Shown piece by piece: positions 1 through 64,000 of a stretch of DNA of 64,000 nucleotides. The DNA is from Candidatus Latescibacterota bacterium (GTDB lineage Bacteria; JAAXHH01): the NCBI GenBank assembly GCA_022822725.1, contig JAJEAN010000007.1, positions 445,435 through 509,434 on the forward strand, read 5' to 3'. Made by a program: the position numbers and the translations under genes. A model generated the notes under the pieces. That model saw nothing but the letters and a program-made list of their open reading frames with translations. It did no database searches and was not told the origin of the DNA. The first letter of the stretch is position 1, and each line of letters opens with the position of its first letter.

Positions 1-152
1 GGTATAAGGCGTCCTATCTTGTCCAATTTGTTATCCGAACATGCGGAAACTGGTGAATCCCCACAAAACTACGCCGATGTGTATACATTGTATCTACTTG
101 GCGTACAATAGGTTGCGTGATTTAATGGCTGTACCGCTTCAGGAGGCGCGCG
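1..152. other. Leader region upstream of the first gene
   Basis: No gene is visible here. The stretch is less GC-rich than the coding DNA around it and probably carries the promoter of the transporter that starts at 153. I could not find a well-spaced -35/-10 pair. The clear signal is an AGGAGG ribosome binding site at 141-146, six bases before the TTG start. Confidence 0.5.
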
Positions 153-2177
153 TTGTCCGTCCGTGAAGAGGAACTGAGGGAAGACAGTCCGGAACAGTAC
201 CAGAATCCGGATACCGCTTTGTTCGGCGAAGCGGACGAACCCTACCTGCCGGGATTCAACCTGAAGACGGTCTGGGCCTGCCTGTTCGTCGGATTCGTCA
301 TGCTGCCGGGATCGATCTATCTCAGCCTGGTGACGGGCGGGCAGACCGGCGCGGCGGACTGGGTCACCGTCATCCTGTTCCTCGAGATCGCGAAGCGCTC
401 CCTCGTCAAGATGACCCGGCAGGAAATCATGATCCTGTACTGGGCCGCGGCCGGGCTGGCCGCCGCGGGGAACGCCATGAACACGGGCATCACCGGCGGC
501 CCCTTCGCCCATCTGATCTGGGAGCAGTACTACAAGCAGTCGCCGGAAGCCACGGGCATCGCCACGCTGATCCCCACCTGGGTCGTGCCGACCCTGGACT
601 CCACCGCGATGGCGAGCCGGACCTTCTTCCACATGGACTGGTTCGTGCCCGTCCTCGTCCTCACCGCGGTGACGGTCCTCTTTGCCATCAACTCCTATTC
701 GATGGGGTACATCCTCTTCCGGGTCACCAACGACGTGGAAAGGCTGACCTTCCCCCTTGCGCGGGTGCACGCGGGCGGCGCCACGGCGCTGGCCGAGACG
801 TCGCAGAACCGGGAGGGCTGGCGATGGCGGGCCTTCAGCATCGGGTCGGTGATCGGCGTATCGTGGGGACTGCTGTATGTGATGATCCCCATCCTGTCCA
901 GCACGTTCCTGGTCACGCCCATTACCATACTGCCCATCCCCTTCATCGATTTCACCACCAGCCTCAAGGAAGTGCTGCCGGCGACCATGGTGGGCATAGG
1001 GACCGATCTCGGAACCCTCGTCGCCGGGTTCGTCCTGCCCTTCTGGGTCGTGATCGGCACCTTCGTGTCCTCCGCCCTGATCGCCTTTGTGGCCAACCCG
1101 GTGCTCTACCACAACGGCATCCTGACGACCTGGGAGCCCGGGATGTCGCTCATTCCGACCCAGATATCCAACAACATCGATTTCTGGCTCAGCTTCACCA
1201 TCGGCGCTTCCCTCGTCATCGGCATCGTGGGCTTCACCGCGACCATACGGGCCATAACGAAGTCCAACCGGGAGCGGCGGAACGACCCCGACCGGGCAAC
1301 GGGGGTGCGTACGACGCCGAAGGGCCGGGGCGACCTGCCGATCTGGCTCGTTTTCATCTTCTGGTTCGTCAGTACGGCGGGCTTCGTGATCATCCTCTAC
1401 ATCCTGATCCCCGACTTTCCCTGGTGGATCAGCGCCATTTTCGGATTCCTCTGGTCGCCGGTTTTTTCCTACATCGGGGCCCGGATGATCGGCATCACGG
1501 GTTCGCCCTACGGATCCTCCTTCCCCTTCGTCAAGGAAGCCTCGTTCCTGCTTTCCGGTTACCGGGGCGTCGACGTGTGGTTCGCGCCCATACCCATCTT
1601 CGAGCACGGGAAAGTGGCGGAAACCTTCAAGCAGCTGGATCTTACCAAGACGACCTTCGGCAGCGTGATCAAGCTGACCGCCATAACCACCATCCTGATG
1701 TTCGTGTGCAGCTTCATCTTCTACTCGCTCGTATGGAAGCTGAACCCGATCCCGTCGGCGGCCTATCCCTACGTGCAGAAGATGTGGCCCCTCAACGCGG
1801 CCATGCGGACCATCTGGGTGAAGTCCACCCTGCCCGGCGGCATCACGTTCATCTTCGACATCATCAAGATCGAGTACATCATCGCCGGCCTGGGCGTAAC
1901 GGGCGGGCTCTTCGGCCTGCTGACGCTGGTGGGCGCCTCGCCCCTCTTCTTCTACGGCCTGGTCGGCGGACTGGCCATGCCGCTCTGGCAGACCCTGCCG
2001 ACCTTCTTCGGCGCGATCCTGGGGCGCTACTACTTCACCAAGCGCTTCGGCGAAGAGAAATGGATGGCCTACGTGCCCATTGTGCTGGCCGGCTACGGGG
2101 CCGGCATCGGACTCATAGGCATGATCGCCATCGCCATCGCGCTGATCTCCAAGGCGATTTCGCAGATCGTGTATTGA
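153..2177 (+). CDS. OPT-like oligopeptide-type membrane transporter
   Basis: A 674-residue polytopic inner-membrane protein. The first 35 residues are hydrophilic, then about 14 hydrophobic segments follow, with loops such as the basic stretch near residues 370-390. Length, early Gly/Pro-rich helices and overall composition resemble the OPT (oligopeptide transporter) superfamily and related uncharacterised bacterial membrane families; the substrate cannot be read from sequence. The start is TTG at 153, chosen because a perfect AGGAGG lies six bases upstream. It stands alone on the plus strand; the next gene converges on it from the minus strand about 30 bases away. Membrane transport is fairly safe, the peptide substrate is inference. 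Confidence 0.65.
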   Translation: MSVREEELREDSPEQYQNPDTALFGEADEPYLPGFNLKTVWACLFVGFVMLPGSIYLSLVTGGQTGAADWVTVILFLEIAKRSLVKMTRQEIMILYWAAAGLAAAGNAMNTGITGGPFAHLIWEQYYKQSPEATGIATLIPTWVVPTLDSTAMASRTFFHMDWFVPVLVLTAVTVLFAINSYSMGYILFRVTNDVERLTFPLARVHAGGATALAETSQNREGWRWRAFSIGSVIGVSWGLLYVMIPILSSTFLVTPITILPIPFIDFTTSLKEVLPATMVGIGTDLGTLVAGFVLPFWVVIGTFVSSALIAFVANPVLYHNGILTTWEPGMSLIPTQISNNIDFWLSFTIGASLVIGIVGFTATIRAITKSNRERRNDPDRATGVRTTPKGRGDLPIWLVFIFWFVSTAGFVIILYILIPDFPWWISAIFGFLWSPVFSYIGARMIGITGSPYGSSFPFVKEASFLLSGYRGVDVWFAPIPIFEHGKVAETFKQLDLTKTTFGSVIKLTAITTILMFVCSFIFYSLVWKLNPIPSAAYPYVQKMWPLNAAMRTIWVKSTLPGGITFIFDIIKIEYIIAGLGVTGGLFGLLTLVGASPLFFYGLVGGLAMPLWQTLPTFFGAILGRYYFTKRFGEEKWMAYVPIVLAGYGAGIGLIGMIAIAIALISKAISQIVY

Positions 2178-2196
2178 GGAATCCGGTACCGGTTGT

Positions 2197-2218
2197 CTAG
2201 TGGTAGGCTAGTGGTAGG
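2197..2218. repeat. 11-bp tandem duplication spanning a stop codon
   Basis: Two exact copies of CTAGTGGTAGG lie head to tail at 2197-2207 and 2208-2218. On the minus strand the second copy ends in the TAG stop of the aldolase gene, so the last codons plus stop have been duplicated just past the gene end. One of several such stop-spanning duplications in the window. Confidence 0.9.
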
Positions 2219-3140
2219 CCCGCAGCGGTTCCACCGCCCCGGCCACGCGGGAGGCAATGTCCCGCGGCACCCGCGGATTGAAGGGGCCGCCCTCGCCCGG
2301 CGCAACGTCTTCCCATCCCCCGATGATCATCGCCTCGATCACCGCTGAATAGTTGTACTGCCGGCCGTTCATGAAACGCAGGTGTTCGAGTTCCGCGATA
2401 AGCGCTTCCACGCGGGCTGATTCCGCGAAGGCGCCCCGTCGCTGGGCGTTGTTGATCTCGTCCGCGGCGCGGGCGGCGACGATGGCGGTGCCCGAGGTGT
2501 GTCCTTTGGCGCCCATCTCGGCGGCCCGGGTGCTCCGGTCCCCGATCCCCCACATGACGATGCCCTCATCGCCGATGCCTTCTATGAGCGGGAGGACTTC
2601 TTCCTCGCTCGTGCCCACCTTCACGCCGACGATATGCGGGGAGTCACTGACCAGCCGGATGATCGGGTTCACGTAGTCCGCGGAGCGCATGTACAACAGG
2701 AAGCGGGCCCCGCAATCCGCGCCGAGCCGGTCGGCGAATGCCATGTAATCCTCGTAGGCCGCCTCGTGATCGGCCACGCCGGTGAGCGGCATAATGAGAT
2801 ACACGTCCGGTGGGCGGGGTAGGGCCGACTGCCTGCGCACGAGTTCCTCGGCCTGTGAAATCGGATTCGGCACGATACCGGACATCAGGAACCCGTCGTC
2901 TCCCATCTCCTCACCAGTCGCCTCGATGACACGCATCTGGTCCTCACAGGAGAAGTGGTGGATCAGGCTCGTGCCCGCGATCCCGATCACGCGCTTCCGG
3001 TCTCCGTCGAGATGGTTGTTGTCCATCAGGTAACGGATGTTCCTGCGGTGGCCGTCCATATCGATGGCGCCGCCGCGATAGGGCACGATGGGTATGGCCG
3101 TGACGGAGTTTAGCGTGTCGTACAAAGCTTCGTAATGCAT
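2208..3140 (-). CDS. Dihydrodipicolinate synthase/N-acetylneuraminate lyase family aldolase
   Basis: A 310-residue TIM-barrel class I aldolase of the DapA/NanA family. The N-terminal part has the family layout (aldolase start, then a Gly/Thr motif near 54-60). The Schiff-base lysine is expected in VGVKVGT (about residue 175) and the conserved tyrosine in LLYMRS (about residue 148), which replaces the usual YNxP. Such proteins cleave or form alpha-keto acids; in a catabolic setting a keto-deoxy sugar acid or hydroxyproline-type substrate is likelier than lysine biosynthesis. It is followed by an enolase-superfamily enzyme and a metallohydrolase on the same strand (gaps about 50-60 bases), suggesting an acid-sugar pathway. 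The end is duplicated at 2197-2218. Confidence 0.8.
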   Translation of the reverse strand: MHYEALYDTLNSVTAIPIVPYRGGAIDMDGHRRNIRYLMDNNHLDGDRKRVIGIAGTSLIHHFSCEDQMRVIEATGEEMGDDGFLMSGIVPNPISQAEELVRRQSALPRPPDVYLIMPLTGVADHEAAYEDYMAFADRLGADCGARFLLYMRSADYVNPIIRLVSDSPHIVGVKVGTSEEEVLPLIEGIGDEGIVMWGIGDRSTRAAEMGAKGHTSGTAIVAARAADEINNAQRRGAFAESARVEALIAELEHLRFMNGRQYNYSAVIEAMIIGGWEDVAPGEGGPFNPRVPRDIASRVAGAVEPLRAYH

Positions 3141-3193
3141 TTGCTATGGTCCTTTCGTCTGCCGGATGTGGATCAGGCCGCCGGGCTTCAAGT

Positions 3194-4291
3194 TCAGGCC
3201 GCCATCGGGTCGACGCGATGCGTCTCCACGACGCCTGGATCCAGGTTCAGGCCGAGGCCCGGACGGTCGGGTATATCCATACGGCCGTTGACCACCCGTT
3301 CCGCGGGCGATACGAGTTCTTCGCGCCAGGGCACCTGGCCCCAGGCGTATTCGAGCACGAGAAACCCCGGATGGGAGGCCATGATCTGGACGTGCGCCGC
3401 GACCGTGACCGGTCCGAAGGGGCCGTGCGGCGCGGTCAGTTGTCCCCTGCTTTCGGCGATCGACGCAATCTTCTTCAGCTCGCCGATGCCGCCCGTGATC
3501 GTAACGTCGGGCATGATGACCTCCATGGCTTCGACGTCGAAGAGGGGCCAGAACCCCTCGATGAGCATGGCCCGTTCCCCGCCGGCGATCCGCCACCCGG
3601 TCTCTCTTTTGATCTGCCGGTATCCATCCAGGTCCCGTTCCCCCACGGGTTCTTCCAGCCAGTACAGGTCGATGCCGCGCAGGCCGTCTACGATCCGCCG
3701 TGCTTCGTCGAGCGAGAAACGGCCGTAGCAGTCGAGGAGCAGATCGATATCCGGCCCGATGGCCTCCCGTACGGCGTGCACGCACTGCAGTCCGTGGTCA
3801 ATCAGTACATTGCCGGCGCCGAAGCGGCCGTCGAAGGGCGCGATCTTCACCGCGGTGTGGCCGTCCCCGACCGCGCCGGTGGCCTGGCGGACGAAGTCGT
3901 CCGGCGTGCCTTCCAGTGCGGCCCGGGTGACGTTGGCATAGACGGGAATGTTGTCCCGGCATCGTCCCCCGAGCAGGGCGTGGACCGGTGCGTCGAGCCA
4001 CTTTCCGAGGATATCCCACAGGCCCTGTTCGAAGGCACACAGGGCATGTACGGCGGGCCGGTCTTCGGGACGGGGTTTCAACCGGGCGGTCAGTTGCTCG
4101 ATCCGGCGAGGGTCCTGCCCGACGGCCTCGCGCTCGATCTCCTTCAACGCAGACAGGACCGCGCCTCTCGGCGCCGACGGATTGAGCTCGCCCAGCCCGT
4201 CCACCCCTTCGTCGGTACGGACATGCACGAACACCCAGTGATGCTGTCCGTTCACGTCCACCGCATCTACATCGATACCCGTTATGCGCAT
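3194..4291 (-). CDS. Enolase-superfamily enzyme (mandelate racemase/muconate lactonizing family)
   Basis: A 365-residue two-domain enolase-superfamily protein: N-terminal capping domain (about 1-120) and C-terminal modified TIM barrel. Visible catalytic elements are K149 (AVKIAPF), D187 (LDCYGRF), E213/E214 (WLEEP), E239 (GGER) and H289 (APHGPFGP). This set is typical of acid-sugar dehydratases or racemases: base-catalysed proton abstraction alpha to a carboxylate with Mg2+. The exact sugar acid cannot be predicted. It lies between a DHDPS-type aldolase and a metallo-beta-lactamase-fold hydrolase on the same strand, consistent with dehydration of a sugar acid followed by aldol cleavage. ATG start at 4291; the ribosome binding site is weak. 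Confidence 0.8.
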   Translation of the reverse strand: MRITGIDVDAVDVNGQHHWVFVHVRTDEGVDGLGELNPSAPRGAVLSALKEIEREAVGQDPRRIEQLTARLKPRPEDRPAVHALCAFEQGLWDILGKWLDAPVHALLGGRCRDNIPVYANVTRAALEGTPDDFVRQATGAVGDGHTAVKIAPFDGRFGAGNVLIDHGLQCVHAVREAIGPDIDLLLDCYGRFSLDEARRIVDGLRGIDLYWLEEPVGERDLDGYRQIKRETGWRIAGGERAMLIEGFWPLFDVEAMEVIMPDVTITGGIGELKKIASIAESRGQLTAPHGPFGPVTVAAHVQIMASHPGFLVLEYAWGQVPWREELVSPAERVVNGRMDIPDRPGLGLNLDPGVVETHRVDPMAA

Positions 4292-4302
4292 GGCTCATCC
4301 AT

Positions 4303-4360
4303 TGCGACCTACCGCGGTCTGATGCGATCCGCCGCGGTCCTATGCGACCCGATCTCAGGG
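4303..4360. repeat. Degenerate 20-bp tandem repeat between two genes
   Basis: Three degenerate units of about 20 bp, each opening with TGCGAYC and the first two containing CCGCGGTC, begin at 4303, 4323 and 4343. They fill the gap between the enolase-superfamily start (4291) and the metallohydrolase stop (4355), and the third, poorly matching unit reaches that stop codon. Confidence 0.55.
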
Positions 4361-5146
4361 ACTGTACACGGTGGACTGGTTGTACGGTATGATCAGCGGT
4401 TCCGGTCCGCCTGCCGGCAGATGGGCAGCCCATTCCCGCGGATCGTAGTCGCGCGCCACGAAACAGGCATAGTGGGCGGGCACGACGGTCTTGAGGCCGA
4501 GAGAGGCCGCGATACGGGCCGATCCGTCGAAGAAGGGGAATTCGCCTTCGTTCGGGTGATTGGTCAGAAACCCGATATGCGGCCGCAGATTCCGCACCGG
4601 TCCGAGCAGGGATTCGTGGTTGCCGAAGGTATTCACCGGGTCGCCGGAGATGTAAACGCGGACCGGGCCGATTTCGACGACGTAACCCAGGTGCTGCACG
4701 TCGGGCGGCGCGATGCCGTCGTCGGGAAGGCCCTCCGGCGGTTTGGCCCACACCGTGTGCGCCTTAGATGATCCCATTTCCGCGGAGTCTCCCGCCGTGA
4801 CCACCGTCATGCGCCCGCTGTCGAATCCCGCCTCCGTGAGCGCGTTTATGCTCTCGATCGGTCCCACATAGCGTACATCGGGAAAGGCCGCCGAAAGCCG
4901 CTCCAGCGATTCCAGGCAGGTGTGATCCCCGTGGTTGTGGGTCAGGAGCACGTAGTCGGTCTTCAGCGTCCCTTCGTCCAGGGGCGGGCGAGTATGGACG
5001 AAGCGGTCCGCGGGCCGTTCGCGCGGGTAGTAGGGATCGACCTGGATCACCGTGCCGTCCGGATGCTTCAGTCCGAAAGAGCTCTGGCCGAACCAGTGTA
5101 TACCCACGCTGCCGGCGGGCACGCGAAGGTCTTCGAAGGGGTGCAT
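4355..5146 (-). CDS. Metallo-beta-lactamase-fold hydrolase (UlaG-like)
   Basis: A 263-residue metal-dependent hydrolase. The zinc-binding signature HNHGDH is at residues 70-75 (LLTHNHGDHTCLES), with further His/Asp residues in GDPVNTFGNHE and VPAHYACF. The compact size and the IHWFGQSSFGLKHPDG opening match the UlaG/YcbL-like branch that hydrolyses lactones or phosphoesters, not antibiotic lactamases. The reading frame stays open upstream to 5284, but ATG at 5146 is preferred because an AAAGGA ribosome binding site precedes it and the upstream extension is low-complexity. As part of the minus-strand cluster a sugar-acid lactone is a plausible substrate; that is inference. Confidence 0.8.
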   Translation of the reverse strand: MHPFEDLRVPAGSVGIHWFGQSSFGLKHPDGTVIQVDPYYPRERPADRFVHTRPPLDEGTLKTDYVLLTHNHGDHTCLESLERLSAAFPDVRYVGPIESINALTEAGFDSGRMTVVTAGDSAEMGSSKAHTVWAKPPEGLPDDGIAPPDVQHLGYVVEIGPVRVYISGDPVNTFGNHESLLGPVRNLRPHIGFLTNHPNEGEFPFFDGSARIAASLGLKTVVPAHYACFVARDYDPREWAAHLPAGGPEPLIIPYNQSTVYSP

Positions 5147-5392
5147 GGAGGATGTCCTTTCTGATGAATGCCTGGTAGGCGGATTGTCATGGGATGCCGG
5201 GTACGGAGAACCTGGCCTCCAGTAGGGCACGGAGAACTTAGCGTCCGGGCCGGTGCGTGTCAAGCGGGGTAAGGGGCCGTACAACCGTTGGCTGAGGGGA
5301 AGTTTCGATTTGGACTGTCACGGTTCCGGGGGCATTGGAGCGTCCTGATTTACCTTGCACCGGCCAGATGGTCTTCTTAGACTGAGCGGGCC

Positions 5393-6052
5393 ATGCTGTT
5401 ATCCCGTTTTTTTAAGAGAAAAAGACCGGGTGTCGACCCTGTTTCTCCCCAGGAACGGATGATCGAGGAGCAAATCCGGGGACGCGGTATCGACGAACCC
5501 CGGCTCATCGAAGCCATGCGCGCCGTACCCAGGCACCGGTTCATTCCCGCGGCGTACCGGTCGCACGCCTACGACGACTGCGCCGTGTCCCTCGACCTGG
5601 GGCAGACCGTGTCCCAGCCCTACATCGTGGGACTCATGACCCGGCTGCTTGACCCGGTCGATTCGGACCGGATCCTGGAGATCGGCACGGGTTCGGGCTA
5701 CCAGACCGCGATCCTGGCCCGGCTCGCAGGATTCGTCTACACGGTGGAACGGCTGGCCGTCCTGGGTCAACGGGCCAGGGAAACCCTGCAGTCCCTGGGA
5801 TACAACAACATCCGTTATCGGATCGGAGACGGCCACAGAGGGTGGCCCGGGGAAGCCCCCTTCGACGGCATCATCGTGACGGCGGCACCGAGCGTCCTGC
5901 CCGAGGCGCTGTTTCGCCAGTTGAAATCCGGGGGACGGATGGTCATCCCCATCGGTGAAGAGCTATACACCGTGACGCGTTCGGGAGACGAGACGGTCAA
6001 GGTACACCACGGCGGCGTGCGTTTCGTGCCCATGGTGGAGGATGGGGGGTAA
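5393..6052 (+). CDS. pcm: Protein-L-isoaspartate O-methyltransferase
   Basis: A 219-residue SAM-dependent methyltransferase that repairs isoaspartyl damage in ageing proteins. Typical family features are the AMRAVPRHRFIP segment (41-52), the substrate loop LDLGQTVSQPYIVG (67-80), motif I EIGTGSGYQT (96-105), and the late GGRMVIPIG segment. The first 20 residues are basic and variable, so ATG at 5393 may lie slightly upstream of the true start; M23 is an alternative. It stands alone on the plus strand, divergent from the metallohydrolase. Usual length for the family is 205-225, so it looks intact. Confidence 0.9.
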   Translation: MLLSRFFKRKRPGVDPVSPQERMIEEQIRGRGIDEPRLIEAMRAVPRHRFIPAAYRSHAYDDCAVSLDLGQTVSQPYIVGLMTRLLDPVDSDRILEIGTGSGYQTAILARLAGFVYTVERLAVLGQRARETLQSLGYNNIRYRIGDGHRGWPGEAPFDGIIVTAAPSVLPEALFRQLKSGGRMVIPIGEELYTVTRSGDETVKVHHGGVRFVPMVEDGG

Positions 6053-6375
6053 GGGAACTGTTACAGCCGCTCAGGCGGCGCCCAGCACCTCGCGGAAGAT
6101 CTGGCCGGCGAGCGCTTCGTTGTGGCCGTAAAATGTCGAATGGGCGCGGTCGGAGTACGAAAACGATTTCGCCGTCCGGCGTCACCGGGATCAGTATATA
6201 CGCCACGCCATTCCCTCGCACATTTCACCCACGTCCCGCCTTGACCCTTGTCGCCTTTTGGTATATATACTTGCAGTCCCGTCGATACGTCCTTCCCCGG
6301 CGGTACCGCACGTATACATTTCTGTACTGTGGCACTTCATAAGCTGCCTTCGAGACCGTTCAACCGGAGCAAGCC
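6053..6375. other. Intergenic region holding a decayed gene fragment
   Basis: About 320 bases without an intact gene. The first half carries the minus-strand relic described separately; the second half (about 6222-6375) is less GC-rich, with TATATATAC and TACATTTCTGTACTGT stretches that could be the promoter region of the lactonase operon beginning at 6376. I saw no convincing terminator. Confidence 0.45.
6071..6221 (-). pseudogene. Possible frameshifted C-terminal remnant of a hydrolase
   Basis: Read on the minus strand, two adjacent frames appear to join into one protein tail: AYILIPVTPDGEIVFV in one frame runs, after a one-base shift near 6160, into YSDRAHSTFYGHNEALAGQI and then FREVLGAA with a stop at 6071. 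The DRAHSTFYGHNEALAGQIF segment looks like the C-terminal Asp-His block of SGNH/GDSL-type hydrolases, where the D and H are catalytic. Nothing upstream supplies the rest of such a protein. I read this as a decayed remnant; chance similarity is possible because the piece is short. Confidence 0.3.
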
Positions 6376-7320
6376 ATGATGGCGACTATTGAGAAAATCG
6401 CGGAAGTCGAGGCGATGGTGGGCGAGGGACCGGTCTGGGACCCGGACAGCAACACGCTGATGTGGACCGACATCCGGACCGGCCGTTTCTTCGAGTATGA
6501 CCCGGCGACGAACCAGAACCGCCAGGTGCACGATGGTTTCAACGTCGGCGGGTTCGCCTTCAACGAATTCGGCGGCCTTCTGGCGTGCATCTGGGACGGT
6601 ATCGTGCTGTGGAAGTCCGACGACGAGTGGGTACGCGTTTTCGACGAGACTCACGACGGCGAGCCACTGCGCTTCAACGACGTAACGGCCGATCCGGGCG
6701 GGCGGATGTTTGCCGGTTCGCTGATCGACGGCGGTGTGGGCAAACTGTACCGTTTCGATCCGGACGGCGGCGTGGAGATCATCGAAGAGGGGATCGGCTG
6801 CAGCAACGGCATGGGGTATTCGCCGGACGAATCGATCATGTACTATACGGATTCCGCCGTGCGGACGATCTACCAATACGATTACGACCGCGCGACCGGT
6901 TCCGTCTCCAACCGGCGGGATTTCGTCAAACTGCCCGATACGGCGGGGGTGCCGGACGGGATGACCGTCGATGCCGAAGGCTTTGTGTGGACGGCTGTCT
7001 GGTTCGACGGATGCATTATTCGATTCGACCCGGATGGCGTGGAGGAGCGGCGCATCGCGCTGCCGGCGATCCAGACCTCCAGCGTCATGTTCGGCGGGGC
7101 GGACCTGACCGACATCTATGTCACGACTGCGGGCACCTCATTGGAACCCGGTTCGCCCCTCGATCCGAAGGACTACGACTGGGAAGCCTACGGACAGGGT
7201 TACCGCGGCGGCGGCTTGTTCCGCGTGCGGCAGGATATACAGGGCAAGCCCGAGTTCAAGGCCCGTTTCCCGTGGCCGGAAGGACCGGGACAACCGGATG
7301 AACCAGGACAGGAGGAATGA
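6376..7320 (+). CDS. SMP-30/gluconolactonase/LRE-like lactonase
   Basis: A 314-residue six-bladed beta-propeller of the SMP-30/gluconolactonase family. The expected metal and catalytic residues are visible: E17 in GEGPVW, the Asn in RFNDVTADPGGR (near 102), the Asn in CSNGMGYSPD and the Asp in PDGMTVDAEG. These enzymes open sugar lactones to aldonic acids with a divalent metal. The stop codon (7318-7320) abuts the ATG of the next gene, so the two are co-transcribed and probably translationally coupled. No signal peptide, so cytoplasmic. The substrate is not predictable; the acid-sugar enzymes elsewhere in the window fit a sugar lactone. Confidence 0.85.
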   Translation: MMATIEKIAEVEAMVGEGPVWDPDSNTLMWTDIRTGRFFEYDPATNQNRQVHDGFNVGGFAFNEFGGLLACIWDGIVLWKSDDEWVRVFDETHDGEPLRFNDVTADPGGRMFAGSLIDGGVGKLYRFDPDGGVEIIEEGIGCSNGMGYSPDESIMYYTDSAVRTIYQYDYDRATGSVSNRRDFVKLPDTAGVPDGMTVDAEGFVWTAVWFDGCIIRFDPDGVEERRIALPAIQTSSVMFGGADLTDIYVTTAGTSLEPGSPLDPKDYDWEAYGQGYRGGGLFRVRQDIQGKPEFKARFPWPEGPGQPDEPGQEE

Positions 7321-8865
7321 ATGGCCTTTGACGTCGTCATTCGCGGCGGTGAGGTAATCGACGGTACCGGAAAGACCAGCCGTTACCCGGCGGATGTGGG
7401 GTTGCGGGATGGCCGCGTGGCGGGGATCGGAGACCTTGCGGACGCCGAAGCCGCGCGGACCATAGACGCCGGCGGCCACATCGTCTGCCCCGGCTTCATC
7501 GACGTGCACGTCCATTCCGAAAACTCCCTGCTCGGCGGCAGGGATCAGATGGGCGGCCTTCGCCAGGGCGTGACGACCCACTTGCTCGCGCCAGACGGAT
7601 TCGGCTGGGCGGGATTGTCCTCCGAAGAGGCCCTGCCCCTCTGGCACTACACGCAGTTCGCCTACGGCGAGCCCCTGGAACCGGTCAACTGGCCCACGAT
7701 CGAGTCCTATCTGGATTTGTTTCCGGGTCGATCACCCGCCAATGTGTATCCCCAGGTACCGCACTGCGCCGTGCGCGTCAAGGCCATGGGCTGGGACCCC
7801 GGGCCGCCCACTCCGGACCAGTTGAAAGTCATGGAGGCGGAGACCCGGGCCTGGATGGTAGCGGGCGCCGGGTGCCTCTGCCTGGGACTGGACTACCAGC
7901 CGAGTGCCAACGCGCCTTTCGAAGAGCTCGTGGCGCTGTGCAAGGTGGCCCTGGAGTATGACGGGATATACGCCGCCCACCTGCGGTACCAGATCCTGGG
8001 CCGGGACCGGGCCTGGCAGGAGATCATCGACCTGAACCGCGCCAGCGGCATACCCGTTCACGTATCCCATGAACGCGTCGACGGCATGACGGGGCCGATC
8101 CTGGAACAGGCGATGAAGGACGGAGTGGACATCACCTTCGAATCGTACCTCTATCCGGCCGGCATGACACACATCACGATGCAGCTGCCCATGTGGGTCC
8201 AGACGGGCAGTCCCGAAGAAGTCCTCGACAGGATGCGCCAGCCGGAAACCCGCCGTAAGGCCCTCGAGCATCTGAAATCGACGAACCTGGCGGACCGACA
8301 ATACATCGGTTATACGCGCTCGGGTAGATTCGCCGGGATGACCCTGGGCGAGGCCGCCCGGAGCGTGAACAAGACCAACGAGGAGTTCGCCTACGACCTC
8401 GTGCTCGATGAGGACGGCATCCAGGCGTTTGTCATGTTCTGGCCGGTCCCGCAGGAAGAGATCGACGCCGTGCTGGACCGGACGGCGCCTCATCCCCTCA
8501 TGATGGTGGCCAGCGACGGCGTCTATGACTGCACCCACCCCCATCCGAGGGGTATGGGATGTTTCGCCCAGATGCTCAGGAAGTTCGTGCGGGAGCGCGG
8601 CCTGCTTTCCCTGGAAGAGGCCGTCTACAAGATGAGCGGGTTCCCGGCGGAACGCTACCGGCTGAAAGACCGGGGCGTGCTGCGCGAAGGCGCGCCTGCG
8701 GACGTGGTCGTCTTCGACCCGCAGACCGTGGCCGACCGGGCCACCTTCGAAGCGCCGATACAGCCTCCCGACGGCATTCCCCATGTTTTCGTCAACGGCA
8801 TGCCGGTCATCGAGAACCACGAGCCCACCGAGCACCGCCCGGGCCAGGTCCTGCGCAGAGGATAA
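7321..8865 (+). CDS. N-acyl-D-amino-acid deacylase family amidohydrolase
   Basis: A 514-residue zinc amidohydrolase. The N-terminal strand-rich segment leads to PGFIDVHVHSEN with metal ligands H63 and H65; further His/Asp ligands are likely in YAAHLRYQ, VHVSHERVDG and VASDGVYD; a typical composite-barrel tail (GAPADVVVFDPQTV) ends the protein. Length and motifs match D-aminoacylases and N-acyl-D-amino-acid deacylases, which release D-amino acids from N-acyl forms. It starts directly at the stop of the lactonase gene. A D-amino-acid dehydrogenase-like oxidase at 27429 and peptide-handling genes in the window fit with D-amino-acid use. Confidence 0.85.
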   Translation: MAFDVVIRGGEVIDGTGKTSRYPADVGLRDGRVAGIGDLADAEAARTIDAGGHIVCPGFIDVHVHSENSLLGGRDQMGGLRQGVTTHLLAPDGFGWAGLSSEEALPLWHYTQFAYGEPLEPVNWPTIESYLDLFPGRSPANVYPQVPHCAVRVKAMGWDPGPPTPDQLKVMEAETRAWMVAGAGCLCLGLDYQPSANAPFEELVALCKVALEYDGIYAAHLRYQILGRDRAWQEIIDLNRASGIPVHVSHERVDGMTGPILEQAMKDGVDITFESYLYPAGMTHITMQLPMWVQTGSPEEVLDRMRQPETRRKALEHLKSTNLADRQYIGYTRSGRFAGMTLGEAARSVNKTNEEFAYDLVLDEDGIQAFVMFWPVPQEEIDAVLDRTAPHPLMMVASDGVYDCTHPHPRGMGCFAQMLRKFVRERGLLSLEEAVYKMSGFPAERYRLKDRGVLREGAPADVVVFDPQTVADRATFEAPIQPPDGIPHVFVNGMPVIENHEPTEHRPGQVLRRG

Positions 8866-8886
8866 GAAGGGACGCGTTTCAGATAC

Positions 8887-10689
8887 ATGGATTGGGATCT
8901 AGCTTCTTACTTCCCGGCTTCCGACGGTCCGGAGATGCGCCGTTTCAAGGCTGACCTGCGGGCCGACCTGGACGCTTTGCTGTCCGAAGCCTCGGACACG
9001 GCGCCGCTGGAACCGGATAACCAGGAAGCCTGGGAGCGTATCGTGCTCTCCTTCGAGGACGTCGTTACCCGGTTGCGGCACCTGGGCTCCTATATTTCCT
9101 GCATAACCTCCGCCGACGCGAACAACGAGGATTTCGCTGCTGAAGAAGGCGCGTTGAGCCTGCTGGACGCCCAGATGTCCAAGGTCCTCGTGGAACTGCA
9201 GCGGGGGTTCAAGTCCCCATCCGACGACGTTTTCGACGCCTTCACTTCCCGTCCAGCCCTGCGGGACGCCCGGTACCGTATCTCGCGCATCCGGGAGCAG
9301 TCCCGGTATACCATGTCCACGGAGAAAGAGCACCTTACGTCGGACCTGGGCGTAGACGGCATCGAGGCCTGGGGACGTCTATACGACCGGATGTCGGGCA
9401 AGCTGACCTTCGAGATGGCCTATCCGGACGGACGGCGGGAACAGGTGCCCATGTCGCAGCGCCGCGCCCTGATGGAACACCCCGACCGCCGCGTGCGCCG
9501 CGCCGCCTTCGAGGGGGGTAACGAGACCTGGGCGTCCATCGAGACCGTGCCCGCGGCCGCGTTGAACGCCATCGGCGGCACGCGGCTGACCCTGTACCGC
9601 CATCGCGGCGTGGACCACTATCTCGACCGGGCCCTCTTCCAGGCGGCGATCTCGCGCGAAACGCTGGACGTCATGTTCGAGGCCGTCTTTTCGGAGATCG
9701 ACACCGCCCGAAACATCCTGGCGTACAAGGCGCGCCTCATGGGCGGCGATTCCCTGGGTTGGTACGATCTCTCGGCGCCCCTGACAGTACAGGACCAGGA
9801 CGAACCGTCCTGGGAAGATGCCAGGACCCTGGTGCACCGGGCCTTTGCGGCCGGATATCCGGCCCTGTCGGACTACACCACCGAGGCTTTCAAGAAGAAG
9901 TGGATCGACTGGTCGCCCCGGCCCGGCAAGCGTCCCGGCGCGTTCTGCACGGGCTCCCCCCTGACGAAAGAGTCCCGTGTCTACATGACCTACAACGACA
10001 ACATGGGCGACGTGCTGACGCTCGCTCACGAGCTGGGACACGCCTTCCACGGCCACCTGATGCGGACGGAACGCACGTTGAACCGCGCCTATCCCATGAC
10101 CCTGGCCGAATCGGCCTCCACTTTCGGCGAGATGCTGCTCATGCGCGGGTTGATGGAGGAGCCGGGTATCAGCGCAGAGACCAGGGCCTTCCTGCTGAAC
10201 CTGGAGGCCAGCGACGGCGCCACCTATCTGCTGGACATCCCGGTGCGCTTCGAATTCGAGAAGGCCTTCCATGAAGAACGGGCGGCCGGAGAAGTCGGCG
10301 TGGGCCGGCTGAAGGATCTGATGGTCGAAACGCAGCGCCGCGTGTTGGGGGACGTGCTGGATCCCGAAGGCGGCGACCCCTATTTCTGGGCGTCCAAGCT
10401 CCATTTCTACATCACGGGCACCACGTTCTATAATTTCCCCTATACCTTCGGCTATCTGCTCAGCCGGGGTCTCTTTGCCCAGTTCGAGCAGGAAGGCCCG
10501 GATTTCCTGCCGAGATACGAGCAGTACCTGAAGCTGACCGGTAGCGATACGGCGGAGAACGTAGTCCGGCAAAGTACGGGTCTCGAGCTAACGGATCCCG
10601 CGTTCTGGTCCGGCGCCATACGCGGGTTGGAGGGCGTGCTGGACCGGCTCAAGGCCAGCGTGGCCGAAAGCCGGGCCGCGCTCAACTGA
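8887..10689 (+). CDS. pepF: Oligoendopeptidase F family M3 metallopeptidase
   Basis: A 600-residue zinc metallopeptidase of family M3B that cuts short peptides in the cytoplasm. The zinc motif HELGH is at residues 381-385 (LAHELGHAFHGHL), with the third ligand expected in AESASTFGEMLL about 28 residues later. The N-terminal alpha-helical half and the C-terminal YLLSRGLFAQ segment are typical, and the length is normal for PepF. It follows the D-aminoacylase by 21 bases, suggesting the same operon. Role: breaking down imported oligopeptides to amino acids. Confidence 0.9.
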   Translation: MDWDLASYFPASDGPEMRRFKADLRADLDALLSEASDTAPLEPDNQEAWERIVLSFEDVVTRLRHLGSYISCITSADANNEDFAAEEGALSLLDAQMSKVLVELQRGFKSPSDDVFDAFTSRPALRDARYRISRIREQSRYTMSTEKEHLTSDLGVDGIEAWGRLYDRMSGKLTFEMAYPDGRREQVPMSQRRALMEHPDRRVRRAAFEGGNETWASIETVPAAALNAIGGTRLTLYRHRGVDHYLDRALFQAAISRETLDVMFEAVFSEIDTARNILAYKARLMGGDSLGWYDLSAPLTVQDQDEPSWEDARTLVHRAFAAGYPALSDYTTEAFKKKWIDWSPRPGKRPGAFCTGSPLTKESRVYMTYNDNMGDVLTLAHELGHAFHGHLMRTERTLNRAYPMTLAESASTFGEMLLMRGLMEEPGISAETRAFLLNLEASDGATYLLDIPVRFEFEKAFHEERAAGEVGVGRLKDLMVETQRRVLGDVLDPEGGDPYFWASKLHFYITGTTFYNFPYTFGYLLSRGLFAQFEQEGPDFLPRYEQYLKLTGSDTAENVVRQSTGLELTDPAFWSGAIRGLEGVLDRLKASVAESRAALN

Positions 10690-10709
10690 ACGAACCACCC
10701 GGTTGGCGC

Positions 10710-10753
10710 TGGATGGACGCGAAGCGGGCAAAGGTGGATGGACGCGAAGCGGG
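10710..10753. repeat. 25-bp tandem duplication after the peptidase gene
   Basis: A 19-bp segment, TGGATGGACGCGAAGCGGG, occurs exactly twice, at 10710-10728 and 10735-10753, giving a 25-bp period. The pair sits 20 bases after the PepF stop codon, in the short gap before the Nudix gene. Confidence 0.85.
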
Positions 10754-10780
10754 AAACAACGGTTTGACGAGGAGCGAGCG

Positions 10781-11530
10781 ATGAAGGCCATCGAGGGGGA
10801 GCGCAACCGTTTCCACGGCGTGGAAGTCGGTTCGGACGCCTTGCCCGACACGGCGGACGGATTCAAGGAGCGCCTGGCCCATTCTATCCGTATCTGGAAG
10901 GAAGAGGAATTGCAGGTCGCCTGGTTCGAAGTCCCCCTGTCCCGCGCCTTTCTCATCCCCGCGCTGGTGGACGCGGGCAGCGTTTTTCATCACAGTACCA
11001 CAGACTACCTGATGCTGACGCTCCGCCTTGCCGATGACGCCTTCGTACCGCTCTACGCGACCCATTACATCGGCGCCGGCGGCGTGGTGATCAACGAGAA
11101 GAACGAACTGCTCGTGGTCTGTGAGCGGTTCCGGGGTGGACGCGCACCGTACTACAAGCTGCCCGGCGGGGCATTGCTGCCCGAGGAACACCTGGCCGAG
11201 GGCGTCGTCCGGGAGGTATTCGAGGAAACCGGCGTGCCAACCCGTTTCGACGGCCTTGTCTGCTTCCGGCACTGGCACGGTTACCGGTACGACAAGTCCG
11301 ATATCTACTTCGTCTGCCGGCTGAGGCCGCTTCACCAGATTATCAAAATGCAGGCCACGGAGATCGAAGAGTGTTTCTGGATGCCCGTGGAGACCTACAT
11401 GGGCTCGGAGAACGTCAGCCAGTTCAACAAGCTCATCGTCAAGGCCGCGGTGGAGAACCAGGGCCTGAAGGAAACCTGGGTCGACGGCTACGGGGACCCG
11501 GACCGATACGAGTTCTTCATGCCGGAGTAG
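10781..11530 (+). CDS. NUDT6-like Nudix hydrolase with N-terminal pre-Nudix domain
   Basis: A 249-residue protein. Residues about 1-95 form a domain (NRFHGVEVGSD, LQVAWFEVPLS) resembling the pre-Nudix region of eukaryotic NUDT6 and plant NUDT proteins; the C-terminal half has a perfect Nudix box, G-x5-E-x7-REVFEETGV, at about 131-152. Such enzymes hydrolyse nucleoside diphosphates linked to another moiety, such as NADH or ADP-ribose. ATG 10781 is chosen over an upstream in-frame ATG at 10703 because GAGGAG lies just before it and the upstream codons lie in a tandem repeat. It sits between PepF and a sulfatase-fold gene; no functional link to them is evident. Confidence 0.85.
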   Translation: MKAIEGERNRFHGVEVGSDALPDTADGFKERLAHSIRIWKEEELQVAWFEVPLSRAFLIPALVDAGSVFHHSTTDYLMLTLRLADDAFVPLYATHYIGAGGVVINEKNELLVVCERFRGGRAPYYKLPGGALLPEEHLAEGVVREVFEETGVPTRFDGLVCFRHWHGYRYDKSDIYFVCRLRPLHQIIKMQATEIEECFWMPVETYMGSENVSQFNKLIVKAAVENQGLKETWVDGYGDPDRYEFFMPE

Positions 11531-11587
11531 TACGCTGAATTAACACAATAAACCGGTAAGATAACCTATATATGCGAGGACCAACCC

Positions 11588-12994
11588 ATGGCTAAAACGC
11601 GCCGGCGACGCAAGAAACTCCCCAATATCGTACTGTTGGGTGTGGATTCCCTGCTGGCCGATCATATGAGCTGTTACGGCTATCATCGGCAGACCACGCC
11701 CCACATCGACCGGTTCGCCGAGGGCGGCGCGCTGTTCGAGAAGACCTACAGCGCCCATATACCCACGACCAGCGCCTATGCGTCCATGCTGACCGGCCTG
11801 GATGCTTTCGGCACCCAGGTTGTGGCCTTGCGGCACAAGGGCGGGCTTCGGGAGGACGTGCAGACGCTGCCCGAGATCCTGCGGGAGCATGGATACGCGA
11901 CTACCTGCGTGGGGTTTACCGGGAACCCGTCGTCCCGGGGGTTCGACAAGTACATCGACTATCCGAGCTGGGGGAGCTGGAACGAAGGGCGCAGCCCCAA
12001 GGCGCAGAATCTGAACGACGTGGCCATCCCGGAATTGGACAGACTGGCAAAGCGACGCGGACCGTTCTTCCTGTTTCTCCGTCACATGGACCCTCACGCG
12101 CCGTACCTGCCGCCCGAACCCTACGAACGCATGTTCTATCACGGCGACGAGTGCGACCCGAAGAACCGGTCCATGGACCCGGTCATGGCGTTCAAGCCCT
12201 TTTGTGACTTCTTCAAGTCCTGGATGCCACCGGGCATCACCGACAAGGACTACGTGATCGCCCAGTACGACGGCGCCGTGGCGTACATGGACGCCTGCAT
12301 CCAGACGATCTTCAACGCCCTCGAAGCCCATGGCATCATGGACGAGACGATCGTGATCCTCAACGGGGACCACGGCGAGACGCTCTACGACCACGAATGC
12401 TGGTTCGACCACCACGGTCTCTACGACGTGACGCTCCACGTGCCGCTTATCATCCGGTATCCGGGCAGGATCCCCGCGGGCAGCCGTGTCAGCGGGTACA
12501 ACCAGCACAAGGACCTCGTTCCCACCATCATGGACCTGGCCGAAATCGAGACCGGGATCGATTTCGACGGCGACAGCCTGATGTCGCTGGTCGACGGCAC
12601 GGTTTCGTCCTTCGACAGTGAGTTCTACATCACCGAGTGCACCTGGATGCGCAAGCACGGCTGGCGCACGCCGCAGTGGAAGCTCATGGTCGCCCTGGAA
12701 CCGGATTTCCACTTCAAGCCGCCGGTCGAACTGTACAACCTGGTGGAAGACCCGGACGAGAACAACAACCTGGCCGAGGAACTCCCGGAGGTGGTCAACC
12801 TGCTTAAGCGGCGGATGAACAGTTGGATTCGTAAGCGGGTGAAGGAGACCGGCAAGCGCAATCCCATGCTCACCCAGGGAGACTGGCACGGACACGAGGG
12901 CGTGGGCGCCTTCAAGTCCTCGCAGCAGGCCTACGACACGATGCACATCGGCGACCCCAACCAGGCCGCCAGTCTGCAGGCGCGGAGCAGGTGA
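11588..12994 (+). CDS. Sulfatase-fold hydrolase lacking the formylglycine cysteine
   Basis: A 468-residue member of the alkaline phosphatase/sulfatase superfamily. Metal-binding elements are clear: GVDS near residue 20 and NGDHGETLYDH near 258. The nucleophile motif is altered: where sulfatases have C-x-P-x-R-x4-TG, this protein has IPTTSAYASMLTG, placing T60 at the cysteine, S62 at the proline and Y64 at the arginine. It therefore should not be matured to formylglycine; a Thr nucleophile as in phosphodiesterase or phosphonate hydrolase relatives is possible. The basic N-terminus (KTRRRRKK) is not a signal peptide, suggesting a cytoplasmic enzyme. A phospho- or phosphono-ester may be the substrate. 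Calling it a sulfatase by function would be unsafe. Confidence 0.75.
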   Translation: MAKTRRRRKKLPNIVLLGVDSLLADHMSCYGYHRQTTPHIDRFAEGGALFEKTYSAHIPTTSAYASMLTGLDAFGTQVVALRHKGGLREDVQTLPEILREHGYATTCVGFTGNPSSRGFDKYIDYPSWGSWNEGRSPKAQNLNDVAIPELDRLAKRRGPFFLFLRHMDPHAPYLPPEPYERMFYHGDECDPKNRSMDPVMAFKPFCDFFKSWMPPGITDKDYVIAQYDGAVAYMDACIQTIFNALEAHGIMDETIVILNGDHGETLYDHECWFDHHGLYDVTLHVPLIIRYPGRIPAGSRVSGYNQHKDLVPTIMDLAEIETGIDFDGDSLMSLVDGTVSSFDSEFYITECTWMRKHGWRTPQWKLMVALEPDFHFKPPVELYNLVEDPDENNNLAEELPEVVNLLKRRMNSWIRKRVKETGKRNPMLTQGDWHGHEGVGAFKSSQQAYDTMHIGDPNQAASLQARSR

Positions 12995-13155
12995 TGGATG
13001 CCACGTCGTACCGTACAGCGTCGTGTCGCGGCGAGCAGTTTGGAAGGCGTTTTCTGGATGGGGAATCTGGTTGTATCTTTTACGCAAGTAGCTGATAAAT
13101 ATAGGTTAATTCGCGTAACACATAAGGCGAAGCACCTTAAAAGGAGCGTTCGAAG

Positions 13156-14151
13156 ATGGGTTTGAATATCGCGGTGGTGGGCATGGGCGGTATTGGCAAT
13201 AACCATGCCCGAAACTACCAGGCACATGAAGCGTGCACGATCGTGGCGGTTTGCGATGCCCTGAAGGACAAGGCCGACCAGGCGGCGCAGACCTACGGCT
13301 GTCAGGCTTTTTACAGCGTCGGCGACCTGCTGAACAGCGGCCTGAAGGTGGACGCAGCGAGCGTCTGCACGGCCGGCGTGGAGAACGGTGGGGACCATTA
13401 CGCGCCGACGATGGAATTGCTGGGCGGCGGCATCCCCGTACTGGGTGAGAAACCCATTTCCAACGAGATCCCGAAGGCCAGGGAGATGGTCGCGCTGGCG
13501 CGGGAAAGGGGCATTCGCTACGGGATCAACCTCAACCACCGCTTCACCCCGGCCGCGCTGCGGGCGAAGGAGTGGGTCGAGGCCGGCCGGCTGGGCGAGC
13601 TGAACATCATCAACATGACGATGTGGATCAACAACCCCAACGAGAGTTCGCCCCATTTCCACATGCGGGCGCTTCATCCCCATTCCATCGACGTGATGCG
13701 GTATTTTTGCGGCGACGTGGAGAAGGTCCAGGCCTTCTTCAAGAAGGGCCGTGGACGGAAGATCTGGTCCAACGTGCAGGTCAACATGCTGTTCGAAAAC
13801 GGCGTGGTGGGCCACCTGACGGGGAGTTATGACGCCGGGGGAAGCTATGGGCTGGAGACCTGCGAGGTCGTGGGATCGGACGCCCGTTTCGTCATACGGG
13901 AAGCCTGCGAGCAGCTGGAGTTCTACCCCCGGCATTCCAGGGAAGTGGAGACCTATCAATACCTGGGCGGCATGATGGGGTTTTCCGAGACGTTCGAATC
14001 GCGGATCTCCCGCTGGGTCGAGCAGAACCTGGAAGGCGCGGCGCCTGGAGATATCGACGCCAAGGCCGAGGACGCCCTGCGCGCCCAGTTGATCATCGAG
14101 GCCGCCATCGAATCCTGGGACACGGATACGGTGGTGACGGTGCAGTATTAA
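13156..14151 (+). CDS. Gfo/Idh/MocA family NAD(P)-dependent oxidoreductase
   Basis: A 331-residue two-domain dehydrogenase. The N-terminal Rossmann fold has VVGMGGIGNNHARN (7-20) and the family's GEKPIS motif (E98-K99-P100). The C-terminal alpha/beta domain contains MRALHPHSIDVMRYF with the likely catalytic histidine. Members oxidise or reduce hydroxyls of sugars, inositols or sugar acids. A strong AAGGAGCG ribosome binding site precedes ATG 13156. It opens a plus-strand set with an epimerase (81 bases later) and a galactonate-dehydratase-like enzyme, a coherent sugar oxidation route: dehydrogenase, isomerase, dehydratase. Confidence 0.88.
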   Translation: MGLNIAVVGMGGIGNNHARNYQAHEACTIVAVCDALKDKADQAAQTYGCQAFYSVGDLLNSGLKVDAASVCTAGVENGGDHYAPTMELLGGGIPVLGEKPISNEIPKAREMVALARERGIRYGINLNHRFTPAALRAKEWVEAGRLGELNIINMTMWINNPNESSPHFHMRALHPHSIDVMRYFCGDVEKVQAFFKKGRGRKIWSNVQVNMLFENGVVGHLTGSYDAGGSYGLETCEVVGSDARFVIREACEQLEFYPRHSREVETYQYLGGMMGFSETFESRISRWVEQNLEGAAPGDIDAKAEDALRAQLIIEAAIESWDTDTVVTVQY

Positions 14152-14231
14152 CGGATCTGAACGAAGCGGAACGGAAGCAACCGACCCGAAAAGTGGGATC
14201 AATAGTGTTTATTGAAGACTAAGGAGAAACC

Positions 14232-15029
14232 ATGAAGCTTGGCGCCAATTCGGTTCTGTTCGGTGGATACGACATGGAAACGGCCTTCAAATACCTGGCC
14301 ATGGCCGGGTACGACGGTATTGAAGTGTCCGCGATCAACGGCATGAGCGAACATCTCGTCCTGTCGGACTGGCGATCCATCGCACCGGAAATCAAGCGAT
14401 TGTCGCGGGAGTACGGCCTGGAACTGCTGGCCATGGAGCAGCCGTCGCAGGACGAGGAGATCATGGAGTCCGCTTTTCAGGCCGCGGCCGAGACCGGCAT
14501 CCCGATCATCAACTGCGGACCCGGCGGCACGTCCGGCGACGAAGAAAGCCTCCAGGCGTCCATCGACGCCCTCGGCAGCCTGGCGGACAGGGCGGAACAC
14601 TATGGCGTCGTGCTGTGCGTGAAGGCTCACGTGGGCGCCAGCATCGACGATACACCGACGACGCTGCGGGCCATGGAGGCCATTTCATCGCCCGCATTCG
14701 GGATCGACATGGATCCTTCCCACATCCACCGCGCGGACGAGAATCCCGTGGACGCCATCAAGGCCGTGCTCTCCCGCGTACGCCACGTCCATATCCGCGA
14801 CTGCAAGGGCCGGCAGGCCGGTCCCGGCGCGCCGGAGGACCAGGCCAACGGGCGGGGCGACATCGACCTGGTAGGATATATCCGCGCGCTGCACGAGGGC
14901 GGCTACGACGGGCCGGTCAACCTCGAGGTCATCGGGGCAAAGGAGTATACGCTGGAGCAGTGCTGCGTGATCGCCGCGGAGACCCGGGGACACATGCAGG
15001 CGTGCCTGCAGGCGTGCGGAGCGCGGTAA
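14232..15029 (+). CDS. Xylose-isomerase-like TIM-barrel sugar epimerase/isomerase
   Basis: A 265-residue single TIM barrel of the AP-endonuclease-2/xylose isomerase-like family. Conserved elements include the KLGANSVLFGGYDMETAFK opening, GYDGIEVSA, GIDMDPSHIHRADENP and HVHIRDCKG near 180-188, which carry the metal ligands. Such enzymes interconvert keto sugars or epimerise sugar-derived intermediates. AAGGAG lies just before the ATG. It is 80 bases after the Gfo/Idh/MocA gene and 35 bases before the dehydratase gene. It is paralogous in fold to the minus-strand gene at 16236. Confidence 0.85.
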   Translation: MKLGANSVLFGGYDMETAFKYLAMAGYDGIEVSAINGMSEHLVLSDWRSIAPEIKRLSREYGLELLAMEQPSQDEEIMESAFQAAAETGIPIINCGPGGTSGDEESLQASIDALGSLADRAEHYGVVLCVKAHVGASIDDTPTTLRAMEAISSPAFGIDMDPSHIHRADENPVDAIKAVLSRVRHVHIRDCKGRQAGPGAPEDQANGRGDIDLVGYIRALHEGGYDGPVNLEVIGAKEYTLEQCCVIAAETRGHMQACLQACGAR

Positions 15030-15064
15030 GGGATGAAACGGCAAAAATACAGGAAAGGCACAAC

Positions 15065-16168
15065 ATGAAAATCACCAAGCTGGAGACCTTCCTGGTCAAG
15101 CCCCGCTGGCTCTTTCTCAAGATGCAAACCGACGAGGGCCTGGTCGGACTCGGGGAGCCCATCCTGGAGGGCCGGGCAAAGACCTGCGCCCAGGCCGTGG
15201 CGGAGCTGGAACCCTATCTGATCGGCAAGGACCCGACCCGGGTGGTCCATCACTGGCAGGCCATGTATCGACACGCCTTCTACCGGGGCGGCCCCATTCT
15301 GACCAGTGCGCTCAGCGGGGTGGAGCAGGCGCTCTGGGACCTGTCGGGCAAGGCTCTGGGCGTGCCGGTGTACAAGCTGCTGGGCGGCCCCACGCGGGAC
15401 CGGATCCGTATCTACAAGGGCGGCGGCGATCCGTCAACGATCAAGGACTGGATCACGAAGGGCTTCACCTGCTTCAAGACAGGACCGTACACGGAACGTC
15501 CGTCCCGGATCATCGAGAACAAGGCCTTTATCGACACGGCCGTAAACCGTTTCGCCGAACTGCGGGAAGTCGCCGGTCCGGAAATCGACCTGGCCATCGA
15601 CTTCCACGGCGCCGTCAGCCCCCAGACGGCCAAGGTGCTCATCAAGGAACTCGAACCTTACCAGCCCTTCTTCGTGGAAGAACCCGTCCAGTGCCAGAAC
15701 GTCGACGTACTCGCCGAGATCGCCCGGAGCACCCACCTGCCCATCGCCACGGGAGAGCGCATCTTCACCAAGTGGGGGTTCCGCGAGATCCTGGAGAAGC
15801 AGGCCGCGTCCATCCTGCAGCCGGACCTGTGCCATGCCGGCGGCATCTTCGAGGTGAGACTCATCGCGGGCATGGCCGAGGCCTACTACGGCGGGATCGC
15901 GCCCCACAACCCCCTGGGGCCCATATCTCTGGCCGCGTGCCTGCAGCTGGACGCCTCGATCCCCAATTTCGTCGCCCAGGAGCACACCACGCTGGGCGAG
16001 GGATACCTGAAGAAGCCCTTCGTCTTCAAGGATGGTTTCGTGGAACTGCCCACGGAGCCGGGTCTGGGGATCGAACTGGACGACGATGCCATGGAGGACA
16101 AGATCGACCACGACTGGCGGAACGGCGAGAGCTACCTGGCCGACGACGGATCCGTGGTGGACTGGTAG
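15065..16168 (+). CDS. Galactonate dehydratase-like enolase-superfamily enzyme (DgoD family)
   Basis: A 367-residue acid-sugar dehydratase of the D-galactonate dehydratase type. Signature residues are D179 and H181 (IDFHGAV), E205 (VEEPV), E231 (TGERI) and H281 (APHNPLGPIS); the DFHG and HNPLGP motifs are characteristic of DgoD. The reaction would dehydrate a sugar acid to a 2-keto-3-deoxy acid. ATG 15065 is preceded by AGGAAAGG; a longer open frame upstream overlaps the epimerase gene and is not used. The last nine residues plus stop (ADDGSVVDW) are found again 36 bases downstream (16204-16233). Confidence 0.88.
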   Translation: MKITKLETFLVKPRWLFLKMQTDEGLVGLGEPILEGRAKTCAQAVAELEPYLIGKDPTRVVHHWQAMYRHAFYRGGPILTSALSGVEQALWDLSGKALGVPVYKLLGGPTRDRIRIYKGGGDPSTIKDWITKGFTCFKTGPYTERPSRIIENKAFIDTAVNRFAELREVAGPEIDLAIDFHGAVSPQTAKVLIKELEPYQPFFVEEPVQCQNVDVLAEIARSTHLPIATGERIFTKWGFREILEKQAASILQPDLCHAGGIFEVRLIAGMAEAYYGGIAPHNPLGPISLAACLQLDASIPNFVAQEHTTLGEGYLKKPFVFKDGFVELPTEPGLGIELDDDAMEDKIDHDWRNGESYLADDGSVVDW

Positions 16169-16233
16169 CGCAGTCCGCGCGTCAACGCGAGGCGAGGGAT
16201 TATGCCGATGACGGGTCCGTGGTGGACTGGTAG
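16139..16233. repeat. 30-bp duplicated gene tail including stop codon
   Basis: The terminal 30 bases of the dehydratase gene (16139-16168), coding ADDGSVVDW and TAG, recur at 16204-16233 with only two differences, GAC to GAT and GGA to GGG, both silent. The copy is preceded by a short stretch that again resembles the end of the gene (GGCGAG before it). It ends two bases before the stop of the converging epimerase gene at 16236. Confidence 0.9.
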
Positions 16234-16235
16234 GA

Positions 16236-17012
16236 CTACGGCTGGTAGAGGTCGCGCACCAGCCTGAAGCCTTTCTCAATGGCGGCCAGCGGGTCGGGCA
16301 GCCCCGGGTTCATTTCCAGGCTGACCGGACCGTCGTATACGATGTCGTCGAGGGTGGCCAGCGTACGCGCCAGTACGTCCGGTGTGAGCACCCCGTCGCA
16401 CAGGGCCCAGTGGAGATCGGACACACCGTCGTTGTCGTCGAGGTGGAAATAGCCCAGCCGGTCGCCCGTCGTCGCGACGGCCACGGCAGGATCTTCCTTC
16501 GAAATCTGCGCGTGGCCGATGTCGAAGAGCAGGTACAGGTTGTCGTGCCCCAGTTTCGCGATATAGTCGAGGGTGTCCCGCACCGTGGCCAGGGCCTTTC
16601 CCGGAAAATGCTCGATACACAGCCTGATGCCGTACCCGGCCGCGACGCCGGCGAGGCCGGATACGGATTCCCCATACCGGTTCAGCGTTTCCCCGTCTCC
16701 TTCTTCTCCCGGTAATAGGTAGGCCCGACGAATCCCGGTCTCATGGGCATATTCGAGTGCCCGCCTGGTGTGCTCCACGGCCGCGCCGCGGGCGTCAGGG
16801 TCGGCCGCGTCGAGGGCGGCGCCTTCCGGCATCCCGAAACCCGTTGCCATGCACGCGGGCGTCAGTTCCAGGTCCGAGATCAGGCGGCGGGATTCGGCGG
16901 ACCGGAAATCGAAGGGGCGATGATCGATATGGCGCAGTCCCACCTGGGCGATTCCCGTCAGCACGTCCGCTTCCGTGCCCCCCAGGGCCCAGGTGCAGCA
17001 GGAAATCGTCAT
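16236..17012 (-). CDS. Xylose-isomerase-like TIM-barrel sugar epimerase/isomerase
   Basis: A 258-residue single-domain TIM barrel. Family elements are the MTISCCTWALGG start, HIDHRPFDF, RLCIEHFPGKA, LLFDIGHAQISKEDP with a likely metal-binding Asp/His pair, and GYFHLDDNDG. The protein is expected to isomerise or epimerise a sugar intermediate in the cytoplasm. Its ATG overlaps the stop of the upstream sulfatase gene by four bases (17009-17012), so the pair is translationally coupled. It faces the plus-strand set that contains another epimerase of the same fold; the two sets converge at 16233-16236. Confidence 0.82.
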   Translation of the reverse strand: MTISCCTWALGGTEADVLTGIAQVGLRHIDHRPFDFRSAESRRLISDLELTPACMATGFGMPEGAALDAADPDARGAAVEHTRRALEYAHETGIRRAYLLPGEEGDGETLNRYGESVSGLAGVAAGYGIRLCIEHFPGKALATVRDTLDYIAKLGHDNLYLLFDIGHAQISKEDPAVAVATTGDRLGYFHLDDNDGVSDLHWALCDGVLTPDVLARTLATLDDIVYDGPVSLEMNPGLPDPLAAIEKGFRLVRDLYQP

Positions 17013-18400
17013 GAGCCGGTTCCTCCTTGCTCGTACTTCTCGTGATTGAATTGCTGTCCCAGTCGCAGCATGCCCGTCTCCGGATCGCGGGAACCGGTGT
17101 CGAAGGGATCGCCGGTTTCCGCCATCCAGCGCTGCAGGCGCACCTCGCAGTCGTCCTGAATCTGCCTATACGCAGGATCGCCGGCCAGGTTGTTCATCTC
17201 AAAGGGATCGACTCGCCGGTCGAAGAGCAGGGTGTCCCGCTGATGATCGTGCCAGCGCGCATAGACCCAGCGGTCGGTCCTGATCCCGCGCCAGTAGCCG
17301 ACCCATTCCCCCCGGTGCGGCCACCCGGGTCCGAGGATCTGCAGGTAGACCGAATCGTTGCGCGGTCCCGGCCGTCCATTGAGCACGTGCGACTGATCCA
17401 TGCCCTGCACCCCGTCGGGCACGGGCACGTCCGCCATCCCCAGCAACGTGGGCATCATGTCGACGCTGCTTACCACGGCGTCGCTTCTCGTGCCCGGCGC
17501 GATCCGCCCCGGCAGCCGGGCGATGAAGGGCACATGAATGGATTCCTCGTACGGGGTCGCCTTCGAGGCGCGGAAGGAAGGGTGCATCCAGCGGTCCATG
17601 GGCTTCCCGTAGCCGTGACTGCTGAGGTGGTCCCCGTGGTCGGAGGTGAAGACCACCAGGGTGTTGGCCCGTATGCCCAGGCGTTCCAGTGCGTCTTCCA
17701 ACCGGCCGAACTGGTCGTCGAGCGCGGTTACGTTGCCATAGTAGTGGGCGATCTCGCGCCGGGCGAAGGCGGCGAACTGTTCCGGGACGTTGGGAGGCAG
17801 ATCCACCTTTTCGGGGTCGTAGATATCGAACTCGTCGGGGTATTCGTCGTAGGGCCAGTGGGGCGGTCCCCAGCTCAGCACGAGGGCGAAGGGCCGGTCC
17901 GCATGTCCCCGTACATGGTCCTCCATGAACCGGATCGCCAGCGACGTTTCCGTTTCCGGCGCCCAACCGTCCATTTCGATCGGCCCCTGCTCGTTCTCGT
18001 AGTAGGAGACGTCGTAGTAGTCGTGGTTGCAGTCGTATGCCGCCATGTAATCGAATCCGTACCGGCCATCCTCACCGTAGGGGCCATAGCCCAGGTGCCA
18101 CTTCCCGATGTAGGCCGTGCGGTAATCATGGTCCCCAAGTACTCCGGGAAGAAAGGCCTGTTCCCGGTGAAGCAGGTACTCGTTGTCCATGACGCCGTTG
18201 ACGTGGGAGTAGCGGCCGGTCATGAGCTGGCCGCGGTAGGGCGAGCAGATGGGACAGCTGGAGAACACCTGGTCCAGCGCCATGCCTTCGGCAGCGAGCC
18301 GGTCCAGGTTGGGGGATTGTACGACGGAGTTTCCACTGGTACTCATGGCGGAGTACCGGTGCTGGTCGTCGAATACGAAGAGGATGTTGGGGCGGGACAT
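17009..18400 (-). CDS. Sulfatase with canonical formylglycine motif
   Basis: A 463-residue type I sulfatase that should release sulfate from an organic ester. The activation motif CSPYRGQLMTGR is intact (Cys at about residue 52), so the cysteine can be converted to formylglycine. Other metal and substrate residues lie in NILFVFDDQHR, VVFTSDHGDHLSSHGYGKP and the C-terminal RTDRWVYARW block. No signal peptide is evident, implying a cytoplasmic enzyme or one exported another way. ATG 18400 is used; the codon upstream in frame is TTG. It overlaps the downstream epimerase by four bases and follows the aldolase gene closely, suggesting use of a sulfated sugar or sugar acid. Confidence 0.88.
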   Translation of the reverse strand: MSRPNILFVFDDQHRYSAMSTSGNSVVQSPNLDRLAAEGMALDQVFSSCPICSPYRGQLMTGRYSHVNGVMDNEYLLHREQAFLPGVLGDHDYRTAYIGKWHLGYGPYGEDGRYGFDYMAAYDCNHDYYDVSYYENEQGPIEMDGWAPETETSLAIRFMEDHVRGHADRPFALVLSWGPPHWPYDEYPDEFDIYDPEKVDLPPNVPEQFAAFARREIAHYYGNVTALDDQFGRLEDALERLGIRANTLVVFTSDHGDHLSSHGYGKPMDRWMHPSFRASKATPYEESIHVPFIARLPGRIAPGTRSDAVVSSVDMMPTLLGMADVPVPDGVQGMDQSHVLNGRPGPRNDSVYLQILGPGWPHRGEWVGYWRGIRTDRWVYARWHDHQRDTLLFDRRVDPFEMNNLAGDPAYRQIQDDCEVRLQRWMAETGDPFDTGSRDPETGMLRLGQQFNHEKYEQGGTGS

Positions 18401-18418
18401 CAATGGCCTTGGCCGGAA

Positions 18419-19201
18419 TTACGACCCATCCAGCGCCTTGCGCATATCGTCGCCTTCTCGCTGCCAGTATCCATGCAGTATGTGCACGTCCGTGCCGATG
18501 CAGAAATGGCGCACGCCCAGGTCCAGGTAATACCGGGCATCGTCGGCGGTATTGATTTCCGCGCGGGGGTTTCTGCCGGCGGCCAGAGACTTCTCGATCA
18601 CCACGCTTTCGACCTCTTTCACCGCTTCTCTTTGACCGATCTTGCCCACGTTCACGGAATAGTCGGCCGGTCCCCACTGGATCATGTCGATCCCGTCGAT
18701 CTCGAGAATTTCATCCAGGTGGTCCACCGCGGGTCCCTTCTCGATCATGGCCGCCATGACGATTTCGTCCAGGGCGTCAACGTAGTCCTGGCCGCCGCCG
18801 TAACCCATGTAGGAGAACCGCCGCGTCGCAACGCCGTAGGTACCCCGGGATTCCGGCGTATCAGGGCGCACGATGTCCACGCAGGCCCGGAATTCGTCCG
18901 GGGTCCTGCAATCGGCGAAGAGCACGCTCTGGAATCCGGAGCCGATGGCCCGCTGCGCAAGGAATCCCCGCGGCTCCTGGTCGACCTTGATCATCAGGCC
19001 GAGGTCGTGCAGTTCGGCGGCGCGGCCCAGGTTGTCCAGGTCATGGAGGTCGTAGGGTCCGTATTCTCCCACGAATTCGACATAGTCGTACCGGCCGGTG
19101 TGCCCCACGAGTTCGACCACGGAGGGCCAGACCGTGTGTATGTGGGTAGACAGCGAGGGCCGGCCCTCGTTCAGGATGCTCCTCAGCTTGTTCGGTCGCA
19201 T
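18419..19201 (-). CDS. HpcH/HpaI-type aldolase with altered active-site histidine
   Basis: A 260-residue protein related to class II pyruvate aldolases and citrate lyase beta-type enzymes. The metal-binding half is recognisable: MIEKGPAVDHLDEI and IQWGPADYSVNVG. However, where HpaI has a D-x-E-H motif this protein reads VEFVGEYGPYD, so the usual catalytic histidine is tyrosine. The frame is open to 19276, but ATG 19201 (MRPNKLRSIL) matches the family start and is preceded by GGAAAGG about 12 bases away. It sits 18 bases upstream of the sulfatase gene, in the same minus-strand operon. Aldol cleavage of a keto acid is likely; altered chemistry is possible. Confidence 0.75.
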   Translation of the reverse strand: MRPNKLRSILNEGRPSLSTHIHTVWPSVVELVGHTGRYDYVEFVGEYGPYDLHDLDNLGRAAELHDLGLMIKVDQEPRGFLAQRAIGSGFQSVLFADCRTPDEFRACVDIVRPDTPESRGTYGVATRRFSYMGYGGGQDYVDALDEIVMAAMIEKGPAVDHLDEILEIDGIDMIQWGPADYSVNVGKIGQREAVKEVESVVIEKSLAAGRNPRAEINTADDARYYLDLGVRHFCIGTDVHILHGYWQREGDDMRKALDGS

Positions 19202-19309
19202 TGTTCTCGATTGCCTTTCCGGGTTCCGGGCCGCCTGCAGCAGAGTACGTTGCAGCGGCGTGCTCAATGAGCCCACTTGTATGTAAACCCTTTGGTGGAA
19301 ACTACCTGA

Positions 19310-19873
19310 TTACAGCCTGTCCGTCTTCGAAGCTTCGAAAGCCGTCATGGCGTGGTCCGCCCATTCGATATGCATCTGGATCATGGAGATCTCCCGTTGC
19401 AGTGAAAGGGCGAAATGGTGAGAGCTTTCAGCCTGTGTCCTGGTCTGAGATTTGAGGATGCTGGCATAGGTCTTTGCCTTGCGCCTGAAATCCTGGAGAA
19501 ACCGCAGCGTCTCCTGGTCGCTTGCAATGCCTTCCATGAACCGGAATCTGAGCATCAACTCGGCGAGATTGTCCCTCAGGTCGGATACTGCGAGCCGCTT
19601 GTGCAACCACGCGCCAAGGGCCTTTTTGCCTTTCTCGGTCAGGTGAAACACTTCTCTCGGCTTCAACCGGGAGCGGTGAATGACTTCGCTGTCCACAAGA
19701 CCGTTTTTCTTCAGCTGTTGGAGCGCCGGATAGATCGAACCAGGGCTGCTGCTGAAATGGCCCATGGGCGTCGATTCCAACTCCCTGCGGACGTCATAGC
19801 CCGACCGGGGAAGCTGGTTCAGCAGTCCCAGCAGAACGTATCCGAGCAGGGTGGGGGAATAGGCTCTGGCCAT
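19310..19873 (-). CDS. PadR family transcriptional regulator
   Basis: A 187-residue regulator: an N-terminal winged helix (YSPTLLGYVLLGLLNQLPRSGYDVRREL, then GSIYPALQQLKKNGLVDSE and the wing with REVFHLTEKGKKAL) and an alpha-helical C-terminal dimerisation domain (about 90-187). PadR proteins are usually repressors responding to phenolic acids or other small molecules and often control a neighbouring gene. It lies just upstream of the aldolase/sulfatase/epimerase set on the same strand, about 110 bases from its first gene, so it may control that operon and itself. Confidence 0.88.
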   Translation of the reverse strand: MARAYSPTLLGYVLLGLLNQLPRSGYDVRRELESTPMGHFSSSPGSIYPALQQLKKNGLVDSEVIHRSRLKPREVFHLTEKGKKALGAWLHKRLAVSDLRDNLAELMLRFRFMEGIASDQETLRFLQDFRRKAKTYASILKSQTRTQAESSHHFALSLQREISMIQMHIEWADHAMTAFEASKTDRL

Positions 19874-19892
19874 CGTGCGGTTTGCTTAATAT

Positions 19893-19941
19893 GGAAAGAA
19901 TTAGTACGAATCATTCTAAACGAATATACGAAGGCCGTCCA
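19893..19941 (-). promoter_or_regulatory. Possible promoter and imperfect inverted repeat upstream of padR-like gene
   Basis: On the minus strand a TAGAAT -10-like hexamer (19914-19919) lies 16 bases from TGGACG (19936-19941), a weak -35. An imperfect inverted repeat with AGAAT and ATTCT arms overlaps the -10 and could be an autoregulatory operator. The stretch is AT-rich relative to its surroundings. Evidence is by eye only. Confidence 0.3.
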
Positions 19942-20046
19942 TCGTCGCCAAACCCGAAATGTCCGTTCGGCGTATTTACCGAATTGAAAAACTGCCGTTC
20001 GGGGATCTGATGTCCGTGATTCCGGCTTCCCAGCGAGACTTTGCGG

Positions 20047-20098
20047 GTGCAATGTTGCAGGCGCAATGTCGGCGCAATGCAGGCGCAATGTTGGCGCT
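20047..20098. repeat. 12- to 14-bp degenerate tandem repeat (GGCGCAATG core)
   Basis: Four to five copies of a GGCGCAATG or GGTGCAATG core occur head to tail between about 20047 and 20098. The array starts immediately downstream of the RraA-like gene (minus strand, stop at 20112) and fills part of the 240-base gap between it and the PadR gene. Confidence 0.8.
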
Positions 20099-20111
20099 TC
20101 GCTGCGTTCGC

Positions 20112-20933
20112 TTATGGGTCGTCCGCGGTCTGCTGCTGTCTCCAGACCTCGAATTCGGCCGTCATTTCGGAGGTCCATTCGCGGTCGATCTCACCGGGCG
20201 TGTAGGTACCCTCGCGAAGCTGCTGGTGTCCCCACGCATCCCGCATCCTGGTTTCTTCCGATTCGATGACGACCTGTTCCGCCAGGTGCGGCGGAATGAA
20301 GATGACGCCTTCCCGGGTTCCAAGCACGATATCTCCGGGTACGCAGGTAGCCTCGAGACCGATGCGGACCGGCACGTTGATGCCGAGCAGGGTCACGTCC
20401 GCGATGGCCGTGGGATCGACCCCCCGGATGTAAGACATCATCGGGATCTCGTACAGTCTCTGCAGATCCCGGATCCCCCCGTCGATGACCATGCCGTTAC
20501 CGGTCTTGGCGTAGATGGAATTGCCGAGATTATCACCGGCGAAGGTGCCGAACTTGACCTTGCCGAAGAGGTCGATGACGATCACGTCATTGGGTTCCAG
20601 CGTATCGATCACCCAGGAGTTCTGTCCGCCTATGCAGCCGTGTTCGGCGCCGTCGGACTGGATGGCCGATTCCAGGTCCGGCCGGGTGGGCACATACACG
20701 CCGGTCACCGCGCGGCCGACCAGGGTACGATCAGGATGGAGGATCTGCCAGTCCCCCGCGAATTGGTAGTTGTATCCCTTGCCTCCGATGACGCCCCAGG
20801 CTTCCTCGATGGTTACCTTCTCCATCCGTTTGAGAATGCTGTCAGGCACGACGGGGCGTCCGTCCGGACCCCGTTCGCCGTCCCACTGCGCGGTGACGGC
20901 TCGCGTGAATTCCGGACTGTTCAAACCGATCAT
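20112..20933 (-). CDS. RraA/HMG-CHA aldolase family protein
   Basis: A 273-residue protein of the RraA-like family, which includes 4-hydroxy-4-methyl-2-oxoglutarate/4-carboxy-4-hydroxy-2-oxoadipate aldolases and oxaloacetate decarboxylases. The core signature is present: GDNLG at 133-137 and DGGIRDLQRL at 151-160, where Arg and Asp bind pyruvate and metal. It is longer than RraA itself (about 160), with an extra N-terminal about 70 residues (SILKRMEKVTIEEAWGVI) and a C-terminal helix, as in catabolic relatives. A role as an aldolase or decarboxylase of keto acids is more likely than RNase E control. Confidence 0.8.
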   Translation of the reverse strand: MIGLNSPEFTRAVTAQWDGERGPDGRPVVPDSILKRMEKVTIEEAWGVIGGKGYNYQFAGDWQILHPDRTLVGRAVTGVYVPTRPDLESAIQSDGAEHGCIGGQNSWVIDTLEPNDVIVIDLFGKVKFGTFAGDNLGNSIYAKTGNGMVIDGGIRDLQRLYEIPMMSYIRGVDPTAIADVTLLGINVPVRIGLEATCVPGDIVLGTREGVIFIPPHLAEQVVIESEETRMRDAWGHQQLREGTYTPGEIDREWTSEMTAEFEVWRQQQTADDP

Positions 20934-21037
20934 GTATGGCTCCTGTCTCCTTTGCGCATGCGGGGATCAATGCTAAAGCTGTGGACGAAAAGCGGTACTC
21001 GAACGCCGAACGCTTGCGCGGCCACGTCCCGGTCAAC

Positions 21038-21859
21038 CTACCTGGTCTGGGGCCCCAGCGTCTTTAGATCGATGAAGGGCATGGCTTGGCCGATGACCTG
21101 GGGGAAATGGCCGTCCCATTTCTCGATCGCGCGCAATTGCAGCAGGGTCGGCGTGATCGTCGCGCGCTGCAGGCGTTGCGCTTCGGCTTCCGCCTGGGCC
21201 TGCGCAACCTTCTGCTCGGCCTCGATACGGATGCGCTCGAGGTCACGCTGGGCCTTCAGGGCCTGCTGCTCGGCCGTCTGCTTGGCCTCGATGGCCAGGT
21301 TGAAGGTCTGTGAAAACGCAAAGTCGACGATGTTGAACTCGTCCACGATCATATTGAAGTTGATCAGCCGCTGCGTGAGAGACTCCTTGATCTCGTCCTT
21401 GACATCCGCGCGGCGCGTGATCAGCTCTTCCGCCGTGTACTGGGCAGACACTGCCTTGACGGCTTCCTGTACGGCCGGGTCGATGACCCGTTCCTTGAAG
21501 AAGATGCCGATTTCCTGGTAGACCGTGTTCACGGCGCCCGGATCGACGTGGTAGTTCAAGGCGATCGTGGACGAAACGGTCTGAAGGTCCTTGGTGGAGG
21601 CCGTTGCGGCCGTTTCCGACTTCTTGATCTTGACGTCGACGGGGATCACGTCCTCGATAAAGGGCAGCTTGAACTGCAGGCCTTCGGACAGGACGCGGTC
21701 CTGGACGCCACCGAACTTGCTGAACACAACGCCTCGCTCCCCAGCGCCTATTACGGCGTAAGAGTTGTACAACACCAGGAGCACGACGATACCGATGGCG
21801 ATTTTCAGATACGGGATGTTGCTGCCGGGCAGCTGCTCCCGGATATCATATTCAGACAT
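21038..21859 (-). CDS. SPFH/prohibitin-family membrane protein
   Basis: A 273-residue single-pass protein: a short N-terminus, one transmembrane helix (about 17-34), an SPFH/band 7 domain (VIGAGERGVVFSKFGGV to about 200) and a long Ala/Glu/Gln-rich coiled coil (EAKQTAEQQALKAQRDLERI and after). Prohibitin-like proteins oligomerise into membrane scaffolds and guard membrane proteases. ATG 21859 is chosen over an upstream in-frame ATG because AGGAGG is spaced properly before it, and the upstream sequence lies beside a tandem repeat array. No protease partner such as FtsH or NfeD is adjacent. Confidence 0.85.
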   Translation of the reverse strand: MSEYDIREQLPGSNIPYLKIAIGIVVLLVLYNSYAVIGAGERGVVFSKFGGVQDRVLSEGLQFKLPFIEDVIPVDVKIKKSETAATASTKDLQTVSSTIALNYHVDPGAVNTVYQEIGIFFKERVIDPAVQEAVKAVSAQYTAEELITRRADVKDEIKESLTQRLINFNMIVDEFNIVDFAFSQTFNLAIEAKQTAEQQALKAQRDLERIRIEAEQKVAQAQAEAEAQRLQRATITPTLLQLRAIEKWDGHFPQVIGQAMPFIDLKTLGPQTR

Positions 21860-21886
21860 TTCTGTTCCTCCTTCTTCTTGGTGGAC

Positions 21887-22006
21887 TGGCTCGACGGGCG
21901 TGATTGACTCGACGGGCCTGGCTGGCACGATGAGCCCTGGTCGGCTCGACGGGACTGGCTGGCTCGACGAACCTGGCTGGCACGACGGTACTGGTTGGCT
22001 CGGAGG
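21887..22006. repeat. Degenerate ~18-bp minisatellite between SPFH and dehydrogenase genes
   Basis: About seven degenerate units of roughly 18 bp built on TGGCTCGACGGGACTGGC (variants CACGA and ACTCGA) run from 21887 to about 22006. They fill most of the gap between the SPFH start (21859) and the dehydrogenase stop (22032). A separate 9-bp direct repeat, ACCCGTTGA, occurs at 22015-22023 and 22034-22042 across the dehydrogenase end. Confidence 0.85.
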
Positions 22007-22031
22007 CCCCCAATACCCGTTGACGTGGTTT

Positions 22032-23060
22032 TCACCCGTTGATTCGAATCAACACTTTCAATGAATTCCGCGCAGCGGCGGTTATCTCCATGCCCCTCCG
22101 TGTCTCCGATAAAGGAAAACGGTGCGTAACGACCTGTTCGGAAGTTACCACACCGGCCTCGATAAGGTCCAGCGCCATGCGGGTATCGTGAGGCCCGCAG
22201 GAATAACTGCATACGATCGATACGTCATTAAAGTACAGGTCATAGGGCCTGAAGGCAAGCACATCCTCCTCCGGCGAGGACATGAATAGGAGCACGATCC
22301 CGCCCTTGCCCACGCAGGTCAGGCCGGTCTCCATCGCCCCGATGCTGCCGGGGCCGACAATTACCGCGTCGGCCATTACGCCGCCCGTCAGTTCGCGCAC
22401 CGCCTCCGCCGGATCGTGCTCCCCTACGTCCACCGCATGGTCCATGCCGAGTTCGAGTGCTTTATTCAGCCGGTAGGGTACCCGGTCGGCGCCGATGACC
22501 GTCTTTGCACCGTAATGCCGGGCCACGATCCCGTTCAACATCCCCATGAGCCCCAGTCCGATGACGAGTACGATGTCGCCGGGGCGGATGCGGGCGCGTT
22601 CCACGGCCTTGACCGAGCAGGCTACGGGCTCGATCAGCGCGCCGTCGTCGAAGGATACCGATTCTGGAAGGACCAGGGTGTCGTAGCGGAGGTTGATCTC
22701 GGGGACCCGCACATACTCGGCCACGCCTCCCGGGTCGAGCCGGGTCTTCTTCCAGGTAGCGCACATGGTGAAGTTGCCGCGGCGGCAATGGCGGCACCGG
22801 TAGCAGGGCGCGTGGTGGTGTATGAAGACGCGGTCCCCCACGGAAAGACCTTCGACCTCTTCGCCCACGGCCTCCACGACACCGGTCGGCTCATGGCCGA
22901 TGACGATGGGCGCCTTTCGCCGGATGTACCAGGGTGTGACGTCCCCGCTGCAGATCCCGCAGCTTCGCATCTTCACAAGGGCGTCGCGCGCGGTGATGAC
23001 CGGCGTATCCATCTCTTCGATACGGATATCGTCGATGTCGTAGACTTTTGCGGCTTTCAT
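22032..23060 (-). CDS. Zinc-dependent medium-chain alcohol/polyol dehydrogenase
   Basis: A 342-residue MDR-family dehydrogenase. Catalytic zinc ligands are expected from CGICSGD and GHEPTG, and the structural zinc cluster is complete (CYRCRHCRRGNFTMC). The Rossmann fold carries VLVIGLGLMGML. Such enzymes oxidise secondary alcohols, polyols or threonine with NAD. It lies 19 bases downstream of a second MDR gene on the same strand, forming a tandem pair of non-identical paralogues. Substrate unknown; polyol or sugar alcohol is a guess from family and neighbours. Confidence 0.85.
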   Translation of the reverse strand: MKAAKVYDIDDIRIEEMDTPVITARDALVKMRSCGICSGDVTPWYIRRKAPIVIGHEPTGVVEAVGEEVEGLSVGDRVFIHHHAPCYRCRHCRRGNFTMCATWKKTRLDPGGVAEYVRVPEINLRYDTLVLPESVSFDDGALIEPVACSVKAVERARIRPGDIVLVIGLGLMGMLNGIVARHYGAKTVIGADRVPYRLNKALELGMDHAVDVGEHDPAEAVRELTGGVMADAVIVGPGSIGAMETGLTCVGKGGIVLLFMSSPEEDVLAFRPYDLYFNDVSIVCSYSCGPHDTRMALDLIEAGVVTSEQVVTHRFPLSETRRGMEITAAARNSLKVLIRING

Positions 23061-23079
23061 GGACGGTACCCCGGCGGGA

Positions 23080-24108
23080 TCAGGGAATGATCGCGTACTT
23101 CAGCGTGTCCTTTCCGAGGAAGGTCCTGAAGGTCTCCGGCACTTCCTCCAGCGTGCGGTCTCCCGTAATCAGGGGCGTTACGTCGATCCGCCCGTCCGCG
23201 AGGAGATCGTAGGCGCTCCGGACCGCCTCGGGCGTGAAATGAAAGATGCCCTTGAGGGTGATCTGGTCGTAGTGCAGCCGGGCCGTATCGTAAGTAACCT
23301 TCGTGCCACCGGGACATCCACCGAAGAGGATGACGCATCCGCCCCTGCTGACCATGGTTACGGCTTCCTCCCAGACCGCGGGCAATCCCGTGCATTCGAA
23401 GACGATGGGCGACCCGTAGCCCCCCGTGGCGTCCAACACGGCTTCCGTGGCCTGCTCGCTGTCGCTGTCGATGACGAGGTCCGCGCCAACCGCCTTGGCC
23501 ATTCCAAGCCGGTACGCATGCCGCCCCGAAACGATGACCTGTTCTACCCCCATTTCCTTCAGCACCATGACATGCAGCAACCCGATGGCGCCGGCACCGA
23601 TCACGACCGCGGTCTCCGGGCGCGTCTCCAGCGCCTGGCTGACACAGTAGGTCACGCAGGACAGGGGTTCCAACATGGCGGCCTCGCGAAAGCCCAGTGC
23701 ATCGGGTTTGGGATACATGTTCACGTCGACCACCGAGCCGGGAACCCTCAGGTATTCGGCGTATGCACCCAGGGCCATCGTCTTCGTCAGGTGCGGGCAC
23801 AGGTTCTGAAGCGATCTGAGGCAGTAGACGCATTTTCCGCAGGGCGCGGTATGTACCGACATGACGGGCTGCCCTATGTCGTAACGGTCCACCTTGTTCC
23901 CTTTGGCGTAAACAACCCCCGAGAACTCGTGTCCGAACAGGGTCGGAGGCGGCATGAGGTGATGACCTCTCCGGTATGCCTTGAGATCGGTCCCGCAGGT
24001 CAGGGCGGATTCCACCCGCACGACCACGTCGGACGGTCCCGCGACCGGCAGATCGACATCGTCGCGGGTTTCGATCCGGCCCGGCTCAACCAGCACACAT
24101 GCGCGCAT
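23080..24108 (-). CDS. Zinc-dependent medium-chain alcohol/polyol dehydrogenase
   Basis: A 342-residue MDR-family dehydrogenase. The catalytic zinc site is indicated by TCGTDLK and GHEFSG, the structural zinc site by CGKCVYCLRSLQNLC, and the cofactor fold by VVIGAGAIGLLHVM. The same length as its downstream neighbour but clearly different in sequence, so this is an old duplication or independent recruitment. It is probably the first gene of a two-gene operon, divergent from the dipeptidase-like gene at 24319 with about 210 bases between them. Confidence 0.85.
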   Translation of the reverse strand: MRACVLVEPGRIETRDDVDLPVAGPSDVVVRVESALTCGTDLKAYRRGHHLMPPPTLFGHEFSGVVYAKGNKVDRYDIGQPVMSVHTAPCGKCVYCLRSLQNLCPHLTKTMALGAYAEYLRVPGSVVDVNMYPKPDALGFREAAMLEPLSCVTYCVSQALETRPETAVVIGAGAIGLLHVMVLKEMGVEQVIVSGRHAYRLGMAKAVGADLVIDSDSEQATEAVLDATGGYGSPIVFECTGLPAVWEEAVTMVSRGGCVILFGGCPGGTKVTYDTARLHYDQITLKGIFHFTPEAVRSAYDLLADGRIDVTPLITGDRTLEEVPETFRTFLGKDTLKYAIIP

Positions 24109-24283
24109 AGGTTAAGATATCCGTAGCTTTGTGGGTACGTTCGCCTTGAGCGTAATCGCCTTACAGGTAAGACGTACTTACTACGAGACAAGTTTCACGG
24201 ACGCCTATTATACGTCCTTGACGAAGCAAGCGCAAGGACAGGCGGCAGGGGCGGATCAAAACGGAAACCCGGGGTGATTTGTA

Positions 24284-24312
24284 TTGACACCCCACGGGCG
24301 GTCCGGTATCGT
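24284..24312 (+). promoter_or_regulatory. Sigma70-like promoter for a possibly leaderless transcript
   Basis: A perfect -35 hexamer TTGACA (24284-24289) is followed after 17 bases by TATCGT (24307-24312) as -10. Transcription would begin about seven bases further on, at or within a base or two of the ATG at 24319, so the mRNA of the dipeptidase-like gene may be leaderless. No ribosome binding site precedes that ATG, which agrees. Confidence 0.45.
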
Positions 24313-24318
24313 TTTTCC

Positions 24319-25410
24319 ATGCTCATCTTCGACGGCGACTATCCCATGGCCTATGGCGGCGTTGAGCTGAACAGGGATCTTACGCTTCCACTGGCCGAGG
24401 TGCGTGCGGCCGACGGGGATTCGGGCAACGTGGCCTTTGCATGCCTGCCCGAAATGCGGCGGGGCCGGGTGGCGGCTGCGCTTATGAAGTTCACCGTACG
24501 GCGAAAACGGGAAAACAGCATTTTGGCCGGTCTCCGTGGGAGCGCGGCGGTCTATGGGGCAGCCCGCGGCCAGTTGGCCTATTACCATATGCTGGCGGAA
24601 CAGGGGGAAGGCGTCGTACTCACCAGGGGGGAAGCGCTGGCCGGCCATATGGCGGCCTGGGAGAAGGCGGAGGATATCCACAGGCTGCCCGTGGGATTTA
24701 TCCTCGGCATGGAAGGCGCCGATCCCATCCTCCGGCCGGACCAGGTACACGAATGGTTCGAGGCGGGCGTCCGCGTGGTGAGCCTGACCCATTACGGCCC
24801 GAGCACCTACGCCCACGGCACGGGTTCGGAAGGCGGCTTGCTTGCCCCCGCGGGAGACCTGCTGCGGGAGATGTCCGCCTGCGGCATGTTGCTCGACCTC
24901 ACCCACATTTCGGACGAGAGTTTCTTCGAGACCGTGGACCTGTATGAGGGACCGGTGCTGGCCAGCCACCAGAACTGCCGCGCCCTCGTCCCCGGCCAGC
25001 GCCAGTTCACCGACGAACAGCTCCGGATCGTCATCGAAAGGGGCGGCGTCATCGGCGCGTCCATGGATACCTGGATGCTCTGTCCGTGGTACACCCTCGA
25101 CTGGTCGGACACCGGGGGATACAACCGCCGGGACCATTTCCGGCGCGAGGACATATCGTTGCACCACGTGGCCGATCATATCGATCACGTGTGCCAACTC
25201 GCCGGCAATGCCGACCATGCGGCGATCGGCGGCGATACCGACGGGCAGGGCGGCATAGACGGAGCGCCTTGCGAAGTCAATTCCATCGCGGATTACCAAC
25301 TGTTGGTTGACATTCTTGAAAACCGGGACTATGCCCGGGCTGACATCGAGAAGATCATGTACCAGAACTGGGTACGATTCTATACGGACAATCTGCCGCG
25401 GAACGGCTGA
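24319..25410 (+). CDS. Membrane dipeptidase (M19)-like amidohydrolase lacking the N-terminal HxD metal motif
   Basis: A 363-residue TIM-barrel protein similar to renal dipeptidase family M19. Recognisable pieces are GFILGMEGADP with the bridging Glu, GVRVVSLTHYGPS, LLDLTHISDESF and ASHQNCRAL with His ligands, and IGGDTDGQGG near the end. The usual H-x-D at the very start of the barrel is absent: the sequence reads IFDGDYPMAYGG. One zinc site is therefore incomplete or differently built. ATG 24319 is preferred over GTG 24274, which would lie before the promoter. It begins a plus-strand set with an oligopeptide-binding lipoprotein. The stop lies inside the first unit of a 27-bp tandem repeat. 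Confidence 0.75.
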   Translation: MLIFDGDYPMAYGGVELNRDLTLPLAEVRAADGDSGNVAFACLPEMRRGRVAAALMKFTVRRKRENSILAGLRGSAAVYGAARGQLAYYHMLAEQGEGVVLTRGEALAGHMAAWEKAEDIHRLPVGFILGMEGADPILRPDQVHEWFEAGVRVVSLTHYGPSTYAHGTGSEGGLLAPAGDLLREMSACGMLLDLTHISDESFFETVDLYEGPVLASHQNCRALVPGQRQFTDEQLRIVIERGGVIGASMDTWMLCPWYTLDWSDTGGYNRRDHFRREDISLHHVADHIDHVCQLAGNADHAAIGGDTDGQGGIDGAPCEVNSIADYQLLVDILENRDYARADIEKIMYQNWVRFYTDNLPRNG

Positions 25411-25515
25411 GGGAACCAGTTACCTCGGATCGGCTGACGTACCAATCGCCGCGGAACGGCTGAGGGAACCAGCTGCCGCGGAACGGCTGAGGGAACCAGG
25501 TGCCGCGGAACGGCC
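25393..25515. repeat. 27-bp tandem array spanning the stop codon
   Basis: Units of 26-27 bp with core CCGCGGAACGGCTGAGGGAA start at 25393, 25420 (diverged), 25447 and 25473, with a partial fifth from 25500. Unit 1 contains the TGA stop of the dipeptidase-like gene (25408-25410). The TGA is kept in units 1 to 4, including diverged unit 2, and lost in the partial fifth. The array ends shortly before the start of the peptide-binding lipoprotein gene. Confidence 0.95.
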
Positions 25516-25542
25516 GGCGGCCATCATCCCCGGGATTTCATC

Positions 25543-27264
25543 ATGCGCATGCTCACGCTCACGCTCACGCAACGTTTGTTTCGTCTTCGCTCCGCCCTGT
25601 TTGTACTGCCCGTCATCTATCTGAGTGGTTGCGGCGTCGAGGATGACGTCCAGCCGTCCGACAGTCAGACCTGGACCAATTCCATCGGCCGCAGGCTGCC
25701 GGACGACGCGGCTCCGCCGGATCAGCAACGGTTCCGCTACATGTTCCGCGAGCCGTCTACCCTGGACATCAGCGTGGCGGCCTACGAGGCGGACGGCACG
25801 TACTTCGCCTTCGAGCGGCTGGTACTGCTGGACGAGAACAACGAACTGGTGCCCGCCGCGGCGGACCGCTGGGCGTCTTCGGAAGACGGCCGGACCTGGA
25901 CCTTCCATCTCCGGGAAGGCGCGCAGTGGAGCGACGGCAGGGACGTCACGGCCCACGACTTCGAGTACTCCTTCCGCCGCATGCTGGATCCGGCCAGCGG
26001 GAACATCTACGCCTTTCTCTATTACGTAATCAAGAACGGGCGGGCCTTCAACCAGGGCGAACTGACGGACGTGGAACAGGTGGGCATCCGCGCTGTGGAC
26101 GATCTGACCTTCCAGATCGAGACGGAGGGTCCCTGTCCCTACCTGCCGTACATCGTCTCCTTTATCACCTCATCGCCCGTGCCGCGGTGGCAGGTGGAAA
26201 AGTTCGGCGCGACGTGGACCGAGCCGGAGCACTGCGTGTCCAATTTCACCTACCGGCTGGCGGAATGGAACACGGGTTCCGACATGAAGTTCACGCTGGA
26301 CCCGAATTACAATGGTCCCCACAAGGCGCTGCTCGAGGAGATCATCGTCAAGTTCATCGGCGCCCAGCGCCCGGGTACGCTGCCTTATGAGAACGGAGAG
26401 GTCGACGCCTACCGCCTGGATCCCATCGACTACGAGCGGGTGCTTCAGGACAGTGAGCTTGTGCAGGAGATTCACCGGATGCCGGAGTTCACCACGTGGT
26501 ACCTGTTCTTCCAGACCCGGCAGCCTCCCTTCGACGACGCCCGGGTCAGGCGGGCCATCGCGCGTGCCATCGACCGGACGGTCCTGAGCAGCACAGTCCT
26601 CAACGACCTCGCGATCCCGGCGTATTCCATGCTCCCGCCCGGTTTCCCGGGGTATTCGGCGGAACAGTTCAAGGCGTCCCAGACCTACGATCCCGATGAG
26701 GCGCGGCGGCTGATGGCGGAAGCGGGCTATCCGGATGGCAGGGGCTTCCCGAAGACGGAGTTCTGGCTGCGGGTGGCCGATACGGGCATCAACCGCATCG
26801 CGGGAGAAGCGGTGCAGGCCATGCTCCGGGAGACGCTGGGCATCGAGCTTGAGATCAGGTACCAGCAACGCAACATCTTCAACGAGAACCTGTTCCAGTG
26901 GCAGATCCCCATGGGCATGCTGGTCTTCGTCTACGACTACCCGGACCCGTCCAACATGCTCGGTCTCCTCTGGCGGTCCCAGCCCAGGGGGTATGCCCGC
27001 CACGACTGGCTGCATGCGGAGTTCGACGACCTGCTCGACCGGGCCAATTCCCATATGGACCCCGCGGTGCGTTACGACCAGTACGCCCGGGCCGAGCGCA
27101 TCCTGGCGGAAGAGGCGGGCGCCGTCTTTCTCTTCCACCCGGTGATCACAGAATTGAGAAAGCCCTATCTCCGGGGAATCAAGCAGGACCGGGACGGCCG
27201 CGTGGTGCCGATCATTTCGATCCAGACCGTAAATTTCACGGAAATGTATATCGCCCGCCATTGA
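25543..27264 (+). CDS. Oligopeptide ABC transporter substrate-binding lipoprotein (SBP_bac_5)
   Basis: A 573-residue extracytoplasmic solute-binding protein. A lipoprotein signal peptide is evident: basic start, hydrophobic ALFVLPVIY, and lipobox LSGC with C30 as the lipidated residue. The mature part has the OppA-type features: FREPSTLDISVAAYE, FHLREGAQWSDGRDVTAHDF, and the long peptide-binding lobes. It would capture peptides for an Opp/Dpp permease, but no ABC permease or ATPase genes lie next to it. A second in-frame ATG two codons downstream (25549) is an equally good start. Neighbours suggest peptide use. Confidence 0.88.
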   Translation: MRMLTLTLTQRLFRLRSALFVLPVIYLSGCGVEDDVQPSDSQTWTNSIGRRLPDDAAPPDQQRFRYMFREPSTLDISVAAYEADGTYFAFERLVLLDENNELVPAAADRWASSEDGRTWTFHLREGAQWSDGRDVTAHDFEYSFRRMLDPASGNIYAFLYYVIKNGRAFNQGELTDVEQVGIRAVDDLTFQIETEGPCPYLPYIVSFITSSPVPRWQVEKFGATWTEPEHCVSNFTYRLAEWNTGSDMKFTLDPNYNGPHKALLEEIIVKFIGAQRPGTLPYENGEVDAYRLDPIDYERVLQDSELVQEIHRMPEFTTWYLFFQTRQPPFDDARVRRAIARAIDRTVLSSTVLNDLAIPAYSMLPPGFPGYSAEQFKASQTYDPDEARRLMAEAGYPDGRGFPKTEFWLRVADTGINRIAGEAVQAMLRETLGIELEIRYQQRNIFNENLFQWQIPMGMLVFVYDYPDPSNMLGLLWRSQPRGYARHDWLHAEFDDLLDRANSHMDPAVRYDQYARAERILAEEAGAVFLFHPVITELRKPYLRGIKQDRDGRVVPIISIQTVNFTEMYIARH

Positions 27265-27428
27265 ATCACCGGCCCGTCACTGTATCACCCCGACATGCTG
27301 TGCATGGATAAGACCGGCGTATCGATCACCGGCGGTGGCGCAATCTTCACGTGCACAACCGACGTACTGCTTGTCGCGTACCACTGGTTCTTACCGGCCG
27401 CCTGCCGCCTCGACCATCCGATATCTCC

Positions 27429-28685
27429 ATGGATAAAACAGACGTTTTGATCATCGGCGGCGGTGCGGTGGGCGTATGTGCCGCGTACTACCTGCGTGAA
27501 GCGGGATACGGGGTCATGCTCGTGGACCGCGGGGAGATCGGGGCTGGCGCTTCCCACGGCAACATGGGGCTCGTCGTACCCAGTCACAGCGTGCCGCTCG
27601 CGGCGCCGGGCGTCGTGGCGCAGGGCCTGAAGTGGATGTTCAGGCCGGACAGCCCCTTCTACATCAAGCCGCGGCCCGATCCGGCGCTGATCCGCTGGCT
27701 CTGGGCGTTCTGGAAGGCGAGCAGTGAAGACAGGATGCGCCGGGCCATTCCGCTGATCCGGGACCTGAGCCTGCAGAGCCTTTCGCTCTTCGACGGGCTT
27801 GATGAGCTGGACGGCGTGGCGTTCGACTACCATCGGCGGGGCGTACTGGCCCTGTACAGGACACCGGAAGGACGTGAGGAAGGCGAAGAGGAACTGCGCC
27901 TCCTCTCTTCCTACGGGCTTGAAATAGAAGAGCTTACACCGGACGGTCTGGCTGAAACGCTGCCGGGGTTGGAACTGAATGCCCTGGGCGGCCTGCACTT
28001 CAGGCAGGACGCCCATTTGACGCCAGCCAAATTCGTGCGCGGCCTGGCGGCGTACCTTGAGCGCCAGGGGGTCGACGTGCGGCCCGGGACAGAAGTTACA
28101 GGTTTAACAAAAGAAAAGGGACACATCACGGTTGTCCATACGACCCGGGGAGACGTCGTGTCGGAAGAGGTGGTGCTGACGGCGGGTTCCTGGTCGGCCG
28201 CGCTCGGCAAACTCGCCGGAGTCTCGCTGCCCATCCAGCCGGCCAAGGGGTACAGTGTTACGATTCGGCGGCCGGCGGCATGGCCGGAACAGCCCTTCAT
28301 GCTGAGCGAATCCCGGGTGGCCGTCACGCCCATGGGCGACACGCTGCGTATCGGCGGCACCCTGGAACTGGCCGGCATGGACCGGTCCATCAACCGCCGC
28401 CGCGTCGCCGCCATCCTCGATGCCGTTCCCCGTTACCTGCCTTCCTTCGATATCGGTGCGCACGAGATCGTCGAGACCTGGTGCGGACTGCGTCCCTGCA
28501 CGCCCGATGGCTTGCCTTTTCTGGGCCGGGCCCCGGGCATACCCAATCTGATCGTGGCTGCCGGCCATGCCATGATTGGGGTATCCCTCGGTCCGGTGAC
28601 CGGGCAGCTGGTCCGCCAGATCGTGGCCGGAGTGCGGTCCGATATCGACCTCGGTCTTCTCGCGGTGGACCGGTTCGCCGCCTGA
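27429..28685 (+). CDS. FAD-dependent D-amino-acid dehydrogenase-like oxidoreductase (DAO family)
   Basis: A 418-residue flavoenzyme. The dinucleotide-binding motif DVLIIGGGAVGVCAAYYL is at residues 5-22, the GAGASHGNMGLV segment is typical for DadA-like proteins, and the C-terminal HAMIGVSLGPVTGQLV closes the FAD site. It would deaminate D-amino acids or oxidise glycine/proline-type amines and pass electrons to a quinone or oxygen. The frame is open further upstream (27351), but ATG 27429 places the FAD motif correctly near the N-terminus. It follows the peptide-binding lipoprotein and precedes a MATE exporter gene, and matches the D-aminoacylase at 7321 in theme. Confidence 0.85.
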   Translation: MDKTDVLIIGGGAVGVCAAYYLREAGYGVMLVDRGEIGAGASHGNMGLVVPSHSVPLAAPGVVAQGLKWMFRPDSPFYIKPRPDPALIRWLWAFWKASSEDRMRRAIPLIRDLSLQSLSLFDGLDELDGVAFDYHRRGVLALYRTPEGREEGEEELRLLSSYGLEIEELTPDGLAETLPGLELNALGGLHFRQDAHLTPAKFVRGLAAYLERQGVDVRPGTEVTGLTKEKGHITVVHTTRGDVVSEEVVLTAGSWSAALGKLAGVSLPIQPAKGYSVTIRRPAAWPEQPFMLSESRVAVTPMGDTLRIGGTLELAGMDRSINRRRVAAILDAVPRYLPSFDIGAHEIVETWCGLRPCTPDGLPFLGRAPGIPNLIVAAGHAMIGVSLGPVTGQLVRQIVAGVRSDIDLGLLAVDRFAA

Positions 28686-28691
28686 GTGAAC

Positions 28692-30035
28692 ATGCGCGAT
28701 TCAAAGCCCACGGGCACCTCGTCCGAACATCCTTTCGCGAACAGGCCCCACGCCACGCTCGTACGGCTTTCCTTCCCCGTTCTGCTCTCGCTCATCGCGG
28801 AACCCCTTACCGGCCTCGTGGACACGGCCTTCATCAAACGGCTCGGCGCGGAGTCCCTGGCCGCCCTCGGGGTCGGCGCAGTGGCTCTTTCCGGCCTCTT
28901 CTGGGTTTTCAGCTTCCTCGGGATCAGTACCCAGACCGAAGTAGCCCAGGCCGAGGGCGACAACGATCGGTCCCGGTCCGTTTCAATGAGCAGCCTGGCC
29001 CTGGTCATGAGCATGGCCATCGGTCTGATGGTCGCACTCCTCGGCATTCCGCTCACCTCGCACCTGGCCACGCTGCTCGGCGCTTCGGGCGCTATTCACG
29101 AAGGAGCCGTGGACTATATCTCCTGGCGCTGGCTCGGTGCGCCGGCCATCCTGATCACGTTGACCGCCAGCGGCGCACTGCGGGGGCTTCAGGACATGCG
29201 CTCGCCGCTCTGGATCGCCCTCGGAATCAACGGCGTCAATATCGCGCTCGACCCGATCCTCATTTTCGGCGCGGGTCCCGTGCCCGCACTGGGCATCACC
29301 GGCGCGGCGGTGGCAAGCGTCGTCGCCTACTGGATCGGTGCCGTATGGTCTATCCGCATCGTCAATCGGAAGCTGGGGTGGTCCTTCCAGGTGGATTTCA
29401 GCGCGGTCGGCCGGTTGATGCGCGCGGGCGCCGATCTCTTCATACGCACCGGCGTGCTGAATCTGTTTTTACTGCTTACGACCCGCGAAGCCACGCACGG
29501 AGGCGCGGAAATCGGAGCCGCCCACCAGGCGATCAGGCAGGTATGGATGTTCGGCACCTTCGTGCTGGACGCTCTTGCCGTCACGGGACAGAGCCTGGTC
29601 GCCTACTTTCTCGGAGGCGACAGGATACTTAGCGCCAGGAGGGTAGCCCGGATCGTCTGCCTCTGGAGTGTTTGGTCCGGTTGCCTGCTCGGATTCGTCC
29701 TGTGGCTGGGAAGCGGGATTGTAATCGACCTGCTCGTACCCGCGACCGCGGTAGCCTTTTTCAATTCCGCCTGGATCATCGCCATCGCTGTACAGCCGCT
29801 CAACGCGCTGGCCTTTGCCACCGACGGGCTGCACTGGGGCTCGGGCGACTACCGTTACCTGAGAAACGCCGTGATCCTCGCGACCGGCGTGGGCGCGGGC
29901 GGTCTGCTCGCCGGTCCCCACACCCTGGACTGGATCTGGATAATGACGGCGGCCTGGATCGGCGTCCGGGCGACGCTGGGCGTGATTCGGATCTGGCCCG
30001 GGGTGGGGAGTAGTCCGTTCAGGGTGATGGATTGA
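28692..30035 (+). CDS. MATE family multidrug efflux transporter
   Basis: A polytopic membrane protein of about 447 residues with 12 hydrophobic segments and the DinF-like MATE pattern: LVRLSFPVLLSLIAEPLTGLVDTAFIKRLG at the start and a second, related half from about 230. MATE proteins export organic cations, drugs or metabolites using Na+ or H+. Starts at GTG 28686 or ATG 28692 are both possible; neither has a strong ribosome binding site, and both almost overlap the stop of the oxidase gene, so coupling is likely. It converges on the minus-strand gene at 30126. Confidence 0.9.
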   Translation: MRDSKPTGTSSEHPFANRPHATLVRLSFPVLLSLIAEPLTGLVDTAFIKRLGAESLAALGVGAVALSGLFWVFSFLGISTQTEVAQAEGDNDRSRSVSMSSLALVMSMAIGLMVALLGIPLTSHLATLLGASGAIHEGAVDYISWRWLGAPAILITLTASGALRGLQDMRSPLWIALGINGVNIALDPILIFGAGPVPALGITGAAVASVVAYWIGAVWSIRIVNRKLGWSFQVDFSAVGRLMRAGADLFIRTGVLNLFLLLTTREATHGGAEIGAAHQAIRQVWMFGTFVLDALAVTGQSLVAYFLGGDRILSARRVARIVCLWSVWSGCLLGFVLWLGSGIVIDLLVPATAVAFFNSAWIIAIAVQPLNALAFATDGLHWGSGDYRYLRNAVILATGVGAGGLLAGPHTLDWIWIMTAAWIGVRATLGVIRIWPGVGSSPFRVMD

Positions 30036-30125
30036 CGGGGTGAGTATAGCGGGCGCAGTGGGAAGTCCACAGTTCCATCAAAAAATGAGAAGCTCAACCA
30101 AACAATTCTACAGCTTCGCCGAAGA

Positions 30126-31136
30126 TCATGTATTCGTGGTTCCGCTTCGTTTCGACTGCTTGATGAGTTCAAGTTGTTCTTCCCAGTCGGGTTCCGAATT
30201 GGGACCAGGTAGATCGTCGCACTTGTCGAAGAAGGCATCCAGTTCGGCCAGTTCCTCGACAGCCTCTTCCTCGGAGAGGATGTGGTTCTTTCTTTGTGTA
30301 TGGAGTTCCTGCAGCCAGGTCTTGAATTCGCCGTGACGGTCCCGTCGTTTGCGGTCGAAAAACCCGTAAGTGTTCTCAATTTCGTTGTAAAGAGTGTACG
30401 CCAAGCCCGCGATACTCGCGAGATAGCAGTATTCCTGCTCTTCATAGATGGAAATCGGGTATTCGGTTCCTTTCACCGCGTAACGTTCAAAGTTAAGGCC
30501 GATCGCAATATCGAATCGCCTCTCTTCTTCGCTTGAGGCCTTTCCGAATACCTGTTCCGGCCAATTGTTCTCCGGTAGCGAACCTAATCCGTCGTTTTCG
30601 TCCTCGGACTGTTTTTCATGGGGAATGACGACGCAACGTTCGATTTCTAGGCCGTTGCTCCTGGCGTCTATGAGCAACTTTCGGATGTCATGGCCATAGT
30701 TCACGATATGCTGGCCATGACTCCATTTGAGATCAATCGGCAGTAATCTCTCGTCTTTGAAGAGCATGTAGGCCTTTAGGCCCAACTCAATACCGTGCAA
30801 GAAGTTATATGCTGTCGATCGATGAGATTCCGGAAATGGAATCCCGAATGTCTTCTTCCAATCGCGGGATAGTTCACTGCGCCCTACCTGTATGAATTCC
30901 TTTCCATGTTCGAAAAACTCCTTATGGCCGAACCATTGCTCGCCAATGGTTCCCTGGATGAATTGAAATTCGTTTCTTTTTTCGTTAACTATTTGTCGGT
31001 TCAGGAACTTACGTGCTTCGTCCCGGTCCAACTCCTTGCGTTGGCCGACACTGCCGTGCAGATAGTACCGGCCTGCGGCGTCGCGCTCGATTTTTTGGTT
31101 ATGTGTTATCTCAAACCAGCGGTGTTTTGGTTTCAT
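30126..31136 (-). CDS. Uncharacterised protein with HEPN-like segment, lower-GC gene
   Basis: A 336-residue soluble protein I do not recognise as a named family. Residues about 107-160 contain AYNFLHGIELGLKAYMLF and NYGHDIRKLLIDA, a pattern like HEPN domains (helix with LKA, then HD-x-LL), and a basic patch RKRRDRHGEF near 279 includes an R-x5-H arrangement. The N-terminus is charged and the C-terminus ends in a Glu-rich helix. Its base composition is visibly lower in GC than its neighbours and codon use is less biased, suggesting recent acquisition. It stands alone, flanked by about 90 and 200 bases of non-coding DNA. A nuclease or toxin role is only a guess. Confidence 0.6.
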   Translation of the reverse strand: MKPKHRWFEITHNQKIERDAAGRYYLHGSVGQRKELDRDEARKFLNRQIVNEKRNEFQFIQGTIGEQWFGHKEFFEHGKEFIQVGRSELSRDWKKTFGIPFPESHRSTAYNFLHGIELGLKAYMLFKDERLLPIDLKWSHGQHIVNYGHDIRKLLIDARSNGLEIERCVVIPHEKQSEDENDGLGSLPENNWPEQVFGKASSEEERRFDIAIGLNFERYAVKGTEYPISIYEEQEYCYLASIAGLAYTLYNEIENTYGFFDRKRRDRHGEFKTWLQELHTQRKNHILSEEEAVEELAELDAFFDKCDDLPGPNSEPDWEEQLELIKQSKRSGTTNT

Positions 31137-31337
31137 TTGGTGAGAACCTCTTCAGTACATTGCTAACGTGGTTTGAGTTTGTCTCCTGCCTTGATCAAAT
31201 GTCCGAAATAACAGAAAACCCGTCAACCGAGAATCCGATCTGATTTGCGGCCTGGGGTCGTCACTCCATGACGGTCTGGGCGTTGAGTCCGCGTGAGCCG
31301 AAATTATGACGAATGGGGATAGGTCGCAGCAACGACC

Positions 31338-33098
31338 TTACCATGGAAAGTCGAAGGTCGGGCGATTTGCATAGCGTCTGACGGAGATTTCAAGACGCGC
31401 ACCCGTTCCGGGTCCCAGCCGAAGTTTGAGGTAGTCGCCGGTCACCTCTTCGGTGTGCTGGTTTCCTTCCGCTACTTCGCCTTCAACTGACAACGATACT
31501 GACACCGACTTCATCGCATGCTCCCGGTACGCCCCGCCCTGAATGATGACCTCGGCAGGTTCCACGGGATTGGTATTGACCAGGGTAACCGCCGATTCCG
31601 TATCGCCGACCTTGTCGACAAGGGCCGCCACGTCGGCCGGGAGGCCCGGCCGGCGCTTCACGGGATCGAAATACCGGAACATGCAGTGGACCGCCTGGGC
31701 GCGCTTGGGGGCGGGCCCGCCCGTGGTCTGCTGAAAGAGCGTTTCGGGGATTGCCGGGTTGAAGCCGTTCGTATTGTCGGAAAGGCGCGTGTCCGTCGTC
31801 AGCGGGTCGTTGCGCACGCATCCCACCTTCTCACGGACGGTCGCCAGGTCGGCGCGCAAGGCCTCTTCGGGGTAATCGGGGTGCTCCCCTGTCAGGTATT
31901 GCAGCCACGGGTTATCCGGGCAGCGCACCCGGGCCGCTTCCGACATGGACCAGTACCAGGTCTCCATCGCACCGACGCTGTAGGGTCCCGGGGTGAAGTT
32001 GTACCAGCCGTCATCCCCGTATTTGTTGGGATACACCATCTGACCGTCCTCTTCCCGGCCGTTTTCATTGATCAGGTCGATCATCTCGCTCCACGGCGCC
32101 GCGTAGGAACGGTCCCCGGTCAGCAGCAGCGCGTGGCTGAAGCCCGAAAGTCCAAGATGTATCGTGTCGCGGTGTACGATTCGGCCGTCCTGGGGCGCGG
32201 TGGTCGTGAACCCCCACCCGTAGCAGCCACCGTACCACTTGCCGTCGCAGGCCCCGCCGATGGTCCCGTCCAGCCCGATATTCGTGGGGATGATGCCGCC
32301 GTTGGCCCGTGTGCGTTCGACCCAGGCATCCACGTATTCGAGGATCCAGTCCCGGTACTTTGCCTCGCCCGTCAGCGCGAAGGCATTGAAGGCGAGTCCC
32401 GTCGCGAGCATGTTGGAGGGATGGTCGCCGATCACGTCGGTGTAGTCCTTGAAATGGCCCAGCATTTCCTCGAAGTTGCGCTCGCCGTGGGCCAGGACGA
32501 AGCGGCCCTCTTCAATGGGATCACCCGCCCAGTCTATGGCCTCGGCCTTGCGCAACATGGGGCCGCGGCTCCCGTTGAACAGGCTGCGGATGATTCGGTG
32601 TACCGGGTCGTAGTTCCGCGCCCCCGGATCCTCATCCATGTAGAAACCGGACCACAGCCGGACCCGGCGTTCAAATTCCTCCGCCTTCGGGTCGCAGAGG
32701 CCGAGGTCGCCGAAGACCGACATGCTCTCGCCGTTGTGCAGCCAGTCGAACATGACCGGGAATTCCTTGTAATACATCCCGTCTCGGCAGAAGGGCACGT
32801 CCACCGTCTTCGCCTCGGTGTACTGCAGGATATGCCCGTCCTGGGCCTGGTTGCTCATGTCGAGCAGCTTCTCCGGACCGCCCATCATGTAGAGGATGGG
32901 CCAGCCGGTCAGGTTCTCGATGGCGTCGTCCGGACCGTCGTCGCCGCCCCAGCGCGGCACGCAACGCATGTAGCCCCGCTCGTCGAAATACCGGTCGTAG
33001 AAGTACTCGCAGGCCCGGGCCTGTGCTTTCAAAGATTCCTTCTGCAGGAGCGCCCAGGCTGGAGGCGGCATGGGAGTGGTGATGTCAAGGGTGGTCAT
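31338..33098 (-). CDS. Large uncharacterised protein, possibly alpha/alpha-barrel glycan enzyme
   Basis: A 586-residue protein without a signal peptide and without a family I can name securely. It is rich in Trp, Tyr, Gly and Asp, with segments such as CVPRWGGDDGPDDAIENLTGWPILY, MLATGLAFNAFALTGEAKYRDWILEYVDAW, LGLSGFSHALLLTGDRSY and GAMETWYWSMSEAARVR. Repeated helix-turn-helix pairs of this kind are common in (alpha/alpha)6-barrel glycoside hydrolases and lyases; the C-terminal 100 residues look like a small beta-sandwich (SAVTLVNTNPVEPAEVIIQGGAYREH). Acting on a sugar polymer is inference. It stands alone, upstream of nothing obvious, 92 bases after the Doc toxin gene. Confidence 0.6.
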   Translation of the reverse strand: MTTLDITTPMPPPAWALLQKESLKAQARACEYFYDRYFDERGYMRCVPRWGGDDGPDDAIENLTGWPILYMMGGPEKLLDMSNQAQDGHILQYTEAKTVDVPFCRDGMYYKEFPVMFDWLHNGESMSVFGDLGLCDPKAEEFERRVRLWSGFYMDEDPGARNYDPVHRIIRSLFNGSRGPMLRKAEAIDWAGDPIEEGRFVLAHGERNFEEMLGHFKDYTDVIGDHPSNMLATGLAFNAFALTGEAKYRDWILEYVDAWVERTRANGGIIPTNIGLDGTIGGACDGKWYGGCYGWGFTTTAPQDGRIVHRDTIHLGLSGFSHALLLTGDRSYAAPWSEMIDLINENGREEDGQMVYPNKYGDDGWYNFTPGPYSVGAMETWYWSMSEAARVRCPDNPWLQYLTGEHPDYPEEALRADLATVREKVGCVRNDPLTTDTRLSDNTNGFNPAIPETLFQQTTGGPAPKRAQAVHCMFRYFDPVKRRPGLPADVAALVDKVGDTESAVTLVNTNPVEPAEVIIQGGAYREHAMKSVSVSLSVEGEVAEGNQHTEEVTGDYLKLRLGPGTGARLEISVRRYANRPTFDFPW

Positions 33099-33190
33099 GG
33101 GAAGGGTTATCGGCTACCTGCAGGGAGGAACAGGAAGTCAAGAGTAAAGCCTGAAAAGACTTGTCAATCCGTACCCCTGCATACGGTCCG

Positions 33191-33577
33191 TCAAGGCATC
33201 GGGAGGAGTTCGGCTTTTACTTCAAGCCAGGCATTCAATTCGGTGAATCGGAACGAACCGGCATCGAACATCCTCATGAAGAAGGCGTATGCTTCGTCGT
33301 TGTCTGAGTTGATGAAGTGGCCGTTCATGCGCAAAAAGGTGTCTGTGACGAAAAAGGCGACCCGCTTATTGCCGTCGACGAATGCGTGATTGTTGGCCAG
33401 GCTCTCCATCAGAGCGGCCGCTTCCTGGATGAGTCCGTCATAGTATCCAAGCTGGGGACGCATAAGCGCCGCGGCGAGCGCGCCTTCATCGCGGATTCCC
33501 GGAGAACCGCCAAAAGCGTTCGTCAGGGCGTCGTGCATGGCGATGACTTCCTCTAAGGTCGGGTAGTCATGGGTCAT
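33191..33577 (-). CDS. doc: Death-on-curing (Doc/Fic) family toxin
   Basis: A 128-residue Fic-fold toxin of the Doc type. The active-site motif HAFVDGNKR (H64 to R72) is complete and of the Doc form, with Lys at the position where AMPylating Fic proteins have Gly. Doc proteins phosphorylate elongation factor Tu and halt translation. Its ATG overlaps the stop of the upstream small gene by four bases (33574-33577), the arrangement of a toxin-antitoxin operon. Length is normal for Doc. Confidence 0.9.
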   Translation of the reverse strand: MTHDYPTLEEVIAMHDALTNAFGGSPGIRDEGALAAALMRPQLGYYDGLIQEAAALMESLANNHAFVDGNKRVAFFVTDTFLRMNGHFINSDNDEAYAFFMRMFDAGSFRFTELNAWLEVKAELLPMP

Positions 33578-33801
33578 CGGGCCAGCAACTCACCCAGGCG
33601 TCGGTTTTTCTCGACACTGACCCGAAAGTGGGCCATAACCGAGGATCGAAGCTTTTCCCGGTCGCGGTTTTCAATGTACTCCCGCAGGGCTTCTTCCAGC
33701 ACTGCCTGAAATTGGCGGCCTTCCTTGCGGGCAATTTCGCGCACCGCCGCCAGCAGTTCCGGCGAAGCCTGACTGGAGAACTTCTGTCTTGGCACAGCCA
33801 T
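33574..33801 (-). CDS. Ribbon-helix-helix-like antitoxin for Doc
   Basis: A 75-residue small protein directly upstream of and overlapping the Doc toxin. The N-terminal half (QKFSSQASPELLAAVREIARKEGRQFQAVLEEALREYI) has the strand-helix-helix look of ribbon-helix-helix or CopG-type DNA-binding proteins; the C-terminal half is charged and helical and likely wraps the toxin. It does not look like the classic Phd antitoxin. ATG 33801 is used; an in-frame GTG lies one codon upstream. Expected role: neutralise Doc and repress its own operon. Confidence 0.75.
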   Translation of the reverse strand: MAVPRQKFSSQASPELLAAVREIARKEGRQFQAVLEEALREYIENRDREKLRSSVMAHFRVSVEKNRRLGELLAR

Positions 33802-34016
33802 CACGTACGTCCCCTACGTATCGTTGTTACAATCTGGAACTTCAAATACTAGAACTGTAAAATCAAATTGTCAAGAAATATCATGATGAAAATGGACAGC
33901 ACAGGTCAGAGATTACTCAGAGGAAATAAAGCAGTCGAGTCAAAACATCCGAAAGCGTCTTTCACCTATCGAGTTTCAATCGCGCCGAACGCCATCCAGC
34001 GGGGGCCGCGTCCTGC

Positions 34017-35990
34017 TCATTTCTGCCGCTTATTCCGCCCCGAACTCGAGGAACGGCCGATTGAACCGGACTTGCGACCGGACGCTGACGGTGACCCGCT
34101 CTTTCGGACGTTGGGCGTGCCGCGAGGTTGCTGCCTGACGCTCGGGGTATTTCGCGGTTGCTGGCGAACACTCGGTGCGTTCCGAGGTTGTTTCCGGATA
34201 TCCTGGCCGGATTGCCTTACGCGGGTTGGCGTGCTGCGCGGTTTTTGCCTGGCTATCTGGCTCAAAGGCGGTTTGACCCTGACGAAATCCTCCCTGCTGC
34301 GCCCCGAACCGGCACGTACGTTCGTAGCCTGCCGTTCGCGGTCCGGATTTCTGTTGGAAGTCGATACCTGCTTGCCGCGGTCCGGATTGCGATTCGGCGA
34401 ATTCGACCCGGCTAAACGCGGTTTCTTGATGCGATCCGGTTGCCGCCCCAATTCCCGCCGGAGTTGATCGAATCGGTTGGCAGCACCCTTGCCCTTGCTG
34501 GACGAAACAGCCGTACGGTTTCGATCCGGCCTGACCGCCCGGTCCGGATACCGACGTATTACCCGAACCGGCTTCAATCCGCGCCGGACATTCCGGTGCC
34601 TTCGGTCCACGACGATCACGTCGCGTCCCCATCGTCTTCTCGGATGGGGCCACGGGTTGAATCGCACGAACAGCCAGGGATGGAACGAACGCCAATAGAC
34701 ACCCGTTCGGCAACTCCAGGGTACGTACACGATGCCCGGTCTCAGCACTGGTTCGCACCACCAGGGCCAGTGTCCCGGCAATACGCCTGGATGAACGACT
34801 ACGGTGGTTCCGCGATCGATCACCGTTTTCTCTTCATCTTCCGTTTCGCCTTCCCCGCTTTCTTCTGTATCGGTCGCTTCATTCGGATCGCTTGTACCGT
34901 GCCGGCCGGCATTCGAAGTGGAAGCGAAGGCATCCTCGGTCGTCCCGTCAGGATTCGTCGCAGACACCGAATCTCCCGATTCAGCAGCCAGTTTGTACCA
35001 CCTGGCCGCTTCTTCGAAGTTCTGCGCCACGCCCAGTCCTTCCGCGTACATGTTGCCCAGGGCATACTGGGCGTCGGCCAGTCCCTGCTCGGCCGCCAGC
35101 CGGTACCACATCGCGGCTTCGATGTAGTTCTGTGCTACGCTCAGTCCCGCCGCGCCGAAGGAGCCCGGGTCGACGGATGCATCCCCCGTTTTCTGTTCAG
35201 CGGCCATCGCGTACAGGGATCCCAGGTTGAACTGCGCTTCAGCAAGGCCCTGATCCGCGGCCAACCGGTACCACCGGGCTGCTTCGCCGTAGCTCTGGAG
35301 CACGCCTTCGCCCTCGGCAAACAGGGAACCCAGGAGGTTCTGTGCGTCGGCAAGCCCCTGTTCGGCGGCCGCGAGATACCATCGGGCGGCATCCGGGAAG
35401 CTCTGCGGCACGCCATGGCCCGCGTCATACATGGTTCCCAGGACAAACTGGGCGCCGGCCAGTCCCTGCTCGGCCGCTTTGCGGTACCACTTCGCGGCTT
35501 CAACCTCGTCCGGGGTCACGCCAAAACCGAAGTAGTGCATGAATCCGTAGTTCATCTGCGCCACGGCATGGCCCCCTTCGGCCGCAGCGCGACAGGCGGG
35601 CACCAGGGCGGTTGCTTCTTCAGGAGTCAAATGGCGCAACGCCTCGGACCGCGAGAAATCCTCCTTGCATGCAGCGAGCACAGGGTCCAAGCCACCCTGG
35701 GCGGTCTGATCCGGCTGATCGATCGGTGCGGGCTGAACGGGCTGAGCGGCCTGGGGGTCCTGGTCGGAATATGCGGGCTGAACGGGCTGTGTGGCCTGGG
35801 CGTCCCGGTCGGAATATGCGGACTGGTCGGGCTGTGTGGATTGGGCCGATACGTCATTTGCCTGTATGACCGAGATACATATCAAAAGTGGCAGTATCGT
35901 CCTCAAACGCGGCGGTACCGTCCTCATCGGTGAAGGTATGGTCCTCAAACGCGGCGGTACCGTCCTCATCGGTGGCAGTTTGGTCCTCAT
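34017..35990 (-). CDS. Secreted Sel1-repeat protein with arginine-rich C-terminal tail
   Basis: A 657-residue exported protein. A long basic N-terminus made of duplicated PPRLRT segments leads into a hydrophobic core (ILPLLICISVI) and a likely cleavage after VSA. A low-complexity region follows (15-residue repeats with TQPVQPAYSD), then about six Sel1 tetratricopeptide-like repeats (about 115-360, for example AAKWYRKAAEQGLAGAQFVL), an acidic linker, a Trp/Pro-rich block (PGHWPWWCEP to RFNPWPHP) and a tail of about 180 residues rich in Arg, Pro, Gln and Ser. ATG 35990 is supported by AGGAGG seven bases upstream. Sel1 proteins mediate protein contacts at membranes; the basic tail may bind wall polymers or nucleic acid. 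Confidence 0.75.
   Translation of the reverse strand: MRTKLPPMRTVPPRLRTIPSPMRTVPPRLRTILPLLICISVIQANDVSAQSTQPDQSAYSDRDAQATQPVQPAYSDQDPQAAQPVQPAPIDQPDQTAQGGLDPVLAACKEDFSRSEALRHLTPEEATALVPACRAAAEGGHAVAQMNYGFMHYFGFGVTPDEVEAAKWYRKAAEQGLAGAQFVLGTMYDAGHGVPQSFPDAARWYLAAAEQGLADAQNLLGSLFAEGEGVLQSYGEAARWYRLAADQGLAEAQFNLGSLYAMAAEQKTGDASVDPGSFGAAGLSVAQNYIEAAMWYRLAAEQGLADAQYALGNMYAEGLGVAQNFEEAARWYKLAAESGDSVSATNPDGTTEDAFASTSNAGRHGTSDPNEATDTEESGEGETEDEEKTVIDRGTTVVVHPGVLPGHWPWWCEPVLRPGIVYVPWSCRTGVYWRSFHPWLFVRFNPWPHPRRRWGRDVIVVDRRHRNVRRGLKPVRVIRRYPDRAVRPDRNRTAVSSSKGKGAANRFDQLRRELGRQPDRIKKPRLAGSNSPNRNPDRGKQVSTSNRNPDRERQATNVRAGSGRSREDFVRVKPPLSQIARQKPRSTPTRVRQSGQDIRKQPRNAPSVRQQPRNTPSVRQQPRGTPNVRKSGSPSASGRKSGSIGRSSSSGRNKRQK
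35899..35990. repeat. 42-bp in-frame tandem duplication in a signal-peptide region
   Basis: A 42-bp unit beginning GTCCTCAAACGCGGCGGTAC is present at 35899-35940 and 35941-35982, with part of a third at 35983-35990. It encodes a 14-residue repeat, PPRLRT plus spacer, at the N-terminus of the Sel1 protein, so the frame is preserved and the n-region of the signal peptide is lengthened. A separate 45-bp repeat further into the gene encodes the TQPVQPAYSD segments. Confidence 0.9.
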
Positions 35991-36414
35991 CGTCGCACCT
36001 CCTGACGGCAGGCGGAAAGACGGGCCCTGCTGGTCAGATGCAGCATGCGTACAGGGATTCAGATGGGCAGGCCCCTATTGTTATTGATGAAATCAGGGCG
36101 AATCCTGTTTTGATATGAACACCTGATTATACGCTGTGGGTCCTGTTCGGGTTCCCTGTCGATCCGACTCGGATTCTGGGTTGCTTTTCCAGATCAGTTG
36201 GTCCGACTCGACCATGGATTACAAGCTGAATTCATTGAACGAAATACGCTCGCTATGTCAGTCACGCGACTTCAAGTGGCCTTATGGCACCCAAAGCCGA
36301 AACGGCTTTACGCTCAATCTTCGTAGGGAGCAGGTACGGCAGAACTGACCAGCAAGTTGCCAGATCAGATTGTCGTAAATGCAATAGGATTCAGCGGGAC
36401 CGAATATGCGACCG
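35991..36414. other. Intergenic region between Sel1 and ARPP-1-like genes
   Basis: About 420 bases with no credible gene. It should hold the promoter of the Sel1 gene and the 3-prime region of the ARPP-1-like gene. Apart from the hairpin at 36293-36309 and the AGGAGG next to the Sel1 start I see no distinct element; composition is mixed and somewhat lower in GC than the coding DNA. Confidence 0.5.
36293..36309 (-). terminator. Short perfect hairpin, possible weak terminator
   Basis: AAAGCCG and CGGCTTT form a 7-bp stem with a 3-base loop about 105 bases beyond the stop of the ARPP-1-like gene. There is no U-tract beyond the three terminal T residues, so efficient intrinsic termination is doubtful. 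Confidence 0.25.
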
Positions 36415-37326
36415 TCAGGCCGCCTTGGCCTGCCGCATCCAGAAGCAGCCGTGCACCAGAGATTCCTCGTAGGTCAGCGCCTGGCCGATGCGCTTCTTGT
36501 CGCGAAGGCGGATATCGGTACCGAGTCCAACGCCGGGATCCTCCTGGGCATCCATGGAAGCGAAACGACGGATCACCCACAGGGCGACATCCGCCGATGG
36601 AGGACCGGAATGGGTGGGCCGCTCCATCAGGTGGGATTTGATGAGCGCTCCCCAGTGTGCCGCCAGCAGGTGCCGTGCGCCGAAGATTTCCACGGCGGTT
36701 ATCCACCGACCCTGTGAGACCGCGATACCGCACTGCCCGGGTAATGGACCAAGCTCGGAAAGTTCCCTGGCCGCTGCGGCCCGGGCTTTGTCGCGGCTGA
36801 ATACCTGCCGATGGCTTTCCATCGCGGCCGCGGTGCTGGAATGAGCCTGATGGGACTGCAATTCATCCGCGATTTCGGACCAGACCCTGCCCTGGTCGCT
36901 GGAGTGGACCTGATCCTGCTGCATTGAGTCGAACACGCCTTCCCGGATCACCCTGCGGATTCGCGGCGACGCATTCACCTCATCGCGCTGGTACGGCACC
37001 GCCTGTCCCCACCGCCCTTGTTCCAGGCATGATACGGGCAGGGAACGTTCAGACCGCGCCGGAACCAGCACGGACGCATTGACAGCGCGGTTCTGTTTGC
37101 CCCCCAGGAAGTGCTCGCCGTCAACGATCAGTATCGGCGTGTCCGTCGGGTTGACTGCCAACAGGGATCCTACCGACGCGTTCTCAAGCTCCCGGACAAC
37201 GATGCCGGAGGAGGATCCGGTCCCAATCTCAGGAGGATTGTTCGCCGGCAAGTAGACGGGAAAGAAAGAAACGCCGAGTCTGGTTATCGGGGCACCGATT
37301 GCCGCGGTCGAAAGGTGCTGAATCAT
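36415..37326 (-). CDS. ARPP-1-like domain protein
   Basis: A 303-residue soluble protein resembling the ARPP-1 domain (named for association with ADP-ribosyl glycohydrolase and rhodanese-phosphatase proteins). Matching elements, from memory of the family, are GVSFFPVYLP, GSLLAVNPTDTPILIVDGEHFLGGKQNRAVNASVLVPA and the conserved SCLEQGRWG. The start at ATG 37326 is preferred over 37410 because AGGAGG lies six bases before it. No ADP-ribosyl glycohydrolase or phosphatase gene is adjacent, so the named partners are missing here. Biochemical function is unknown. Confidence 0.6.
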   Translation of the reverse strand: MIQHLSTAAIGAPITRLGVSFFPVYLPANNPPEIGTGSSSGIVVRELENASVGSLLAVNPTDTPILIVDGEHFLGGKQNRAVNASVLVPARSERSLPVSCLEQGRWGQAVPYQRDEVNASPRIRRVIREGVFDSMQQDQVHSSDQGRVWSEIADELQSHQAHSSTAAAMESHRQVFSRDKARAAAARELSELGPLPGQCGIAVSQGRWITAVEIFGARHLLAAHWGALIKSHLMERPTHSGPPSADVALWVIRRFASMDAQEDPGVGLGTDIRLRDKKRIGQALTYEESLVHGCFWMRQAKAA

Positions 37327-37668
37327 CGAGGTCCTCCTGCTAATCGATATCTGGTTTTCTTGCGAGCGGTTTACGACTGTGGACTTTACATGCAGAGTAT
37401 CGGGTCGCAACGCCGCCCGAGGACCGAGTTTTAGTCCATGATACTTAACATTTCGGTAATATACAATGAAATCCGGGCCGGCCTACCCTGGATGCGCCGA
37501 CAGTGTATTCCGTTAGGCAAATCAATTGGCCGATATGCCTTGACACCATCGGACAGGGCACCGAATCTTGTGAGTTCATGTAAGTTGTAATGTATCAACA
37601 AACAGAATACCGCGTCTCCATATCTTACAACGTCCTCAAATCCCGATCTCATTCCGAAAGGATCCGGC
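37327..37668. other. Divergent intergenic region
   Basis: About 340 bases between the ARPP-1-like gene (minus) and the aldolase gene (plus). It is clearly less GC-rich than its flanks and should contain both promoters. A TTGACA occurs at about 37541, but the hexamer 17 bases further (GAATCT) is a poor -10. AAAGGA before 37669 is the aldolase ribosome binding site. No gene is seen. Confidence 0.45.
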
Positions 37669-38448
37669 ATGCGCTCGAGCAAGGTCCTCTCCAAGCTCCG
37701 TTCCTCCGGCTTCGTCCGGATGGCCGGTCTCGGCCATTACCTGCCGTTTTACATCCGCTACGCCGCCCATTTCAAGTTCGACGGCCTGTGGTTCGACCTG
37801 GAACACCGGGCCATGGATTCCCGGGAGGTGCAGTCGATCCTGGCCATGTGCCGGCAGCACGACATCGATTGCATGGTGCGCCCGCCGACCCTGGAAAGGA
37901 CCCGGCTGTACCGGTACCTGGAAGACGGCGCCACCGGATTCATGATCCCCTTCATGTCCACGGCGGAAATCGCGCGCCACGTCGTCGATTGCACGAAGTT
38001 CCCGCCCCTGGGCAACCGGGGCATCGACGGCGCGGGTATCGACGGCGATTTCGGTATCGAAGTGTGGAAGGAGGGGACCACCTATTTCGAGGACGCCAAC
38101 CGGGAGACCTTCATCGTGGGCCAGATCGAAACCGTGGAAGGCCTGCGCAACGTGGACGCCATCGCGGCTGTCGAAGGCATCGACGTGGTCTTCATCGGCC
38201 CCGCCGACCTGACGCGGCGCCTGGAGACCGACCCCAACGTCAACTGGACGCTGGACGACGCGATTTCGCGGGTATCGGACGCGGCCGAACGGCACGGCAA
38301 GGCCTGGGGCATCACCGCAGGTACGCCCGAACAGGTGGCGAATTACCGAAGCCTGGGTGCCAGCCTCGTACCATGGGGCGGAGATTTCAACCTGATGAAG
38401 GTGCTTGAGCAGTGCAGCAAGGACCTGGACGCGATCCCGGGCGCGTGA
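37669..38448 (+). CDS. HpcH/HpaI aldolase family protein
   Basis: A 259-residue class II pyruvate aldolase. The full signature is present: DGLWFDLEHRAMD with D43, E45 and H46, then GQIETVEGLRNVDAI with the metal-binding Glu, and DVVFIGPADLTRRL with the second metal ligand Asp. Such enzymes split 2-keto-3-deoxy sugar acids or hydroxy-keto acids into pyruvate and an aldehyde. ATG 37669 has AAAGGA upstream. It is followed closely by a Kelch protein. In contrast to the aldolase at 18419, its catalytic histidine is retained. Confidence 0.88.
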   Translation: MRSSKVLSKLRSSGFVRMAGLGHYLPFYIRYAAHFKFDGLWFDLEHRAMDSREVQSILAMCRQHDIDCMVRPPTLERTRLYRYLEDGATGFMIPFMSTAEIARHVVDCTKFPPLGNRGIDGAGIDGDFGIEVWKEGTTYFEDANRETFIVGQIETVEGLRNVDAIAAVEGIDVVFIGPADLTRRLETDPNVNWTLDDAISRVSDAAERHGKAWGITAGTPEQVANYRSLGASLVPWGGDFNLMKVLEQCSKDLDAIPGA

Positions 38449-38455
38449 TTGCGCC

Positions 38456-39484
38456 GTGAAGCCTGTTCAGAAGGATGATATCGCTGACCGTTCATCCTAC
38501 CATACTTCCTATAGTGATCTGATATTGAGCTATCGGTGGCGACAGGTAACCGCCCATGCGCCCTTCGCGCCCCGCGACGGGGCCGGTGCGCTGGTATTCG
38601 ATGGGGCCATGTGGCTGATCGGCGGCTGGAATCCCCGCGACAAAGTCCATTTCCCCCGGATTTGCAGCAGCGACGTCTGGCGGTCCACCGAAGGGCGCGA
38701 CTGGTCGCTGGTCAAACCCAACACCTATCTGAACGACTCATTCGAACCGAAGAAGGACTGGGCGGGGAGGCACACGGGCGGATACGCCGTGCACGACGGC
38801 GCCATGTGGCTGGTCGGAGGCGATGCGAACCAGGGGTATCACCAGAACGACGTCTGGGTGTCCGCCGACGGCCGGGACTGGCGCTGCGTGCTTGAAGAGG
38901 CGCCCTGGGCACCCCGCGTGTTGCACGGCACGGCCGCCTACGACGGGAAGCTCTGGGTCTGGGGCGGACAGACCATGCCCGGGTTCGCCGGCGGGACGGA
39001 CCGTTTCTACGATGATGCATGGGTTTCGCCAGATGGAACCACGTGGACGCCGCTCGAGCCGAAGGAACCCCGGTGGGCGCCGCGGGGGATGGTGGGCGGC
39101 AGTGTCGTGCATGAGGGACGCCTCTGGATCCTCGGCGGCGGTACATATGATACGCCGGACACGCCCGAACGCACGTTCCACAACGACGTGTGGAGTACCG
39201 CCGATGGCGTCCATTGGAAATGCCACACGCCCGGCGCGCCCTGGTCTCCGCGTCAGTATCACGGCACGGCGGTATTCGACGGAAGGATGTGGGTGCTGGG
39301 TGGATGGAATCGCCGAGACCTGAATGACGTGTGGTATTCGTCGGACGGAATTACCTGGTTCGAAGTGCCCGATACGCCCTGGCCGGCCCGCCACGCGGCC
39401 AGTGTCTACGTTTACGACGACGCGATCTGGATCGCTGCGGGCAGTCACATGGTCTCGGACGTGTGGATGCTGGAGAGGTGCTGA
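38456..39484 (+). CDS. Kelch-repeat beta-propeller protein
   Basis: A protein of about 342 residues made of six Kelch-type repeats, each with a DGxxWxxGG core: DGAMWLIGGWN, DGAMWLVGGDA, DGKLWVWGGQT, EGRLWILGGGT, DGRMWVLGGWN and a final, weaker DDAIWIAAGSH. It should form one six-bladed propeller. No signal peptide is apparent. Start GTG 38456 (eight bases after the aldolase stop) is tentative; the open frame extends into the aldolase gene. Kelch propellers act as sialic-acid or sugar mutarotases or binding scaffolds; coupling to the aldolase is likely from spacing but the role is unknown. Confidence 0.75.
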   Translation: MKPVQKDDIADRSSYHTSYSDLILSYRWRQVTAHAPFAPRDGAGALVFDGAMWLIGGWNPRDKVHFPRICSSDVWRSTEGRDWSLVKPNTYLNDSFEPKKDWAGRHTGGYAVHDGAMWLVGGDANQGYHQNDVWVSADGRDWRCVLEEAPWAPRVLHGTAAYDGKLWVWGGQTMPGFAGGTDRFYDDAWVSPDGTTWTPLEPKEPRWAPRGMVGGSVVHEGRLWILGGGTYDTPDTPERTFHNDVWSTADGVHWKCHTPGAPWSPRQYHGTAVFDGRMWVLGGWNRRDLNDVWYSSDGITWFEVPDTPWPARHAASVYVYDDAIWIAAGSHMVSDVWMLERC

Positions 39485-39578
39485 AGGGCATCGGCTTGGT
39501 GACCGGCAGTCAGAATTCCACGGTCCCTTGGCCGGCCTGGACCTGGGCCGGCCGGCCCTGGGCCGGTCTGGTCCTGGG

Positions 39579-39668
39579 AGCCGACCTGGTTCAGGAAGCC
39601 GGCCTGGTTCAGGAAGCCGATCTGGTTCAGGTAGCCGACCTGGTTCAGGTAGCCGACCTGGTTCAGGC
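39579..39668. repeat. 18-bp tandem array of five units spanning a stop codon
   Basis: Five contiguous 18-bp units with consensus AGCCGACCTGGTTCAGGT occupy 39579-39596, 39597-39614, 39615-39632, 39633-39650 and 39651-39668. Each contains TCA at the same offset, that is TGA on the minus strand; the one at 39663-39665 is the stop of the enolase-superfamily gene. Because the unit is a multiple of three, five TGA codons follow one another in the same frame. Confidence 0.95.
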
Positions 39669-40814
39669 CTCGTGCACGATCGTGTCCACCCGATGGGCCT
39701 CGATGTAATCCCGGTCGATCTCGGCGCCCAGGCCCGGACCCTGCGGGACCGGAACGCATCCGTGTTCATCGATGTTCTCGAGCTCATCGGTGAATTCGGG
39801 CGCGTAAACGGGCGGCTTGGTCGTCTTGATTCCGGGATGTACGAGCCCCAGTTCGTAGTAGTTGCTGTTTCGGACGGATGCCATGACATGGCGGTGGGCG
39901 AGGCCGCCGCCGTGGAGTTCCATGTCCAGCCCCAGCCCCTCGGCCGCGTGGGCGATCTTCATCACGCCGGTTATGCCGCCGTCCTCGTAGACCCCGGACC
40001 GCACGAAGTCCGTTCCCCCGTTGACGACGAAATCAACATGCTGCTCCAGGCCGAAGATATGCTCGGTCTGCAGGATCGGCGTGGTGATGTGTTCGCGCAG
40101 CTTCTTGTGGCCGAATATGGACACGCCGCCGTCCTTGTAGGGATCTTCCAGCCAGAAGAACCCCGCTTCGTCGCAGGCCCGACCTACTTTCAGCGCGTCC
40201 GCCCAGGTATTGTATTCGCACGCGGGATCGATCATGAGGTCCATATCGTCGCCGACCCGCTTGCCCACGACTTTGACGTTCGCCACCTCCCGCTCGATAG
40301 GAGCATTGCCCCAGCCGTGGATCTTGAAGGCGCGGTACCCAAGGTCCCTGCACTGTTCGGCGAAATCCGCGAAAGCCTCGGGCGTATGCAGTCCGCCGTT
40401 TTCGTCGCCGTGATACGTGCTCGCGTATGCCGGAAGGGAGGTTTTGTAACCGCCCAATAACTGGTAGACGGGCGCGTTATAGTACTTGCCTGCGAAGTCC
40501 CACAACGCCACGTCCACCGCGCCGATCTGGGTCCGGTCGGTGTGCCGCAGTCCGCGCTTCAGATCGTTGTAGATCTTTTCCCGCTCGAAGGGATTGCTGC
40601 CCAACAGGTACTGGACCGCCGCGCCCGAAGGGGAAGGGCCGCCCAGGTATTCGCCGACGATGCCGAGATTGGTGTGTATCCGCAACAGGCCGCCGCCGAG
40701 TTTGCGACGGGCGCCTTTTTCGTACACCATGTTGAATCCGTTGTAGTCCACGCCCATGTTTTCGACGGTGTACTGAAAAACAACAGTTTCGATTTTTGTG
40801 ATTTCCGGGGTCAC
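39663..40814 (-). CDS. Enolase-superfamily enzyme (mandelate racemase-like, acid-sugar dehydratase)
   Basis: A 383-residue enolase-superfamily protein. Catalytic features are the K164-x-H166 pair (FKIHGWG), metal ligands D196 (IDPACEY) and E223 (WLEDPY), the E251-H252 pair (LQTEHIFG) and H301 (MELHGGG). The KxH motif suggests a dehydratase or epimerase of a sugar acid; the substrate is unassigned. It differs strongly from the members at 3194 and 15065, so three separate subfamilies are present in this window. The stop is embedded in an 18-bp tandem repeat. Confidence 0.82.
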   Translation of the reverse strand: MTPEITKIETVVFQYTVENMGVDYNGFNMVYEKGARRKLGGGLLRIHTNLGIVGEYLGGPSPSGAAVQYLLGSNPFEREKIYNDLKRGLRHTDRTQIGAVDVALWDFAGKYYNAPVYQLLGGYKTSLPAYASTYHGDENGGLHTPEAFADFAEQCRDLGYRAFKIHGWGNAPIEREVANVKVVGKRVGDDMDLMIDPACEYNTWADALKVGRACDEAGFFWLEDPYKDGGVSIFGHKKLREHITTPILQTEHIFGLEQHVDFVVNGGTDFVRSGVYEDGGITGVMKIAHAAEGLGLDMELHGGGLAHRHVMASVRNSNYYELGLVHPGIKTTKPPVYAPEFTDELENIDEHGCVPVPQGPGLGAEIDRDYIEAHRVDTIVHEA

Positions 40815-41237
40815 CAGCAGCCTCCCTCGAGATGAGTTAGTGGATCTTAAAAAAGATTTCGGGTTGGATTTTCATGGGGACGGATTCCGATTTCATCCAG
40901 TCTCTTTTCATCCAGACGTTATTTTCGGTCAGGTCCAGTCCCTCATCCTTCTTTAATACGAAACGTACTATCATTCATCCGCATGGGGATCCGGACTTCC
41001 TCTCTTCCACGCTTCTACTTCGATCTTCTGTCTTTTTACCCCTTCTTCACATTTTCCCTTCTTCCCTCCAGCCCGCTTAGTCCGGTCATCTTTCTTCAAT
41101 AATCCGAATCATAATAATGTTAATTGGCATAGTATTAATTTAACTAATAACTAATATAATAGTTCTAATCGTACTATAATTGACCGAAGTATCGAAACAC
41201 ACGGTTATCCGCTGTTTGGATGGGCACTGATTCAGGT
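40815..41237. other. AT-rich intergenic region
   Basis: About 420 bases without a credible gene. The part from about 41095 to 41200 is strikingly AT-rich (runs such as TTAATTTAACTAATAAC and ACTATAATTG) inside a high-GC genome, probably the promoter of the enolase-superfamily gene on the minus strand. Two short look-alike segments starting ATGGGNACNGATTC occur at about 40874 and 41220, on either side. I could not settle on a single promoter. Confidence 0.5.
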
Positions 41238-42464
41238 TCATTGCACCTTCCTTATCTCCCGTATAGTCCCGTACGGCACCCCGGTAATCCCCACCATTTC
41301 TTCGGCCCGCCGTTCTGTCTCCTCGACCTCGTCTTTCAGGTCGTCGGGATAGTAGACGTCTCCCTTGCGCACAGTGAGGTGCGGGGTGATCATCTTTCGA
41401 CCGGATTCCTCCCTTCCGTGTGCGTCGGTAAAGTTAAAATCACCGTCGTCCAGGTCGAAAACAGCTATGTCGGCGACGCTTCCGGTCCTGAGCGTGCCGA
41501 TGTCGTTCGTACGGTTCAATACGCGCGCGGGATTCACTGTCGTCTGGCGCACGATTTCCTCGAATTCCAGTCCCATGTTCAGTAGTTTCGATGCGGTTTC
41601 GGGTAGACTGTACACGGGAGACTTCAGGCTGTAGACGTGCAGGTCGGTGCTGATCACGTCGGACAGAAAACCCAGTTCGACCGCCCGTTTCGCAATACCG
41701 TAATGGAAGCTCCCCGCTCCATGGCCCAGGTCGAAGAACACGCCGCGGTTTCTTGCCTCGTATACCTCAGGGATTACCCGGTCGTCATTACCGAGAATAT
41801 GGTCTCCCTTGCCCTGGTAGCAATGCGTCACGACATCACCCGGGCGGAGCAGATCCAGAATACTCGGCAGGGCGACGCCCTTGTCGATATGGACCATGAC
41901 CCGGGTGTCCGCCATTTCAGCGGCTTCGACGGCCCTCCTGAGCGGCTCAACGCCGTGGTTTCCCACCTGGAATGCACCTTGCCGGACCTTCACGCCCACG
42001 CAATGTTGCGGCCACATCGAAATGACCCGCGCCGTGTGTTCGGGAGCCGCATTCTTGATGTCCTCCATCTCGCCACGCATGGAATTCAGCAGCCCGATGC
42101 TGCTGATATGGACGAAGGTGAGCACTTCGGTCCGGGACGGTTCGATGATGTACTCGAGAAACCCGCGCAGGTTCGTCCAACCGGGGCTCCCGGCGTCCAC
42201 GATGGTCGTCACGCCGGTGGCCAGGCAGAGCGCGTCGGCCTTGATGCCGAAGGTGGTGGCGCCAGCATAGACATGGGCGTGCAGGTCGATCCAGCCCGGC
42301 GTCAGGAACTTGCCCGTTACGTCGATGGTCCTGTGGGCGCCGGCATCTAGACGATCGGAGATTCCAGCGATTTTGCCGTTCCTGATCCCGATGTCGCCTT
42401 TTTCGTTCTTCCGCAGGGACGGATCTACGATCGTCGCCCCCGACAGAACCAGGTCGAAAGCCAT
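41238..42464 (-). CDS. Amidohydrolase/deacetylase family metallohydrolase
   Basis: A 408-residue metal-dependent amidohydrolase. The barrel opens with PGWIDLHAHVYAG, an H-x-H metal pair; VGVKVRQG contains a lysine that could be carbamylated, VMVHIDKG and VTHCYQGKGDHIL bring further His ligands, and DVISTDLHVYS the terminal Asp. It ends with the usual composite domain (GSVADIAVFDLDDGDF). The family includes deacetylases and dihydroorotase-like enzymes acting on amides of small molecules. It sits next to, and diverges from, the dioxygenase/permease set at 42632, which would fit processing of a cyclic amide or nucleobase-like compound; this is inference. Confidence 0.82.
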   Translation of the reverse strand: MAFDLVLSGATIVDPSLRKNEKGDIGIRNGKIAGISDRLDAGAHRTIDVTGKFLTPGWIDLHAHVYAGATTFGIKADALCLATGVTTIVDAGSPGWTNLRGFLEYIIEPSRTEVLTFVHISSIGLLNSMRGEMEDIKNAAPEHTARVISMWPQHCVGVKVRQGAFQVGNHGVEPLRRAVEAAEMADTRVMVHIDKGVALPSILDLLRPGDVVTHCYQGKGDHILGNDDRVIPEVYEARNRGVFFDLGHGAGSFHYGIAKRAVELGFLSDVISTDLHVYSLKSPVYSLPETASKLLNMGLEFEEIVRQTTVNPARVLNRTNDIGTLRTGSVADIAVFDLDDGDFNFTDAHGREESGRKMITPHLTVRKGDVYYPDDLKDEVEETERRAEEMVGITGVPYGTIREIRKVQ

Positions 42465-42631
42465 AAAGCCCTCCGAAATCGATACAGGTTGGACGCTTCG
42501 GTCTGGATGCCCTTCTCAGCGCGTGTTTATTGACATCTGCTGAGTATAACCATATTGTTTTCGCGTATCAATGGCCTTAACCCGATCCAGCCACCTCACG
42601 ACCTGGTACAGCCTCTGCAAGGACACGCGCC

Positions 42632-43465
42632 ATGGCGACCGGTTTGACCGAACAACAGATCAGCCAGTATCTCGAAGACGGCTTTCTGCCGATCGAAAGG
42701 CTGTTCGACCCCGCTTCACTCGATCCCCTGATCGCGGAATTGGACGAGGTCGTCGATACATGGGCGGAAAGGTACTACGCGGACGGCAAGCTGGGGAACC
42801 GATTTACGAACGAACCCTTCGAGCGAAGGCTGTACCTGATTCACGAAGCGATGGACGGGTGTTGCAGGGAGCTCATGGAAGCCGTACTGGGCAAACGGAA
42901 GACCGCGGGCATGTTTCACGTCATGACCCTGCCCGGGATTCTCGATGTGGTCGAATCCCTCATCGGTCCGGAGATCCTGGTCCATCCCCAGTTCAACTCC
43001 CGGGCCAAGCTGCCGGACAAGACTTCCATCGTGGACTGGCACCAGGACATCGGTTTTCTGGACCCGGACGTGATGCAGACCTTCATGGTCAATTTCTGGC
43101 TGCCGCTGGTAGATACAAACGAACACAACGGCTGCCTGGAAGTGATCCGCGGCAGTCACCGCAGCGAACGCCTGCCCTTCGAGGACTCGCCCGAGAATAT
43201 CGATCCGGATGCGCTGCCCGCCGGTGACCGGGTTACCTGCCCCATCCCAAGGGGCGGCGTGCTCCTGCTGCAGCACACCACGGTGCATCGGTCCGCGCCC
43301 AATTTCTCGGATCACATACGGTGGAGCCTGGATATCCGGTACAGCGACTGGCGAAAGCCCACGGGCAGGGACGACGTACCGGGTTTTGTCGCCCGCAGCC
43401 GGTCGCATCCTGAGAAAGTCGCGGCCGGACACGAAGCATGGCAGCGATTGTTCGAACCGGCGTAA
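42632..43465 (+). CDS. Phytanoyl-CoA dioxygenase (PhyH) family Fe(II)/2-oxoglutarate enzyme
   Basis: A 277-residue non-haem iron oxygenase. The iron-binding facial triad is visible as VDWHQDIG (H-x-D) and the later His in LLLQHTTVHRSAPN, followed by the Arg of the 2-oxoglutarate site in HIRWSLDIRY. PhyH-family enzymes hydroxylate small organic substrates. It ends three bases before the start of the first nucleobase permease, so it is almost certainly co-transcribed with it; hydroxylation of an imported heterocycle is a reasonable but unproven reading. Confidence 0.85.
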   Translation: MATGLTEQQISQYLEDGFLPIERLFDPASLDPLIAELDEVVDTWAERYYADGKLGNRFTNEPFERRLYLIHEAMDGCCRELMEAVLGKRKTAGMFHVMTLPGILDVVESLIGPEILVHPQFNSRAKLPDKTSIVDWHQDIGFLDPDVMQTFMVNFWLPLVDTNEHNGCLEVIRGSHRSERLPFEDSPENIDPDALPAGDRVTCPIPRGGVLLLQHTTVHRSAPNFSDHIRWSLDIRYSDWRKPTGRDDVPGFVARSRSHPEKVAAGHEAWQRLFEPA

Positions 43466-43468
43466 TTC

Positions 43469-45232
43469 ATGGACGAAGATACCGCACATAACCAGTCCGG
43501 CGTTCGATACGCAGCGGACGAAAGACCGCCGATTCTCCTTGCAATCGGTCTCGGCCTCCAGTTCGCCTTGCTTACCGTTGGCGGCGTGTTCCTGAAGGTG
43601 GCCATCGTGAGCCGCGCCGGAGGGGCACCGGAATCTTACCTGGCGTGGGCCGTGTTCGCCGCCGCGGTCATCACCGGAATCACCACGGTCATCCAGGTCC
43701 TGCGCGTCGGCCGCGTGGGCGCCGGCTACGTACTCCTGATGGGCACGTCGGGCAGCTTCATCGCGATCTGCATCGCAGCGCTCCTGGCGGGCGGCCCTGC
43801 GTTGATGGCTACCCTTATCATCGTCTCGTCGCTCTTCCAATTCCTGCTGTCCGCCCGCCTGTCCCTGTTTCGCAGAATCCTGACGCCGGTCGTTACGGGC
43901 ACGGTCATCATGCTGATTCCCGTCTCGATAATGCCCGTGGCATTCAGCATGCTGGGCGATGTACCCGAAGGGCTCCCGGCGTCAGCCGCCCCGGTCACGG
44001 TGCTGACGACCCTGCTGGTCACCATCGTCATTGCTTTGAAGGCCCGGTCGTCGCTGCGGTTGTGGGCGCCCGTGATCGGCATGGTCGCGGGATCCGTGGC
44101 AAGCGGGTTTTTCGGCCTGTACGACACGAGTAGCGTGGCCGACGCTTCCTGGATCGGGTTTCCGGAGGGCAGCTGGCCGGGTGTCGATCTCTCTTTCGGC
44201 CCCGCGTTCTGGGCGTTGCTTCCCGCCTTCTTGTTCGTAACGCTGGTGGATGCGGTGGATACGATCGGCGATTCGGTCGCGATCCAGCGCATATCGTGGC
44301 GCCGTCCCCGGGCGGTGGACTACCGGGCCGTGCAAGGCGCGCTCGCCGCGGACGGCACGGGCAATCTCCTTTCCGGTCTGCTGGGGACATTGCCCAACAC
44401 CACCTATTCCTCGAGTATCGCGGTGACCGAACTGACCGGCGTGGCCTCCCGCATGGTCGGGCTGGTCGTAGGATTGCTCTATGTATGCATCGCCTTTGTC
44501 CCAAAGGTTCCCGCGGTGGTCCTCGCCATACCGAATCCCGTGGCCGGGAGTTTCCTGATCGTCCTGCTCGCCATACTGTTCATCATCGGCATGAAACTGG
44601 TCGTGCAGGATGGAATCGATTACCGCAGCGGGCTTGTCGCCGGAGTCGGATTCTGGATCGGCGTGGGGTTTCAGAACGGCGCGATCTTTCCTACGCTGGT
44701 CGCAGACTTCGCCGGTGGCTTCCTGGGGAACGGAATGACGGCCGGAGGACTGGCGGCGATGCTCATGACTTTGTTCCTGGAGTTGGCCGCTCCGCGCCGG
44801 TACCGCATGGAGACGGACTTCGAACTCACCGCGCTGCCGAAGATCCGGAAGTTCCTGGAAGTTTTCGCCGCCAGACAGGGATGGGACGGGGCCACGGCGG
44901 AACGGCTCGTCGCCGCCAGCGAAGAGTCGATACTCACGTTGAATCCGGGACAGGATGAGTCCGGTCAGGTCCGGAGGCTGCTACTGGTGGCGCACAGGGA
45001 AGGCACCTGCGCGGTACTCGAACTGGTCGTAGCTACGGGCGAAGGCAATCTCCAGGACAGGATCGAGCTCCTCGGCGACGAACGGGCCGTGGAGACGCCT
45101 GAGGAGCTGGAAGTCTCGCTGCGTCTCCTGAGGCACTTCGCGACTTCGGTGCGCCACCAGCAGTACCACGATACAGACATCATCACCCTCCGTGTGGACA
45201 TCGGGCCGGTCGATCCCGCTGGAACCCCTTGA
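43469..45232 (+). CDS. Nucleobase:cation symporter-2 permease with fused C-terminal GHKL/RsbW-like domain
   Basis: A 587-residue protein. Residues about 20-440 are an NCS2 (uracil/xanthine permease) transporter with some 12-14 membrane segments and the family signature TTYSSSIAVTELTGVASR; the DTIGDS element before it is also typical. Residues about 445-585 are a soluble extension absent from ordinary permeases: LPKIRKFLEVFAARQGWDGATAERLVAASEESIL resembles the start of anti-sigma-factor-type histidine-kinase-like ATPase domains, and the end (SLRLLRHFATSVRHQQYHDTDIITLRV) fits the last helix and strand. The expected N-box asparagine and glycine-rich ATP lid are not evident, so it may be a degenerate binding domain. 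Paralogue of the next gene. Confidence 0.8.
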   Translation: MDEDTAHNQSGVRYAADERPPILLAIGLGLQFALLTVGGVFLKVAIVSRAGGAPESYLAWAVFAAAVITGITTVIQVLRVGRVGAGYVLLMGTSGSFIAICIAALLAGGPALMATLIIVSSLFQFLLSARLSLFRRILTPVVTGTVIMLIPVSIMPVAFSMLGDVPEGLPASAAPVTVLTTLLVTIVIALKARSSLRLWAPVIGMVAGSVASGFFGLYDTSSVADASWIGFPEGSWPGVDLSFGPAFWALLPAFLFVTLVDAVDTIGDSVAIQRISWRRPRAVDYRAVQGALAADGTGNLLSGLLGTLPNTTYSSSIAVTELTGVASRMVGLVVGLLYVCIAFVPKVPAVVLAIPNPVAGSFLIVLLAILFIIGMKLVVQDGIDYRSGLVAGVGFWIGVGFQNGAIFPTLVADFAGGFLGNGMTAGGLAAMLMTLFLELAAPRRYRMETDFELTALPKIRKFLEVFAARQGWDGATAERLVAASEESILTLNPGQDESGQVRRLLLVAHREGTCAVLELVVATGEGNLQDRIELLGDERAVETPEELEVSLRLLRHFATSVRHQQYHDTDIITLRVDIGPVDPAGTP

Positions 45233-45336
45233 CCTGGTGAGGCGTACCGTTATTTTGTTTTTTTAAGTTTTTCCCTGAATAACTACTGATACTGGTCATT
45301 TAGATACACGAAACACGATTGACGAATGGCGAATCA

Positions 45337-47100
45337 ATGACCCGGAATGCGATGGACAGCCAATCAGGTGTCCGGTACGAGGCGGACGAAAAACCGCCGA
45401 TCCCGCTGACGATCGGACTCGGACTGCAGATCGCGCTGCTCACGGTGGGCGGGGTAGTGCTGACCGTCGCAATCGTGAGCCGTGCCGGCGGCGCCAGCGA
45501 ATCCTACCTGACCTGGGGCGTTTTCGCCGCCGCGGCGATCTGTGGTATCACCACGGCCATCCAGGCGCTTCGAGTCGGCAGGATCGGCGCCGGCTACGTG
45601 CTCATGATGGGTACTTCCGGCAGTTTCATCGCGGTGTGCATAACGGCGCTCGTACAGGGCGGGCCGCCGCTGATGGCCACGCTGATCATCATCTCCTCCC
45701 TGTTTCAGTTTCTGCTGTCGACGCGCCTGTCGCTGCTTCGCAGGATACTGACGCCCGTGGTATCCGGTACGGTAATCATGTTGATTTCGGTTACCGTGAT
45801 GCCCATCGCCTTCGATATGATCGGGGACGTGCCCGAAGGCGAACCCGTTACCACGGCCCTGATCATCGCCGCCGTCACCATGCTGTGCTCCATCGGCATC
45901 GCGTTGAAGGCGACCTCCTCGCTGCGTCTCTGGGCGCCGGTGATCGGGATCGCGGCCGGGTCCGTCGTCAGCGCCTACTTCGGGTTCTACGATACCGCCC
46001 GGGTGGCGGCCGCCCCCTGGGTGGGTTTGCCGGAAGGCGCGTGGCCGGGGATCGATCTTGCGTTCGGGACGGCATTCTGGGGGCTGCTGCCCGCCTTCCT
46101 GTTCGTGACGCTGGTGGGCGCGGTGGAAACGATCGGTGACTCCGTGGCCATACAACGGGTTTCCTGGCGCCGTCCGAGGGCCGTGGACTACCGGGCCGTC
46201 CAGGGCGCGGTGGCGGCGGACGGCCTGGGTAACCTGCTGTCCGGTCTCCTGGGCACGGTGCCCAACACGACCTACTCCACGAGTATCGCCGTGACCGAGT
46301 TGACCGGCGTGGCGGCCCGAAGGGTGGGCGTCGTCGTGGGCGCGGCATTCATCGCGATCGCTTTCGTGCCGAAGTTCCTCGCCGTCGTGCTGGCCATACC
46401 TAATCCCGTGGCAGGCGGATTCCTCATCGTACTGCTGTCTCTGCTCTTCGTGATCGGGATGAAACTGGTCATCCAGGATGGCATAGACTACCGGAAGGGC
46501 CTGATCGTCGGCGTGAGTTTCTGGATCGGCGTGGGTTTCCAGAATAACGCCATTTTCCCTGAGCTTGTATCGGGTTTCGCCGGTGGACTCTTGCAGAACG
46601 GTATGACGGCCGGCGGCCTTACCGCCATGATCATGACGCTGTTTATGGAACTGACCTCTCCGCGGAGATACCGGCTCGAATCCGATCTGACGCCGGCGGC
46701 GTTACCCAGAATCAAGACTTTTCTGGAAGATTTCGCGTCGCGCAACGGATGGGGCTCCGCCATGTCCGACCGGCTGGTGGCGGCGAGCGAAGAAACACTG
46801 CTCTCACTGTCCCGCGAGGAAGACGACGCCACCACGCGAAAACGCCTGCTTCTGGTCGCGCATCGGGAGGAAGGAAGTGCCGTACTCGAACTGGTGGCAG
46901 CCACGGGCGAAGGGAACCTGCAGGACCGGATCGAATTACTCGGCGACGAAAGGGCTGTGGAGACCCCGGAGGAGATGGAGGTTTCGCTTCGTCTCCTGAG
47001 GCACTTCGCTTCGTCGGTGCACCACCAGCAGTACCACGATACCGATATCATCTCGCTCAAGGTGGATGTTCGCCACACTCACACCGGCGACTCGTCCTGA
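45337..47100 (+). CDS. Nucleobase:cation symporter-2 permease with fused C-terminal GHKL/RsbW-like domain (paralogue)
   Basis: A protein of about 587 residues, very similar over its whole length to the preceding gene, so the fusion arose before the duplication. The NCS2 part has NTTYSTSIAVTELTGVAARR; the C-terminal part has LPRIKTFLEDFASRNGWGSAMSDRLVAASEETLL and again SLRLLRHFASSVHHQQYHDTDIISLKV. Possible starts are TTG 45319, ATG 45337 and ATG 45352; ATG 45337 is a compromise, and the last aligns best with its paralogue. The 100-base gap from the first permease has a T-rich stretch (45250-45275), so separate transcription is possible. Confidence 0.8.
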   Translation: MTRNAMDSQSGVRYEADEKPPIPLTIGLGLQIALLTVGGVVLTVAIVSRAGGASESYLTWGVFAAAAICGITTAIQALRVGRIGAGYVLMMGTSGSFIAVCITALVQGGPPLMATLIIISSLFQFLLSTRLSLLRRILTPVVSGTVIMLISVTVMPIAFDMIGDVPEGEPVTTALIIAAVTMLCSIGIALKATSSLRLWAPVIGIAAGSVVSAYFGFYDTARVAAAPWVGLPEGAWPGIDLAFGTAFWGLLPAFLFVTLVGAVETIGDSVAIQRVSWRRPRAVDYRAVQGAVAADGLGNLLSGLLGTVPNTTYSTSIAVTELTGVAARRVGVVVGAAFIAIAFVPKFLAVVLAIPNPVAGGFLIVLLSLLFVIGMKLVIQDGIDYRKGLIVGVSFWIGVGFQNNAIFPELVSGFAGGLLQNGMTAGGLTAMIMTLFMELTSPRRYRLESDLTPAALPRIKTFLEDFASRNGWGSAMSDRLVAASEETLLSLSREEDDATTRKRLLLVAHREEGSAVLELVAATGEGNLQDRIELLGDERAVETPEEMEVSLRLLRHFASSVHHQQYHDTDIISLKVDVRHTHTGDSS

Positions 47101-47118
47101 ACGTGCGCGCCGGTTCCG

Positions 47119-47142
47119 CGTATTACCCGGCGTATTACCCGG
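47119..47142. repeat. 12-bp tandem duplication spanning a stop codon
   Basis: Two exact copies of CGTATTACCCGG at 47119-47130 and 47131-47142. The second contains TTA at 47135-47137, the TAA stop of the minus-strand dioxygenase; the first repeats that stop in the same frame downstream. Confidence 0.9.
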
Positions 47143-47920
47143 CAGCCGGTGCTTCAGCCCCAACCCCCGCCACGATCACTTCGGGCTTACTGGACTTGAA
47201 CGGACTGTCTTTCGAGGAGCGGCAGTGCGTTGAAGCGTAGTGGTACTGGAGCGCCCTTCGGCGCCGGTCGGAGGTATTCGGCGGCGTGTAGTGGTAGGTC
47301 TCGCCGTGGAACACGAGGGCGTCCCCGGCTTTCATGACACAGGCCACCGCGTCGTCCACCGTGGGCGCCGAAGTCAACCCGTAATCGTCCGCCACACCCC
47401 CGTGTTCCCCGATGCCTTCGCGGTGCGAACCCGGAATGACGTGCATGCATCCGTTCTCCACGTCGGCGTCGTCCAGCGCGATCCAGAATCCGAATACATT
47501 ATTGGGTTCCAGCCGGAAGTAGGCGTTGTCCTGGTGCCAGACCTTCTGGCCCCCGAACCGGGGCGGTTTCATCAGCAACATGCTCTGAAACAGGGCGACG
47601 TCCGCTCCGATCAGCTCGACGGCGATACCCACCATGCCGGGATGGAGGGCCAGGTTGCGGAACAGCTCGCTGTGGCGGGTCATCCGGAACAGTTTCCGCA
47701 CGCCGAGTTCCGTGGATTCGGGCGTTACCGTACCGCGGCGTGCGGCCGGCTCGATCTGCACCAGTTCCTCCGGAACGTCCGGGTAACGGTCCACAATGGC
47801 CGTTATCTCGCGTCGGATGGATTCGACTTCGTCCTGAGACAGGAACGCATCCGCGATGAAGTAGCCGTCCCGGTTGAAAGCGGTTTTCTGTGCTGCTGAC
47901 AACAACGTCCCTGTGGTCAT
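47135..47920 (-). CDS. Phytanoyl-CoA dioxygenase (PhyH) family Fe(II)/2-oxoglutarate enzyme
   Basis: A 261-residue non-haem iron dioxygenase. The iron ligands are in VWHQDNAYF (H-x-D) and the later VFHGETYHYT, with the 2-oxoglutarate-binding region RRRALQYHY after it. The overall layout, DGYFIADAFLSQDEVESIRREI at the start and CMHVIPGSHREG in the middle, is classic PhyH. It converges on the second permease and is followed upstream by a dehydrogenase only three bases away, suggesting a dioxygenase/dehydrogenase operon that oxidises an alcohol formed by hydroxylation. Its sequence is distinct from the PhyH gene at 42632. Confidence 0.87.
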   Translation of the reverse strand: MTTGTLLSAAQKTAFNRDGYFIADAFLSQDEVESIRREITAIVDRYPDVPEELVQIEPAARRGTVTPESTELGVRKLFRMTRHSELFRNLALHPGMVGIAVELIGADVALFQSMLLMKPPRFGGQKVWHQDNAYFRLEPNNVFGFWIALDDADVENGCMHVIPGSHREGIGEHGGVADDYGLTSAPTVDDAVACVMKAGDALVFHGETYHYTPPNTSDRRRRALQYHYASTHCRSSKDSPFKSSKPEVIVAGVGAEAPAAG

Positions 47921-47923
47921 GTC

Positions 47924-48937
47924 TCAGTCCTTCCAGTTGAAGACGACGCCCATCATGTGCTTTTCACGCCTGTATATCATCTCGTAGGCTTCGTTGATCT
48001 GTGAATAATGCATCCGGTGTGTAATGAGACGTTTCGGTTCCAGTTTGCCCTCACGCATCAGGTCCAGCGTGAAGCGGCACATGGTGCTCCAGTCCCTCCG
48101 GTCGCCCTGGCCAGGGGGAAACAGGTAGCCGGAACGCCCGTTGACGGCAATCAGGGAAATGCCCTTGGCATAGAACCATTCCATGTCCAGCGGGTTGAAG
48201 TCGAGCGGCGGTTCGCCCCGGCCGGGCAGGGCTACGATGCCGACCCGCCCGTTGTCGCGCACGATCTGGCAGGAGGTGCGCAGGGCGGGCCAGGGATTGG
48301 CCGTGAGGATCACCAGGTCGACCCCCTCGCCGTGGGTGAAGTCGTCCAGTTTCTCATCCAGGTCGGGATCGTCATGCATGAAGGTCGCGTCCGCTCCCAT
48401 GCGTTCGGCCATTTCCATGCGGACCGGGCTGTTCGCGATGCCGATCGTCCGCGCGCCGAGGCAGGGACCGAGTCCGACGGCGCCGAGACCGAGGACACCC
48501 AGGCCGACGACGGCAACGTTCTCGCCGGGCTGGAATTGCGACTTGTAGTAGCACATGGCGCTGAGCGTGTACAGGTGGCCGTATACCGCGTCCTCGTCGT
48601 GCACGCCGTCGGGGACCTTCACGAACATTTCATCGTCCTTCGCGATGAACTCGGACTGGTGGGGGTACCGGGAGATGACCCGGTCGCCCACGGTGTAGTC
48701 GGTCACCGCCGCGCCCACGCCGCGGACTACACCCAGATTGCTGTCGCCGACCCAGCGTGGGAAATCGGGCGCACCGGGCACCTGCTCCGCGCCTTCGTAG
48801 TTACCACGGTCCGTACCGATCTTGAGCGCCGATATGACGGTCTCGACCCAGAGATCGTTGGGCCCCAGGCTGTTTGTGTCCAGGGGATGTTCTTCGATGC
48901 GCAGGTCTCTCGGGCCGTGCAGCACGGCGATTTTCAT
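47924..48937 (-). CDS. Medium-chain dehydrogenase/reductase lacking zinc ligands
   Basis: A 337-residue MDR protein with the Rossmann motif VAVVGLGVLGLGAVG and the typical GDRV segment. Unlike the two MDR genes at 22032 and 23080, the catalytic-zinc cysteine is replaced (ISALKIGTDRG in place of CGTD) and the structural four-cysteine cluster is missing. It thus looks like a zinc-independent, quinone-reductase-like or non-canonical member. It overlaps in transcription with the downstream PhyH gene (gap three bases). Confidence 0.8.
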   Translation of the reverse strand: MKIAVLHGPRDLRIEEHPLDTNSLGPNDLWVETVISALKIGTDRGNYEGAEQVPGAPDFPRWVGDSNLGVVRGVGAAVTDYTVGDRVISRYPHQSEFIAKDDEMFVKVPDGVHDEDAVYGHLYTLSAMCYYKSQFQPGENVAVVGLGVLGLGAVGLGPCLGARTIGIANSPVRMEMAERMGADATFMHDDPDLDEKLDDFTHGEGVDLVILTANPWPALRTSCQIVRDNGRVGIVALPGRGEPPLDFNPLDMEWFYAKGISLIAVNGRSGYLFPPGQGDRRDWSTMCRFTLDLMREGKLEPKRLITHRMHYSQINEAYEMIYRREKHMMGVVFNWKD

Positions 48938-49027
48938 GAATCAACTCCGGTCCTGTGGTCGCGTCATCACTTGAATCCTCCACGTCCGGCGCACCTGGAG
49001 TTACGTCCTTCGCGACCGGTCGCGTCA

Positions 49028-49047
49028 TACAGGCCGTTTCAGGCCGA
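49028..49047. repeat. 10-bp imperfect tandem duplication over a stop codon
   Basis: TACAGGCCGT and TTCAGGCCGA lie head to tail at 49028-49037 and 49038-49047, eight of ten bases equal, the second holding the TGA stop of the DUF362 gene. The match is short, so this is weaker than the other stop-spanning repeats. Confidence 0.45.
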
Positions 49048-50256
49048 AAGGGCCGTAAGGCAGCGGTCGTAGACCTCGAACCGCTCTCCTTCCGTTTCCT
49101 CGGGGTCCACCAGCTTGAGCCACATGGCGCTGCCGGGTTTTGCCGAGCTGTAGGACCGGTGGCTGCCGATCACCGAAGGGTCTTCTCCGTGCCAGGCAAC
49201 TTCCCCTTCCTGCATGTAGATGAACTGTCCCCGGTACCGGTCCACGATGTTCTTCTGGTGATCCCGGTAGAACAGGCCCTGTTCGCAGGCCGTGCGACGC
49301 AGCGTGTGCAGCAATTCAGGCGCTTCGTCGACGTCCGAATCGAAGTGCGCCACCGGGGCCTGCACATCGCATTCGAAATCGATTTCGTCCAGGTCGACGG
49401 TGCCGAAACCCCGCTGCGCGGCCACCAGGAGATGGTTCCGGTCCCTGCGAAACGGCGGTACCGGCCAGTCTGACGCGGGATCGTGCCCCATCAGGTGGGC
49501 GCCGCAGGCGTCCGTGGCCGTGATCTGGTCACCGGCAATCAGTACGTCGCCCACGCGGCCTTCACCGCCCCATTCCCGTCCCTTCTGCCCCACGAGACCG
49601 TCGATGATGTTCAGGCAGGGATTCGTGATCATGGCCAGGTCGGGCAGGACGTAGGAGAGGCGTATGGCATGGTGGAAATAGGTACGGACCCGCCCGTTGG
49701 GCGGTACGATGGGCGGCAGCCCGAAGAGGTTCTTCATGCAAAGCGTTACGCCCATGAACAGGTGATTCTTCATCTTTGCCACGGAAATCACTTCGTCCGC
49801 GTCCTCGAACACGCCGCTCAGGATGTACCGGTTGAACATGTTCCCGCCGCCCGGCACCTCGTATACCGCCCAGGGCGGCCGGTTCGAGTCGTCGTACTTG
49901 ACGTCGAATTCGCGGAGGTGATGGACGTAATTGAACTCGTCCGGCGTGAGTTTGTCCGGCGCGTAGGGATTGGTGTCGGTGGCGTAGATCTCCGCGTCGG
50001 TATGTTCCCGGAGCAATTGCAGCACGGCCCTGCATACCTCGTCGTCCACCAGCTCCCTCCGGCGCCCCTTGAATCGGTCGACTTTGTCCATGGGTTTCAT
50101 CATGTTGAACTTGATGACGATCTTCCGGGCTTTCTCGATGCGCGCCCAGGAGTCCGCAAGCGGTTCGGTGATGCGCTTGAGGGTCTCGTAGACGCCTTCG
50201 TAGGGCGTCCGATGGTCGCAGGACGCCGCGCGAACGGTGTATTGCTTCTCCGGCAT
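49039..50256 (-). CDS. DUF362-domain protein
   Basis: A 405-residue protein with the DUF362 pattern: VIKFNMMKPMDK near the start, EIYATDTNPYAPD, ISVAKMKNHLFMGVTLCMKNLFGLPP (the most diagnostic stretch) and LVGQKGREWGGEGRVGDVLIAGDQITATDACGAHLMG. DUF362 proteins often accompany ferredoxins, but no 4Fe-4S cysteine cluster is present here and the function is unknown. The open frame runs to 50466; ATG 50256 (MPEKQYTVRAAS) is chosen because the upstream part is low-complexity and repeat-bearing. Divergent from the TRAP permease genes. Confidence 0.8.
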   Translation of the reverse strand: MPEKQYTVRAASCDHRTPYEGVYETLKRITEPLADSWARIEKARKIVIKFNMMKPMDKVDRFKGRRRELVDDEVCRAVLQLLREHTDAEIYATDTNPYAPDKLTPDEFNYVHHLREFDVKYDDSNRPPWAVYEVPGGGNMFNRYILSGVFEDADEVISVAKMKNHLFMGVTLCMKNLFGLPPIVPPNGRVRTYFHHAIRLSYVLPDLAMITNPCLNIIDGLVGQKGREWGGEGRVGDVLIAGDQITATDACGAHLMGHDPASDWPVPPFRRDRNHLLVAAQRGFGTVDLDEIDFECDVQAPVAHFDSDVDEAPELLHTLRRTACEQGLFYRDHQKNIVDRYRGQFIYMQEGEVAWHGEDPSVIGSHRSYSSAKPGSAMWLKLVDPEETEGERFEVYDRCLTALSA

Positions 50257-50324
50257 GTCACGGTCTCCAGACGTTGCGGGATTCGAGGGGATACAATGCA
50301 AGGTGCAATATACATCCACCGGGA

Positions 50325-50401
50325 ACGGCGACAAGGGTAAAGCCCCGGCACGGCTCGGGACGGCCCCGGCGCGGTCCGGTACGGCGACAAGGGTAAAGCC
50401 C
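50325..50401. repeat. 21-bp direct repeat upstream of the DUF362 gene
   Basis: A 21-bp segment containing GGCGACAAGGGTAAAGCCC is found exactly twice, at 50325-50345 and 50381-50401, separated by a GC-rich spacer that itself contains smaller repeats of CGGCNCGG type. It lies in the divergent region between the DUF362 and TRAP genes, so operator function is possible, as is simple slippage. Confidence 0.7.
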
Positions 50402-50613
50402 GAGACGGCCCGGTCGATACCGTTCAAGTCATTGCCAAAGGCAGTCAAATTGAAAGGCACGGGCATTTAGGGTTGTGCATTTGTGCCCGATGCGGCATAT
50501 TGAAGGCCCCTTTGTCCTGTGATTCCCCCTCGGGGAAACCGAATTGCCATCGGTATCACGTTGCGTCCGCGGAAGATGGACCGACCCGGCCGGTCGCCGC
50601 GGCCAACAGGAAG

Positions 50614-51204
50614 GTGATCGCGGAATTGAATGTCCTTCGGAAATTCGTACGGTTCGTGGACGGGTTGAACGAACGTGTCGGCTCGGTCGTATCCTGGTTT
50701 ACGACCCTGCTCGTCCTGACCGTCTGCCTCGACGTATTCACCCGGTATTTCCTGCGCAGGAGCAGCGTGGCGGTACAGGAACTGGAGTGGCACTTCTTCG
50801 CCGTGATCTTCCTGCTCGCCTCGGCCTGGGCCCTTAAACACAACAAGCACGTGCGCGTGGACGTGCTGTACATGAACTTCAAGCCCCGGAACCAGGCCCT
50901 CGTAAACTTGATCGGCAGCCTGCTTTTTCTGCTTCCCTTCGCCGTGATCGCCATCTGGAGTTCCCAGAATTTCGTCCTGAATTCCTTCCGGATCGGCGAG
51001 GTTTCGCCGGATCCCGGCGGTCTGCCCGCCCGCTACATCCTGAAGGCCATGATTCCCCTCGGGTTTTCGCTCATATTGCTGCAGGGCCTGGCCCTGGCGG
51101 CCCGCTCACTGGACCGGTTCATCCACGGAGGAGAAGATCCCATGGGCGAAGAGGACGAACCGCCCCCGAGAGGGCTAACGGCCAGGGAGGAGGACGCGGT
51201 TTGA
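50614..51204 (+). CDS. dctQ: TRAP transporter small permease (DctQ family)
   Basis: A protein of about 196 residues with four hydrophobic helices and the DctQ pattern: FLRRSSVAVQELEWHFFAVIFLLASAWALKHNKHVRVDVLY is highly characteristic. It is the small membrane subunit that joins DctM in Na+-driven uptake of organic acids. The frame is open from TTG 50473, but that extension is not hydrophobic and looks non-coding; GTG 50614 gives the usual length, with uncertain exact start. Its TGA overlaps the TTG start of dctM. Confidence 0.85.
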   Translation: MIAELNVLRKFVRFVDGLNERVGSVVSWFTTLLVLTVCLDVFTRYFLRRSSVAVQELEWHFFAVIFLLASAWALKHNKHVRVDVLYMNFKPRNQALVNLIGSLLFLLPFAVIAIWSSQNFVLNSFRIGEVSPDPGGLPARYILKAMIPLGFSLILLQGLALAARSLDRFIHGGEDPMGEEDEPPPRGLTAREEDAV

Positions 51205-52514
51205 CCGAAGCGATGCCCCTCATCCTGTTCCTGGTCCTCTTCCTGCTGCTCCTGATGGGGTACCCGGTCGCCTTCACCCTGGGCGGCGTGTCCGTACTCC
51301 TCGGATTGATGACCTTCGGCGCGGATTTCTTCAACCTGCTGCCCCTGCGCATCTGGGGCGTCATGACGAACTACGTCCTGCTCGCCGTGCCCCTCTTCGT
51401 CTACATGGGCGTCATGCTGGAGAAATCGGGCCTGGCCGAGGACATGCTGGAGACCATGGCCCTGCTGTTCGGCCGGCTTCGGGGAGGCCTCGCCGTGGCG
51501 GTGGTGATCGTGGGGGCCTTGCTGGGGGCTTCCACCGGCATCGTGGGGGCGACGGTCGTGACCATGGGCCTGCTCAGCCTGCCCACGATGCTGAGGCGGG
51601 GTTACAGTCCCCAGGTGGCGACGGGAACGATCGCCGCGTCGGGAACGCTCGGACAGATCATCCCGCCCAGCGTGGTACTCGTGCTCCTCGGAAGCATTCT
51701 CAACGTGTCGGTCGGCGACATGTTCATCGGCGCCGTCATACCGGGTGCGATTCTCGTAGGCATGTACCTGGTGTGGCTTGCCATCGTGGCCATGTTCAAA
51801 CCGGACGAGGCCCCGGCCATGCCGGCCGACGAACTGGCGGCGTTCCGGGAGAGCGGCATGTTCAGGAAGATCATCAGGGCCTTCCTGCTTCCCCTGGGCC
51901 TGATGACGGTCGTGCTGGGCTCCATCTTCGCGGGCATCACCTCGCCGACGGAAGCGGCGGCCGTGGGTGCGCTGGGCGCGACCCTGCTCACCGTCTTCCA
52001 GGGCAAGTTCTCCTATGAAACGCTGAAGGCGGTCATGAAGGAGTGCACGCACATCACGTGCATGGTCTTCTTCGTGCTGGTGGGCGCCGAGGCCTTCGGA
52101 CTGGTCTTCCGGGGCATGAAGGGGGACGCCTACATGACCAGCCTGATCATGGACGCCAACCTGAGCACCTATGCCTTCCTGGCCCTGGTGCTGGTCATGA
52201 TCTTCATCGCCGGCTTCTTCATTGATTTCATCCAGATCACCTACATCATCGTGCCGGTCGTCACGCCCATATTCATCGCCTTCGGCGTCGACCTGCTGTG
52301 GCTCGGCATCCTGATCGCGGTGAACCTGCAGACTTCCTTCCTAACACCGCCCTTCGGGTTCTCCCTGTTCTATCTAAAAGGGGTAGCGCCGCCCGAAGTG
52401 CAGACCCGCCATATCTACCGGGGTATTCTGCCCTTTATCGTGATCCAGCTTTTCTGCCTGGGGTGTCTGGTCTACGCCCCGTACCTGGCGACCTGGCTGC
52501 CGGGCTTGCGCTAG
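51201..52514 (+). CDS. dctM: TRAP transporter large permease (DctM family)
   Basis: A 437-residue polytopic protein with about 12 membrane helices and the DctM signature regions (LGGVSVLLGLMTFG, GASTGIVGATVVTMGLLSLPTM, GTIAASGTLGQIIPPSVVLVLLG). It forms the ion-coupled translocation channel for organic acids. TTG 51201 is favoured over ATG 51213 because GGAGGAGG lies seven bases before it and it overlaps the dctQ stop, implying coupling. No periplasmic DctP binding protein gene is next to it in this window. Confidence 0.9.
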   Translation: MTEAMPLILFLVLFLLLLMGYPVAFTLGGVSVLLGLMTFGADFFNLLPLRIWGVMTNYVLLAVPLFVYMGVMLEKSGLAEDMLETMALLFGRLRGGLAVAVVIVGALLGASTGIVGATVVTMGLLSLPTMLRRGYSPQVATGTIAASGTLGQIIPPSVVLVLLGSILNVSVGDMFIGAVIPGAILVGMYLVWLAIVAMFKPDEAPAMPADELAAFRESGMFRKIIRAFLLPLGLMTVVLGSIFAGITSPTEAAAVGALGATLLTVFQGKFSYETLKAVMKECTHITCMVFFVLVGAEAFGLVFRGMKGDAYMTSLIMDANLSTYAFLALVLVMIFIAGFFIDFIQITYIIVPVVTPIFIAFGVDLLWLGILIAVNLQTSFLTPPFGFSLFYLKGVAPPEVQTRHIYRGILPFIVIQLFCLGCLVYAPYLATWLPGLR

Positions 52515-52531
52515 GTTAGCGGTTAAGACAC

Positions 52532-52566
52532 TTCAGTACCCGATCGCGTTTCAGTATCCGATCGCG
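52532..52566. repeat. 17-bp duplication spanning a stop codon
   Basis: TTCAGTACCCGATCGCG (52532-52548) and TTCAGTATCCGATCGCG (52550-52566) differ by one base and are one base apart. The second holds TCA at 52551-52553, the TGA stop of the gamma-glutamyltransferase gene; the unit carries the last residues IGY plus stop. Confidence 0.9.
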
Positions 52567-54194
52567 CAGCCGTCTTTTCGGGGCTCGGACGCACCGTGCA
52601 GCATGCCGGATTCCGGGTCGATGCGGATCGCCTGGTAGCCACCGTACCCGTGGGCAGACCGGGATATACGGTGGCCCATTTCCGCCAGTCGCCGGAAGGC
52701 CGCTTCTTCGATGCCTTCTTCCACGTTGACCCGTCCCCCTCCGGCCTCCATGGAAGCGCCCGTGGGTTCGGCCGAACCGAAGTGCTGGAACCGCGGCGCG
52801 TCGCCCGCCTCCTGCACGTCCATACCGAAATCGATCATGTTGCAGAGGACCTGGACGTGGCCCTGCGGCTGCATGGCCCCGCCCATCAGGCCGAAAGTGA
52901 GCCAGGGCTTGCCGTCCCGGGTCACCATGGCGGGGATGATGGTGTGGAAGGGCCGCTTGTGGGGCGCCAGGGCGTTGCGGTGCGTGGGATCCAGCGAGAA
53001 GAGTTGCCCCCGGTTCTGGATCGGGAATCCCGTGCGCTCCGGCACGATACCCGATCCGAATCCCCGGAAGATGCTCTGGATAAACGAAACGGCGTTGCGC
53101 GCTTCGTCGACGACGGTCATGTAGGCCGTGTCCCCGTGCTGAAGGACGGGATCGCCGGCCGGGACGTCGACCGCCGCCCTGCGGGGGTCGATGCGGGCCC
53201 GCTGCCGGTCGGCGTAGTCCTTTGACAGCAGCACTTCCACGGGCACGTCGGTGAAGGCGGGATCGGCGTAGAACACGGCGCGGTCGGCATAGGCGAGTTT
53301 TTTGGCTTCGATCTGCAGGTGCAGCGTTTCGGTCGACAGGCAACCGGTTTCGGCGAGGTCGTAGCCTTCCAGGATGTTCAGCATCTGCAGGGCGGCGATG
53401 CCCTGCCCGCTCGGGGGCAGTTCCCAGACCGTGTGGCCCCGGTAGTCGACACTGACGGGATCATCCCAGGTCGTCGCGTGGTCCCGGAGATCCTCGGGAC
53501 TGAACAGTCCGCCTGCGTCCCGGGAACAGGCCACGACGGCCTCGGCGATCTCGCCTTCGTAGAACGCGTCGCGTCCGCCCTCGGCCAGGAGGCGATATGA
53601 GTGGGCCAGGTCCGGGTTCCGGAACACCGCGCCGGGTTCGGGTGCTTTCCCCCCAGGCAGGTAGACACGGACGGACTCGGGCCAGGGCGTCAACAGCGCC
53701 GTGGATCCGGCCCAGTCTCTCGCGATGATGTCCGAAACGGGGAATCCGTTCTCCGCGTAGGCGATGGCAGGTTCCAGCACCTGTTCCAGGGACCGGGTGC
53801 CGAAGCGATCGAGGAGACAGGACCAGCCGTCGACGCAGCCCGGGACGGACCAGTTGAGCGGACCGGTACCAGGCACGTAGTCGTGTCCCAGCCCGGCGTA
53901 GTGGTCGATCGTGGCTGCGTACGGCGCCCTTCCGCTCGCGTTGAGACCGGTCAGCTCGCCGCTTTCGGCCTCCCAGACGATGGCGAACAGGTCGCCGCCG
54001 ATACCGCAGGACATGGGTTCCACCACGCCGAGTACGGCGTTGACGGCGATGGCGGCGTCAATGGCGTTGCCGCCGGATTTGAGGATTTCGATGCCGGCCT
54101 GGGCGGCCAGCGGCTGGCTCGTGGCCACCATGCCTCCGGGCGCCATGACGACCGAGCGCCGCGAGCCGCGGTAGGTGTGGGGATCGTATCGCAT
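52551..54194 (-). CDS. Gamma-glutamyltransferase family protein
   Basis: A 547-residue Ntn-hydrolase of the gamma-glutamyltranspeptidase family. The autocleavage site is GDTAYMTVVD, with T356 as nucleophile after maturation into two subunits; GRAPYAATIDHY and GFGSGIVPERTGFPIQNRGQLF are other family blocks. There is no signal peptide, unlike periplasmic GGT, so it resembles cytoplasmic YwrD-type members that act on gamma-glutamyl or cephalosporin-like amides. It is the last gene of a minus-strand run from kynureninase (57487). Confidence 0.85.
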   Translation of the reverse strand: MRYDPHTYRGSRRSVVMAPGGMVATSQPLAAQAGIEILKSGGNAIDAAIAVNAVLGVVEPMSCGIGGDLFAIVWEAESGELTGLNASGRAPYAATIDHYAGLGHDYVPGTGPLNWSVPGCVDGWSCLLDRFGTRSLEQVLEPAIAYAENGFPVSDIIARDWAGSTALLTPWPESVRVYLPGGKAPEPGAVFRNPDLAHSYRLLAEGGRDAFYEGEIAEAVVACSRDAGGLFSPEDLRDHATTWDDPVSVDYRGHTVWELPPSGQGIAALQMLNILEGYDLAETGCLSTETLHLQIEAKKLAYADRAVFYADPAFTDVPVEVLLSKDYADRQRARIDPRRAAVDVPAGDPVLQHGDTAYMTVVDEARNAVSFIQSIFRGFGSGIVPERTGFPIQNRGQLFSLDPTHRNALAPHKRPFHTIIPAMVTRDGKPWLTFGLMGGAMQPQGHVQVLCNMIDFGMDVQEAGDAPRFQHFGSAEPTGASMEAGGGRVNVEEGIEEAAFRRLAEMGHRISRSAHGYGGYQAIRIDPESGMLHGASEPRKDGCAIGY

Positions 54195-54214
54195 GGTCTG
54201 CGTTTCTACTCCGT

Positions 54215-54245
54215 TCGGATGTGATCAGCTCGGATGGTGATCAGC
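54215..54245. repeat. 15/16-bp duplication spanning a stop codon
   Basis: TCGGATGTGATCAGC (54215-54229) and TCGGATGGTGATCAGC (54230-54245) are adjacent and differ by a one-base insertion. The second contains TCA at 54241-54243, the TGA stop of the epimerase-like gene. Confidence 0.9.
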
Positions 54246-55041
54246 GGAAGAAGGTCTCGGCATTGTGCCGGGGCAGATATCCGATCTCTTCCTTCGGCGT
54301 CTGTATGTCGAAAATGTTGTACGTGTTGTCCGAAATGACGAAATAGTGCCGCGCCGGTGGCAGCTTGCCGGCGAGATGGGCCGTGTAAGCGGCGTGGACC
54401 ATGGCCGCCGCGTCCTGCTGGTGGCACCAGACGGCGAAATAGCCCCGCTCCTCCGTGAGGGGAGTATTGCGTGGGTTCACGCCGCCCCAGCGCGTTGCCA
54501 CCGCGCCGCAACCACGGTCGGCCGCCCGTTCCACCCAGGCCTCGACGTAGGCCTTTTCGTGGCCGTAGTCGTTGATCGGGCAGGCGGGCAGGTGCGCGGA
54601 GATCGGCGCGGGCCATTCCCGGATCGAATCGAACCTGCGTTCCGCGAGCAACGCGTACGCGCCCGATTCGAAAAAGTGATAGGCATCGTCCACCGCGTGC
54701 ACGGAACTCGAAGCCACGATCATCGGCCCGTGGCCCGAACGGCCCAGGTCCAGCACCGATTCGAACACCAGGTCCGTCATGCGGTTCATGGCCGCGAGAT
54801 CGCCCTGCCGGGCCAGGTAGACGACGAGATCGAATCCGGGGAGCATGTCCCTGAATCTATCAGGCTCTTCGACGATGTTCATATCGACGAACCGGCCTTC
54901 GGCGAGGCCCTCGGCCTTGTCGGGCGCACCGGGCAGGTCGATGGAACAGAAGCGGTATCTGTCGTCCAGCTCCGGCAGGTACGTCCTGAGTCCGGACCCG
55001 ATCGTCCCCCGGCCCCCGATGAGCAGCGTGTTGAACGCCAT
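54241..55041 (-). CDS. NAD(P)-dependent epimerase/dehydratase family protein
   Basis: A 266-residue extended short-chain dehydrogenase. The N-terminal nucleotide site is LLIGGRGTIGSGL (about residues 6-18), a Ser-rich VASSSVHAVDD strand follows, and the catalytic Tyr-x-x-x-Lys is in YGHEKAY. It probably epimerises or oxidises a sugar or sugar acid. It lies 46 bases upstream of the GGT gene and 11 bases downstream of the iron alcohol dehydrogenase, all on the minus strand. Confidence 0.82.
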   Translation of the reverse strand: MAFNTLLIGGRGTIGSGLRTYLPELDDRYRFCSIDLPGAPDKAEGLAEGRFVDMNIVEEPDRFRDMLPGFDLVVYLARQGDLAAMNRMTDLVFESVLDLGRSGHGPMIVASSSVHAVDDAYHFFESGAYALLAERRFDSIREWPAPISAHLPACPINDYGHEKAYVEAWVERAADRGCGAVATRWGGVNPRNTPLTEERGYFAVWCHQQDAAAMVHAAYTAHLAGKLPPARHYFVISDNTYNIFDIQTPKEEIGYLPRHNAETFFR

Positions 55042-55052
55042 GCGGCCTCCTC

Positions 55053-56216
55053 TCAGTAGGCCTCCAGATAAAGCGATTTGATTTGGTCGGCCGTGGGCAC
55101 GCGCGGATTGTTCTGCGGGCTCCCTGAAGCCAGGGCGTCGTCGGCCATCTTGTCCAGTGCCCCGGTAAGGGCCTCCCTGGATATGCCGCAGTCTCTCAAT
55201 CCCGATATCTCGACGTTGTCGTTGAGTCTTTGCAGGCCGTCGACGAGCAGTTCACAGGCGGTGGGCGTATCGTCCCCTTCCAGCGCCCAGCCGAGCTTCC
55301 GGGCCAGTACGGCGTATCTTTCAGGTGCCGCCGGCACGCTGAACCGGGTGACCGCCGGCAGCAGCACGGAATTGCTGAGACCGTGGGGCAGGTGGAAGAC
55401 CGCACCAAGGGGCCTGCTCATGCCGTGCACGAGGCAGACCGAGCTGTTGGCGAAGGCCATGCCGCCCAGGGAAGCGGCTTCCATCATGCCCCGGCGCGCT
55501 TCGTGGTCGCCGGGATGCTGCCAGGCCCGTAACAGGTGCCTGCCGACGAGATCGACGCAGGCAAGGGAGAGGGCGTCCGTCATCGTGCCGTTCTTGCGCG
55601 ATACATACGCCTCGATGCCGTGGGTCAGCGTGTCCACGCCGACGTTGGCCGTCAGGGGACGGGGCATGGACAGGGTCAGCGTGTAGTCTACGAAGGCCGC
55701 CGCTGGCAGCACATGGGCATCCAGGATCATCATCTTCACGTTGCGGCGCGTATCCGTTATGACCGTCACCCGGGTCATTTCGCTGCCCGTACCGGCCGTC
55801 GTGGGAACGGCGAACAGCGGCAGGCCGGGCCGGGGTATCCGGTGATAGCCCGCGTATTCGGACAGGGGACCGTCGTTGGCGGCCATGACCGAGATGCCCT
55901 TCCCCGCGTCGATGCTGCTGCCGCCGCCGACCGCAATGACGCCGTCGCAGCCGTTCTCGGTAAGCAGGGCGAGTCCTTCCTCGACGTTCACGTCCGTGGG
56001 CTCGGGGGTCACGTCACCGTAGACACAGGCTCTAATGCCCGCCTTGCGGCACAGGTCCACCATGCGGGCAGGCAGGCCCTGTTCGACGAGGTAGGGATCG
56101 GAGACGATAAGCACGTTTTTCAGTCCGGCGCGGACGGCCTGGGGGGCCGCTTCGTCGAATGCTCCCGCCCCACTTATAATGATGGGAGGGATATTGATCT
56201 GCACGGGACCGTTCAC
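55053..56216 (-). CDS. Iron-containing alcohol dehydrogenase
   Basis: A 387-residue group III alcohol dehydrogenase. The NAD-binding GGGSSIDAGKGISV motif and the two iron-binding blocks are present: TLTHGIEAYVSRK and SVCLVHGMSRPLGAVFHLPHGLSN. It oxidises or reduces short-chain alcohols or aldehydes, including lactaldehyde-type compounds. It begins two bases after the kynureninase stop and ends 11 bases before the epimerase, so it is in the middle of that operon. Confidence 0.88.
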   Translation of the reverse strand: MNGPVQINIPPIIISGAGAFDEAAPQAVRAGLKNVLIVSDPYLVEQGLPARMVDLCRKAGIRACVYGDVTPEPTDVNVEEGLALLTENGCDGVIAVGGGSSIDAGKGISVMAANDGPLSEYAGYHRIPRPGLPLFAVPTTAGTGSEMTRVTVITDTRRNVKMMILDAHVLPAAAFVDYTLTLSMPRPLTANVGVDTLTHGIEAYVSRKNGTMTDALSLACVDLVGRHLLRAWQHPGDHEARRGMMEAASLGGMAFANSSVCLVHGMSRPLGAVFHLPHGLSNSVLLPAVTRFSVPAAPERYAVLARKLGWALEGDDTPTACELLVDGLQRLNDNVEISGLRDCGISREALTGALDKMADDALASGSPQNNPRVPTADQIKSLYLEAY

Positions 56217-56218
56217 CG

Positions 56219-57487
56219 TCAGGTAACTCCTTTGATGACGGTGCTGTACTGCCGGAACGAACCGGTCTGCACGACTTCGCGGAGCGCGTGCACGGCCGCG
56301 TGCAGTTCCTCGTAGGTCGTGTAAAGCGGTGCGATGCCCAGCCGGATGTTGTCGGGCATGCGGAAATCGGAAATCACATGTTTTTCCTCCCGGATCGCCT
56401 GGTCGATTCGGTACCCCTCGGCATGGCCGAAGGAGACGTGCGAACCCCGGCCTGCGCCGTTCCGGGGCGAATTCAGCGTGAATCCGAGGGGCGCCAGCAC
56501 GGATGCCCAGAGATCGACCAGGTACTCGGACTGGCTCAGCGACTTGGCGCGCATGGAATCCACGCCGGCTTCGAGCGCGAGGTCCACGCCGGGTTCGATC
56601 ATGGCCAGGGAGAGGACGGACGGCGTGCCCGTGAGATAGCGGTCAATGCCGGACGCCGGCTCGAATTCGGGATCGAAATAGAACTGCTTCCGGTGGCCGA
56701 ACCAGCCTGATACCGGATTCATCAGCCTGGATTGCAGGTCTTCGCGGACGTAGAGAAAAGCCGGCGCGCCGGGGCCGCCGTTCAGGTACTTGTACGTGGA
56801 ACCCACCGCCAGGTCGATGCCCAGGTCGTGGCACGCCATCGGTACGACGCCGGCGGAATGACTCAGGTCCCACAGGATCATCGCGTCCCGGCCGTGGGCG
56901 ATCTCGGTGATCCGCGCCATGTCGTACATGTAACTGGACTTGTACATGACGTGGGAGAGCAGCACCAGGGCCGTATCGTCGTCGATGGTCCGGTCCAGGG
57001 CTTCCTCGGACACGGCAAAACCATTGTCCACGGGGAGAACGACCAGGTCGTACGCGGGATCGAGCAGGTCCGCCACGGCCTTCAGGATATAGATGTCCGA
57101 CGGGAAGTTCACGCTGTCGGTTACGATGCGGCGCTTCCCCGGCCGCTCCTTCAGCGCACCGGCAATCAGTTTGAACAGGTTTACCGAGGTCGAGTCGGCG
57201 ATGATCACCTCGTCGGGTCGGGCGCCGATCAGGCCGGCCAGCTTTCCGCCGATGCGCCTTGAGAGCCCCATCCATTCGTCATTCCAGGCCCGTATGAGCC
57301 GGCTGCCCCACTGATGCCGGATCAGCCGGTCCATCAAGGAGATGGCATCCTTGGGAACACGCCCGAGGGAGTTGCCGTCCAGATAGATCAGGCCGGGGTC
57401 GTCGATCAGAAAGCGATCCCGGAACCCGCCCAGGTCATCGCGGCGGTCCAGATTACGCGCGTACTCGAGCGACGTGTTGAAATCCAA
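56219..57487 (-). CDS. kynU: Kynureninase
   Basis: A 422-residue PLP-dependent hydrolase that cleaves kynurenine or 3-hydroxykynurenine into alanine and anthranilate. Family motifs include DGNSLGRVPK near the start, DSVNFPSDIYI, LWDLSHSAGVVPMACHDLGIDLAVGSTYKYLNGGPGAP with the PLP lysine at K233, and GWFGHRKQFYFDPEFEPASGIDRYLTGTPSVLSL. Length is normal for KynU. It is the first gene of the minus-strand run with an iron alcohol dehydrogenase, an epimerase and a GGT-like enzyme. Tryptophan dioxygenase and arylformamidase genes are not in the window. Confidence 0.9.
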   Translation of the reverse strand: MDFNTSLEYARNLDRRDDLGGFRDRFLIDDPGLIYLDGNSLGRVPKDAISLMDRLIRHQWGSRLIRAWNDEWMGLSRRIGGKLAGLIGARPDEVIIADSTSVNLFKLIAGALKERPGKRRIVTDSVNFPSDIYILKAVADLLDPAYDLVVLPVDNGFAVSEEALDRTIDDDTALVLLSHVMYKSSYMYDMARITEIAHGRDAMILWDLSHSAGVVPMACHDLGIDLAVGSTYKYLNGGPGAPAFLYVREDLQSRLMNPVSGWFGHRKQFYFDPEFEPASGIDRYLTGTPSVLSLAMIEPGVDLALEAGVDSMRAKSLSQSEYLVDLWASVLAPLGFTLNSPRNGAGRGSHVSFGHAEGYRIDQAIREEKHVISDFRMPDNIRLGIAPLYTTYEELHAAVHALREVVQTGSFRQYSTVIKGVT

Positions 57488-57613
57488 ACACCTACCTCCA
57501 CAGGTTCTGCTGTCGCTGGGATGCGGCTTTAATGTGCGGCGGAAGAGAAAACCGGAATGTAAACGGAGGGGAAGGCCGGGACAAGTGGAATGTCAGTGTC
57601 CGGGCGCTTAGCT

Positions 57614-57667
57614 GTGCTCGCCGGCTGGCCCGCCTGGCCCGTGCTCACCGGCTGGCCCGTTTGGCTC
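57614..57667. repeat. 27-bp tandem duplication spanning a stop codon
   Basis: Two 27-bp units beginning GTGCTCNCCGGCTGGCCCG lie at 57614-57640 and 57641-57667, equal at about 23 of 27 positions. The second contains the TGA stop of the SanA-like gene (TCA at 57645-57647); at the same place the first has CGA. Confidence 0.85.
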
Positions 57668-58316
57668 GCTCGTCCTGCTCCAGGGAACGCGGCTGGGTGT
57701 CGAAGAGGTTCAGGTCGACAAAGGCCATCACCCGGGCCAGCGTTTCGCGGTATCGCAACAGCAGGGACTGGGTATGCGGGGTATCTTCGGCACAGAAACC
57801 CGTCGCATCGAGATCGACGGCATCAGCGAGGTAAAGCGCCCGTTCACAGTGAAACTGCTGCGATACGACGATGACGCGGTCGAGACCAAACACTTTCTTC
57901 GCCCGGAAGACGGAGTCCAGGGTCCGCACGCCGGCGTAGTCGAGCATGATGTATTCTTCCGGAACGCCCAGTTCGACCAGGTCCCGCTGCATGGTCGTCG
58001 TCTCGTCATAATATTTCGTGGAAGCATCCCCGCTGACGAGTATGGCACGGATCCGGCCGGCGTGAAACAACTCGGCGGCGGCCTCGATGCGCGCGCGGTA
58101 GTATCGGTTGACGTTCCCCTCGGCGTACTTGGAAGTGCCCAGTACGAGTCCCACCCGGCATTCGGGCGTTTCCTCGATCAGGTAGTACAGACGGGCGGAT
58201 GCGTTGCGGGTAATGGCGAAATCGTTTAACAGGGCGGCGAAGAGACCGGTCATGGCGAGCGCCGTGACGACCCTGGTCAATACCGGCAAATGGCGAAATG
58301 CAGGTTTGCTTCGCAT
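57645..58316 (-). CDS. SanA/YdcF-like DUF218 membrane-anchored protein
   Basis: A 223-residue protein with one N-terminal transmembrane helix (about 12-30, LTRVVTALAMTGLFAALL) and a DUF218 domain: VGLVLGTSKYAEGNVNRYYRARIEAAAELFHAGRIRAILVSGDAS and DYAGVRTLDSVFRAKKVFG are characteristic of SanA/SgmB. SanA-type proteins influence envelope integrity and vancomycin sensitivity; the biochemical activity is not established. The extreme C-terminus (RAKRASR) is made by the 27-bp repeat described above, so that end is evolutionarily young. Confidence 0.85.
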   Translation of the reverse strand: MRSKPAFRHLPVLTRVVTALAMTGLFAALLNDFAITRNASARLYYLIEETPECRVGLVLGTSKYAEGNVNRYYRARIEAAAELFHAGRIRAILVSGDASTKYYDETTTMQRDLVELGVPEEYIMLDYAGVRTLDSVFRAKKVFGLDRVIVVSQQFHCERALYLADAVDLDATGFCAEDTPHTQSLLLRYRETLARVMAFVDLNLFDTQPRSLEQDERAKRASR

Positions 58317-58461
58317 CGAAACACACGATTTCTGGGGAAATGGATCTTTGAGGTATGAAGAACCGGGGTTATACTTTCATACTACCTGGCGCGGTCTGTG
58401 TCGTCAAGCGGTAAACCATGAATTTTGATGTGCTCTCCTTAGACACCGGAGTGTTACCAAC

Positions 58462-59175
58462 ATGTTAAAGCGATTGCCCACCTTGTTTCGCCCCATGATC
58501 CGGTTTCGCCTCAATACCTTGCTTCGCCCCATGATCCGGCTGGTTCTCATGATCTGGCTGCTACCCCTTGCGGCGGCGGAAAGCCGGCAGAACGTGCCGG
58601 CCGATGAGGCGCCGATGACCGTGCTGTTCTATGGCAACAGCCTGACGGCGGGGTACGGGGTCGATCCCGACAAGGCATTTCCGCAACTGGTGCAGTTGAA
58701 GATCGACGGACTCGGCTGGCCGTTCAGGGTGATCAACGGCGGCGTGGGCGGGGAGACCTCGGCGGGCGGCCTGAGCCGTATCGACTGGGTGCTCCAGAAC
58801 CGTCCGGACGTATTCATCCTCGAACTGGGCGGGAACGACGGGCTTCGGGGTGTCGACCCCCGCGTCACCCGCCGGAACCTGCGGGCCATCATCCGGCGTG
58901 TCCGCGAACGGTATCCAGCGACGAAGATCATTCTCGCCGGCATGCAGGCGCCGCCCAATATGGGCCAGCGCTTTGTGACCGAGTTCAGGGAGATCTACCC
59001 GGAACTGGCTGAATCGGAGCGTGTTTCGCTCATCCCCTTCATTCTCGAAGGCGTCGGCGGCATAGCGGAATTGAATCAGCCCGATGGCATCCATCCCACC
59101 GCGGAAGGGCACGCGATCATGGCCGAGCTGGTCTGGAAGGCGCTCGAACCTGTACTCAGGGAATTGCTGCCGTGA
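58462..59175 (+). CDS. tesA: TesA-like SGNH arylesterase/lysophospholipase
   Basis: A 237-residue secreted esterase. After a long basic leader and a hydrophobic segment ending in PLAAAE, the SGNH blocks appear: FYGNSLTAGYG with Ser 60 as nucleophile (a GNSL variant of GDSL), GGVGGETSAGGL, LELGGNDGLRG and DGIHPTAEGH with the Asp-His pair. TesA-type enzymes hydrolyse acyl-CoA, lysophospholipid and aryl esters in the periplasm. The leader contains a 12-residue duplication (TLFRPMIR, TLLRPMIR). It converges on the YbbP-type permease gene. Confidence 0.87.
   Translation: MLKRLPTLFRPMIRFRLNTLLRPMIRLVLMIWLLPLAAAESRQNVPADEAPMTVLFYGNSLTAGYGVDPDKAFPQLVQLKIDGLGWPFRVINGGVGGETSAGGLSRIDWVLQNRPDVFILELGGNDGLRGVDPRVTRRNLRAIIRRVRERYPATKIILAGMQAPPNMGQRFVTEFREIYPELAESERVSLIPFILEGVGGIAELNQPDGIHPTAEGHAIMAELVWKALEPVLRELLP
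58480..58551. repeat. 36-bp in-frame duplication in the TesA signal peptide
   Basis: Two 36-bp units starting ACCTTGYTTCGCCCCATGAT lie at 58480-58515 and 58516-58551. The first 25 bases differ only at one site; the later part has diverged. The frame is preserved, giving TLFRPMIR and TLLRPMIR 12 residues apart at the N-terminus. Confidence 0.85.
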
Positions 59176-59188
59176 TTCGGCGTATCGA

Positions 59189-61756
59189 CTAGATTTCCGC
59201 GCGCAGCACTTCCAGCGGGGATTGCCGGTAGATGCCTGCGCTGGCGGCCATGCCCACCAGGATCGTGATCAACGCGATTCCGCCGACCACCGCCAACACG
59301 GGGATGTAGGCCGGCACGTAGGAGATGTTGAAGACAAAGACGGCCAGGATCCACGTGGCGGCAAAGGCCAGCACAACCCCCGTCAATGCGCCGATCGCGC
59401 CCAGGAACAAGTACTCGATCGTCATGATCTTCAGAATCTGGTTCCGGGATCCTCCGAGGGTCTTCAGCAGTACGCTTTCCTGCATCCGCTGGTAACGGCT
59501 GTTGGTCACGACGCCCACCAGGACGATGACGCCGGTGAATACGCTGAACAGCGCCATGAAACGGACGATGAGGGAGACCTTGCCGAGTATTTCGTTGAGG
59601 GTGTTCAGGATGAGGCTCAGGTCGATCATGGAAACGTTGGGAAACCTGCTGACTGTTTCCCGCTGAAAACTTGCCGAGACCTGTGGATCATCGATCCGCG
59701 TCACGACCACGTGAAACTGGGGCGCCTCTTCCAGCACGCCTTCCGGGAAGACCACGAAGAAGTTGGGCTGCACCCGCTGCCAGTCTACCGCCCTCACGCT
59801 CCCCACGGTGGTTCGCACCGGAATGCCCTGCACGTCGAACACGATTTCGTCGCCGATGCCAAGTCCGAGGCGGTCGGCGATGCCCTTTTCCACGGACACG
59901 AGCACGGAATCCTTCCCGGTCTCGACGCGGGACTGCAACGAGCCTTGCAGCAGCGTTTCCGCGTCTTCCAGGTGCCCCCGGTAGGTCGAACGGTATTCGC
60001 GCCGAAGCGCCCATCGCGGCACTCTTTCCGTCGAATCCGCCATCACCTCGGTGATCGTCCGTCCCTTCAGCCCCGCCAGCCGCATGCTTACCACCGGCGT
60101 CTGCTGCATGACCGGAAGTCCGTCGCGGCGCATCGAGGCAAGGATATCCTCCCGCTGTCCGGGCTGTATGTCGAAGAGCACCAGGTTCGACTGCCGGTCT
60201 CCGCCGACCTGGGTAATGTGACCCACGAGTGAGTACTGCAGGAGGTACAGCGTCGTAATCAGGAAGGCGCCCAGCCCGAGGGCGACGACCATGGTAACGG
60301 TCTGGTTATCCGGACGAAAGAGATTGGCCAGGCCCTGCCGCCAGACATAGGGCCACGTCGCCGGCACGATGCGCCTGGCCAGCGAGATCAGGCTCCGTGC
60401 GACCAGGGTCAACAGCAGGAAGGCGCAGATCAGTCCCCCCGCGAATCCCACGCCCTGGAGCCACACCCGGGTCTGGCTGATGCCGAATAGCACGACGCCG
60501 GCCACGAGCACGGCGATCAGTGCGATGCGCCGCGGGTCCGTCCTGGCGCGCCGCGGTGTTTCGACGGAGGAGCGCAGCGTGAGCAGCGGAGAAATGTCCC
60601 GGATCGCAAGGAGCGGCAGGAGGGCGAACAACAACGCCATGAGCAGCCCGAGGCCCATGCCCTGGAGCAACGGGAGCCAGGTAAACCCCACCACCAGTTC
60701 GAAGGGAACGAAGTCCTGGATCAGCACGGGCAATACACCGAGGACGAGATAGCCGAAAGCCGCGCCGATGGCGGAACCGATCACACCGATGGCCACGGCC
60801 TGGACGACGTACACCGCGAAGGTGTGCCGGCCCTCCGCGCCCAGGCAGCGCAGCACGGCAATGGTGCCCCGTTTGCGGCGTACGTAGGTATGAATGGCGC
60901 TTGCAACGCCGACGCTGCCGAGGATCAGGGCGATGAACCCGCTCAGGTTGAGAAACCGGTAGAGATTTCCCAGGGAACGTTCCAGGCCCGCCTGCCGGTC
61001 CCTCACGGTGTCCCAGTCCATCCCCCACCGGGCCGCGGTATCCGCGCCATAGGTTTCCGCGAGTGCGTCCGCATCCACATCGTCGTCGAACCGGAACAGG
61101 GCCCGGTAGACCACGCGGCTGCCGGGCTGGATCAAGCCCGTGGATTCGAGTTCCGACATGGGGATGTAGACCCGGGGGCCGATCGTGCTCATCGCCGCGG
61201 TTTCGCCCGGAATGCTGACCAGGCGGCCCGAGATCTCGAGCGTGCGCAATCCGACGCGGATCGAGTCGCCCACCTCCACGCCGTGCTGGATCATCAGGTT
61301 GTCGTCCACGAGGGCCGTACCGTCCGTCCTGAACGTCCGCTCGGCGGTGGGGGGAACCGTTTCCAGTACGCCGTAGTAGGGGAAGCCGCCTTCGAGCGCC
61401 CGTACGTTCGACAGCCGTGACGAGCCCATCCGGGGGAAGGCGACCATGGAGACGAAACTGTACTGTCGCGACTGTTCGCCGCCCAGGTTCCCGAGAAAGA
61501 CTTCGGCCGAATCCGAGAAGGCCGTCCGGGTGTTTATGTCGAGGTCGGCACCGAGCAGGGCCTTGGCCTCCACGTCGATCGCGGCCGCCATGCTGTCGCC
61601 CAGGGTACGTATCGACACCAGGGCGGCGGTGCCAAGGATAATGGACGACATGTAAAGGAGCAGGCGCCGCCGGTAGGTCCGGCTGTCCCGCCAGGCCATG
61701 CTGAGCAGCCAGCTTACCCGTACCGGCGTCTTATCGGATGCGGGAGGAATGCTCAT
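59189..61756 (-). CDS. ybbP: FtsX-like ABC exporter permease (YbbP family)
   Basis: An 855-residue permease with the MacB/FtsX-type plan seen twice: an N-terminal helix (near 30-45), a large extracytoplasmic domain (about 60-260), three helices, then a central helix, a second extracytoplasmic domain and three C-terminal helices ending ILVGMAASAGIYRQSPLEVLRAEI, where LEVLRAE is the classic FtsX-fold tail. It pairs with the ATPase gene whose stop overlaps its start by four bases. In E. coli the corresponding ybbA-ybbP pair lies next to tesA; the same neighbours are seen here. The exported substrate is unknown. Confidence 0.85.
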   Translation of the reverse strand: MSIPPASDKTPVRVSWLLSMAWRDSRTYRRRLLLYMSSIILGTAALVSIRTLGDSMAAAIDVEAKALLGADLDINTRTAFSDSAEVFLGNLGGEQSRQYSFVSMVAFPRMGSSRLSNVRALEGGFPYYGVLETVPPTAERTFRTDGTALVDDNLMIQHGVEVGDSIRVGLRTLEISGRLVSIPGETAAMSTIGPRVYIPMSELESTGLIQPGSRVVYRALFRFDDDVDADALAETYGADTAARWGMDWDTVRDRQAGLERSLGNLYRFLNLSGFIALILGSVGVASAIHTYVRRKRGTIAVLRCLGAEGRHTFAVYVVQAVAIGVIGSAIGAAFGYLVLGVLPVLIQDFVPFELVVGFTWLPLLQGMGLGLLMALLFALLPLLAIRDISPLLTLRSSVETPRRARTDPRRIALIAVLVAGVVLFGISQTRVWLQGVGFAGGLICAFLLLTLVARSLISLARRIVPATWPYVWRQGLANLFRPDNQTVTMVVALGLGAFLITTLYLLQYSLVGHITQVGGDRQSNLVLFDIQPGQREDILASMRRDGLPVMQQTPVVSMRLAGLKGRTITEVMADSTERVPRWALRREYRSTYRGHLEDAETLLQGSLQSRVETGKDSVLVSVEKGIADRLGLGIGDEIVFDVQGIPVRTTVGSVRAVDWQRVQPNFFVVFPEGVLEEAPQFHVVVTRIDDPQVSASFQRETVSRFPNVSMIDLSLILNTLNEILGKVSLIVRFMALFSVFTGVIVLVGVVTNSRYQRMQESVLLKTLGGSRNQILKIMTIEYLFLGAIGALTGVVLAFAATWILAVFVFNISYVPAYIPVLAVVGGIALITILVGMAASAGIYRQSPLEVLRAEI

Positions 61757-62496
61757 GGATGAGGATCGGGGGTAAGGGACAGGGAACGGGCTTCCGGGAT
61801 ACTGGCATGATCCGGAAGGTAGTCTTCGACCATCCGGCCCCCGCTCAACCGGACGATGCGGCGGGTCCTCCGCGCCAGGTCGAGGTTATGGGTCACGGTG
61901 ACCAGGGTCGTCCCGGATTCCTCGTTCAGTTCAAACAGCAGGCTTTCTACGGTAGCGGCCGTGTCGGCGTCGAGATTGCCCGTGGGTTCGTCCACGAAGA
62001 GCAGGGCCGGACGGTTGATGAAGGCCCTGGCCATGGCCACACGCTGCTGTTCGCCCCCGGACAGCTGCACCGGGTAGTGGGTGGTCCGGTCCGACAGGCC
62101 GACGCGGTCCAGAAGTTCCTCCGCCCGGCGGTAGACCGCCTTTTCGCCCCGCAATTCGGCCGGGACCATTACATTCTCGAGACTGGTAAGAGTCGGAATC
62201 AGCTGGAAGTTCTGGAATACGAAGCCCACGTGCCGGTTGCGGACGCGGGCCCGTTCGTCTTCGTCGAGATCGTCCAGCACGATGCCATTCAGTGAAACGG
62301 ATCCGGAAGTCGCCCGGTCCAGACCCGCGCAGAGACCGAGCAGCGTTGTTTTCCCGCTGCCGGAAGGCCCGATGATCGCCAGGGAGTCGCCCGGCATCAG
62401 GTCGAACTCGATATCCCGCAAGACGGTAAGCGTCCCGCCGCCGCTCGCATATGTTTTGCTCAGGCCCCGGACCGACAGGATAGGCTGGTCGCTCAT
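61753..62496 (-). CDS. ybbA: ABC transporter ATP-binding protein (YbbA/LolD type)
   Basis: A 247-residue ATPase with complete motifs: Walker A GPSGSGKT (43-50), the ABC signature LSGGEQQRVAMARA, and Walker B LLFVDEPTGNLD. The FVFQNFQLIPTLTSLENV Q-loop segment is typical of LolD/MacB-type mechanotransmitters rather than importers. It energises the FtsX-like permease downstream (four-base overlap). The glycerophosphodiesterase stop is only two bases upstream, so the three genes may be one transcript. Confidence 0.92.
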   Translation of the reverse strand: MSDQPILSVRGLSKTYASGGGTLTVLRDIEFDLMPGDSLAIIGPSGSGKTTLLGLCAGLDRATSGSVSLNGIVLDDLDEDERARVRNRHVGFVFQNFQLIPTLTSLENVMVPAELRGEKAVYRRAEELLDRVGLSDRTTHYPVQLSGGEQQRVAMARAFINRPALLFVDEPTGNLDADTAATVESLLFELNEESGTTLVTVTHNLDLARRTRRIVRLSGGRMVEDYLPDHASIPEARSLSLTPDPHP

Positions 62497-62498
62497 GG

Positions 62499-63437
62499 TT
62501 ACGGTACTTCTCCTTCCCCGTTGTCCGGTTCCCGCAATTCAGGATACCGGTCCAGTACCTGCAACAGAAGATCCGGATAATCCGTCATAATGCCGTCTAC
62601 GCCGTGATCGACATGGCGTTTCATTTCCGCTTCGTCGTTGATCGTCCAGACATATACGTCCACGTTGTGCCGATGGGCGCCCGAAACGAACCTGGCGCTT
62701 ACCAGGGCCAGGTCCTGAAAACTGGGTGGTACCTGCATGGTTTCTCCCCCGGGCACGAAAGCGAATCCGAGCCCCAGGGAATTCAACACCCATAATCGGA
62801 GTACCTCGCCCACCGTGGACGAGGTGGCGATACCGGGGTTGTTGTCCCGGATGTATCTGACGGTTTCGGACTGAAAGGATGCGATGACCTTCCGTTCCGG
62901 GTACGGGCTTTTCGCGATCGCTTCAGAAAAACGGACCCTGTCGGCATCGGACACGTTCTTCAACTCGATGATCATCCGCGTATCGGGGAGACCGTTCAGT
63001 ACTTCCTCCAGGGCAGGTACCCGCAATCCCATGCCCCGGAAAGGAAAGCTCGCGCCGTCGTCCGCGGTCCACCGGAAACCGGCGTCCAGTTCCCGCAGCG
63101 CGTCCCAGGTCATCTCGTCCACCCGGCCCGAACCGTCGGTCGTACGGTCGACCGTGGCGTCGTGTATGACCACCAGTTCACCGTCGCTCGTGGCGTGCAC
63201 GTCGAATTCCAGTGCGTCCGCGCCGATTCTGACCGCGTTCTGAAAGGCGAACAGGGTGTTTTCCGGCCACAGTCCCGCGCCGCCGCGGTGGGCGATGGCC
63301 AGGAGCCGGTCTGTTTCCGTGAATGAATGTTCGGGCATGGGGCGGGATACGATCGTGGCGTAGGCCAGGACCGCGACAAGTATGACCACGGCGGCGACGG
63401 CCAGCCGAAGGAACCATTTCCATATGAATCGAAGCAT
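62499..63437 (-). CDS. Membrane-anchored glycerophosphodiester phosphodiesterase
   Basis: A 312-residue enzyme that hydrolyses glycerophosphodiesters to glycerol-3-phosphate and an alcohol. It starts with a transmembrane helix (about 8-30, LRLAVAAVVILVAVLAYATIV), followed by the GDPD core: IAHRGGAGLWPENTLFAF with H50 and E59, LEFDVHATSDGELVVIHD with the metal-binding Glu/Asp and second catalytic His, and DVYVWTINDEAEMKRHVDHGVDGIMTDYPD near the end. The catalytic domain is probably periplasmic. It ends two bases before the ybbA-like start. Confidence 0.9.
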   Translation of the reverse strand: MLRFIWKWFLRLAVAAVVILVAVLAYATIVSRPMPEHSFTETDRLLAIAHRGGAGLWPENTLFAFQNAVRIGADALEFDVHATSDGELVVIHDATVDRTTDGSGRVDEMTWDALRELDAGFRWTADDGASFPFRGMGLRVPALEEVLNGLPDTRMIIELKNVSDADRVRFSEAIAKSPYPERKVIASFQSETVRYIRDNNPGIATSSTVGEVLRLWVLNSLGLGFAFVPGGETMQVPPSFQDLALVSARFVSGAHRHNVDVYVWTINDEAEMKRHVDHGVDGIMTDYPDLLLQVLDRYPELREPDNGEGEVP

Positions 63438-63456
63438 TTGGCAGCCGAGGTTGGAG

Positions 63457-63882
63457 TTACAGGGGCCAGTCCCGAAGGATGCGTTCCACTTCCTCGGCGT
63501 GATTGCTCTCGTCCCGGATCATGTCTTCCAACTGGACCATGAGGCCGAAGTCGCCGTATTCTTCCGCCTCGGACCGGCGCTGGACGTACCGCCGGACGAT
63601 CGTGCGCTCGTCCTCGAGCATCGTCTCCAGGTTCTCGCGGTTCGAATCGCTTACCTTGATCGGCCGGGGAACGGTCGTGGGCTCGCCACCGAGGACCACG
63701 ATCTTGTCGGCCAGGTACTGCGCGTGCAATTGCTCGTCCGGCACCTCATCCAGGAAAAACTTGGCCAGTTCGGGCCGGTAGGGACCGCTGGCCTTGGCCG
63801 CGTAGATGGTAAACTGGATGATCGCGCCAAGTTCGGCGGCCAGGTCTCCATTCAGGTTGTCGATCAGGGTCTGCTTGTCCAC
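63457..63882 (-). CDS. Ferritin-like/bacterioferritin-type protein
   Basis: A four-helix-bundle protein of about 141 residues. Di-iron carboxylate ligands are suggested by AAELGAIIQF, DEVPDEQLHAQYLADKI, LEDERTIVRRY and DMIRDESNHAEEVERIL, giving the E-x-x-H pairs of ferritin-like domains. It could store iron or oxidise small molecules. GTG 63882 is preferred over ATG 63918 because AAGGAG precedes it at proper distance and the family starts here. Its promoter should lie in 63883-64000. Confidence 0.78.
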   Translation of the reverse strand: MDKQTLIDNLNGDLAAELGAIIQFTIYAAKASGPYRPELAKFFLDEVPDEQLHAQYLADKIVVLGGEPTTVPRPIKVSDSNRENLETMLEDERTIVRRYVQRRSEAEEYGDFGLMVQLEDMIRDESNHAEEVERILRDWPL

Positions 63883-64000
63883 GCTTCCTCTCCTTTCACT
63901 CGCTGTCCTCTTTGACAAACTCGCACGTCAAATCCTTCGGTTGTTTTCATGATACGAATCACCGCCGAAATACACAACGCGTATTGCTTCCCTTTAGTTT

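Follow-up and report, generated by a model that had tools for sequence, protein, structure and literature searches.

The 64,000-nucleotide stretch of Candidatus Latescibacterota DNA analyzed here (the window) encodes two adjacent NCS2-fold permeases that each end in a soluble RsbW-like domain, or tail. In our computations this tail lacks the nucleotide-binding motifs of RsbW, is conserved in the copies compared, and evolves under purifying selection equal to that on the membrane part. The tailed NCS2 permease is a real, conserved architecture, and we favor the reading, with a probability of roughly 0.6, that the tail is a pseudo-ATPase serving a UraA-fold transporter as a STAS-like regulatory or dimerization module, with putative docking of a partner, and that it has spread among symbionts. 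A literature search that left most subscription journals outside found no description of an NCS2-HATPase fusion or of a xanthine permease in sponge symbionts.

The two copies align without gaps at 73 to 75% identity over their whole length, tail included, and are separated by about 100 bases (Table 1). The open frame of copy 2 extends from a TTG at 45319 to 47100 (593 aa), and the ATG at 45337 is most likely its start, because the resulting 587 aa agrees with relatives. Given this short gap and the stop of a PhyH-type dioxygenase gene just 5' of copy 1, a single operon is likely, with the dioxygenase as its probable first gene judging from the spacing. A third paralogue on another contig (C4) of the same genome is 53% identical and also carries the tail. 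Neighboring genes, here and in relatives, were taken from HMM-confirmed matches only, and longest-ORF clustering was rejected on account of antisense frames in high-GC DNA. Around the pair these matches comprise PhyH dioxygenases, an amidohydrolase/deacetylase, an enolase-family dehydratase, an HpcH aldolase, a zinc dehydrogenase, and TRAP transporter subunits, which suggest catabolism of small organic compounds and fix no substrate. Elsewhere in the window, a Kelch-repeat beta-propeller protein (38405-39484, plus strand) adjoins an HpcH-type aldolase, and the protein encoded at 34017-35990 (minus strand) has weak matches to MerG, ExoR, and AlgK models that probably reflect Sel1-like repeats, a class of repeat proteins much discussed for sponge symbionts.

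Table 1. Features of the permease locus and of two comparison loci; window coordinates unless a locus is named
Feature	Location	Strand	Basis or remark
PhyH-type 2-oxoglutarate dioxygenase	42632..43465	+	Pfam PhyH 5.7e-25; stop directly 5' of copy 1
NCS2/SLC23 permease copy 1, C-terminal RsbW-like tail, 587 aa	43469..45232	+	ORF; Pfam Xan_ur_permease 6.6e-47; AF2 model resembles UraA, UapA, SVCT1
Degenerate RsbW/HATPase_c_2-like tail, copy 1, residues 440-587	44786..45232	+	AF2, Foldseek, and hhalign on tail family; motif loss
NCS2/SLC23 permease copy 2, C-terminal RsbW-like tail, 587 aa	45337..47100	+	ORF; Pfam 1.9e-50; 75% identical to copy 1
Degenerate RsbW/HATPase_c_2-like tail, copy 2	46654..47100	+	66% identity with copy 1 tail; same alignment and motif loss
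Partner-switching module 3' of tailed NCS2 permease	L020:7659-13352		RsbW and STAS likewise in L022, L030, L038
Thiodictyon divergent SLC23 pair	L125:1692-5701, plasmid pTs417

Residues 27-400 match Pfam Xan_ur_permease with 160.5 and 172.2 bits in copies 1 and 2, respectively (cutoff, 27), and the NCBIfam permease models pbuX and ncs2 are matched over their full length at scores below the cutoff. Foldseek searches with an AF2 full-length model returned UraA as the best match (E 3e-16), then UapA and SVCT1, and then SLC26, with TM scores of up to 0.83 on the target, which identifies a UraA-type fold. Relative to XanQ, the TM8 carboxylate is retained (Glu in most members, Asp in copy 1), as is the TM9 Asp. 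The NAT signature (Q-N-x-G of XanQ and UapA) is lost, with Q324 replaced by Thr or Ser, N325 by Ser, and G327 by Ser or Ala in nearly all of 96 members. The original prediction had named the pair nucleobase permeases; membership in the NCS2 family holds, and with Thr/Ser-Ser in place of Gln-Asn the word "nucleobase" is therefore a family-level label only. The putative substrate is probably a nitrogen-rich purine-like compound or a related anion.

The tail comprises approximately residues 440-578, or about 140 to 145 residues. The original prediction held that both permeases carry the same domain of about 140 residues, with an RsbW-type fold and no evident ATP-site residues, and it named a predicted structure as the refuting test, which the assignment passes. 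An AF2 model built from an alignment of 51 tails (mean pLDDT, 77; pTM, 0.75) has the expected GHKL/Bergerat sandwich with RsbW topology, in the order E-H-H-E-E-H-H-E-E (E, strand; H, helix); confidence is moderate overall and below 50 in the former ATP-lid region, and the same fold is seen again in the full-length permease model. In a Foldseek search of the PDB with the tail model, the top 20 matches are all anti-sigma factors, namely, RsbW, SpoIIAB, UsfX, or the RsbW domain of Rv1364c, with E values from 1.4e-7 to 7e-4.

Independent sequence comparisons agree with this assignment. No Pfam or NCBIfam model reaches its cutoff on the tail, and the subthreshold matches of a single tail sequence (P0001) to HATPase_c_2 (E 0.11) and to the RsbA anti-sigma model (E 0.056) are weak; against the PF13581 cutoff of 27.4 bits, the copy 1 tail scores 13.0 and the best relative 25.4. 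HATPase_c_2 is nevertheless matched by 7 of 14 diverse tails (best E, 1.5e-5), and a PDB profile search with diverse tails gave three matches only, all RsbW chains and all weak (E about 0.4 to 0.5). The PDB profile search with a narrow sponge-type tail alignment matched only low-complexity repeat proteins and was discarded, and a search with a viral fold library gave no useful match. Comparison of the tail family with four genuine RsbW-like proteins in hhalign gave an E value of 4.6e-10 across 127 columns, so that homology to RsbW, beyond the reach of Pfam cutoffs, is seen by profile-profile comparison. The tail model also retrieves free-standing genuine RsbW-like proteins in other genomes (L107, L020), and no STAS match was found in the tailed permease proteins, whose tail is RsbW-like. 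Taking predicted fold and profile similarity together, we regard the assignment of the tail to the RsbW/SpoIIAB type (HATPase_c_2, GHKL) as secure, and its function as not secure.

A joint alignment of 14 diverse tails with genuine RsbW-like proteins bears on the ATP site. The genuine proteins carry E-x-x-x-N, D-x-G-x-x-F, and G-x-G (the L107 protein is a variant at GxG), and the N-box Asn, DxGxxF, and GxG are absent from all 14 tails. The EE of the N-box helix is nearly invariant in the tails, with T, L, F, or a similar residue at the Asn position, and there is no trace of DxGxxF or GxG. In the main tail group (51-tail alignment), two new motifs, N-L-x-D and HQQYHDTD, are close to invariant. 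With three nucleotide motifs lost and new near-invariant motifs gained, we expect the tail to be a pseudo-ATPase that presents a conserved surface for contacts, and kinase activity is unlikely because of the same losses. Distant members (L103-L106, L116) have tails only 22 to 33% identical that are likewise fused to NCS2 and likewise lack the ATP motifs; the fusion therefore predates the main group.

The tail is under the same constraint as the rest of the protein. For copies 1 and 2, we obtained dN/dS values of 0.12 (membrane part) and about 0.13 (tail), which are rough because synonymous sites are near saturation; against orthologues, the values are 0.10 to 0.13 and 0.08 to 0.15, respectively. 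Purifying selection on the tail thus equals that on the membrane part, which supports the earlier suggestion that retention of the domain in both duplicates matters. Of the 98 NCS2 ORFs above 430 aa in the fetched loci, 97 carry the tail, and the last one is truncated where its locus ends; the architecture is therefore not due to chance.

We drew the 80 nearest relatives from a set of one genome per species, and all are metagenome bins. Their phylum labels include Latescibacterota, Gemmatimonadota, Alpha- and Gammaproteobacteria, Nitrospinota, Nitrospirota, Dadabacteria, Acidobacteriota, Binatia, and others. For 28 of the 80, the bin codes APA, CAR, COS, IRC, and RHO fit sponge species of Robbins et al. 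2021 (PMC8163846), a study that covers sponge species with such initials and reports lateral transfer among sponge symbionts. Two relatives have a sponge named in the record title. The SB06, MPN, and Plut bin series we take to derive from Ircinia, Aplysina, and Porites lutea, respectively. All traced sources of the nearest relatives are sponge or coral, the tracing covering all but the jk18x/p16x series (25 of the 80) and some smaller ones.

The trait is patchy within phyla. All 12 genomes of the window's genus have the tail and none of 4 other genomes of its phylum does; a narrow tail model matched 14 of 337 alphaproteobacteria (one match being a free-standing RsbW) and 3 of 321 gammaproteobacteria. 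A broad model matched 20 of 247 Acidobacteriota, 15 of 58 genomes of the phylum to which the Dadabacteria genome belongs, and 7 of 18 Nitrospinota, counts that take in a few weak matches to ordinary RsbW-type proteins. In a quick tree the phyla are interleaved, with Nitrospinota, for example, inside an alphaproteobacterial group; the tree took in three antisense frames as far outgroups, and we draw no conclusion from those frames. Spread of the gene family from one phylum to another among symbionts of sponges and corals is probable: interleaving and patchiness fit transfer between coresident symbionts and are not proof of it, since bins can hold foreign contigs. The presence of closely similar transporters in sponge and coral symbionts from many unrelated bacterial phyla suggests a tail that serves as a handle for regulation or docking.

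Several Acidobacteriota carry further copies. A second tailed permease lies 2 to 3 kb away in L076, L077, and L079, and two genomes have six to eight tail matches each, some of them partial, so the window is not alone in showing expansion. Several tail matches (G026:C25, G019:C130, G017:C1:1981744, G956:C85) are partial or truncated and may represent decaying paralogues or contig-end fragments. Acidobacteriota frames of ~940 aa were rejected as longer proteins: the one that we read (L138) consists of apparent upstream read-through plus the usual permease and tail.

Genes for partner-switching proteins occur near some relatives, complete neighbor domain sets being established in L031 and L020 only. 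In an alphaproteobacterial lineage (L031, L058, L067), two tailed permeases are followed by genes for STAS, GPP34, an ammonium transporter (AmtB), STAS, and glutamine synthetase III, and in L031 the STAS gene is immediately 3' of the permease. The apparent nitrogen cluster of this lineage spans about 4.9 to 15.1 kb in L031. A Nitrospinota lineage (L020, L022, L030, L038) has a downstream receiver-SpoIIE phosphatase, a genuine RsbW, a periplasmic binding protein, a histidine kinase, and STAS, and in L056 a STAS gene lies ~0.7 kb upstream. In all, 11 STAS ORFs occur in 1.23 Mb of loci, where the STAS density of ten such genomes (51 matches in 35 Mb) would predict about 1.8; the enrichment is suggestive only, because the 11 ORFs fall in three lineages, and it is weak once relatedness is allowed for. 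No STAS or RsbW gene was found within the 64-kb window of the pair; some 230 kb past the window, the same contig carries a STAS gene with a genuine RsbW gene close to it. The genome has a STAS gene at C9:741252. The idea that the tail binds an anti-anti-sigma partner thus finds some encouragement in the three lineages with nearby STAS genes, and none around the window pair.

We propose that the products of the two genes are elevator transporters of the UraA fold (SLC23/NCS2) and that each ends in a cytosolic pseudo-ATPase, descended from an RsbW/SpoIIAB-type anti-sigma serine kinase, that would no longer bind or hydrolyze ATP. We infer that the tail would act as a protein-interaction and dimerization module that corresponds to the STAS domain in SLC26/SulP transporters but is built from the other member of the SpoIIAA-SpoIIAB pair. 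As such, it may affect transport by steadying or tuning the transporter dimer, and its conserved C-terminal hairpin (HQQYHDTD) would be the docking site for a cytosolic partner, with a STAS protein or another tail as the likeliest candidate.

Other accounts of the tail seem less probable. It might be a membrane-tethered pseudo-anti-sigma factor that holds or releases a STAS anti-anti-sigma factor according to transport state, with uptake setting the partner-switching output. Its RsbW ancestry (Foldseek, hhalign), the STAS gene directly 3' of the permease in the alphaproteobacterial lineage, the SpoIIE-phosphatase/RsbW/STAS set in the Nitrospinota lineage, and the excess of STAS ORFs all point that way. 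The confinement of that excess to three lineages and the lack of a STAS or RsbW gene near the window pair count against it, and so does the structure of the domain: in RsbW the STAS-binding face adjoins the ATP lid, the region that is degenerate in the tails. We think such a transceptor unlikely, and we give no better odds to a tail that is a passive stabilizer or folding anchor with no regulatory partner. A passive role is consistent with conservation of the tail in every copy and with the general tendencies of UraA-fold transporters to be dimers and of RsbW domains to dimerize; however, the strictness with which HQQYHDTD is kept from phylum to phylum suggests that it makes a specific contact, which could also be that of the dimer interface.

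Least probable, in our judgment, is gating of the transporter by nucleotide or by the transported base, bound in a remodeled pocket for allosteric inhibition. A GHKL pocket without Mg-ATP chemistry could take other purines, and the Glu pair of the N-box helix persists, but no aligned tail retains the N-box Asn, DxGxxF, or GxG, so gating by nucleotide, which the original prediction had raised, is disfavored. Returning to the pseudo-ATPase module, one extension is speculative and rather doubtful: UraA-type folds may have separately recruited the two halves of partner switching, STAS in SLC26 and a dead RsbW in the tailed NCS2 permeases, the latter being a membrane-tethered STAS decoy or scaffold that couples uptake of a host-derived nitrogen compound to cell regulation in symbionts of sponges and corals and moves between phyla that share a host.

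The role of the STAS domain in SLC26 transporters is still debated, and an SLC26-related transporter fold carrying the fold of a STAS partner offers a testable mirror case for the regulation of secondary transporters. If the substrate is found, the patchy cross-phylum spread in host-associated marine bacteria would identify a nutritional trait that symbionts of sponges and corals have in common.

Among known systems, the window pair resembles NCS2/SLC23 transporters (UraA, XanQ, UapA) in its membrane domain, by Pfam and predicted fold, and in its TM8 carboxylate and TM9 Asp, but it differs in having Thr/Ser-Ser for the NAT Gln-Asn (XanQ Q324 and N325) and a tail of ~145 residues and in scoring below the ncs2 and pbuX cutoffs. 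A neighboring pair of long NCS2-type proteins in Candidatus Thiodictyon syntrophicum (WP_157818058.1 and WP_157818059.1, "Solute carrier family 23 proteins"; 568 and 595 aa) has tails of ~140 residues that look RsbW-like by eye, whereas its NAT-region residues differ from those of the window family. Similarity of these tails to the window tails or to RsbW was not significant by profile or Pfam comparison, and the pair was therefore left out of our counts; a Vibrio plasmid NCS2 protein was likewise rejected as a tailed relative, its extension being charged and different from this tail. With RsbW, SpoIIAB, and UsfX (HATPase_c_2, PF13581), the tails share fold, element order, and profile similarity over the whole length; unlike them, they lack the three ATP motifs, have new invariant motifs, and occur as transporter fusions among the copies seen. 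The SLC26/SulP-STAS arrangement (PMC8256260) likewise joins a related membrane fold to a cytosolic domain from the partner-switching toolkit, but in a different transporter family, and its tail is the STAS side, whereas the NCS2 tail is the kinase-side, RsbW-like partner. The best-supported picture is that the tailed permeases work like SLC26-STAS transporters without being members of that family and that their tail is a descendant of RsbW and not a functional RsbW kinase.
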